From assembly GCA_031271205.1 (NCBI GenBank), contig JAISWG010000004.1:1-37068 (forward strand): 37,068 nt of DNA. The letters are read 5' to 3'. Source of the stretch: Endomicrobium sp. GTDB taxonomy: Bacteria > Elusimicrobiota > Endomicrobiia > Endomicrobiales > Endomicrobiaceae. Positions within the stretch are counted from its first letter, which is position 1, and each line of letters opens with the position of its first letter. Under the pieces are notes generated by a model. That model made no database searches and was not told where the DNA came from. It saw only the letters and a list, made by a program, of their open reading frames with translations. This document shows, one piece after another, positions 1 through 37,068 of this stretch. The translations under genes were made by a program, and so were the position numbers.

Positions 1-187
1 TTCTATTGAAAAACTGACCAAACAACAAAGAAAGTTTTACTTAAAAAAAGCTTTTATAAATTCATAAAGTTACATATATTAGCTTATTATGCATCAAATT
101 TAACTTAGGAGTATTTATACTCATAAAAAGATTAAAACAAAATAGAGCAAAATATTTTCATTGGTAAAGTTGATCATTAATAAATAA

Positions 188-483
188 AATAAAAAGAGAA
201 ACAGAAGAGCACAAAAAAATATATTAGCGGCAGAGAAAAACATAAAGAGAGTGGCCAGAGATAACAAAAAGAAGATATTGGAGTTAAAAGTATATAAGGG
301 GGGGGTGATAGATAATGGAACTATAAAAGCAATGAAATGAAAAAAAGATATATACAAAAGATGTGCGAGAAACTTAAGTTAGAAGTTAAGTATCAATTTT
401 TAAGAAAGTTAGAAGATTCCAGTTTTTTAAAAGAATATATAGGTTTTATAATAAAATGTACTAGGAAAATGGGAAATTTTTGA
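188..483 (+). pseudogene. Decayed two-gene remnant, repeat-family copy 1
   Basis: An open frame without a clear start runs from 188 to a TGA at 338-340. It is very basic and rich in Lys/Arg and ends in KVYKGGVIDNGTIKAMK. A second frame opens with ATG at 337, overlapping that stop (ATGA type), and runs 48 codons to a stop at 481-483, beginning MKKRYIQKMCEKLKLEV. The same arrangement, more broken, recurs at about 36780-37068. I do not recognise either product. The overlapping stop/start and the conservation between copies suggest a former translationally coupled gene pair of a repeated family. It could also be a non-coding repeat that happens to be open. Confidence 0.35.
299..360. repeat. 62-bp direct repeat, copy 1, with G tract
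   Basis: These 62 bases are identical to 36860-36921, in the same orientation. The block starts in a run of G (8 G here at 298-305, 7 G in the other copy) and contains the ATGA overlap of the two remnant frames. Weaker similarity continues on both sides (AAGTATATAA just upstream; a similar coding frame downstream). The copies lie 36.5 kb apart near the two ends of the window. Confidence 0.85.
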
Positions 484-556
484 CATTGTGTGTAATAGGT
501 TGCAGAATAAATGAATATGATAATTATGACAGTTGAGAAGAAGTTGGAAAAGATCA

Positions 557-586
557 TTGACAAGTATACAAAATGTTTGTTAAAAT
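557..586 (+). promoter_or_regulatory. Promoter of the lysA-dap genes
   Basis: TTGACA at 557-562 is followed by an 18-nt spacer and TAAAAT at 581-586, a good sigma-70-type match. A start near 593 would give a leader of about 60 nt before lysA. That leader is too short for a lysine riboswitch and I see no such structure. Confidence 0.6.
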
Positions 587-655
587 AGATGTCGTATGTG
601 TAATAAATTAATACATAAGTTGTAATTTATAATTAAACACGCTAGAGAGGATAAA

Positions 656-1891
656 ATGATTGAGTTTAGAAAAAACGATTTGTATATTGAAAATGTAAAA
701 CTTTCTGATATAGCTAAAGAATATGGAACAAGCATATACGTATATTCAAAGCAACGCATAGTAAACAATTTTGAAAATTACAAAAAAGCTATGTCTTTAA
801 AAGACGGGCTTATTTGTTTTGCTTGCAAGACAAATTCTAGCGGAGCTATTTTGAAGATTCTTGCAGATCTTGGAGCAGGGGCAGATACTACGTCGGGTGG
901 TGAGATTTATAGATGTTTAAAAGTAGGTTTTAATCCATCAAAGATAGTTTACGCTGGTGTTGGAAAATCTGCTGAAGAAATAGAGTATGCTTTAAAAAGT
1001 AAGATTTTTATGTTTAATGTTGAGTCTTTTGAAGAGCTTGATGTTATAGATAAAATAGCTGGCAACTTGAAGATAAAAGCAAATATTGCTTTTAGGATAA
1101 ATCCTCACGTAAATCCAGACACACATTCTTATATAGTGACTGGTAAGAAAGGTACTAAGTTTGGTATACCTTATGAAGATGCTGTGAAGGCGTATTTAAC
1201 TGCAAAGAGAAAAAAAAATATAAGTGTTGTAGGTATACATTTTCATATAGGTTCGCAAATTCTTGAGGTTAAGCCGTTTGTTGTTGCTGCTAAAAAAATA
1301 AAGAAGATAGTTGATGAAGTTGAAAGAAATGGTATGCAGATTTCGTATATAGACTGTGGTGGCGGTCTCGGTATTAAATATGAGAAACATGAAAAGGTTC
1401 CTTCTCCAAAATGTCTTATGTCTGAAATTTTTTCTGTTTTTGATAAAAATAAAAAGTTTATATTTGAGCCTGGTCGTTCAATAATCGGAAATGCGGGACA
1501 TCTCTTGGCAAAAGTTTTGTATAGAAAAATGTCCGGTGGAAAAAACTTTCTTATAACTGACGCAGGAATGAATGATTTAATAAGACCAACTTTGTACGAT
1601 GCTTATCATGAAATAGTTCCTGTCAAAAAAACTAATGTTAAAAAAGTTGGAAGTAACGTAGTTGGCCCCATATGTGAAAGTGGAGATTTTATAGGCAAAG
1701 ATAGAATGCTTCCAACAATTGGACAAGATAAATATTTATTAGTGACTTGTACAGGTGCTTACGGTGCTGCTATGGCTTCGGAATATAATTCTAGACCTTT
1801 GCTTGCCGAAGTATTAGTTGACGGCAAACAGGCAAAGCTTATAAGAAAAAGAGCAAGCTATGAGGATTTGATGCTCAATGAAATTTTATAA
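656..1891 (+). CDS. lysA: Diaminopimelate decarboxylase
   Basis: This PLP enzyme decarboxylates meso-diaminopimelate to L-lysine, the last step of the DAP pathway, in the cytoplasm. The fold-III decarboxylase hallmarks are present in order: PLP lysine K58 in CFACKTNSSG, GIHFHIGSQ near 193-201, the phosphate-binding Gly-rich CGGGLGI near 234-240, EPGR at 271-274, and the CESGD catalytic-cysteine motif at 340-344. The 411-residue length is normal for the family. The ATG at 656 follows AGAGAGG by a few bases. It is the first gene of a tight lysA-dapF-dapA-dapB series, with dapF starting 15 nt after its stop, so DAP can be directed either to lysine or to the wall. Confidence 0.96.
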   Translation: MIEFRKNDLYIENVKLSDIAKEYGTSIYVYSKQRIVNNFENYKKAMSLKDGLICFACKTNSSGAILKILADLGAGADTTSGGEIYRCLKVGFNPSKIVYAGVGKSAEEIEYALKSKIFMFNVESFEELDVIDKIAGNLKIKANIAFRINPHVNPDTHSYIVTGKKGTKFGIPYEDAVKAYLTAKRKKNISVVGIHFHIGSQILEVKPFVVAAKKIKKIVDEVERNGMQISYIDCGGGLGIKYEKHEKVPSPKCLMSEIFSVFDKNKKFIFEPGRSIIGNAGHLLAKVLYRKMSGGKNFLITDAGMNDLIRPTLYDAYHEIVPVKKTNVKKVGSNVVGPICESGDFIGKDRMLPTIGQDKYLLVTCTGAYGAAMASEYNSRPLLAEVLVDGKQAKLIRKRASYEDLMLNEIL

Positions 1892-1906
1892 ATTAAGAGA
1901 GATGTT

Positions 1907-2719
1907 ATGGAGATAAAGTTTTCAAAACTAACTGCTGCAGGTAATGACTTTATATTGATAGATAATAGAGAAAGTATAATTTATGAAAAAGATTGCCAAA
2001 ATCTTGCGAGAAAATTGTGTGATAGAAGATATTCAATAGGCGGTGACGGATTGATTTTGTTGGAAAAGAGTTATTGTAAAGATTTTAAAATGAAGTTTTT
2101 CAATTCTGATGGTTCCCATGCTTCGATGTGTGGAAACGGTGGGAGATCGATTGCCAAGTTTGCTTATGATTTAGGCATTGTAGATTCACAGATGGTTTTT
2201 GAGACTGATGCAGGAGTTGTAAACGCCAAGATTTTGTCAGGTGATAGAGTTAAACTTGATTTGTACGAGCCGAAAGATTTGAAAAGAAATATAAAAGTTA
2301 AGCTAAGCGATAGAGAGTTTGATGTTGATTTTATAAATACAGGTGTTCCTCATGTAGTAATATTTATTGACGATATTAAGAAAATTGATATTTTTAGATA
2401 TGGAAGGGAAATAAGGTATCATAAAGTGTTTGCTCCATCTGGAGCGAATGTAAACTTTGTGCAAGTTGAAAAAGATAATACTATTTTTGTGCGCACCTAT
2501 GAGAGAGGTGTTGAAAACGAAACGTTAGCATGCGGAACGGGTATAACTGCTTCAGGAATTATTTCGGTACTAAAGGGATTTGTAAAGTCTCCAGTAGATG
2601 TTATTGCGATAGGTGGTGACAAATTGTCAGTTTCTATGATTGTTGACAATGATAAAATAAGCAGTGTAGTTCTTGAAGGTCCGTCTGTTATTTCTTTTAA
2701 GGGTATAGTAAAAGTTTAA
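1907..2719 (+). CDS. dapF: Diaminopimelate epimerase
   Basis: Converts LL-DAP to meso-DAP, the form used by LysA and by peptidoglycan synthesis. The two catalytic cysteines are visible: C75 in MCGNGGRS and C209 in ETLACGTG. The N-terminal AGNDFILIDN motif is also present. At 270 residues it is full length. The start ATG at 1907 has AGAGAG upstream. It sits between lysA and dapA with short gaps, consistent with co-transcription. With DapL encoded further on, this cell would make LL-DAP directly from tetrahydrodipicolinate and then epimerise it here. Confidence 0.96.
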   Translation: MEIKFSKLTAAGNDFILIDNRESIIYEKDCQNLARKLCDRRYSIGGDGLILLEKSYCKDFKMKFFNSDGSHASMCGNGGRSIAKFAYDLGIVDSQMVFETDAGVVNAKILSGDRVKLDLYEPKDLKRNIKVKLSDREFDVDFINTGVPHVVIFIDDIKKIDIFRYGREIRYHKVFAPSGANVNFVQVEKDNTIFVRTYERGVENETLACGTGITASGIISVLKGFVKSPVDVIAIGGDKLSVSMIVDNDKISSVVLEGPSVISFKGIVKV

Positions 2720-2754
2720 GCTTTCCTTTATATACGCAAAGTAATGGAGGTTTT

Positions 2755-3630
2755 ATGTTTTCGGGGGTTTACACAGCTTTAATGACACCTTTTAAAGAAG
2801 GAAAAGTTGATTTTGGCACTTTAGGTAAACTGATTGAGAATCAATATAAAGCCGGAGTGAACGGTATTGTTCCATGCGGGACGACAGGTGAATCTCCTAA
2901 TTTGTCACATGAAGAGCATGAACAGATTATAGAGTTTTGTGTCAAGCAGGTAAAAGGCAGAATGAAGATTCTCGCTGGAACAGGATCCAACTCTACAGCT
3001 GAAGCCATACAGTTTACTCAATTTGCGAAAAAAGCTGGTTGTGATGGAGTTTTGATAGTTGCTCCGTATTACAATAAACCTACTCAGAAGGGTTTATATT
3101 TGCATTTTAAGAAAATTGCGGATTTGGTTAATATTCCTATTGTTCTTTACAATATTATGAGTAGGACTTCTGTAAATATAGAACCTACAACCGTAGCCAA
3201 TCTTTGCAAAGACTGTAAAAATATCATCGGTGTAAAGGAAGCTTCTGGGTCTTTGTCTCAAATGAGTGCATTAAAAGCTTTAGTTCCAAATATTGAGCTT
3301 CTTTCAGGAGATGATGCTCTTACTCTTCCTGTTCTTTCAATAGGTGGTATAGGAGTAGTTTCAGTTTTATCTAATCTTTTTCCATTTGAAATATTGTCTC
3401 TTATAAGGGCCTTTGAAAAAGGAAATATTAAAGAAGCTAAAAAGATGCATTATAGTCTTTTGCCTTTGGTTAATGCTTTGTTTATGGAGACAAATCCAAT
3501 ACCTCTGAAAACTGCCGGGTCTTTGCTTGGTATTTGCAGCTCAGAAATAAGACTTCCAATGTGTGAAATGGAAGAATCTAACAAGTTAAAATTGAAAAAA
3601 GTTTTAGAAGATTTTAAATTATTAAAATAA
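2755..3630 (+). CDS. dapA: 4-hydroxy-tetrahydrodipicolinate synthase
   Basis: Condenses pyruvate with aspartate semialdehyde, the first committed step to DAP and lysine. The class I aldolase-family features are clear: GTTGES at 42-47, the catalytic tyrosine Y132 in LYNIMSRT, carboxylate-binding R137, and the Schiff-base lysine K161 in GVKEASG. The length of 291 residues is typical. TGGAGG lies just before the ATG at 2755. It shares the operon with lysA, dapF and dapB. No aspartokinase or aspartate semialdehyde dehydrogenase lies in this window. Confidence 0.96.
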   Translation: MFSGVYTALMTPFKEGKVDFGTLGKLIENQYKAGVNGIVPCGTTGESPNLSHEEHEQIIEFCVKQVKGRMKILAGTGSNSTAEAIQFTQFAKKAGCDGVLIVAPYYNKPTQKGLYLHFKKIADLVNIPIVLYNIMSRTSVNIEPTTVANLCKDCKNIIGVKEASGSLSQMSALKALVPNIELLSGDDALTLPVLSIGGIGVVSVLSNLFPFEILSLIRAFEKGNIKEAKKMHYSLLPLVNALFMETNPIPLKTAGSLLGICSSEIRLPMCEMEESNKLKLKKVLEDFKLLK

Positions 3631-3659
3631 TTTGGTGGTTTAGAGGAGAGGTGGGTTAT

Positions 3660-4433
3660 ATGAAGTTAGCAATTTGCGGAGCTTCTGGAAGAATGGGGCA
3701 GTCCATAATTGTCATGGCTAAAGAGGATTTTGAGATTCAAATATCAGGAGCTTTGGAATTTGAAGGCAGTAAAGCTATAGGTACAGGAAGTCCTATAATA
3801 TCCTCTGTAGCTGATTTGGAAAAAATTTTAAAAAATACTGATGTATTAATAGATTTTACAAATCCTGAAAGTACTTTAAAAAATTTGGATTTGGCTGTAA
3901 AACAAAAAGTACCTGTGGTTATAGGTACTACTGGTTTTTCTGAAGAACAAAAAACGAAAATATATGAAGCTTCAAAGGTTATTCCTATAGTTTTTTCGCC
4001 AAATATGTCAGTAGGCGTGAATGTTTTGTTTAAACTTGTTGAAGAGTTAGTTAAAAAAATTCCAGATTATGATGTAGAAATAGTTGAGTTGCATCATAAT
4101 AAAAAAAAGGATTCTCCTTCAGGAACAGCCGCAAAGCTTGCTGAAGTGGTAGCGTCTTCAATAGGTAAAGATATTAAAGACGTAGGTGTCTATGGCAGAC
4201 ATTCGACTAACTCTGCAAGAAAAAAGGATGAAATAGGCGTTCTTTCTGTAAGAGCGGGAGATATTGTTGGCGATCATACTGTTTATTTTGTAGGACCTGG
4301 TGAAAGAATAGAATTGACACACAGAGCGCATTCTAGAGATGCTTTTGCTGCAGGAGCAGTTAGGGCTGCAAAGTGGGTTGTTGATAAAAAGCTTGGACTA
4401 TACGATATGTCTGCTGTGCTATTATTAAAATAA
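3660..4433 (+). CDS. dapB: 4-hydroxy-tetrahydrodipicolinate reductase
   Basis: NAD(P)H-dependent reduction to tetrahydrodipicolinate, following DapA. The dinucleotide loop GASGRMG is at residues 7-13, and the substrate motif ELHHNKKKDSPSGTA is near 143-157, with the catalytic histidine pair and lysine. I start it at the ATG at 3660, giving the canonical MKLAICGASG start and 257 residues, with AGGAG about 11 nt upstream. An in-frame GTG at 3651 lies too close to the ribosome-binding site and would add only three residues. It is the last gene of the lysA-dapF-dapA-dapB run. Confidence 0.94.
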   Translation: MKLAICGASGRMGQSIIVMAKEDFEIQISGALEFEGSKAIGTGSPIISSVADLEKILKNTDVLIDFTNPESTLKNLDLAVKQKVPVVIGTTGFSEEQKTKIYEASKVIPIVFSPNMSVGVNVLFKLVEELVKKIPDYDVEIVELHHNKKKDSPSGTAAKLAEVVASSIGKDIKDVGVYGRHSTNSARKKDEIGVLSVRAGDIVGDHTVYFVGPGERIELTHRAHSRDAFAAGAVRAAKWVVDKKLGLYDMSAVLLLK

Positions 4434-4488
4434 AAAATCATTTTATTTATTAAATTTTATAGAGAGACACCTTGTACGCTTTGTTGTA

Positions 4489-4494
4489 TATAAT
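4489..4494 (+). promoter_or_regulatory. Possible -10 element for dapL
   Basis: A perfect TATAAT lies 57 nt before the dapL start, within a 118-nt gap after dapB. The -35 is poor (GAGACA-like at a 19-nt spacer). The gap and this element suggest that dapL has its own promoter, but the evidence is weak. Confidence 0.3.
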
Positions 4495-4551
4495 GTTACA
4501 GGATAAATTTGGTTGTTATAACTTTAAAATACAAATTGGAGAATTAAAAAA

Positions 4552-5718
4552 ATGAAAATTTGTTACAACGAAAAATTAAAAAGAATACCTCCTTATCTTT
4601 TTATTGAAATAGACAGAAAGAAAAAAGAGGCAATAAATAGAGGTGCAGATATAATATCTTTAGGAGTTGGTGATCCGGACATGCCTACTCCTGAGCATAT
4701 AATAAAATCTATGCAGAATGCGGTTGCAAAACCTTTTAATCACCAATACCCATTTGGAGCAGGTTTGCTTTCTTATAGGAAAGCTGTTGTAGATTGGTAT
4801 AAAAAAAGATTTAACGTTTACTTGAATAATGATGAAGTTTGTGCTCTTATTGGTTCGAAAGAAGGTATAGGTCATATTCATTTAGGATTTATAAATCCAG
4901 GAGATATTGTTTTAATTCCAGAACCTGGTTATCCAGTATATAATACTGGAACAATTTTTACTGATGGTGTTCCATACTTCATGCCCTTACTTGAAAAAAA
5001 CGGTTTTTTGCCTGATTTAGATTCTATACCTCAGGATGTTGTCAAAAAAGCAAAACTGATTTTTATAAATTATCCTAATAATCCTACAGCTGCTGTTGCT
5101 CCAAAAGAATTTTATGTAAAGCTTATAGAGTTTGCCAAAAAAAATAATATAATTGTAGTTGCAGATGCTGCGTATTCTGAAATATACTATGACGAAAAAG
5201 ATAAGCCTTCAAGTTTCCTTGAGTTTCCAGGAGCTAAAGAAGTGGGTGTGGAATTTCACTCGCTTTCTAAAACATATAATATGACAGGTTGGCGTATAGG
5301 GTGGGTGTGTGGAAATAAAAACGTTGTTGCAGGTATTGCTAAAGTTAAGGATAATTATGATTCTGGAGTTTTTCAAGCTATTCAGGAAGCTGCTATTACA
5401 GCGTTATCGTCTTCGCAGGAATGTGTTGAGAATGCCAGAAAAATATATAAAGAACGCAGAGATGTTTTGGTTGAAGGTTTAAAAAAAATTGGTTGGGAAG
5501 TAAGTTTTCCAAAAGCTTCGTTTTATGTTTGGACTAAAGTTCCAAAAGGATATACTTCTTCCAAAACAGTCTCAAAACTTCTTGATGATGCATTTATTGT
5601 TTGTACTCCTGGCAACGGTATGGGGAAAAGTGGTGAAGGTTATGTGAGATTTGCTTTAACTGTTAGCGTTTCAAGAGTTAAAGAGGCTTTGGAACGTATA
5701 AGTAAAATTAATTGGTAA
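4552..5718 (+). CDS. dapL: LL-diaminopimelate aminotransferase (class I)
   Basis: A fold-I, class I PLP aminotransferase of 388 residues. The PLP lysine is K240 in HSLSKTYNMTGWRIG, the NYPNNPT motif lies at 173-179, and the substrate-carboxylate arginine is R366 in GYVRFALT. The family alone could mean aspartate aminotransferase. The position directly after lysA-dapF-dapA-dapB, and the absence of dapD/dapC/dapE here, point to LL-DAP aminotransferase, which converts tetrahydrodipicolinate to LL-DAP in one step with glutamate. The start has GGAGAA about 7 nt upstream. The specific substrate is inferred. Confidence 0.85.
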   Translation: MKICYNEKLKRIPPYLFIEIDRKKKEAINRGADIISLGVGDPDMPTPEHIIKSMQNAVAKPFNHQYPFGAGLLSYRKAVVDWYKKRFNVYLNNDEVCALIGSKEGIGHIHLGFINPGDIVLIPEPGYPVYNTGTIFTDGVPYFMPLLEKNGFLPDLDSIPQDVVKKAKLIFINYPNNPTAAVAPKEFYVKLIEFAKKNNIIVVADAAYSEIYYDEKDKPSSFLEFPGAKEVGVEFHSLSKTYNMTGWRIGWVCGNKNVVAGIAKVKDNYDSGVFQAIQEAAITALSSSQECVENARKIYKERRDVLVEGLKKIGWEVSFPKASFYVWTKVPKGYTSSKTVSKLLDDAFIVCTPGNGMGKSGEGYVRFALTVSVSRVKEALERISKINW

Positions 5719-6835
5719 GATTTATGTGCAACTGTCTTATAATAAATTTCATGTTTTTGTGGGAAAAATAAAATGATGTAATTGAAAGAAATAATTGTGT
5801 CGTTTGTGATATCTTTCTGTTGCTTATTGGTTCTGCATTTGTATTGCTGTTTGTAAGTAGTTTGATGAAAAGCCTCTTTTTTTCTATTTCTTTGTTTTGT
5901 TGCGTATTATCTTTTAACAGGTAAATTATGTTCTTGAGACCGATTTTTGAGTGTAGTCTCATCAGTTACCACTGTTTGTACTTTCTTGTTTTTCAAAACA
6001 CAATAATTACTAGAGAAATATTTCTGTGTTTGTTAGATATAGAGATTTGGTGTTTTGTTTCTCGTTATTGATTTTTGTCAGATGTCTGCTTGTTTTGAAA
6101 AGGACAAGTCTTTCTTTATTAAAATAATATTACTTATAATATGTGGATCTAAGAGTCCTATTGTTATTAAGTGTTAATTTTATACACTGTATAAGTTTTT
6201 CTTGTAAATGCTCTTTTGCTCTATTTTGGATATTTTTTTTGCATTGCTTCTTGTATGTTTGTGTCTCTTTTTTCCTATTCTACATCTGTTATTTCTCGTT
6301 GTTTTGTGTAGGGTTCAAAATAACGTTTGTAGGTAATATTTTTTGTTTTTTCTCTGCTGGTTCTCGCGGTTAAATATTGTGAGATCTTAAGTCATTGAAA
6401 TCTTAAGTTTTTGTGTGTTTTCTCGTTGTTCGCAATTCTGATTATATGATGTCATTTTAGCGTTGCTGTTAATTTTTTAAATTGTTCTAATCTAGTCTCT
6501 TAGTCTTTTCTATTAAGCTTTTTAGCGTTTTATTGTTCTATTTTTATAATGTGTTTATAGTGTTCTGTAGTTGGTGCTTATTGTCCACTAATTTTTTCTA
6601 TGTCTTAGCTTTGTGTTTTAATTTATTATGAGTGTTTATATTACTTGTTCATTTCTTTGTTTTCTCTTTTTTTTATGCTACTTTTTGCCACCTCTTCTAC
6701 ATATAGCGCATAAGCACATAGTTATGTTTACTTATTGTTCATTACTTTGTGTATTTGTATATCTGCATATGTATTTTTCTGTTCATTCTGCGATGTTATT
6801 ATGTAGTAAATGATTTATTTCTTTTTTTGTATAGA
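5719..6835. other. Non-coding T-rich block, probably eroded sequence
   Basis: No convincing gene in about 1.1 kb. The + strand is very T-rich, so hydrophobic-looking short frames on + (6143-6373, 6628-6813) are compositional. On the - strand several short stretches look protein-like but are cut by stops and frame changes (about 5720-5962, 6030-6120, 6190-6400). This would fit a dead gene or genes read leftwards. I could not assign a family. Confidence 0.4.
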
Positions 6836-6850
6836 GAAGGAGGGGGGAGT

Positions 6851-6946
6851 ATGAATCCTCTTTTCATCTTTTCTTTCTTTCATGAAACTCTGAGAGTGAT
6901 CATTGTATTTTTTGTGCACTCTGTTGACAAAAAAACACTAGAATAA
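6851..6946 (+). CDS. Possible 31-residue small ORF with strong ribosome-binding site
   Basis: ATG at 6851 is preceded by a perfect AAGGAGG (6837-6843) at 7-nt spacing, the best such signal in the window. The frame encodes MNPLFIFSFFHETLRV and continues to a TAA at 6944-6946, with a hydrophobic middle. It could be a real small membrane peptide, the surviving start of a dead gene, or chance: the site includes a run of six G at 6842-6847. No homologue is recognised. Confidence 0.25.
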   Translation: MNPLFIFSFFHETLRVIIVFFVHSVDKKTLE

Positions 6947-6952
6947 TACAGT
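6924..6952 (+). promoter_or_regulatory. Possible promoter before the murC-side remnant
   Basis: TTGACA at 6924-6929, a 17-nt spacer, then TACAGT at 6947-6952. An extended -10 (TGCTAAAAT, 7087-7095) lies closer to the eroded frame at 7125. Either could now drive the murC operon across the remnant. Confidence 0.3.
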
Positions 6953-7124
6953 AGTTTCATAATTTTTTTCTTTCTTTATAAGTATTATCTAATTTTGAAT
7001 TTATAATAATACAAAATTTAATTTGTTAGAATTTTATGAATTATAACTGGTTCACGAATTTTCAAAAAATCAAATTCTATAAAAAATGCTAAAATATTGA
7101 ACGTGTGTAATATTTGGATAAATT

Positions 7125-7494
7125 ATGGGAAATAAAATAATTATTTTTGACAGAGTTACGTCAGACTTACTTGAAGCGATGCCGTGTCAGTATGTAGGAA
7201 AAAACAAAATGTTTGCATAGAGGCTGCTGAAGAATTTACTTGTTTTTGTCTTTGGAACAGGTCTTTCTGATTTTGCATACATCATTATCAAAATTATGTG
7301 CCTGAGATAAAAATACTGCGGAGCTTAAGTTTTTAAAAAATGTATTTTGCAGAGTTATAGAATGGTTAGTATGCTTTATGAAAGCGTGGTAAACAAGCAT
7401 ATTTAGAGATCTGGTTAAAGTTATTGAGCCTAAAGAGATATCTGTGTGTTATGTAGATATAGAAATTTGGTATAAAAAGCTGGAGGAGGGGTAA
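7125..7494 (+). pseudogene. Eroded gene immediately upstream of murC
   Basis: ATG at 7125 opens 31 codons (MGNKIIIFDRVTSDLLEAM...) ending at 7218-7220. Protein-like pieces follow in changing frames; the last, about 7408-7494, reads FRDLVKVIEPKEISVCYVD and ends just before murC. In division clusters murG often precedes murC, but I see none of the MurG signature motifs, so I leave it unassigned. No intact frame spans the region. Confidence 0.35.
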
Positions 7495-7542
7495 CAACTG
7501 TAAGTGCCAATTTTTAAAAAAATAAACTTCTTTGAGGAAATA

Positions 7543-8895
7543 ATGTTTCGTAAAAACCAAAATATACATTTTGTTGGTATAGGTGGTTCGGGAATGTCAG
7601 GGATTGCTGAAGTTTTGATAAATTTGGGCCATAAAGTTTCAGGTTCAGATTTAAAGAAAACATATATTACCGAACATTTAAAATTAATTGGTGCAATAAT
7701 TTTTATAGGACATAAAGCGGCTAATATAAAAGATTCGGATGTTGTGGTAACATCAACTGCTATAAGTAAAAATAATCCTGAGGTTGTTGAGGCATTAAAG
7801 AAAACGATACCCGTTATTTCGCGTATAGAAATGCTTGCCGAGCTTGCAAGGTTAAAATACGCCGTAACTATAGCAGGAACACATGGAAAAACTACTACAA
7901 CTTCTCTTACTTCTCTTATTTTGGATGAGGGAGGTTTTGATCCAACCATAGTCATAGGTGGAAGGCTTAAAAATCTTAAAACCAGCGCAAGACTTGGTAA
8001 GGGGGATTTTATAGTTGCAGAAGCTGATGAATCTGATGGATCATTTTTAAAACTTTCGCCAGTCATTACTGTTATAACAAACATAGATAATGACCATTTG
8101 GATTATTATAATAATATGGAAAATCTTAAAAATGCATTTATAAAACACATAAACTCAGTGCCTTTTTATGGAGCTGCTGTGATTTGTTCGGACAATGAGA
8201 TTATAAGAGAATTAACACCAAAAATTACGAGAAAATATGTTACTTATGGATTTACTGGAAAACCTGACATAAAAGCATCTAATATTAAAATACAGGAAAA
8301 ATGTACAAGTTTCAGTGTAATATATAAAAATAAAAAAATTGGAGACGTTTATATAAAAATTCCAGGAAGACATAATATTTTAAACTCGCTTGGGGCTATA
8401 GGAGTAGGATTGTTGGTTAATATACCTTTTAGCTTGATAGCCAAAGCAATCAATAAATTTAACGGTGTTGGCAGACGATTAGAGATAAAGGGCGAAAAAA
8501 ATGGAATTATGGTGATAGATGATTATGGACACCATCCGACAGAAGTTGCGACTACTATAAAATCTGTGAAAGATTTTTGGCCCAAGCGCAGGCTTGTTGT
8601 TTTGTTTCAGCCTCATAGATATACGAGAACTCAAAATTTGTTTAAAGAATTTGGTAAAAGTTTCTCAGGTGCAGATATCGTGAGGGTGTTAGATATTTAT
8701 CCTGCAGGAGAGAAACATATAAAAGGTGTAAGTTCTGATTTAATACTTGAAAGTCTGAAGAAAAATAAAATCAATGCTGAGCATTTCTCGGATTTGAAAA
8801 CGCTTTTGTCAATATTATCTGAAGGCGATATAGTTTTAACTTTAGGCGCTGGAGATGTATGGAAAAAATCTGAAGAATTGCTGAAGATTATTTAG
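7543..8895 (+). CDS. murC: UDP-N-acetylmuramate--L-alanine ligase
   Basis: Adds L-alanine to UDP-MurNAc, the first amino acid of the peptidoglycan stem, using ATP. The N-terminal UDP-binding loop HFVGIGGSGMSG lies at 9-20, the Mur-ligase P-loop GTHGKTTTT at 112-120, ADESDGSF at 161-168 and DDYGHHPTE at 326-334. I start it at the ATG at 7543 with GAGG upstream, giving 450 residues. An in-frame GTG at 7504 would add 13 residues without a ribosome-binding site. It is first in the intact murC-murB-ddl-ftsQ-ftsA-ftsZ-pgeF series. Confidence 0.96.
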   Translation: MFRKNQNIHFVGIGGSGMSGIAEVLINLGHKVSGSDLKKTYITEHLKLIGAIIFIGHKAANIKDSDVVVTSTAISKNNPEVVEALKKTIPVISRIEMLAELARLKYAVTIAGTHGKTTTTSLTSLILDEGGFDPTIVIGGRLKNLKTSARLGKGDFIVAEADESDGSFLKLSPVITVITNIDNDHLDYYNNMENLKNAFIKHINSVPFYGAAVICSDNEIIRELTPKITRKYVTYGFTGKPDIKASNIKIQEKCTSFSVIYKNKKIGDVYIKIPGRHNILNSLGAIGVGLLVNIPFSLIAKAINKFNGVGRRLEIKGEKNGIMVIDDYGHHPTEVATTIKSVKDFWPKRRLVVLFQPHRYTRTQNLFKEFGKSFSGADIVRVLDIYPAGEKHIKGVSSDLILESLKKNKINAEHFSDLKTLLSILSEGDIVLTLGAGDVWKKSEELLKII

Positions 8896-8910
8896 GGACT
8901 TTGATAAGAA

Positions 8911-9795
8911 ATGGACAAAAGTGTTTTATCTAAATTGGCATCTTTGGGCTGTAGCATTTTTGAGGAAGAGTCTCTTTCAAAACACTGCTCTTTTAGAATA
9001 GGCGGTCCTGCGGATTATTTTATTGAGATTCCCAACGAAGAAGCGTTATCTTTGTTTATAAAAATCATGGGCAATGATAGTTTTTATGTTTTAGGTGTAG
9101 GGACAAATGTTTTGTTTTCTGATAATGGCTATAGGGGAATTGTCATTTCTTTGACTGGTAAACTAAAAGAAATTATTGTTAGTGGAGAGGAAATTTTTTG
9201 TGGCAGCGGAGCATTGCTTTCAGATGTTTTAAATACGGCTCTTAAAAATAATTTAATAGGATTAGAGTTTGTTTCTGGTATTCCAGGTTCTGTAGGAGGT
9301 GCTGTTTACGGCAATGCTGGATTAAGGGACAAATGGATAGACTCTGTGATAAAGGAAGTAGGTGTTTATATTGGTTCTAAAAAAGTATGGCTGAAAAGAA
9401 AACAAATTGATTTTTCCTATAGGAAAAGTAGTCTTGAAAATAGCATCATTTCAGATGTATGTTTTTCCTTGAAAAAGACTACAAAAAATGATAGTTTAGC
9501 AGTGGTGTTTAAAAGTGTGCAGAGACGTCTAAAAACTCAGCCTTTAAATTTTCCCAATGCGGGAAGTATTTTTAAAAATCCTAAAGGTTTCAGCGTTGGA
9601 AAACTTATTGATGAAGTTGGACTTAAAGGTGTTTGCGTTGGCGGAGCTCAAATTTCAGAAATTCACGGAAATTTTATAGTAAATATAGAAAGAGCGTTGG
9701 CAAAGGATGTTTTGGCTTTAATCAGTTTGATAGAAGAAAAAATATATAAACAGTTTAACATAAAACTTGAAACGGAAATAAAGATAATAAAATGA
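8911..9795 (+). CDS. murB: UDP-N-acetylenolpyruvoylglucosamine reductase
   Basis: FAD- and NADPH-dependent reduction that yields UDP-MurNAc, the substrate of MurC encoded just upstream. FAD-binding segments GVGTNVLFSDNGYRG (62-76) and GIPGSVGGAVYGNAG (123-137) are present, with R171 in FSYRKS and the proton-donor serine S219 in NAGSIFKNP. The 294-residue length and lack of the extra loop fit the shorter type II form. The Shine-Dalgarno signal before the ATG at 8911 is poor. The gene ends in a 4-nt ATGA overlap with ddl, implying translational coupling. Confidence 0.95.
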   Translation: MDKSVLSKLASLGCSIFEEESLSKHCSFRIGGPADYFIEIPNEEALSLFIKIMGNDSFYVLGVGTNVLFSDNGYRGIVISLTGKLKEIIVSGEEIFCGSGALLSDVLNTALKNNLIGLEFVSGIPGSVGGAVYGNAGLRDKWIDSVIKEVGVYIGSKKVWLKRKQIDFSYRKSSLENSIISDVCFSLKKTTKNDSLAVVFKSVQRRLKTQPLNFPNAGSIFKNPKGFSVGKLIDEVGLKGVCVGGAQISEIHGNFIVNIERALAKDVLALISLIEEKIYKQFNIKLETEIKIIK

Positions 9796-10745
9796 ATACT
9801 GATGACATTTTAGCAAAATTAAAAAATAAAAAAATAGGCGTTTTGTACGGTGGACTATCCAGCGAAAGAGAAATTTCTATTAAGTCTGGCAAAGTTGTTT
9901 TAGGTGTTTTAAAAAGATTGAAATTAAAAGCAGTTGGTATAGATGTAACCAGAGATGTTGCGGAAAAAATAAAAAAAACAAATATTGACATAGCTTATGT
10001 AATTCTGCATGGGCCATTGGGCGAAGATGGAACTATTCAAGGAATGCTTGAGATTATGGGTATTCCCTATACATGTAGTGGAGTTTTTGCAAGTGCACTT
10101 TCAATGGATAAAGACATCTCAAAGAAATTTTTTAGATGCAATGGAATTCCTACTCCTGACTGGACTGTTATAAGTCAGTTTGAACCATTTGCAGAAATAA
10201 AAAAATATCCCGTTGTTGTAAAGCCAATTTCTCAAGGATCTGCTCTAGGTTTGACAATAGTAAAAAATGTTTCTCAGTTCGCTATTGCCGCTAAAGAGGC
10301 TTTTAAGCACGACAATGAAATAATGGTAGAAAATTTTGTTTCTGGGAAAGAAATTACAGTTGGAGTTTTAGATGGAAAGGCCTTGCCTGTTATAGAGATA
10401 GTTCCTAACGGAGAGTTTTATGACTTTAAGTCTAAATATCAAAAAGGCGGTTCTAGACATATTATTCCTGCAAGAATAAGTAGCATGACTTATTCAAATG
10501 CTCAAAACTACGCAGAAAAAATTTTTAAAATTTTTAAATGTAAAACGTTATGTCGTGTTGATATGATTGTTGATAATAGTAGTAAAATTTGGGTTCTTGA
10601 AAATAATACTATTCCTGGTATGACCGCGACATCACTTTTGCCCGACGCAAGTAAAGCCATAGGTTATGATTTTAATAACTTGGTTCTAAAAATTGTAGAG
10701 AGTGCTTTATATGGTAGCAAAAAAAGGGAACCGCTACGCTTATAA
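9792..10745 (+). CDS. ddl: D-alanine--D-alanine ligase
   Basis: ATP-grasp enzyme that forms D-Ala-D-Ala for the stem peptide. Visible motifs: GGLSSEREISIKSG near 20-33, HGPLGEDGT with the GEDG signature, the ATP-grasp VVKPISQGSALG, and the C-terminal metal-binding ENNTIPGMTATS. The usual E-x-N of that last motif is kept as E-N-N. 317 residues is normal. Its ATG overlaps the murB stop by 4 nt and its 3' end overlaps ftsQ by about 35 nt, a compact arrangement within one operon. Confidence 0.95.
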   Translation: MNTDDILAKLKNKKIGVLYGGLSSEREISIKSGKVVLGVLKRLKLKAVGIDVTRDVAEKIKKTNIDIAYVILHGPLGEDGTIQGMLEIMGIPYTCSGVFASALSMDKDISKKFFRCNGIPTPDWTVISQFEPFAEIKKYPVVVKPISQGSALGLTIVKNVSQFAIAAKEAFKHDNEIMVENFVSGKEITVGVLDGKALPVIEIVPNGEFYDFKSKYQKGGSRHIIPARISSMTYSNAQNYAEKIFKIFKCKTLCRVDMIVDNSSKIWVLENNTIPGMTATSLLPDASKAIGYDFNNLVLKIVESALYGSKKREPLRL

Positions 10746-11529
10746 AGCGGTGCATGTAAACAACATTTACTTCAGAAATAAAAAAATAAGAAAAATTTTT
10801 AAAATTTTTTTGTATTTGGTGTTTTTTGGAGGGATTGCCTACGGTTTGTATTTTGGCATAAATGAACTGCTTAACATAGCTTATAAATCCGATAAAATTG
10901 TTATAAAGGACATAAATATAGTTGGAGCTAAAAATATTACAAAGGCTGAAATAAAGGAGCTTCTTCCTTTTAAAATTGGCGATAATCTTTTAAAAGTGAA
11001 ATTATCTGAGGCTGAGGCTGAGATAAAAAAATTAAAACAGGAGCTGAAAAATATTGTTATTAATAGGCGTTGGCAAAAAATTAAAATTAAACTTTATGAA
11101 AGGACACCTGAAGCTTTTATAGTTCAAAACGGTGAGATTCGTGGAATAGATTTCGATGATAAGCCATTTCCTCTCCGCGGTTTTATGAGCGAGATGAAAA
11201 TTCCTAAAATTGTTTATAAGAGCGATGAAGAGAGGAAACGGCTTTTGGATTTTATAAAGAGATTTAAATTTATTTGCGATGGATTTTTAGATAATATTTT
11301 GGAAATGAGAATAAATAATACAGACGATATTATTTTTGTTACTGCAGATAGTATGACGATTATTTGGGGGGAAGAAATGCCTGAACATTTGTCCAATAAA
11401 TTTAAAAAATTTAGAAAAGTTTATGGTGATGCAATCTCTAGATTTAAACAAATAGAGTATTTAAATATGAATCTTTATTCTTCTGGCAGAATTATTGTAA
11501 AACCTGTAACTGGAATATTAGCGAAATAA
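10711..11529 (+). CDS. ftsQ: Cell division protein FtsQ (POTRA domain)
   Basis: Bitopic divisome protein of 272 residues. It has a basic N-terminal tail, one membrane segment at about 30-50 (IFLYLVFFGGIAYGLYFGI), then a POTRA-type domain from about 62 (KIVIKDINIVGAKNITKAEI) and the conserved KIKLYERTPEAFI stretch. It recruits FtsL/FtsB and later divisome parts. I start it at the ATG at 10711 with GAGAG upstream; a GTG at 10702 is in frame. The position between ddl and ftsA is the classical one and supports the call, since FtsQ sequences are poorly conserved. Confidence 0.9.
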   Translation: MVAKKGNRYAYKAVHVNNIYFRNKKIRKIFKIFLYLVFFGGIAYGLYFGINELLNIAYKSDKIVIKDINIVGAKNITKAEIKELLPFKIGDNLLKVKLSEAEAEIKKLKQELKNIVINRRWQKIKIKLYERTPEAFIVQNGEIRGIDFDDKPFPLRGFMSEMKIPKIVYKSDEERKRLLDFIKRFKFICDGFLDNILEMRINNTDDIIFVTADSMTIIWGEEMPEHLSNKFKKFRKVYGDAISRFKQIEYLNMNLYSSGRIIVKPVTGILAK

Positions 11530-11578
11530 ATTTAACTTAATACATATAAATTAATTATTTGTTGGCAGAGGATTAAAA

Positions 11579-12820
11579 ATGCCTAAAAAAAATCTTGTGG
11601 CAGGTCTTGATATTGGCAGTAATCAAATTTGTTGTGTTGCTGGCACTTGTGATGAGGAGACAAGAATTTCAAAAATTCTTAGTGCGGTTTCAATGCCGTG
11701 TGATGGAATTAAAGCGGGTGCTGTTATTAACATACAGGAAGTGGCTCTTGTAACAGGTAAAGCTTTTGAAGAAATTGAGAAAATTGCTGGTGGCCAGATA
11801 GGAAAAGTTATTGTTGCTTTGAGAGGCAATTTTATCCAATCTAGAAATTCCAAAGGTGTATCAAACATCAACTATTCCAATAGGGAAGTTATGGAAGAAA
11901 CCGTAGAGAATGCTTTGGAAAGTGCAAAAAAACAGATAAAAATGGAGCCGGATCAAGAAATATTGCAGATAGTTCCGCGTGAATATATACTAAACCAGCA
12001 AAGAGGGATCCAAAATCCTATTGGAATGGAAGGAACTTATATAGAAGTTGATGTACATGCTTTTATAGCCTCAAGCAGTAATATAGGAAACATAAACAAA
12101 GCGATGGCATGTGTAGGTGTAAATTGTGACGATATGATTTATGGATATTTGGCTACCAGCGATATTCTGATTACTAAAGAAGAAAAAGAATTGAGTTGTC
12201 TTGTTATTGATTTTGGTGGTCTTACCATAGGACTTGTTCATTATGTTGATGGAATAATAAGACATACAGATGAAATTTTTGATGGTTCTGATTATATAAC
12301 AAGAGATATAGGTCATAGATTAAGGGCTGCTTACTCTGTTTCAAAAGAAATTAAGGAAAAATATGGCGCAGCATTTGTTTATACTGATTTTATTAATGAA
12401 GAGTTTGAATATAGAGCTGTAGATGGTAGAAATATAAAAAAATGTAATAGGCATGATCTTGTAAATACTATAATAACACCTCGAGTAGATAGAATTTTAT
12501 ACGAAATAAAAGAATTAACGAGAAAAAATAATTATGGGGATGAATTTCTTTCTGGTGGAATAATTCTTGCAGGTGGTGGCAGCAGTCTTCCAGGTCTTGC
12601 TGAGGCCTTTGAAAAAGCGTTTAATTGTTCGGCCAGAACCGGAAGTCTAAGCTTAGACAAGGTTGTAGGTCGCGATGAAATATTATTAAATCCGTCTTAT
12701 GCTACAGCGATAGGAGCTGTAGTTTCAAGTCTTTCAAATTTAAGGTTTTATTTAAAAAAGAAATCTTCAAAGATTGGAGTAGTGTCTAAAATATCAAAAT
12801 GGTTTGAGGAGATTTTTTAA
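11579..12820 (+). CDS. ftsA: Cell division protein FtsA
   Basis: Actin-like ATPase that anchors FtsZ to the membrane. The phosphate-1 loop AGLDIGSNQICCVAG lies at 8-22, phosphate-2 VIDFGGLTIGL lies mid-protein, and the adenosine motif ILAGGGSSLPGL is near the C-terminus. The last residues, KISKWFEEIF, form the expected amphipathic membrane-targeting helix. 413 residues is normal. The stop (12818-12820) abuts the ftsZ ATG with no gap, so translation of the two partners is probably coupled. Upstream GCAGAGGA serves as ribosome-binding site. Confidence 0.96.
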   Translation: MPKKNLVAGLDIGSNQICCVAGTCDEETRISKILSAVSMPCDGIKAGAVINIQEVALVTGKAFEEIEKIAGGQIGKVIVALRGNFIQSRNSKGVSNINYSNREVMEETVENALESAKKQIKMEPDQEILQIVPREYILNQQRGIQNPIGMEGTYIEVDVHAFIASSSNIGNINKAMACVGVNCDDMIYGYLATSDILITKEEKELSCLVIDFGGLTIGLVHYVDGIIRHTDEIFDGSDYITRDIGHRLRAAYSVSKEIKEKYGAAFVYTDFINEEFEYRAVDGRNIKKCNRHDLVNTIITPRVDRILYEIKELTRKNNYGDEFLSGGIILAGGGSSLPGLAEAFEKAFNCSARTGSLSLDKVVGRDEILLNPSYATAIGAVVSSLSNLRFYLKKKSSKIGVVSKISKWFEEIF

Positions 12821-13915
12821 ATGAATATAAAGCTAGTATTGCCTTCAAAGGATGCGAATACGGGACAGCCTGCTGTAATAAAGGTAATGGGTGTTGGTGG
12901 AGGTGGTTGTAATGCCATTAATAGAATGATTGCTGCTAATGTCGGCAATGTGGAATTTGTTGCTATAAATACTGATGCACAAGCTTTGCTCAAATCATCT
13001 GCTCCGGATATTTTGCAGATAGGCGAAAAAATAACAAAAGGTCTTGGTGTAGGTGGAAATCCTGAAGTTGGTAAGCAAGCGGCGGAAGAAAGTATTGAAG
13101 AAATAAAGGGAAGACTTGTCGGTACAGATATGATTTTTGTAACTGCAGGTATGGGAGGCGGAACAGGGACAGGAGCTGCTCCGATAATTGCAAAACTTGC
13201 AAAAGAAGTTGGGATATTAACCGTCGGTGTTGTTACAAAACCTTTTGAACACGAAGGTAAAATAAGAATGCAGCAAGCCGAAGATGGAATAAAGAACCTT
13301 AAAGAATATACAGATGCTTTAATAGTCATTCCAAACGAAAGAGTTTTTAATGTTATAAATGAGAGGGTGGCTCTCGATGCTTTTTATTATATTATAGATG
13401 ATGTCTTAAGACAGAGCATTCAGGCCATAACGGACGTTATAACAGTTACTGGCGAGATTAACAGGGATTTTGCAGATGTAAAAAATATCTTGTTAAGTTC
13501 AGGAACTGCTTTAATTGGTATAGGTGAAAGTTCTGGATCTGATTTTAAAGAGGCTGTTAAAAAAGCTGTAACAAGCCCCCTTTTAGATAATTACGATATT
13601 TCAAAAGCAACTAAAGCACTAGTAAATATAACTACAAATTCAAATATTGCCGCAATAAAACTTCAAGAGATATTTAACGATATTAAAAATTATGGTATTA
13701 ACGGTCATGTTTTTTTTGGACAGACTATAGATAACAGACTTGATGACAAAATTAAAATTACAATTATTGCTACAGGATTTCAACTTGAAGATTATAAAAA
13801 AGATCCAAAAGAAATACAATCTGACTTCTTTTCACAACAGATTTCTTCTAACTCCGAAAATATTGAGCCGTCAAAACCAGCGTACACATATTGGAAGCCA
13901 AAATTTTTAAAATAA
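12821..13915 (+). CDS. ftsZ: Cell division protein FtsZ
   Basis: Tubulin-like GTPase that forms the division ring. GVGGGGCNAINRM at 24-36, the tubulin signature GGGTGTG at 112-118, and the synergy-loop region INRDFADVKNIL near 213-224 are all present. The 364 residues include a short linker. The C-terminal peptide reads YWKPKFLK, a divergent form of the usual D-I-P-x-F-L-R tail that binds FtsA. No Shine-Dalgarno of its own is clear, fitting re-initiation from ftsA, which ends immediately before. Confidence 0.97.
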   Translation: MNIKLVLPSKDANTGQPAVIKVMGVGGGGCNAINRMIAANVGNVEFVAINTDAQALLKSSAPDILQIGEKITKGLGVGGNPEVGKQAAEESIEEIKGRLVGTDMIFVTAGMGGGTGTGAAPIIAKLAKEVGILTVGVVTKPFEHEGKIRMQQAEDGIKNLKEYTDALIVIPNERVFNVINERVALDAFYYIIDDVLRQSIQAITDVITVTGEINRDFADVKNILLSSGTALIGIGESSGSDFKEAVKKAVTSPLLDNYDISKATKALVNITTNSNIAAIKLQEIFNDIKNYGINGHVFFGQTIDNRLDDKIKITIIATGFQLEDYKKDPKEIQSDFFSQQISSNSENIEPSKPAYTYWKPKFLK

Positions 13916-13958
13916 TCTATAATAAGTATAAACTGTCAGAAAAATATTGACTAATGAT

Positions 13959-14627
13959 ATGGGAAAAAATCGAACTACAAAAATGAATTTCATATTTTCT
14001 GCAAATTTTCATTACAAACATTTTACAACCACTAAATTAGCTGGGAATATGAAAAATAGGACCGAGAGGGATTCTTTCTTTCGATCAGTTGATTTAAACT
14101 CCGGAAATTTAGTTCTTGCTAACCAGGTTCATGGGAATGCTATAAAAATTGTTAAACGTTGCGACAAGAATACTTTTATTGATAGTTGCGATGGTTTAAT
14201 AACAAATGATAGAAATTTATTGTTGGGTATTTTTACCGCTGATTGTATTCCTATTCTTGTTTCTTGTAGTGATGGTGAAGTTAAGGCTGCGATACATGTT
14301 GGTTGGAAAGGACTTTATCTGGGAATAATTGAGAACGCAATAGGAATATTAATAAATGATTTTTGTATAAGTTCTAAAAGCTTAAAAGTTTATATAGGTC
14401 CTCATATTCGTTCTTGTTGCTACAGAACCGGATCCGAAATGGAAAACAAGTTTAATATTAAACTTGTAAACGGTAAATTAGATTTATCTGCGATACTTTG
14501 TACTAAGTTAGAAAGCTACGGTGTTAACGAAATTTTTGATGTTAATCAATGTACTTGTCACAATGAACAGTTATTTTTCTCTTATAGGCGTGACTGCTGT
14601 ACTGATAGGCTTCTTTCTGTAATATAA
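13959..14627 (+). CDS. pgeF: YfiH/PgeF-family protein (laccase domain)
   Basis: Member of the former multicopper polyphenol oxidase family. Family members include PgeF, a peptidoglycan editing factor, and proteins with purine nucleoside phosphorylase activity. The metal ligands are visible: H58 in NQVHGN, C96 in FTADCIPIL and H113 in HVGWKGL; IGPHIRSCCY also matches. With the ATG at 13959 the protein has 222 residues; ATG 13983 and TTG 13947 are alternatives and none has a good ribosome-binding site. It closes the division operon 43 nt after ftsZ, a common position for this gene. Confidence 0.88.
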   Translation: MGKNRTTKMNFIFSANFHYKHFTTTKLAGNMKNRTERDSFFRSVDLNSGNLVLANQVHGNAIKIVKRCDKNTFIDSCDGLITNDRNLLLGIFTADCIPILVSCSDGEVKAAIHVGWKGLYLGIIENAIGILINDFCISSKSLKVYIGPHIRSCCYRTGSEMENKFNIKLVNGKLDLSAILCTKLESYGVNEIFDVNQCTCHNEQLFFSYRRDCCTDRLLSVI

Positions 14628-15438
14628 AATCATAATTTTTACCTTATATTTATTAGTTTAGTATAATACTTGTCGTTAACGTTGTGCATTTTATTCGGAG
14701 AGGTTAAGTATATTTTTAAAATTGATGGAAATCAGAGAATTTAATATATAAAGTTAACAGAGAAACAGCAAAACTTTATCTTAGTTTTATATCACTTTTC
14801 ATTTCCTGCAAAATGAAGTTTTAAAAACCATATTTATAAAAATATTTTTGGTAAGAATTTCTATATATACATATATGTAGAAATAATAGTAAGCGCTTTC
14901 AGAGAAATTTGAAACTGCGGTAAAAAGTGTTGTTTAATGTTATTGAGTGACGACACTCTCGCACATCAAACTGCAATGATATTTTATTTAGTAGATATTC
15001 TTTTTGGAGTTCTATCAGAAATTTATAAGAGTAGTACGAATTTTTGTGTAGTTCTAGTAGAAAATTCTAACTATGATCTGTTTTAAATGTAACACTTTTA
15101 GACATTTTTTGTTGAAACTGATATTAAAATATGTACTATATGATGAGCTTAAAAATATTATTCTGACGCAGAACAACACAGTATTTTTATTACATATAAG
15201 ATTTCAATAGAGTCTAACGGTAAAGGTAAAACAGTTTTAATAGTTAAAAAAGTTGTAGTTTTATATAAAATATACTTAAAATTTTTGAAAAAATAATGCA
15301 AATTTGACAAAAATTGAATTGTAACTGATTAAGAAAAAATTTGAATATATGTTTTTGTTGATTTTAAATGGTATTTTAATACTAAAATATAATTAAGGGA
15401 TAAAAAAGTTTGGACAGATACCCCCATGGGAGCATAGC
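14628..15438 (+). pseudogene. Non-coding gap with an eroded gene fragment
   Basis: About 800 nt with no intact gene. Two adjoining pieces look protein-like: ALSEKFETAVKSVV (14893-14934) and, in another frame, ATG 14937 to stop 15084-15086 (49 codons, MLLSDDTLAHQTAMIFYLVD...). A third lies at about 15161-15240. A TTGACA occurs at 15304-15309 without a good -10. The middle piece weakly resembles a stretch of histidinol dehydrogenase, which would fit its place before hisC, but I cannot support that firmly. Confidence 0.3.
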
Positions 15439-16560
15439 ATGAATATACAAAGTATTATTAGAAAAACTTGTGATGGGTTTAAGCCTTATGTTTCAGGCAA
15501 ATCTATAAATGAGATAAAAAGAAAATACAACCTTAAGGCAGTTATAAAACTTGCGTCAAATGAAAATTCTTTAGGAGCTTCAAAAAAAGCCATTAAAGTG
15601 TTAAGAGATAATTTTGATAAGGTGTTTTTTTATCCTGATTCAAGTTCTTTTAACTTGAAACAATCTTTATCTAAGCGATATCAGTTGCCAGTAGGAAATA
15701 TTTTTACTGCGGCTGGCGGAGATGAGATAATAGAGCTTATAGCAAAGTTGTTTTTTAACCCTGAAGACGAGGTTGTAATTTCAAAATATTCATTTTTAAG
15801 ATATGCAATGGCTGTACAGCTTATGGGATCTAAATCTGTAGTAGTTTCGATGAGCGAAGACTTTAAATATGATTTGCAAGCCTTGGCAAAAGCTTGTGGT
15901 AAAAATACAAAAGCGGTTTTTGTAACAAATCCCAACAATCCTACGGGAACGTATAATACAAAAAAAGAATTTTCTATATTCTTGAAAGATTTGCCTTTAA
16001 ACAAGTTTGGTATTAAGCCTATAGTAATTCTTGATGAAGCTTATTTTGAATATGCGTCTTTAGAAAAAGATTATCCCGACGGGCTTGACTATTTGAAAGA
16101 TAACATAAACTTAGTAGTTTTTAGGACTTTTTCAAAAATTTATGGACTTGCAGGTTTAAGAGTAGCGTATGGTTTTGCCAACGAGGATATAGTAGATTAT
16201 ATTGAAAGAACAAGACCTCCTTTCAATGTTAATCTCTTAGCGCAAATTGCTGCTTCTGCGGCAATAACAGATAAAGATCATGTGATGCATAGCCAAAAGC
16301 TTGTAGCTAAAGAAAGGCAGTATTTATATGAAGAATTTGAAAAAATTGGTGTAAAATATGTTAAATCAGTAGCAAACTTTATTCTTTTTAATTCATTTCT
16401 ATTTATGGGGAAAGATATTTTTTCTAAACTTTTAAAAGAAGGTGTGATAATAAGAGATATGGACGAATATGAACTTCCAAATTGGGTAAGAGTTACAATA
16501 GGTCTTCACAAAGAAAATAAATTGTTTATAGAAAAATTAAAAAAATTTTTGAAGTCCTAA
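15439..16560 (+). CDS. hisC: Histidinol-phosphate aminotransferase
   Basis: Fold-I PLP aminotransferase of 373 residues. It has IKLASNENSLG at 36-46, the TNPNNPTGTY motif at 163-172, DEAYFEYA at 199-206, the PLP lysine K233 in TFSKIYGLAGLRVAYG, and the C-terminal arginine motif WVRVTIG. The sequence is HisC type. HisC enzymes often also transaminate prephenate, tyrosine or phenylalanine, and here no other his genes are in view while an aroA remnant follows, so an aromatic role is possible. GGGAG sits 6 nt before the ATG at 15439. Confidence 0.92.
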   Translation: MNIQSIIRKTCDGFKPYVSGKSINEIKRKYNLKAVIKLASNENSLGASKKAIKVLRDNFDKVFFYPDSSSFNLKQSLSKRYQLPVGNIFTAAGGDEIIELIAKLFFNPEDEVVISKYSFLRYAMAVQLMGSKSVVVSMSEDFKYDLQALAKACGKNTKAVFVTNPNNPTGTYNTKKEFSIFLKDLPLNKFGIKPIVILDEAYFEYASLEKDYPDGLDYLKDNINLVVFRTFSKIYGLAGLRVAYGFANEDIVDYIERTRPPFNVNLLAQIAASAAITDKDHVMHSQKLVAKERQYLYEEFEKIGVKYVKSVANFILFNSFLFMGKDIFSKLLKEGVIIRDMDEYELPNWVRVTIGLHKENKLFIEKLKKFLKS

Positions 16561-16563
16561 AAA

Positions 16564-17199
16564 TTGAATTTTGTAATAATAACAATAAAATCTGTCGCAA
16601 AACTGAAAGATATTGCTATTTTTGCAGAAAAGATTATAAATGGTTAGAGTGCAACATAATAATACAAGCCTCATATATCAAAAGATAATGACATTACAAT
16701 TACAGAATAAACATTATTCCGAGTGGGAAAAAGGCTGTTGATTTAACACATTAAGTTCTGTTCCTAAATTGGTGAGTATAGAGAGTTTTTTTTGGTGGTT
16801 GATCACATATTTTCAGATAATTAATAGATAAATGATTTGCATGAAAAATATGTTAATTCTGAAAATACAGTCATGAAGAATCGTGTTACATTTTTTCAGG
16901 TACCAAGTCTAAATGAGGCTATAGCGAACTGGTTTAATGGTTTTTATGGAAGTGATATATGCAGAATTGGGGAAAATATTGAAGAAATTGTTGACAGTGT
17001 AAAAATTACTAATACTGATCATAAAAAATTTTGTTATAAGTGGAGGTTTGTTTTTTTTGGATTATCAATATTTTCTGTGTAAAAGTTAGTTTTATACGAG
17101 AGTAATGGTAATTTAAACAAAAGTTTTGATCATAAATATTTTGCCAATATTATGAAAATTGTAAATATAAATGAGACTAATTACAAGAGATTAAGTTAA
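16564..17199 (+). pseudogene. aroA: aroA remnant (EPSP synthase), internally deleted
   Basis: Three pieces in order resemble 3-phosphoshikimate 1-carboxyvinyltransferase. Near 16570: ITIKSVAKLKDIAIFAEK, like the N-terminal I-x-I-K...KLKG.I.vPgDKSI. At 16873-17082, NRV...L...G then IVDSVKITNTDHKKF resembles the R..........DHRiaM region. At 17101-17199, NLNKSFDHKYFANIM resembles the C-terminal v.KSFP.FF..L. Frames differ and stops interrupt. At about 640 nt it is half the normal gene length, so the middle is gone. Gene order hisC-aroA-cmk-plsC-ispH occurs in other bacteria and supports the reading. Identity comes from motifs only. Confidence 0.5.
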
Positions 17200-17207
17200 C
17201 AATAAAA

Positions 17208-17585
17208 ATGTTGTGATTAAATTCTGCTAGAAACAGTTTTATGATGTTTTTGTGTGTGAGAAACAAGATTCTTTAATAAATAAGAGAATTTTCAATGAAT
17301 TGTTTTGCAATTGCATATAGAGATTAAGTATTCAAAGCTTAAAGTTGCGAAATAGAGATTTCCAATTGTGTTTAGAATGGTTGATGATTTTTTGTATTTG
17401 TTTTTGCTAATAACTCAAACTAAAGGAATAACTAAAATTTTAGAGTTATATAAGGGAGAACACTTAAAGTTAAGGAAACAGACAAACAGCTGTATTTTGT
17501 GTAATAGTATCTTTATGAGATTAGCATAGAAGAAGCATATAATATAAAAGATTTAAGCTGCGTAATGTGTTTTTTCTATTTGTGA
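17208..17585 (+). pseudogene. cmk: cmk remnant (CMP kinase), frameshifted
   Basis: Short pieces in changing frames match the order of cytidylate kinase motifs. LNSARNSFMMFLCVRNKIL near 17217 fits IDGPagSGKSt.ak.La..l; VFRMVDDFLYLFLL... ILELYKG near 17370-17460 fits vvFPdAd.K.fL.A...R...R..eL..kG; and YLYEISIEEAYNIKDL near 17511-17560 fits the C-terminal iDts.lsieEv...I. Several stops and frame changes make it dead. It directly precedes plsC, the usual neighbour of cmk. Each match alone is weak; order and position carry the call. Confidence 0.4.
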
Positions 17586-17600
17586 GGTATTGAAAAGCAT

Positions 17601-18194
17601 ATGCAAGTAAAAGAAAAATCTTCTTTCTTATTTTTGCTTGGTAGGCAAATATTTAGAATAATATTTAAACTATTTTATAGATATTGTATAGAAGGATTGC
17701 AGAACATACCGAACACTGGAGGAGCGGTAATCGCTCCAAATCATATAAGTTTCTTTGATCCACCTCTTATAGGCGCGGCCATGAAACGTCCGTTGTATTT
17801 TATGGCAAAAAAAGAGTTGTTTGACATTCCTATATTTGGTTGGACTATAAAACAGACAAACGCATTTCCTGTTAAGAGGGGAGTTCAAGATATGTTTGCT
17901 GTTAGATATGCGTTTTCTCTACTTGAGAGAGGGCGTCTGCTTTTGATGTTTCCTGAAGGCGTTCGCTCTAGAGATGGAAAGTTGGGAAAAGCCAGGGCTG
18001 GGGTTGGTATGGTGGCGTGCAATGCTCAAGTTCCTTTAATTCCGGTCAAAATAGAGAATACGAACATGATGATGTTAAAGTTTAAACAGATAAAAATAAA
18101 ATACGGAAAACCCATATACCCTCCAAAGAATTTTTCAAAAAAAGATTATATAAGCTTGTCGCAAAAAGTTTTGGACGAAATATCAAAAATGTAA
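17601..18194 (+). CDS. plsC: 1-acyl-sn-glycerol-3-phosphate acyltransferase
   Basis: Membrane-associated acyltransferase that makes phosphatidic acid from lysophosphatidate. The catalytic H-x4-D lies at H48-D53 in NHISFFDP, and the glycerol-phosphate-binding FPEGVRSRDG starts at 117; VPLIPVKIENT follows. A hydrophobic N-terminal stretch (SFLFLLGRQIFRIIFKLFY) probably associates with the membrane. 197 residues is a normal short form. The start at 17601 has GAGG about 14 nt upstream, rather far. It precedes ispH by 15 nt and follows the cmk remnant. Confidence 0.93.
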   Translation: MQVKEKSSFLFLLGRQIFRIIFKLFYRYCIEGLQNIPNTGGAVIAPNHISFFDPPLIGAAMKRPLYFMAKKELFDIPIFGWTIKQTNAFPVKRGVQDMFAVRYAFSLLERGRLLLMFPEGVRSRDGKLGKARAGVGMVACNAQVPLIPVKIENTNMMMLKFKQIKIKYGKPIYPPKNFSKKDYISLSQKVLDEISKM

Positions 18195-18209
18195 TGTGGA
18201 GAGTTATTA

Positions 18210-19085
18210 GTGGGTAAAAATATTGAATCAAAAACAGCCGCTAATGCTGGGTTTTGTTTTGGTGTTAAAAGAGCTATAGATTTAGTAGAAAAAACCTTGA
18301 ATGAAAAATCTGAGGTCTATACTTTAGGGCCAATAATTCATAATCCTCAAGAAGTTAAACGTCTTAAAGAAAAAGGTGTGAAAATTTTAAATGAGATTGA
18401 CTGTGTTAAAAGTAGTTGTATAATTCTAAGAACTCACGGTATATCTTTAGAATTGCGCAATAGGCTTGAAAAAGATAAAACACTACATATTATAGATGCC
18501 ACCTGTCCATTTGTTAAGAAAGCTCAAGATATAATCAAAAATTTAAGTTCGCAAAAAACGACTATAGTAATAGTTGGTGAGAATTCTCACCCTGAAGTTG
18601 AGGCGCTTGTCTCTTATGGAAGAGATAAATGTGTTGTTATTGAAAATTCTAGAGAAGCACTTGAGTTTAAAGGGATAGGTGAGTTAAATATTGTAAGTCA
18701 GACAACACAGACTCCTCAAAATTTCAATGTTATTGTTGAAATTTTAAAGAAACGATTTAAGATTAATATTTATAACACTATATGCAAAGCAACACTTGAA
18801 AGACAGGAATCTGCTAAAAAACTCTCCAAGAAAGTTGATTTAATGATAGTTATAGGTGGTAAGAATTCAGGAAACACTACGCGACTTGCCGAGATATGTA
18901 AGACCCAAACAAAAACATATCATATTGAAACTATAGATGAATTAGATGATAAATGGTTTAACAATATCAATACTGTAGGTTTAACTGCGGGAGCTTCAAC
19001 TCCTGATAATATAATAAAAAGTGTGCAAAATAGACTTGGAAAGATTCTCAAAACGGATATTATAAAAAAAGAAGAGCGAAAATAG
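18210..19085 (+). CDS. ispH: 4-hydroxy-3-methylbut-2-enyl diphosphate reductase
   Basis: Iron-sulfur enzyme of the last step of the MEP isoprenoid pathway, yielding IPP and DMAPP. The three cluster cysteines are C16 (NAGFCFGVKRA), C99 (DATCPFVKKA) and C192 (NTICKATLERQ). Substrate histidines H44, H76 and H127 and E129 of SHPEVEAL are present. 291 residues is typical for a stand-alone IspH, with no S1 fusion. It uses GTG at 18210 with GGAGAG 7 nt before it. It is paired with plsC, supplying lipids and undecaprenyl precursors for the wall. Its stop overlaps a GTG that opens a dead frame. Confidence 0.96.
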   Translation: MGKNIESKTAANAGFCFGVKRAIDLVEKTLNEKSEVYTLGPIIHNPQEVKRLKEKGVKILNEIDCVKSSCIILRTHGISLELRNRLEKDKTLHIIDATCPFVKKAQDIIKNLSSQKTTIVIVGENSHPEVEALVSYGRDKCVVIENSREALEFKGIGELNIVSQTTQTPQNFNVIVEILKKRFKINIYNTICKATLERQESAKKLSKKVDLMIVIGGKNSGNTTRLAEICKTQTKTYHIETIDELDDKWFNNINTVGLTAGASTPDNIIKSVQNRLGKILKTDIIKKEERK

Positions 19086-19336
19086 TGGAAAATATAAAAA
19101 TTTAGCTAAAATAATTTTTGGAAATAGTGTGAAATGTCTGCGTGACCAATTTGATGAAAAATTCTTGATAAAGCAAGTAAAGAGTTGAATTTGGACAAGA
19201 GTTAGGTGTTGATTACTATGATGAAGTAACTGCATATAAATCGTAAAATGCTCTAATGACGCGGTAGTCATGTAACAGTAATAATCTTGAGAGCTATAAA
19301 AAGGTTTATTGTTTTGATATGGGTGTACAATAAAAA
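19085..19336 (+). pseudogene. Eroded gene overlapping the ispH stop
   Basis: A GTG shares a base with the ispH stop (TAGTG). Allowing a one-base shift, it reads MENIKNLAKIIFGNSVKCL and continues to about 19175. In another frame GQELGVDYYDEVTAY follows (about 19193-19245), then scattered pieces to about 19336. The tight overlap suggests a former third gene of the plsC-ispH operon. I do not recognise the family. Together with the rest of the gap to 19447 there is no intact gene. Confidence 0.35.
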
Positions 19337-19447
19337 ATGTGCTTCTTATTCTGAAGTTACAGAATATGCTTGATATCCAATAATGTTTTGATATATACCT
19401 ATCGAATTATTTATTTTAGATATTTATTGTCGTTTTGCCTGTAGTTT

Positions 19448-20614
19448 TTAACATTTTGTTTGTGTGGGTGAGATTGTTTTTATTTGAAAAGTATTTTCCT
19501 CATTTTTGTCTTTTAAAGCGCTTATTGTATATATGCATCTTGGATTCCAAAGTAGCCAACTTCCTATTTTATTATCGTAACAAGCTTGTATTTGCGTTCT
19601 TACTTCATTTTTGCCATATTTGTATCCAAGACTAAAATCTTGAAGCCATGGACGTAATTTTTCTTCAGGAATTCTTTTTAAGGCTCCTCTAATAGAGTTA
19701 TAAACGACTTTATACGGTTCTTTGTTAGGATTTGCTATGCCGTAAGTCCATTTCGCGTAATGCGAAGGATAAACCATGGGACTTACATAATCAACCTGTT
19801 CTGTCATTTCTACTATTTTTTGACCTATACCCATATCGTCGGTAGCTGTTGTTGTAAGCCCAAAAACGTCAACAGATATTTTAACTCCTTTCAAACTTAA
19901 ACGTTTTTTTGCTTCTTTTAAAAAATCTATCAAGGCTCTTGAGGCTTCTATTGCTGAATGAGGCTTGCTATATCTACAATTTTTTGTGTTGCCATCTGAA
20001 GGGAATCTTATGTAATCAAATTGAATTTCATCAAAACCTATATCAGCAGCTCTTTCTGCAATTTTTAAATTATAGTCCCAAGCATTTTTATTGTAAGGAT
20101 CAAGCCATGCTGATCCTTTTCTGTCTGTCCAAATAGTTCCATCAGGATTTTTGACTGCCAAAGAAGGTATTTTCCTGGGAATGGTATTATCTTTGAAAAC
20201 TACTATTCTTGCTATACCATAAATGCCCTTTTCTTTTAAAAGAAGAATATATTTTTCAAGGTCTGGAATTGCTGCAACATAGGTTTTATTTGCTTCTACT
20301 TCTTTTACACCTTTTATATAAACTTGTCCTTCATATTCTTTTATGTCTATAACTGCAGTATTTAATTCCGTAGTAGCAAAAAGATCAGATGTTAATTTTC
20401 TGTGTTTCTCTGAGCCGATTATCCAAGCCGAGAGATGTATGCCTCTTATGTATTTTGCTTTTTCAGATTTCGCAAAATCTGATTTAACTGTTATGTTTTG
20501 TTTCTCATAAGAATTTTCTAATACAACAGTGGAACTCGAATTTGCATAAACAGACAAAAGAAAAATCAATGACAATATTACAGATAGCAAGAAATTAAAT
20601 TCATGTATTTTCAT
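19448..20614 (-). CDS. Secreted putative glycoside hydrolase (DUF4015/GHL family)
   Basis: 388 residues and the only intact gene on the minus strand. Residues 1 to about 25 form a signal peptide (basic MKIHEFN, then a hydrophobic core ending ..SVYANS), so it acts outside the cytoplasm. The body matches the putative glycosyl hydrolase domain (PF13200, COG1306-like): RGIHLSAW at 57-64, TAVIDIKEYEG at 86-96, the conserved QFDYIRFPSDG at 198-208 and VDYVSPMVYPSHY later, consistent with a TIM barrel. Its substrate is unknown; wall or host polysaccharide is possible. There is no Shine-Dalgarno; see the promoter entry. It is convergent with plsC-ispH. Confidence 0.85.
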   Translation of the reverse strand: MKIHEFNFLLSVILSLIFLLSVYANSSSTVVLENSYEKQNITVKSDFAKSEKAKYIRGIHLSAWIIGSEKHRKLTSDLFATTELNTAVIDIKEYEGQVYIKGVKEVEANKTYVAAIPDLEKYILLLKEKGIYGIARIVVFKDNTIPRKIPSLAVKNPDGTIWTDRKGSAWLDPYNKNAWDYNLKIAERAADIGFDEIQFDYIRFPSDGNTKNCRYSKPHSAIEASRALIDFLKEAKKRLSLKGVKISVDVFGLTTTATDDMGIGQKIVEMTEQVDYVSPMVYPSHYAKWTYGIANPNKEPYKVVYNSIRGALKRIPEEKLRPWLQDFSLGYKYGKNEVRTQIQACYDNKIGSWLLWNPRCIYTISALKDKNEENTFQIKTISPTQTKC

Positions 20615-20623
20615 AACTAAATA

Positions 20624-20652
20624 ATTATATTGAAATAGATAATCACTGTCAA
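20624..20652 (-). promoter_or_regulatory. Consensus promoter for the minus-strand hydrolase
   Basis: Read on the minus strand, TTGACA (20652-20647), a 17-nt spacer and TATAAT (20629-20624) match the sigma-70 consensus exactly. Only 9 nt separate the -10 from the ATG (20614), so transcription should start about 2-3 nt before the start codon. Confidence 0.75.
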
Positions 20653-20689
20653 ATAAAAATTTAAATTTGTTTAATAAAATAATGTAAAT

Positions 20690-20719
20690 TTGACAAACTA
20701 AAGATTATTTTTAAATAAT
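20690..20719 (+). promoter_or_regulatory. Orphan divergent promoter
   Basis: TTGACA at 20690-20695, an 18-nt spacer and AATAAT at 20714-20719 (five of six). It points rightwards into a dead gene whose ATG is at 20770, away from the hydrolase promoter 40 nt to its left. Confidence 0.45.
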
Positions 20720-20769
20720 ACACAATAGCATATGAGACATTGAAACGTGAGTAATAATTTGAAGGATAT

Positions 20770-21640
20770 ATGAACCTAATTTTAGCTGTTGTGTATTTTT
20801 TATGTTTTTTGAGAGGTAGGCATACCCATTAAATTGGCTTGTTTTGAGTTTTGGGTTTGTATCTTTTATATATGGAAACAAAAGAGTTGGCGTTTTTTTG
20901 TCAGTTCTTTTTTAGTTTTTTGCAAGATAGAAAAGAATGATAAAGAATTATTTGTTTTTACTTTTATTTTAGTTGTAGTGCATGCACGTTAGTTTGTTTT
21001 TAATCTTATTTGCATAGGATTTATTTTTTTGAGTAAAGAAGTATCGGTTATGGATATGTTATATTTCAGTAAGCATGAGATTTGGTATATGTGTGGTATA
21101 TAGAGGGCTTATGTTGTGTGGTTTTATTAGTAAAGTTTTAAATGTTTTTTTTGGAGAACGTACTAGACAGTTGAGGTTGTATGTTTTTAAAAGCTATGTA
21201 AGGAAAAAGGTGAAAAACTAAAACTTGACAATAAAAAAGTACGAGTAACGAATAATTAGGCATAGGAATGAATTAGTATTCTAAGTTTAGAGATAGAATA
21301 TCTGTAATGTAGAAAGAAGAGTAGACTGGGCATTTTTATCCTTGTTAAAAAAAAGAAAACTTTTGTGAATTAAGAATGGCTGCTTTTTGGACATACCTTG
21401 TTCTATGAGTGTATGACTCTGTAGTGATAGAAATGCATGAAAATGCAGTTTTCGAAAGATTGGAGTGGTTTTTGTTGTTGGTTGGCGATTTTGTCATTGG
21501 ATACAGTACATTAATATTTTAGTGTATAGCTTGTTGAAAAATTGAAAAGGACAAGAAGGTATTGTTTTCTATTGTGTTATTTGTTTTGTGAGCCTTTTTA
21601 AAAAACATAGAGAATATAAAATGGAAAATTGATGTTTTTT
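20770..21640 (+). pseudogene. Decayed membrane-protein gene
   Basis: After a GAAGGA site, ATG 20770 begins MNLILAVVYFLCFLRGRH, then meets stops. Hydrophobic pieces continue in the same and other frames, including ELAFFCQFFFSFLQ near 20887 and RLEWFLLLVGDFVIGYSTL near 21461-21516. G exceeds C and T is high on +, as expected for an integral membrane protein read rightwards. An upstream promoter and ribosome-binding site support a former gene. The family is not recognised. T-rich sequence alone can mimic membrane segments, so confidence is limited. Confidence 0.35.
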
Positions 21641-21673
21641 TTCTTCTAATAGCTAAGTTTTAAAATATTACAT

Positions 21674-21747
21674 GCCCTGATAGCTTAACTGGATAGAGCA
21701 GATCCGTCCTAAGGATAAGGTTGGAGGTTCAATTCCTCTTCAGGGCG
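21674..21747 (+). tRNA. tRNA-Arg (anticodon CCU)
   Basis: A complete cloverleaf: acceptor GCCCTGA pairs with TCAGGGC, D stem GCTT/GAGC with GG in the loop, anticodon loop GTCCTAA with CCT at 34-36, T stem GGAGG/CCTCT with loop TTCAATT, and discriminator G. It reads the AGG arginine codon, AGA/AGG being the codons used throughout this window. CCA is not encoded. Oddities are a G-A mismatch at pair 27-43 and G at position 32. It stands alone between decayed regions. Confidence 0.92.
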
Positions 21748-21927
21748 TATAAATTCGCAGAGTTTGTTTTATTTTTTTTGACAAAATGGTTATTCTATTA
21801 TTTCAAAACCATATTTTCTCATTACTACATTGTGGCTTTTTGTTTTTTTTGACTCATAGAAAATTATATTTAGTGTGTTTTAAAATTATATTGCTGCCTA
21901 GTTAGATATATAAAGAAAAATAATATA

Positions 21928-22202
21928 ATGTGTCACAAGTATCTAAAGTCGTGAAAGAATTTTAAATATACTTATCAAAAAATATGCTACAAAATTAAAA
22001 AAACAAAAAGTGGCAAATAAATATGGTATCTTTGTTCTTACAAGTTCTCAAATAAATATGGCAGTGTCAGTTAAATTATATTGAGACTTACTCAGAAACA
22101 AGCGTTAAAAATAGAATTGATAGTTTATACATATGTAAGAAGTTACATAACTATAAAACAGCTAAAAAAATAAATCAGTATTATTTTTATAAAGTGATTT
22201 AA
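21928..22202 (+). pseudogene. hprK: hprK remnant (HPr kinase/phosphorylase)
   Basis: ATG 21928 opens MCHKYLKS then stops. From 21947 a frame runs ERILNILIKKYATKL and then VANKYGIFVLTSSQINM (to a stop at 22082-22084). This resembles the HprK N-domain, where a YL.. segment and an IIvT.....p.el...A.KY.ipvL.T...T region occur. A third frame to 22202 (YIETYSETSVKNRIDSLYI) would fit the following linker. The kinase P-loop domain is missing. It is followed directly by a ptsH-like remnant, which is where hprK is often found. Assignment is by motif and context. Confidence 0.4.
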
Positions 22203-22430
22203 TATTTGGTCATTTTGTAAAATTATAAAAAGAAAGCACGGAGGGCCTCTTGTAGAAATGGTAAAAGAAATAGAAAGCTTTACTAAAAGTGTTAAATTAA
22301 ATGTTATAGTGAAAACTTGATAGTAATTCAGTGCATTTATATAATGTTGACTATAAAGTATACTATGAATGTCTATTATCTTATAAAAGGTAGTAAAAAA
22401 ATATGTAAGATGTTGATTTTTATTTGTTAA
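22198..22430 (+). pseudogene. ptsH: ptsH remnant (phosphocarrier HPr)
   Basis: The frame from 22198 to the TGA at 22318 contains HGGPLVEMVKEIESFTKSV. Aligned without gaps to E. coli HPr HTRPAAQFVKEAKGFTSEI, it keeps the phosphorylated His, the Pro at +3, VKE and FT. After a one-base shift near 22315 the reading continues IQCIYIMLTIKYTMNV... IKGSKKICKMLIFI to a stop at 22428-22430, matching the HPr pattern SIM.l..L......i.i...G.de...i..l..li. The total is about 77 codons, close to HPr length. The Arg after the active His is lost and the frame is broken, so it is dead. Confidence 0.5.
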
Positions 22431-22763
22431 ACATAATAGTTTTAAGGATAATTAAAATCATGACAACCATCAAAAATATGTCTCACAAGATGGAATAAGA
22501 TACTAAAGAGATATAAGACAAAATAAGACTTTTCCCAGTATTTTTGAAGCGATTTCGGTGTAGTGACACGATTGTTGGCTTATAGTATATATTACATCTT
22601 ACTTGTTATATATTATCCTGTTTTTAAATAATTTATTTTTTGCGTACGATTATTGATTTGTTGACCTATTTTTCGATCGGGTAATGATAAATAAATATTT
22701 GTTGGTATGTTATATATAAAAGTAAGAATATGGCAATGAGCTTTAGAAATTTGAGTCTAGTGA

Positions 22764-22889
22764 TATATAAAAATTCGAGGAGGTGTTTTAAGAACATTTT
22801 TGTTTAATACGAAGGATGGATATGAGATTTTTAAGTTGTATCAAAATTTAAAAAGACATAAGAACAATGTGTTAGCTGTGATATGGTAA
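22764..22889 (+). pseudogene. ptsI: ptsI remnant (PTS Enzyme I)
   Basis: A 41-codon open stretch contains GGVLRTFLFNTKDGYEIFK and then LYQNLKRHKNNVLAVIW. This corresponds to the Enzyme I PEP-binding region, GVGLYRTEFLF...P.EEEQ...Y......V.iRT, with one residue (the Glu of RTEF) missing. It follows the ptsH remnant, as ptsI does in most PTS operons. Only about a tenth of the gene is readable; flanking sequence to about 23090 is too eroded to place. Nothing else is evident from 22890 to the thrC start. Confidence 0.4.
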
Positions 22890-23294
22890 ATAATATTTTG
22901 GTAAATATTACGAAATATGAATAGATATAATATAAATAGGACAATATATTTCAAAAATTGGGTTAAAAATTATAACTCTATATTATTTTGTGAATTTAGG
23001 CTGCAGTACATGAGAAAGTATATTTTAATAACTTTTTCCAAGATGAGTTTCGCTATTTCAATTTTCGGAGATTGTTTTGCTAATGTATAAGTTGTTAAGT
23101 CAGTTCAGTATAGTTGAAAAATATATCAGTAAATAAATACTTAAACTATACTTAACTAATTTCATAAACAACTCTTCTTTAATTTTTAATTGCTTTATTT
23201 ATAACCAATTTATTTTATAATTGCTTTAATAGTTTGAAAATAATAAAATGCAGTACATAACATTATAATGTATTGCGTTTAATAGGATAATAAA

Positions 23295-24359
23295 ATGATT
23301 TACAAAGGTTTGATTGAAAAATACAGAAAGTTTTTGCCAGTAAGTGATACTACTCCTGTTATATCTCTTCATGAGGGAAACACACCGTTTATAAAAACCA
23401 GAAGTCTTCCTGTAAAAATAGGTTTTAACGGCGAAATATATTTTAAATTTGAAGGTATGAATCCTACAGGCTCGTTTAAAGACAGAGGAATGACAATGGC
23501 TGTTTCAAAGGCTGTTGAGGCGGGAAGCAAAGTAGTTATTTGTGCTTCAACTGGGAATACATCTGCATCAGCAGCAGCTTATGCTGCAAAAGCAGGTATA
23601 AAATGCATTGTTTTTATACCTGAAGGGAAGATAGCTTTCGGGAAACTGTCTCAAGCTGTTATGCATAGAGCTGAAGTTTTAGAAATAAACGGCAACTTTG
23701 ACGATGCATTGAATTTTGCAAAAGAATTAAGTGAAAAATATCCTATAACTTTAGTGAATTCTGTTAATTTATACAGAATTGAGGGGCAAAAGACAGCTGC
23801 ATATGAAATATGCGAAAGTTTAGGTAAAACTCCTGATTATCAATTTATGCCTGTTGGCAATGCTGGAAATATTGTGGCATATTGGAAAGGATATAAAGAT
23901 TATAATAAAGCAGAACCTTATAAGTATACTCTCCCAAAAATGATGGGTTTTCAAGCAGCAGGTGCTGCTCCTATAGTTGAAGGGCATCCTATAGCAAAAC
24001 CTGAGACGATAGCTACTGCTATAAGGATAGGAAATCCTGTTTCTTGGAAGATGGCAGTAGCGGTAAGAGATGAATCAGGCGGCGTTATAGACAAAGTAAC
24101 TGATGAGGAAATATTAGAAGCGTATAGAATTGTAGCTGCTATAGAAGGTGTTTTTTGCGAGCCTGCTTCAGCATCATCTGTTGCTGGGCTTATAAAATAC
24201 ATTAAGCAGGGATATTTTAAAAATAATAAATTTGAGAAAGTTGTGTGCATACTTACAGGACATGGCTTAAAAGATCCGGATATTGCTGTTTCTAATGCTG
24301 TAAAACCCAAAAAAGTTAAAGCAAACATGAGAGATATAATAGATGTTATAGGATTTTAA
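23295..24359 (+). CDS. thrC: Threonine synthase
   Basis: PLP enzyme converting O-phosphohomoserine to threonine. It belongs to the short fold-II type (354 residues). The PLP lysine is K62 in PTGSFKDRG, the phosphate loop is GNAGNI near 188, CASTGNTSASAAAYAA lies near 88-103, and the serine/threonine pattern EPASASSVAG lies near the C-terminus. AGGA is 7 nt before the ATG. The upstream sequence contains a palindrome ACATTATAATGT including a TATAAT (23264-23269), a possible -10 with no good -35. cinA follows after 4 nt. Confidence 0.95.
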   Translation: MIYKGLIEKYRKFLPVSDTTPVISLHEGNTPFIKTRSLPVKIGFNGEIYFKFEGMNPTGSFKDRGMTMAVSKAVEAGSKVVICASTGNTSASAAAYAAKAGIKCIVFIPEGKIAFGKLSQAVMHRAEVLEINGNFDDALNFAKELSEKYPITLVNSVNLYRIEGQKTAAYEICESLGKTPDYQFMPVGNAGNIVAYWKGYKDYNKAEPYKYTLPKMMGFQAAGAAPIVEGHPIAKPETIATAIRIGNPVSWKMAVAVRDESGGVIDKVTDEEILEAYRIVAAIEGVFCEPASASSVAGLIKYIKQGYFKNNKFEKVVCILTGHGLKDPDIAVSNAVKPKKVKANMRDIIDVIGF

Positions 24360-24363
24360 TTTT

Positions 24364-25629
24364 GTGAAAATAGAACTTATTTGTACGGGAAGCGAACTTC
24401 TTACTGGAAAACTTAATACAAATGCAGCTTACATAGGTTCAAGGTTATTTGACATAGGTCTTGAGTTGTATTGCGCTACTGATATAGGTGATAAAGAACA
24501 AGATTTGACAGAGTATTTTAATATTGCTTTTGCAAGAAGTAATATAATAATTACAACAGGAGGACTTGGTCCGACTTTTGATGATATAACTGTTGAAACT
24601 GCAGCTAATTGTTTGGGTCTTTCGATTTATTCTGACAGAAAGGTTTTAAAGTCTATACAAGAATACTTTGCTAAAAAATCAGTTTTAAAAATATCAAAAA
24701 TCAATGAAAAACAGGCTAATATAATTAGTGGTGCTAAAGTTTTGAAAAATAATTTAGGTACAGCACCGGGGCAAATGCTGCACTTTGAATTTAAGGGCGA
24801 TGAAAAAAAGTATCGCAAAACTTTGTTTTTGCTTCCGGGTCCTCCAAGAGAAATGCAGCCGATATTTAAAGAAAATGTTGAGCCGTTTTTAAAAAATTAT
24901 TCTTCGACTATAAGGAAAAGTGTTTCCCTGCGTGTATTTGGTTTATCAGAATCTGCAGTTGCAGAAACAATAAAACCTGTCATTGATGAGGCTAAATTTG
25001 GAAATTCTCAAGTTGCGGAATTTGGCATTTTGGCAGATGATTCTATAGTAGATATAAAATTTGCAGTTTCAGGTTTCGATGAGTTTGTTGTAGATAGTTC
25101 AATAAAGGATTTAAATTTAAAATTTGGTGAAGTTTTAAAAGGTAATGTTTTTGGATATAATGATGACACTCTTGCATCTGTGTCGGGAAAACTTCTTATA
25201 CATAAGAGAAAAACTGTTTCTTTTGCAGAGTCTTGCACCGGAGGAAAAATAGCGTCGACTATTACAGATATTGCAGGCAGTTCTTTTTACTTTAAAAGTT
25301 CTGTAGTAACTTATTCCAATGAATCCAAAGTTAAAATTCTTGGCGTAAAAGAAGAAACTTTAAAGAAGTTTGGAGCGGTAAGTAAAGAGACTGCAAAAGA
25401 AATGGCTAGATGTGTTTTGAATCTTTCAGGAAGTGATTATGCTTTTTCTGTTACCGGTATTGCAGGACCTGGGGGGGGTTCAAAAGATAAGCCTGTTGGT
25501 TTAGTTTACATTGGTTTTGCCGATAATAAAAAAATTGAATGTTTCAAATTTAATTTTGTTGGAACACGAAAAGATATAAGGAACAATGCAGTTAATACGG
25601 TTTTAGACTTGCTGAGAAAAAAATGCTGA
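24364..25629 (+). CDS. cinA: CinA family protein (two-domain)
   Basis: 421 residues. The N-terminal MoaB/MogA-like domain has CTGSELLTGKLNTNA and TTGGLGPTFDDIT, with LLPGPPREMQP in the middle. The C-terminal nicotinamide-nucleotide amidase domain has FAESCTGGKIAS and VTGIAGPGGGSKDKPVG. Family members hydrolyse ADP-ribose and deamidate NMN in NAD salvage. It starts with GTG at 24364, 4 nt after thrC, with AGGA upstream. An eight-G run (25471-25478) codes the GPGGG segment. In many bacteria recA follows cinA; here a non-coding gap follows. Confidence 0.94.
   Translation: MKIELICTGSELLTGKLNTNAAYIGSRLFDIGLELYCATDIGDKEQDLTEYFNIAFARSNIIITTGGLGPTFDDITVETAANCLGLSIYSDRKVLKSIQEYFAKKSVLKISKINEKQANIISGAKVLKNNLGTAPGQMLHFEFKGDEKKYRKTLFLLPGPPREMQPIFKENVEPFLKNYSSTIRKSVSLRVFGLSESAVAETIKPVIDEAKFGNSQVAEFGILADDSIVDIKFAVSGFDEFVVDSSIKDLNLKFGEVLKGNVFGYNDDTLASVSGKLLIHKRKTVSFAESCTGGKIASTITDIAGSSFYFKSSVVTYSNESKVKILGVKEETLKKFGAVSKETAKEMARCVLNLSGSDYAFSVTGIAGPGGGSKDKPVGLVYIGFADNKKIECFKFNFVGTRKDIRNNAVNTVLDLLRKKC
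25471..25478 (+). repeat. G8 homopolymer inside cinA
   Basis: Eight consecutive G within an AT-rich gene, encoding the PGGG of the amidase domain. One slipped base would frameshift the last 50 codons. Confidence 0.9.
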
Positions 25630-26541
25630 AGAACAACTTAAAAAAATAAAATAATCTCAAAGTAAATACAATGAAAAATATGGTTTTTTCTTTGTATGTT
25701 TTTGTGCAGGCTGTTTTTAGATAGGTTGTTCAATAAGAATTTTTGACTAAGTCTTTAAAATTTTCAGAGATATATTTTTGCGGATTGTATAATTTAGACT
25801 GATATAAGTAAAATTGGGCTGGCAAAAGGAACATGTTTGTTAAGAGGAGTATGGCACATTGTGGGTAGCAGACTAAATAACATCTGCTGTCAGAGGCATA
25901 ATCGGTCTTCAAACTGGTTAAGCACTTTGAAAGACTGCTACGTGAAAATAGTTTTTATAACCGTTAAAGTTTTATAAGTTTGGATATGTTATGGATTGAT
26001 TTGGTTATGTATACGCATAAATACGCATGAATATTTAAAAATTTATAGAACCATACGGTGAGGTTCTTCTTTGTTTTGTTGAAGAATAATAAATTTTTTG
26101 GAATACTACTGTAACTGTACATGAGAATATGTTGATTCGAATTATACTTATAAATTAGCTCAATGAATACTTTTAAAATTAGAGTAGGCGTTGCAACAAA
26201 TTTTTAATTTTAAAAAGATGTTAAAAAAGATTTTGATAACAAATCAGTTATAAATCATATTTTTATGTTTTGTCAAAATATAAATTTGTCTTGTAATTTA
26301 GAATTTTTTGAAACATTTAGATCAATGCCATAGAAAGACGTTGTTGGAAAAATAGGTTTGTATGGGCTTTGAGGCCAGAAATTAGATATATAGTTTTTAT
26401 TTGAACTTTATAAATTGTAAGCTTGTAGCTGAATTAATGGATGTTGAAAAGTATGTTTTTACATAACAGTTTTATGATTTTCTTTTAATATGTTTCAATA
26501 TTTTGAAAATGAAAATAAATGATTACAAGGAAATATAGTTG
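25630..26541. other. Non-coding gap between cinA and lepA
   Basis: About 900 nt without an intact gene. Short frames on + (MKNMVFSLYVFVQAVFR from 25671; later SVFKLVKHFERLLREN) and one on - (25730-25912) could be remnants, but I recognise no family and see no RecA motifs. No clear promoter consensus precedes lepA. Confidence 0.4.
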
Positions 26542-28329
26542 ATGTCTAATATAAGGAATTTTTGCATTATAGCTCATATTGATCATGGGAAAAGCACTCT
26601 TGCTGACAGACTTCTTGAATATACTAGTACAATTTCAAAAAGAGAAATGAAAGACCAAATACTTGACGATATGGAGCTTGAAAGGGAAAGAGGAATAACA
26701 ATAAAAGCTAAAGCTGTAAGAATGAACTATACAGATAAGAGTGGTCAAACTTATATTTTAAACTTAATAGACACGCCAGGGCATGTTGATTTTACATACG
26801 AAGTTTCAAGGGCATTGGTAGCTTGCGAAGGTGCAATTTTAGTGATAGATGCCACTCAGGGTATTGAAGCTCAAACACTTGCAAATACTATACTTGCCAA
26901 GAATGCTAATTTAAAAATTATTCCTGTTATAAATAAAATAGATTTGCCTAATGCTGATATTGACGGTGTGTACGAGCAAATAAAAGAAGGTCTTGGAGTA
27001 AATGTTAAGCCGCTTCTTGTGAGTGCTAAGAAAGGCATAGGAATAAATAAAATAGTTGATTCTGTTATTGCAAATATTCCGCCAGCAAAAATTATAAACG
27101 ATGAGCCTTTATTAGCTTTAATTTTTGATTCTTTTTACGAATCCTACAGAGGTATTATAGTTATAATAAGAGTCTTTGATGGAAAAATATGTAAAGGGAT
27201 GAAAGTTCGTTTCATGGCTTCTGGAGCTGAACATGAAGTTCTTGAAGTTGGATATATGAAAATAAAGATGATAGAAGCGTTAGAACTTTTTTCAGGTGAA
27301 GTGGGGTATGTGGTTGCTGGTATAAAAGATATTAGGGATATAAAAATTGGCGATACTGTAACTGAGAGCTCAAATCCAACAAGACATCCCCACGAAGGAT
27401 ATAAAGAAATAAACCCATTTGTTTTTGCTGGTTTTTATCCAAACAGCGCTTCCGAATACGACAGTTTGAAGACTGCCTTGGAAAAGCTTAAACTTTCAGA
27501 TGCTTCACTTGTATATTCTCCTGAAACATCTGTGGCTTTGGGATTTGGTTTTAGGTGTGGATTTTTAGGTTTTTTGCATCTGGAAATAATTAAAGAAAGA
27601 CTTGAAAGGGAGTTTGATTTAAATCTTTTGGTTATGTTGCCAAATGTTGTTTATAAGGTGAAAACAAAAGGTAAATATGTTACTATAGATAATCCTTTTA
27701 AATTTCCAAATAATGCTGATATTGAAGAAATTTGGGAGCCGTATGTTGAGGCCACTATTATTTGTCCTGTTGAGCATTTAGGAGCCATATTTGACCTCTG
27801 TCAGAAGAGAAGAGGAAAACAGATTTCAATGAAGTACATGAATGTTAAAATAGCTATTTTGAAATATCATATGCCGCTTGCGGAAACAATAGTTGGTTTT
27901 TACGATGTGTTAAAATCAGTTTCAAAAGGATACGCTTCTTTTGATTATGAACATATAGAACCTCAGCTTGGAGATTTAGTTAAACTGGAGATTATGATAA
28001 ATTCAGAAGTCATAGATGCTTTTACATTTATTACGCATAAAGATAAAGCCCAAACTTACGCTCATTATCTTGTTAAAAAATTAAAAGACATTATCCCAAG
28101 ACATATGTTTGAAATACCTATACAGGCAAAAGTAAATAATAAAATAATTGCCAGGGAAACAATATCGGCTATACGTAAAGATGTCCTTGCAAAATGCTAT
28201 GGCGGCGATATAACAAGAAAGCGTAAACTACTTGAAAAGCAAAAAGAAGGCAAGCGCAAAATGAGACAATTTGGCAGAGTAGATATTCCGCTAGAGGCTT
28301 TTGTGGCTATTCTTAAAATATATGAGTAG
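26542..28329 (+). CDS. lepA: Elongation factor 4 (LepA) GTPase
   Basis: Translational GTPase that acts on stalled or stressed ribosomes. G1 is AHIDHGKST (11-19), G2 RGITIK (50-55), G3 DTPGHVD (77-83), and G4 NKIDLP follows. Domains II, III and V and the LepA-specific C-terminal domain are complete, the latter ending YGGDITRKRKLLEKQKEGK. 595 residues from the ATG at 26542; a TTG directly before it (26539) is in frame but AAGGA fits the ATG. It leads a five-gene run to hemW; lepA-lepB is a common pair. Confidence 0.97.
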   Translation: MSNIRNFCIIAHIDHGKSTLADRLLEYTSTISKREMKDQILDDMELERERGITIKAKAVRMNYTDKSGQTYILNLIDTPGHVDFTYEVSRALVACEGAILVIDATQGIEAQTLANTILAKNANLKIIPVINKIDLPNADIDGVYEQIKEGLGVNVKPLLVSAKKGIGINKIVDSVIANIPPAKIINDEPLLALIFDSFYESYRGIIVIIRVFDGKICKGMKVRFMASGAEHEVLEVGYMKIKMIEALELFSGEVGYVVAGIKDIRDIKIGDTVTESSNPTRHPHEGYKEINPFVFAGFYPNSASEYDSLKTALEKLKLSDASLVYSPETSVALGFGFRCGFLGFLHLEIIKERLEREFDLNLLVMLPNVVYKVKTKGKYVTIDNPFKFPNNADIEEIWEPYVEATIICPVEHLGAIFDLCQKRRGKQISMKYMNVKIAILKYHMPLAETIVGFYDVLKSVSKGYASFDYEHIEPQLGDLVKLEIMINSEVIDAFTFITHKDKAQTYAHYLVKKLKDIIPRHMFEIPIQAKVNNKIIARETISAIRKDVLAKCYGGDITRKRKLLEKQKEGKRKMRQFGRVDIPLEAFVAILKIYE

Positions 28330-28374
28330 TTGTAATAACGTATAACGTGAATATAAAAAAAAGAGGTAAATATT

Positions 28375-29151
28375 ATGGAATTGAAACTTTTTATTGTAGG
28401 GTGTATTGTTTTTGCAATAGCAATGACAATGCAGATTTTTAAGAAATGTTTTAAAACTCAAGCCTCTAAAAAATTGTTTCAAAACATTTATTCGTGGGCT
28501 GATACTATTTGGACTGCTTTGATAATGGCGTCATTTATTATGTTCTTTTTTGTTCAGGCTTTTAAAATCCCGTCTGGGAGTATGAGAAATACTCTTATTG
28601 AGGGAGATCATCTCTTTGTTAACAAGGGTTTTTATGGTTTTAGAATACCGTTTAAATATATCGGAAAGCGTTGTGGTACTTTGAAGAAAATAGAAAGAGG
28701 CGATATTGTTGTTTTTCAATGTCCTCCTGAAGCTTTGACGATTGCCGAAAGAGAGCATGGAGTTAAGAAAGATTTCATAAAAAGATGCATTGGTGTTGCT
28801 GGTGATAAGGTTGAAATAAGAAATAAAAAACTTTACTTGAACGATGTTTTTGTAAAAGAAGTTTACACAGTTTATAATGACGATTCTATTTTTGAAAGTT
28901 TTAAATTGTTTGAAAACGAAAAACATTATCAAAAAGCCTGGGAAAGAGGAAATTTTACATCTATTTCGCCTGTTTTTATAAGAGATAATTTTGGTCCCGT
29001 TATTGTTCCTGAAGGCTGTTATATGATGATGGGTGATAACAGAGATTTTTCTTTTGACTCACGTTTCTGGGGACCATTGCCTGATGAGTACGTAAAAGGA
29101 AAAGCTTTATTCTTGTACTGGCCTATAACGCGTTGGAAGTTTATATCATGA
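28375..29151 (+). CDS. lepB: Signal peptidase I
   Basis: Membrane protease that removes signal peptides from exported proteins. Two N-terminal hydrophobic segments lie at about 3-20 and 44-62. The catalytic Ser is S69 in KIPSGSM and the general-base Lys is K136 in KDFIKRCIGVAGD. The box E motif GDNRDFSFDSRFWG follows near the C-terminus. 258 residues. AAGAGGT precedes the ATG. Its stop overlaps the next ATG by 4 nt (ATGA). With SecA also encoded here, the window covers motor and processing steps of export. Confidence 0.95.
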   Translation: MELKLFIVGCIVFAIAMTMQIFKKCFKTQASKKLFQNIYSWADTIWTALIMASFIMFFFVQAFKIPSGSMRNTLIEGDHLFVNKGFYGFRIPFKYIGKRCGTLKKIERGDIVVFQCPPEALTIAEREHGVKKDFIKRCIGVAGDKVEIRNKKLYLNDVFVKEVYTVYNDDSIFESFKLFENEKHYQKAWERGNFTSISPVFIRDNFGPVIVPEGCYMMMGDNRDFSFDSRFWGPLPDEYVKGKALFLYWPITRWKFIS

Positions 29152-29570
29152 CATGGATTGCATGGCTTACAATTGCGGTTGTTCTTGCAATTTGTGAAAT
29201 AGCAGCTTCGTCTGTTTTTTTCTTTTGCTTGTGTTTTTCTATTGGTTCGTTTTTTGCTGCAGGAGTGTCTTGTTTTTTTAATTCAAATTGGATTGAAATT
29301 ATGACTTTCATTATAATTTCAGCTTTATCTTTATGTTTTGTAAGGCCACTTTTTAACAAAATAATGAAAAAGTCAAAAACTATACAATCAAATGTTGATG
29401 CTCTTATAGGGAATGAAGCTATTGTTACTGGTAAAATTACTCCTTTCATTCCGGGTTTTGTGAAAGTTTCTGGAGAAATTTGGAGAGCCGAATCTAGTGT
29501 TGAAATTTTAGAAAGTGAAACTGTAAAAATTAAAAGGATAAGTGGTACCACTTTGACAGTTGAAAGGTAA
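29148..29570 (+). CDS. NfeD-like membrane protein (short form)
   Basis: 140 residues. Two or three hydrophobic segments lie in the first 75 residues, then a C-terminal beta-rich OB-fold domain (LIGNEAIVTGKITPF..GFVKVSGEIWRAES) typical of NfeD. It lacks the N-terminal ClpP-like protease domain of long NfeD proteins. The ATG at 29148 overlaps the lepB stop, and a TTG at 29133 is a less likely start. It precedes a stomatin/SPFH gene, the standard partner. The pair is thought to work in membrane microdomain organisation or quality control. Confidence 0.88.
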   Translation: MTWIAWLTIAVVLAICEIAASSVFFFCLCFSIGSFFAAGVSCFFNSNWIEIMTFIIISALSLCFVRPLFNKIMKKSKTIQSNVDALIGNEAIVTGKITPFIPGFVKVSGEIWRAESSVEILESETVKIKRISGTTLTVER

Positions 29571-29623
29571 AGGAAAATTAATGAAGCATATAAATGCTAT
29601 ATTTTAGAATGGAGGAAACAAAG

Positions 29624-30544
29624 ATGACTATGCTTTTAGGAATTATTGTAGTGTTTGCTGTGATTTTTATATCTAATTCTGTAAAAATAATAAAACAGTA
29701 CGAAAAAGGACTTGTTGAAACTTTAGGCAAGTACACAGGCACAAAGGATTCTGGAGCAAATATTATAATTCCCATATTTCAAAGAATGCTTAGAGTAGAC
29801 ATGCGAGAACGTGTTATTGATGTTCCTCCGCAAAGCGTTATAACGAAAGACAACGTGTCTGTTGTAGTTGATGCTATAATTTATTTCCAGGTTACAGATC
29901 CTGTAAAAGTAGTTTATAATATTGAGAATTTTGCGCTTGCAGCTTTAAAGCTTGCCCAAACAAATCTAAGAAATGTAATAGGTGATATGGAATTAGACAG
30001 CACTCTTACGTCAAGAGAAAAGATAAACGCGCAGCTAAGGGTTGTAATGGATGAAGCGACAGACAAATGGGGTGTAAAGGTTACAAGAGTTGAAATACAA
30101 AAGATTGATCCTCCTAAAGACATTACAGATGCTATGTCTAAACAAATGAAAGCCGAAAGAGAAAAAAGGGCGAATATTTTAGAAGCTGAAGGCCTAAGAC
30201 AAGCTGCTATTCTTAAGGCTGAAGGTGCTAAACAAGCTGTTATTCTCGACGCAGAAGCTATAAAAGAGAAACAAGTTTTAGAGGCTATTGGCGAAGCCGA
30301 AGCTATAAGAGAAGTTGCTGAAGCAGAGAAATATAAAATTGAAATGGTTTATAAAGCTATACATGAAGGCAAACCTACAAACGATCTTATTGCCATAAAA
30401 TACCTGGAGGCTTTGGGTAAAGTTGCTGATGGAAGAGCTACAAAGGTATTTTTACCTTTAGAGACTGTAGGGATTGCAGCATCTCTTGGAGGTATGGCGG
30501 AATTGTTTAAGGATACGTTAAAGTATGTAAAAACAAAAAATTGA
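29624..30544 (+). CDS. SPFH/stomatin-family membrane protein (QmcA-like)
   Basis: 306 residues. One N-terminal membrane segment (MLLGIIVVFAVIFIS) is followed by an SPFH domain (YEKGLVETLGKY, DVPPQSVITKDNV, YFQVTDPVKVVYNI), then an Ala/Glu-rich coiled coil (AEGLRQAAILKAEGAKQAVI) and a C-terminal stretch. Such proteins oligomerise into cage-like membrane assemblies and interact with NfeD or proteases. The start is ATG 29624, since GGAGG lies 8 nt before it; upstream ATGs at 29594 and 29609 have no such site. Confidence 0.92.
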   Translation: MTMLLGIIVVFAVIFISNSVKIIKQYEKGLVETLGKYTGTKDSGANIIIPIFQRMLRVDMRERVIDVPPQSVITKDNVSVVVDAIIYFQVTDPVKVVYNIENFALAALKLAQTNLRNVIGDMELDSTLTSREKINAQLRVVMDEATDKWGVKVTRVEIQKIDPPKDITDAMSKQMKAEREKRANILEAEGLRQAAILKAEGAKQAVILDAEAIKEKQVLEAIGEAEAIREVAEAEKYKIEMVYKAIHEGKPTNDLIAIKYLEALGKVADGRATKVFLPLETVGIAASLGGMAELFKDTLKYVKTKN

Positions 30545-30597
30545 AAGTTTATTATATATTGCTCATTATTGAAAAGTGAACATTTTGGTTTATGCAT

Positions 30598-31683
30598 ATG
30601 ATAGGTTTGTATATACACATTCCGTTTTGTAGACAAAAGTGTTTTTATTGCGACTTTTTCTCAACAAAATATGACGATATTAGTTTAGTAGATAAATATA
30701 TTGATTCGTTGATAAAACATTCTCAAAAATTTAAAAATAAAAAAATAAATTCAATATATATTGGAGGCGGTACTCCGTCTATTCTGTCTTTTAAACAAAT
30801 ACAAAAACTTCTACTATCTTTAAGCAATACATTCAATTTATCAAAAGTAAAAGAGTTTACTTTTGAGCTTAATCCGGAATCGGCTTTAAAAGAAAAACTG
30901 ATTATTCTAAAAGAATTTGGCGTCAATAGGCTGAGCATAGGTCTTCAGTCTGTTGAAGATAAATATTTAAAGTATTTAGGGCGCATGCATGATTTAAAAA
31001 CTTTTTGTACTTGTTATGATAATGTAAAACATGAGGGATTTAATAATGTAAACATAGATTTAATATATGGATTGCCAAATCAAACTGTTGATGATTGGGA
31101 AATAGTTTTGAAAAAAACATTGCTATTTAATAGTGAGCATTTATCGTTGTATCCCTTATCAGTAGAAGAAAATACGACCTTTTATAAAAATGGCATTGTT
31201 TTAGATGACAAATTACAGCGTGAAATGTATGAAAAAAACGTAGAGATTTTGGAGCATAGCGAATATGTTCATTATGAAGTTTCAAATTGGGCTAAAAAGA
31301 ACAAAGAAGCTTTGCACAATACAAATTATTGGCGTAATTTGGAATATGTAGGTCTTGGTGCTGGGGCTTGCGGATATTTGGGAGGAAATAGATATAAAAA
31401 CATAGAAAATATTGAAAAATATATAAATTTTATTGAAAATAACGTAGATTGTACAATAGAAAATGAATATATGGATGAAAAACTTTATACGACTGAAACA
31501 ATAATGTTAGGACTAAGATTATTGCACGAAGGTTTGTCTATAAAATGTTTTAGTTCCACACAAAATAAGTTCGCTCTGGCAGAATGTTTAAGAGAAAGAA
31601 TTCTTATACAAGAAGAAGGTAGAGTAAAACTTGCCAAAGAATACGTTTTTATTTTTAATCAAATCGTTACAAGGTTTATGTAG
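30598..31683 (+). CDS. hemW: HemW-type radical SAM protein
   Basis: Coproporphyrinogen-oxidase-like radical SAM protein, now regarded as a heme chaperone. The [4Fe-4S] ligands C11, C15 and C18 (FCRQKCFYCDF) follow the family's IHIPFC start. YIGGGTPSIL, ELNPES and RLSIGLQS are present. The HemW-type heme motif HNTNYWRNLEYVGLGAGAC lies in the C-terminal half. 361 residues from ATG 30598; ATG 30592 adds two. No ribosome-binding site is obvious. It ends the lepA run. Whether this organism makes heme cannot be judged here. Confidence 0.92.
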   Translation: MIGLYIHIPFCRQKCFYCDFFSTKYDDISLVDKYIDSLIKHSQKFKNKKINSIYIGGGTPSILSFKQIQKLLLSLSNTFNLSKVKEFTFELNPESALKEKLIILKEFGVNRLSIGLQSVEDKYLKYLGRMHDLKTFCTCYDNVKHEGFNNVNIDLIYGLPNQTVDDWEIVLKKTLLFNSEHLSLYPLSVEENTTFYKNGIVLDDKLQREMYEKNVEILEHSEYVHYEVSNWAKKNKEALHNTNYWRNLEYVGLGAGACGYLGGNRYKNIENIEKYINFIENNVDCTIENEYMDEKLYTTETIMLGLRLLHEGLSIKCFSSTQNKFALAECLRERILIQEEGRVKLAKEYVFIFNQIVTRFM

Positions 31684-31795
31684 TTTAGTTTTTTTAATAG
31701 CTACATCCTAATTTTATCATGCTAATTTAATTTTCTTAAAGGTTAGAATAATTAATATTTATGTAAAAACTTGTTTTCAAATAATATATTAATCA

Positions 31796-32940
31796 ATGAA
31801 AGCAAATTTTTATTATTCTGGTTTTAGTATTTATGGAAAAATAAGAGTAGAAACAGATGTAGAAGATAGATATGGATATTTTAATACAATAATATTTTCT
31901 GGCACAAGTGGTACTTAATGAGGTAAGCTGTGTAGTATTGAGAAACTAAATAAAAGAAGAAACTAATAAACTTAAACAGTTGAGAGTGTTTAGTATATAT
32001 ATTATAGTTAATAAGTTGGGATATTAATTTTTAATACTGTAAAATGTATTTGATAATGAAAGCAAGTGGCAGGAAAAAGATTGTATTGTTGTATAGAGAG
32101 AAATTAACAGCAATATTTTTAATATGAATGAAGTGTTAATATTTAAAGGAAATAAAGCAATTATGATAAAAGTAGTGAATGTTGTTACTACGTGTTTGTG
32201 TTTATAAAGGTCTAATAGTAAATAGCGATGTTTATTAATACTAGCGCGTGATAACTAAACGAAGATGTAATAATTATAAATGAGAATGACGCATTAATAA
32301 ACACAACACAGGAAAAATGGTAATTTACATATGACTTCTGCCTGTAGGAAGAGAAAAAGTTGGTTTTAAATGAAAATTAGTGGAATAAGTATAGAGAAAT
32401 ATAAGCTAGAAGATAATTAATTTGATAGTTATAGGAATTGATAAAGGTGTAATATTTTGTCTAAATGGCAATAATAATAATGTACAAGCAGTTTTTTTTT
32501 GGGTGGTTTAGGGAGATAAATTTCTGAAATATTAGAAGTGAAACAAGGAAAGTATAATCAGTATAAAGTTATTACTAATAATAACTATAGCTATTGACAT
32601 ATATAAATCAAGTGCCAAATTTAAAAAAGAGAGTGTATAGCAACCAGGTTGTAGAAAAACTAGGGTTGTGTACTAAACAAGAAAATTTACTTGTATAAAA
32701 ACAATAGAAAAAAAGTTTATTAAACATGGGAAATAGCTAGAAATAAAAAGCAAAGTTTAGATTTTAGATGTATAGATGAAATTTAATTAAAATACAGTGA
32801 GCGTTGTTAAACAATATGGGAAAAATAGATTGATATAGGTAGCGGGCCATTATATAAGATAGGATTGTAGGCACAAACTTTCTAACTGTAACTGTGAATA
32901 TCAAAATGTCAAGGTGATATGTAGGCGTGAGTTGTAAATT
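31796..32940 (+). pseudogene. comM: comM remnant (Mg-chelatase-like ATPase)
   Basis: Pieces in order match ComM/YifB. ATG 31796 to stop 31916-31918 (40 codons) has GKIRVETDVEDRYGYFNTI, like the N-terminal G..V.VE.Di..GLP.F.IVGL. Near 32641, QPGCRKTRVVY resembles the Walker A GPPGSGKTMLA. At 32881-32937, SNCNCEYQNVKVICRR resembles the zinc-like AMNPCPCGY.gd....C.C motif. Stops and shifts separate them, with spacing altered relative to a normal 1.5-kb gene. ComM is a branch-migration helicase used in natural transformation. Identity rests on motifs and their order. Confidence 0.4.
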
Positions 32941-33263
32941 TGTCTTAGAGAAAATTAAAATATAAAACCTGCTAAATACTAAATGTTATAAAGCCAATTA
33001 ATATTAATAAATTATTAAAAACAGGTTAAAAAAACTTAAAGCTCCAAAAATAGTTATCAAAGAATTAATTAATATGACAAACTATATTTTGTGTAAATTT
33101 ATATTACTCTTTACTAAAAACATTAAAATAATACTTAAAATTGCAAAAACTTTGTCAAACTATTTCAAATATTTGTATTTGTGTACAATGTGGGCAAATA
33201 AGTTATATAATCAAGTGCTAGTTAACATGTAGAAATTCTTAAGTTAAAGGAAGGTATTCATGT
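32941..33263. other. AT-rich leader region of secA
   Basis: No gene seen. Candidate -10 elements (TACAAT at about 33184, TATAAT at about 33205) lack convincing -35 partners. AAGGAAGG (33247-33254) is the secA ribosome-binding site. Confidence 0.35.
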
Positions 33264-35882
33264 ATGTTAAAAAGTATTTTGGGTAAAATTTTTGGTTCGC
33301 AAAACGAAAGAGATATAAGAGCTGTAAGACCAATAGTAGAAAAAGTAAATTCTTTTGAAACATTTATAAAAAATCTTAGTGATGCTGAATTAAAAGCAAA
33401 GACAGCAGAATTTAGAAATTGTCTTTCAAAAGGAAAAACTTTAGATGACATTTTGCCTGAGGCTTTTGCATGTGTAAGAGAAGCATCTGTTAGAACAGTA
33501 GGTTTAAGACATTTTGACGTACAAATAATCGGTGGGTATGTTCTTCATACGGGAAAAATTGCTGAAATGAAGACCGGAGAAGGTAAAACTTTAGTTGCTA
33601 CGCTTGTAGCTTATCTTAATGCTTTGCCTCAGACAGGTGTGCATGTTGTTACAGTAAACGATTATCTTGCTAAAAGAGACAGAGAGTGGATGGGAGCAGT
33701 TTACGAAAAACTGGGTCTTACAGTAGGTAACATAGGTCATGACACAGGGAAAGAGGAAAGACGAGTTGCGTACAACTGTGATATAACTTACGTTACAAAT
33801 AACGAACTTGGGTTTGACTATCTTAGAGACAATATGGTAATTACAAAAGAAGACAGAGTTCTGCGTTCGTTGAATTATGCCATCATAGACGAAGTGGACT
33901 CTATTCTTATAGATGAAGCAAGAACCCCTCTTATCATTTCTGGTGCGTCAGAACAATCTACAGATAAGTATTATATTTCAGATAAAATAGTTCCTATGTT
34001 AAATGGTAGAAGAATTACTGAAAATGAGGAAATAAAAGCAAAGCATTACAATGTGGATTTATCAAAAGGCTATGACTATCTTGTAGATGAGAAAAATCAT
34101 TCAGTAGTTTTAACAGAGCAAGGCGTTCAAAAAGCTGAGAAAATTTTGGGTGTGGAGAATATCTACGACGATTTGCAGTCTGAGTGGGTGTATCACATAA
34201 CGCAAGCCATAAGGGCGCATAGTTTGTGTCACAAAGATGTTGGGTACGTAGTAAAAGATGGGGAGGTTATAATAGTTGATGAATTTACTGGAAGGCTTAT
34301 GCCTGGCAGAAGATGGTCTGATGGTCTTCATCAGGCAATAGAAGCAAAAGAACATTTAAAAATAGCAGATGAAAATCAAACACTTGCAACAATAACTTTC
34401 CAAAACTTTTTTAGAATGTATAAGAAAATAGCAGGTATGACTGGCACAGCTTCAACAGAAACAGAAGAATTTTGGGAGATTTATAAGCTTAAAGTTGTGG
34501 AAGTTCCTACGAATAATCCCATGATAAGAAAGGACTATGGTGATGTTATATATAGAACTGAAAAAGAGAAATATGATGCAATAGTAAAAGAAATTGAATA
34601 CTTGTGGAAAAAAAAACAGCCAGTACTTGTCGGTACAAGATCAATTGAAAAATCTGAAAAAATATCATCAATGCTTAGAAAGAAAGGCATTCCTCACAAT
34701 GTTTTAAATGCTAAATATCATGAGCAAGAAGCGCAAATTATAGCCAGAGCTGGTGCTAAAGGTGCTGTGACAATAGCTACAAACATGGCAGGAAGAGGAA
34801 CAGACATTGTTCTTGGAGCAGGAGGGGGAGTGGGATCTACACAAAATAAAGAAATTATAAATCTAGGTGGACTTCACATAATAGGTACGGAAAGACATGA
34901 ATCTAGAAGAATAGACAATCAGCTAAGAGGACGTTCAGGAAGACAGGGAGATCCAGGTTCTACAAGATTCTATTTGTCTATGGAAGACGAACTTATGCGT
35001 TTATTCGGTTCAGAGAGAATGTCTATGATTATGCAGAAACTCGGTCTGAAATACGGTGAGGATATACAGCATCCTTGGATATCTAAAGCTGTGGAAAATG
35101 CCCAGAGAAAAGTTGAAGGTATGAACTTTGACATAAGAAAGCAGCTTATAGATTTTGATGATGTTATGAATAAACAAAGAGAGGCTGTTTACAGGCTTAG
35201 AAATGAGATATTGGAAGGCGAAGATATTTGTGAGAAGATAAAAGATATGTTGAGAGAATCCGTTGAAGAAAATCTTAACTCTTGGTGCATTGGTAAATAT
35301 GTTGAAAAATGGGATTTTATAAGTATAGATATGTGGGTGTTTAGGACATTTGGTATCAAATATGGAATACAAAATAAATTTGAGATTAATTTGTTGACCA
35401 AAGAGTCTCTTCAAAATGATATTTATGGTAAAATTATTGAACGTTATGAACAGAGAAAGGAAGAGCTTACGCTGGAGTTATTTACTCATATGGAAAGAAT
35501 GATTTTACTACAAATGATAGATACTTCATGGAAAGATCATTTACATGAGCTTGATCAGCTGAGACACAGTATAGGTTTTAGAGCTTATGCTCAGAAAGAT
35601 CCAAAAATTGAATATCAAAAAGAATCTTTTGCGTTGTTTGAGTCTATGATGAGAAGAATAAGAGAAAATACCATAGAATACGTATTTAAGGTTCAGGTAA
35701 ATGCAAGGATGTGTAATATAAATCAAAAGTCTGTTCCAGTAAGTCGTCCAGAGCTTGAAAATAGAATTAATAACAAAAAAACTAAACCTCAGGATTTAAA
35801 TAATATAGGTAGAAATGATTTTTGCCCCTGTGGTAGTGGCAGAAAATATAAAAAGTGCTGCAGAAGTATAGAAAAGTATTAG
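33264..35882 (+). CDS. secA: Preprotein translocase ATPase SecA
   Basis: Motor of Sec-dependent export, acting at SecYEG. Walker A MKTGEGKT lies at 102-109 and DEVD at 209-212; MAGRGTDIVLG and GRSGRQGDPGSTRFYLS form NBD2. The helical scaffold and wing follow. The C-terminal SEC-C zinc site is complete (C854, C856, C865, C866 in FCPCGSGRKYKKCC), used for SecB or ribosome/lipid contacts. 872 residues. The ATG at 33264 has AAGGAAGG about 9 nt before it; the ATG at 33260 is out of frame and short. It stands alone between two decayed regions. Confidence 0.98.
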   Translation: MLKSILGKIFGSQNERDIRAVRPIVEKVNSFETFIKNLSDAELKAKTAEFRNCLSKGKTLDDILPEAFACVREASVRTVGLRHFDVQIIGGYVLHTGKIAEMKTGEGKTLVATLVAYLNALPQTGVHVVTVNDYLAKRDREWMGAVYEKLGLTVGNIGHDTGKEERRVAYNCDITYVTNNELGFDYLRDNMVITKEDRVLRSLNYAIIDEVDSILIDEARTPLIISGASEQSTDKYYISDKIVPMLNGRRITENEEIKAKHYNVDLSKGYDYLVDEKNHSVVLTEQGVQKAEKILGVENIYDDLQSEWVYHITQAIRAHSLCHKDVGYVVKDGEVIIVDEFTGRLMPGRRWSDGLHQAIEAKEHLKIADENQTLATITFQNFFRMYKKIAGMTGTASTETEEFWEIYKLKVVEVPTNNPMIRKDYGDVIYRTEKEKYDAIVKEIEYLWKKKQPVLVGTRSIEKSEKISSMLRKKGIPHNVLNAKYHEQEAQIIARAGAKGAVTIATNMAGRGTDIVLGAGGGVGSTQNKEIINLGGLHIIGTERHESRRIDNQLRGRSGRQGDPGSTRFYLSMEDELMRLFGSERMSMIMQKLGLKYGEDIQHPWISKAVENAQRKVEGMNFDIRKQLIDFDDVMNKQREAVYRLRNEILEGEDICEKIKDMLRESVEENLNSWCIGKYVEKWDFISIDMWVFRTFGIKYGIQNKFEINLLTKESLQNDIYGKIIERYEQRKEELTLELFTHMERMILLQMIDTSWKDHLHELDQLRHSIGFRAYAQKDPKIEYQKESFALFESMMRRIRENTIEYVFKVQVNARMCNINQKSVPVSRPELENRINNKKTKPQDLNNIGRNDFCPCGSGRKYKKCCRSIEKY

Positions 35883-36660
35883 ATGAGGGTTTCAATCGTT
35901 TAAAGATTTAAAAAAGATATTACGTTTGCTAATCTTCGTAATTTGTCTGTCTTGGTGTTAAAACTCTATTGTTATATTTTAGTAATCGCACATAAAAACC
36001 AGATGACAAAATGAGAATTTAATATCTATAATAAATATATTGATTTAGCGACTTATAAAAGCTACATGAAGTACGCAAGGGTACTTTTTGGGTATAGTTG
36101 TGTTGTTTTGCTCAAAACTGGGAATATTTTTCAAGTAGAATGGCTTGAAGAAACTATATAAATAGCTAAATGTGAAAGAAGAATAGATTTTGTGGATTAA
36201 ACAATGCAAATCAAATTTAGAAAGATTTATATGCAAGTGTAAAAATATATTTTTGGCTAGAGAGAATATTAAAAGTAAATTAAAAATACTACTTAAGTTT
36301 TATAGAGGTTTTTTTTGATGAAAGTTGTAGAAGAATATAAAATTTATTTACAAGCCTTATAAAGATAAATATATTAGTATATATACAGTTAAGCTGGGAT
36401 AGACGAGAACAAAGATGTTTGTGAGAGAATTTGTAAGATTGTTATTTCGTTTTAATGTAAAAAATTTGTAGCTTAGTAGATTTATAAAGGTTTGAGTATG
36501 AGAAAATAAATGTAATCATGGTTGTTTCATTGATGATAAAAGATGACGAAAATCTTAGATGTGATTGTGAGTATGGCAAAAGCAAGAGAAACTGTCAAGA
36601 CAAGTTTTGTTAAAGCTTCTGATTTTGTGGACATTCACAAAAGGAAACTTCTAAACTAGC
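35883..36660 (+). pseudogene. Decayed genes downstream of secA
   Basis: No intact gene. A frame with few stops reads FLGIVVLFCSKLGIFF near 36091 and then is open at 36187-36315 (ILWIKQCKSNLERFICKC...ARENIKSKLKILLKFYRG). Its TGA overlaps an ATG (TGATG, 36316-36320) opening MKVVEEYKIYLQAL, which stops after 14 codons. A 38-codon frame from 36544 (MTKILDVIVSMAKARETVK...) ends at 36657-36660. The overlap suggests two former operon genes. No family is recognised. Confidence 0.3.
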
Positions 36661-36779
36661 ATAATAGTTCTCTGAAATGCAGGTATGTATATTTTTTTGG
36701 ATGTAGATAATATTTCGATGGGTACAAGATTTAAATTGAGTTTTACAAATGAGATTTTGGATAAAATTATTTTTGACTT

Positions 36780-37068
36780 GTTGTTGGAGACACAAGTAAA
36801 AGCATAATAATATAAATAAATTGCGATTGAAAAATGTAAAGTTAAGTATATAAAAAAAAGGGGGGGTGATAGATAATGGAACTATAAAAGCAATGAAATG
36901 AAAAAAAGATATATACAAAAGGTGAAGAAAGCGTGATAAATTATACGATGAAGAGCTATATAATATATGATGTGTGTGAAAAGAGAAACTGAATGAGTAC
37001 GAAAATGAGATAGAATTAAAGTTTTTAAATAAGGTAGAGAGTGTTAAAATATTTAAAGCCACTGTGGA
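36780..37068 (+). pseudogene. Decayed two-gene remnant, repeat-family copy 2
   Basis: Counterpart of 188-483 and more damaged. After the shared 62-bp block the second frame reads MKKRYIQKVKKA and stops. Further on, in another frame, EIELKFLNKVESVKIFK aligns with LEVKYQFLRKLEDSSFLK of copy 1, so homology extends beyond the identical block. Upstream coding similarity is faint. The window edge truncates this copy. Confidence 0.35.
36860..36921. repeat. 62-bp direct repeat, copy 2
   Basis: Identical to 299-360 over 62 bases in the same orientation. It begins with seven G, against eight in copy 1. Confidence 0.85.

Follow-up and report, generated by a model that had tools for sequence, protein, structure and literature searches.

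Relics of an aromatic amino acid operon around a retained hisC in a draft Endomicrobium sp. genome

The interval between hisC and plsC in Endomicrobium sp. is a pseudogene field. We consider it very probable that the region is what remains of an aromatic amino acid operon that has eroded while hisC was kept, and that its bearer is a flagellate endosymbiont of the Candidatus (Ca.) Endomicrobiellum lineage. The window analyzed here is an entire contig of 37,068 nucleotides (G000:C22) from a 610-kb draft genome in 29 contigs, with a completeness of 53.5%. The nearest named relatives of this genome are Ca. Endomicrobiellum, flagellate endosymbionts of the termite gut, and the closest of them is Ca. 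Endomicrobiellum devescovinae (locus L081). The DNA of the locus was compared by a sensitive search with the loci L081, L082, L085, L092, and L084. Profiles made from the relatives' intact proteins were also searched in six frames against the hisC-plsC gap, with 200 dinucleotide-shuffled versions of it as the control.

No intact gene is found at 16561-17600, where the sole open frame of at least 80 aa is an 81-aa ORF (16837-17082). Aligned to L081 at the DNA level, the gap contains, without change of order or strand, the 5′ end of aroF, a D12-class methylase, a part of aroA, and the aroA 3′ end (Table 1). Relics at the locus are likewise collinear with L082, L085, L092, and L084. The aroF, D12, and aroA profiles matched at 10.7, 52.7, and 18.0 bits, respectively, and for each of them 0/200 shuffles scored as well. 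Together these three genes account for nearly all of the gap. The original prediction of an eroded aro locus at this place, with aroA among the casualties, is thus borne out. Its inventory missed the aroF and D12 methylase relics, as well as a pheA relic upstream of hisC, and included a cmk relic for which we find no signal (see below). A weak Pfam match of the 81-aa ORF to RE_HpaII (0.017) was a false lead; the ORF is D12 methylase debris. Three further long stretches of the window are devoid of convincing ORFs (5719-7503, 20615-23294, and 31684-33263) and are possibly more pseudogene fields.

Table 1. Relics and intact genes at the hisC-plsC locus (positions in the window).
Feature	Position	Strand	Evidence
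pheA (chorismate mutase/prephenate dehydratase) relic, upstream of hisC	~14706..15434	+	Collinear DNA match to L081 pheA
hisC, intact, 373 aa	15439..16560	+	Open frame; TIGR01141 309 bits, above cut-off
aroF (DAHP synthase) 5′ relic	16573..16705	+	DNA block continuous with hisC vs. L081 and L085; profile
Dam-like D12-class N6-adenine DNA methylase relic	16726..17214	+	DNA, tblastn, profile
aroA (EPSP synthase) relic, intact-gene codons ~249-348	17189..17490	+	DNA, tblastn, profile
aroA 3′ end relic, last ~27 codons (~404-430)	17531..17607	+	DNA block continuous with plsC vs. L081
plsC (1-acyl-glycerol-3-phosphate acyltransferase), intact	17601..18194	+	PF01553 7e-31
ispH, intact	18210..19085	+	PF02401 3e-95

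The aroF relic lies at the syntenic place 3′ of hisC, covers profile positions 1-39, and has lost its initiator ATG. A deletion of ~2.85 kb directly follows it. The L081 coordinates skip from 3750 to 6605 between aroF and the first D12 block, so that the rest of aroF, tyrA, a restriction endonuclease, and the first methylase codons are gone. By profile, the gap holds no remnant of tyrA (prephenate dehydrogenase; −3.2 bits, 117/200 shuffles as good) or of the endonuclease (−1.5 bits, 99/200 shuffles as good). One weak tyrA DNA match (1.8e-4) in the gap is overlapped by better D12 and aroA matches. The methylase relic aligns with L081 in two pieces, 16726-16879 (E = 6e-14) and 16879-17214 (E = 1.8e-44), and is also recovered by tblastn (2.5e-11). 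It is a pseudogene, with similarity above chance, a frame broken by 21 frameshifting gaps, and a destroyed DPPY motif, the L081 DPPY codons aligning to other residues.

The larger aroA relic matches L081 (E = 9.6e-43) and L082 (3.8e-45) at the DNA level and is found by tblastn at 5e-5. Its overlap with the D12 relic (17189-17214) is an alignment ambiguity. The similarity is located directly upstream of plsC, as synteny demands, and the frame is disrupted by frameshifting gaps, 18 in the larger piece and 4 in the 3′ end. Codons ~1-248 and ~349-403 are deleted or beyond recognition. The erosion of aroA proposed originally therefore stands for the 3′ part of the gene. We did not recognize any N-terminal aroA in the gap in the DNA and profile comparisons, and what is left of aroA falls in the half that had been assigned to cmk. 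Decay also extends upstream of hisC. The first part of the pheA relic matches L081 pheA with E = 6.7e-48 at the DNA level, and a second part, after an internal deletion of ~265 bp at 15157/15184, continues into hisC. Profile matches of 1.2e-8 and 1.5e-5 fall in two frames, and 22 frameshifting gaps are spread across both parts.

The intact neighbors are of a different character. Compared to L081, plsC has 90.1% DNA identity, no frameshift, and mismatches by codon position of 0.03/0.05/0.22, concentrated at the third. The same holds for ispH, with 90.0% identity, no indels, and mismatches of 0.05/0.03/0.21. In the relics, identity to L081 is 77-86%, the third-position excess is inconsistent, and each alignment has 2-24 gaps, mostly frameshifting (2-18 each), although these counts vary with the alignment settings. 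In a control comparison of L081 with L085, the same genes show the constrained pattern. hisC is 89.7% identical to L081 without indels, and its first-codon-position change is somewhat raised (0.11 vs. 0.05 in the L081/L085 control). Judging from this sequence divergence, hisC may be under relaxing constraint. Downstream of ispH, an rpsA (ribosomal protein S1) relic is found at 19086-19350 as collinear DNA pieces, with ~1.5 kb deleted; in L081 and many other relatives, an intact rpsA (559 aa in L081) follows ispH. As the assembly is a draft, the gap could in principle stem from a collapsed or chimeric contig rather than from biological decay, but we regard this as very improbable. A chimera would leave clean junctions and intact reading frames, whereas here relics in the right order and strand carry many separate indels and substitutions between flanks that are 90% identical and free of frameshifts. 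In relatives that were assembled separately, moreover, this locus has decayed to other degrees.

The ancestral arrangement can be read from relatives in which the locus is intact. In L081 the order is pheA-hisC-aroF-tyrA-[type II REase-D12 methylase]-aroA-plsC-ispH, and the intact set of L085 (Ca. E. porotermitis) is the same. These two clusters share the gene order of the window and have plsC protein identities to it of 92% and 84%, respectively. All cluster genes are open in both, while the window retains open frames of the cluster for hisC, plsC, and ispH alone. The bracketed pair is an insertion between tyrA and aroA. Directly upstream of aroA in L081, L085, L092, and L100, a ~365-aa protein is followed by a ~293-aa protein, and the adjacent genes are predicted by PADLOC to form a type II restriction-modification pair. 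The ~293-aa protein, where intact, is a D12-class adenine methylase (PF02086 9e-34; PADLOC MTase_II 2.2e-106). PADLOC identifies the ~365-aa protein as a type II endonuclease (REase_II 5.6e-75), although we found no match to it in Pfam, NCBIfam models, or PDB sequences and solved structures. It is located at L081:5481-6575, L085:6740-7834, L092:6695-7780, and L100:292-1377. Set against the PADLOC pair (REase_II PDLC03572 and D12-class MTase_II PDLC03247), the window has the methylase at the same insertion site, but broken, and no endonuclease gene.

At this place, the genes are partly or wholly lost in L093, L094, L095, L099, L101, L102, L105, L106, L112, and L118. Pieces of aroF and aroA are left in L094, both genes persist with large losses in L095, and a scrap of aroF is left in L093. 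In L099, L102, L106, L112, and L118, hisC is followed by plsC with no recognizable aro gene between them, and in L101, L105, L115, and L117 hisC has been lost too. Thus, decay of the aro locus probably happened repeatedly. We regard the hisC-plsC interval as ordinary reductive evolution that is well resolved here.

The original prediction had aroA and cmk both eroded here, in that order, and took the loss of CMP kinase to mean either another copy or nucleotides supplied by the host. The aroA erosion is real, and so is the order aroA-cmk-plsC-ispH outside the family. In other families of the order (L073, L074, and L075) the locus reads, with small variations, ftsZ-pilT-yfiH-pheA-hisC-aroF-tyrA-aroA-cmk-plsC-ispH-rpsA. 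That order does not extend to Endomicrobiaceae. In the order-level relatives L076 and L077 and in the Endomicrobiaceae loci with aroA, cmk is missing and aroA either abuts plsC or overlaps it. Within Endomicrobiaceae this was so at every aroA locus read, among them those of the intact relatives in the genus and L104, L107, L110, and L114. In relatives the intact aroA overlaps the start of plsC by 7 bp. The Cmk profile, at best −3.8 bits in the gap (137/200 shuffles as good), gave no signal above chance. The CMP-kinase-like motifs noted in the second half of the gap lie in DNA of the D12 methylase and the aroA 3′ sequence. Because the intact relatives read leave no room for a gene between aroA and plsC and canonical Cmk (PF02224) has no convincing representative among 77 Endomicrobiaceae genomes, no cmk relic is to be expected, and we give the joint erosion of aroA and cmk almost no credence. 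With no recent loss of cmk, the locus gives no grounds to infer that the host supplies nucleotides.

We conclude that cmk left the hisC-plsC place long ago and family-wide, and that it is not part of the operon in Endomicrobiaceae. In the PF02224 search of the 77 genomes, a single match just above the cut-off was a 50-residue N-terminal match within a 1468-aa frame. The other matches were weak, N-terminal, ~30 residues long, and mostly in frames of adenylate-kinase length. Those in the source genome and its relatives were rejected as Cmk; they are P-loop matches, and where a frame could be read it is adenylate kinase. Several other Endomicrobiaceae genera and some endosymbionts have an intact PF13189 "Cytidylate_kin2" protein. 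It is broken in one genome (G005), apparently broken in another (G051), and not convincingly found in others, including near-complete ones of the genera g25, g27, g28, and g29. From its domain and patchy distribution, this protein is a possible substitute for CMP kinase, although one representative matched the (d)CMP kinase model TIGR02173 far below the cut-off. A tentative reading, which we hold to be somewhat less likely than its converse, is that the family Endomicrobiaceae has dispensed with canonical CMP kinase, even in near-complete genomes that do not belong to the endosymbiont genus, with the PF13189 protein seemingly used by some genera and decaying in some endosymbionts. The four genera in which neither family was convincingly found would then possess an unrecognized enzyme or live without CMP salvage.

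The rest of the aromatic pathway bears on whether the genome still makes these amino acids. Statements of absence for Endomicrobium sp. refer to family searches of an assembly that is 53.5% complete. In it we found no chorismate synthase, no DAHP synthase, and no PF00275 match at all, and therefore no EPSP synthase. The single PF00793 match in the genome was rejected as DAHP synthase; it is KdsA. These absences are weak evidence, because MurA, which shares PF00275, is missing from the assembly too. The present copies of the aromatic genes could be dead while a second intact set elsewhere keeps the pathway running. Duplicated key genes in Em. trichonymphae are cited by Mies et al. (2024; PMC11257099), and the MAG of Ca. 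E. guadaloupense (Pcl387_bin170, G009) has two aroA-plsC regions (L084 and L087). Both run aroA-plsC-ispH and they differ in similarity, as would result from duplication, transfer, or a mixed bin. With such copies in some relatives and about half of the source genome assembled, an intact aroA, aroF, or tyrA elsewhere is possible. A second set that sustains the pathway is, nevertheless, unlikely, as the assembled half has none of the three synthases and several genus members without the locus keep just one PF00275 gene, as expected if it is MurA.

Loss of the operon may have been compensated by uptake of aromatic amino acids. Intact AroP-like permease genes are found in most genus members searched, often several per contig, and in 0/9 of the order- and class-level relatives. 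Three to five such genes are on one contig in each of G005:C52, G004:C13, G014:C8, and G009:C62. In Endomicrobium sp. itself, the only AroP-like piece is a fragment at a contig edge, shortened by a stop, and uptake is something we infer. In the available text of Mies et al. (2024; PMC11257099), several Ca. Endomicrobiellum subclades have lost aromatic amino acid synthesis, with AroP transporters as the likely compensation. The genus, the pathway, and the proposed compensation are the same as here, and our locus data agree with that view of loss and uptake. The description in that text is at the level of the pathway, whereas here the pheA, aroF, D12, and aroA relics are identified in place and with coordinates.

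The decay of the operon thus remains by far the best reading of the region, and it may have proceeded as follows. The ancestor would have had the arrangement still present in L081 and L085. Selection on aromatic synthesis would have lapsed, possibly because the host supplied aromatic amino acids through AroP-type permeases. pheA, aroF, and aroA would then have gathered frameshifts and deletions, a loss of ~2.85 kb would have taken tyrA and the endonuclease with it, and the methylase would have decayed alongside. hisC was presumably retained because it serves histidine synthesis, and plsC and ispH because lipid and isoprenoid synthesis need both.

The plausible inference of a recent cmk loss is hereby corrected, and the CMP kinase puzzle becomes one of the whole family, not specific to this Endomicrobium sp. 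genome. The locus itself provides a base-level snapshot of the decay of a biosynthetic operon around a kept hisC, including an inserted restriction-modification pair dying along with it.
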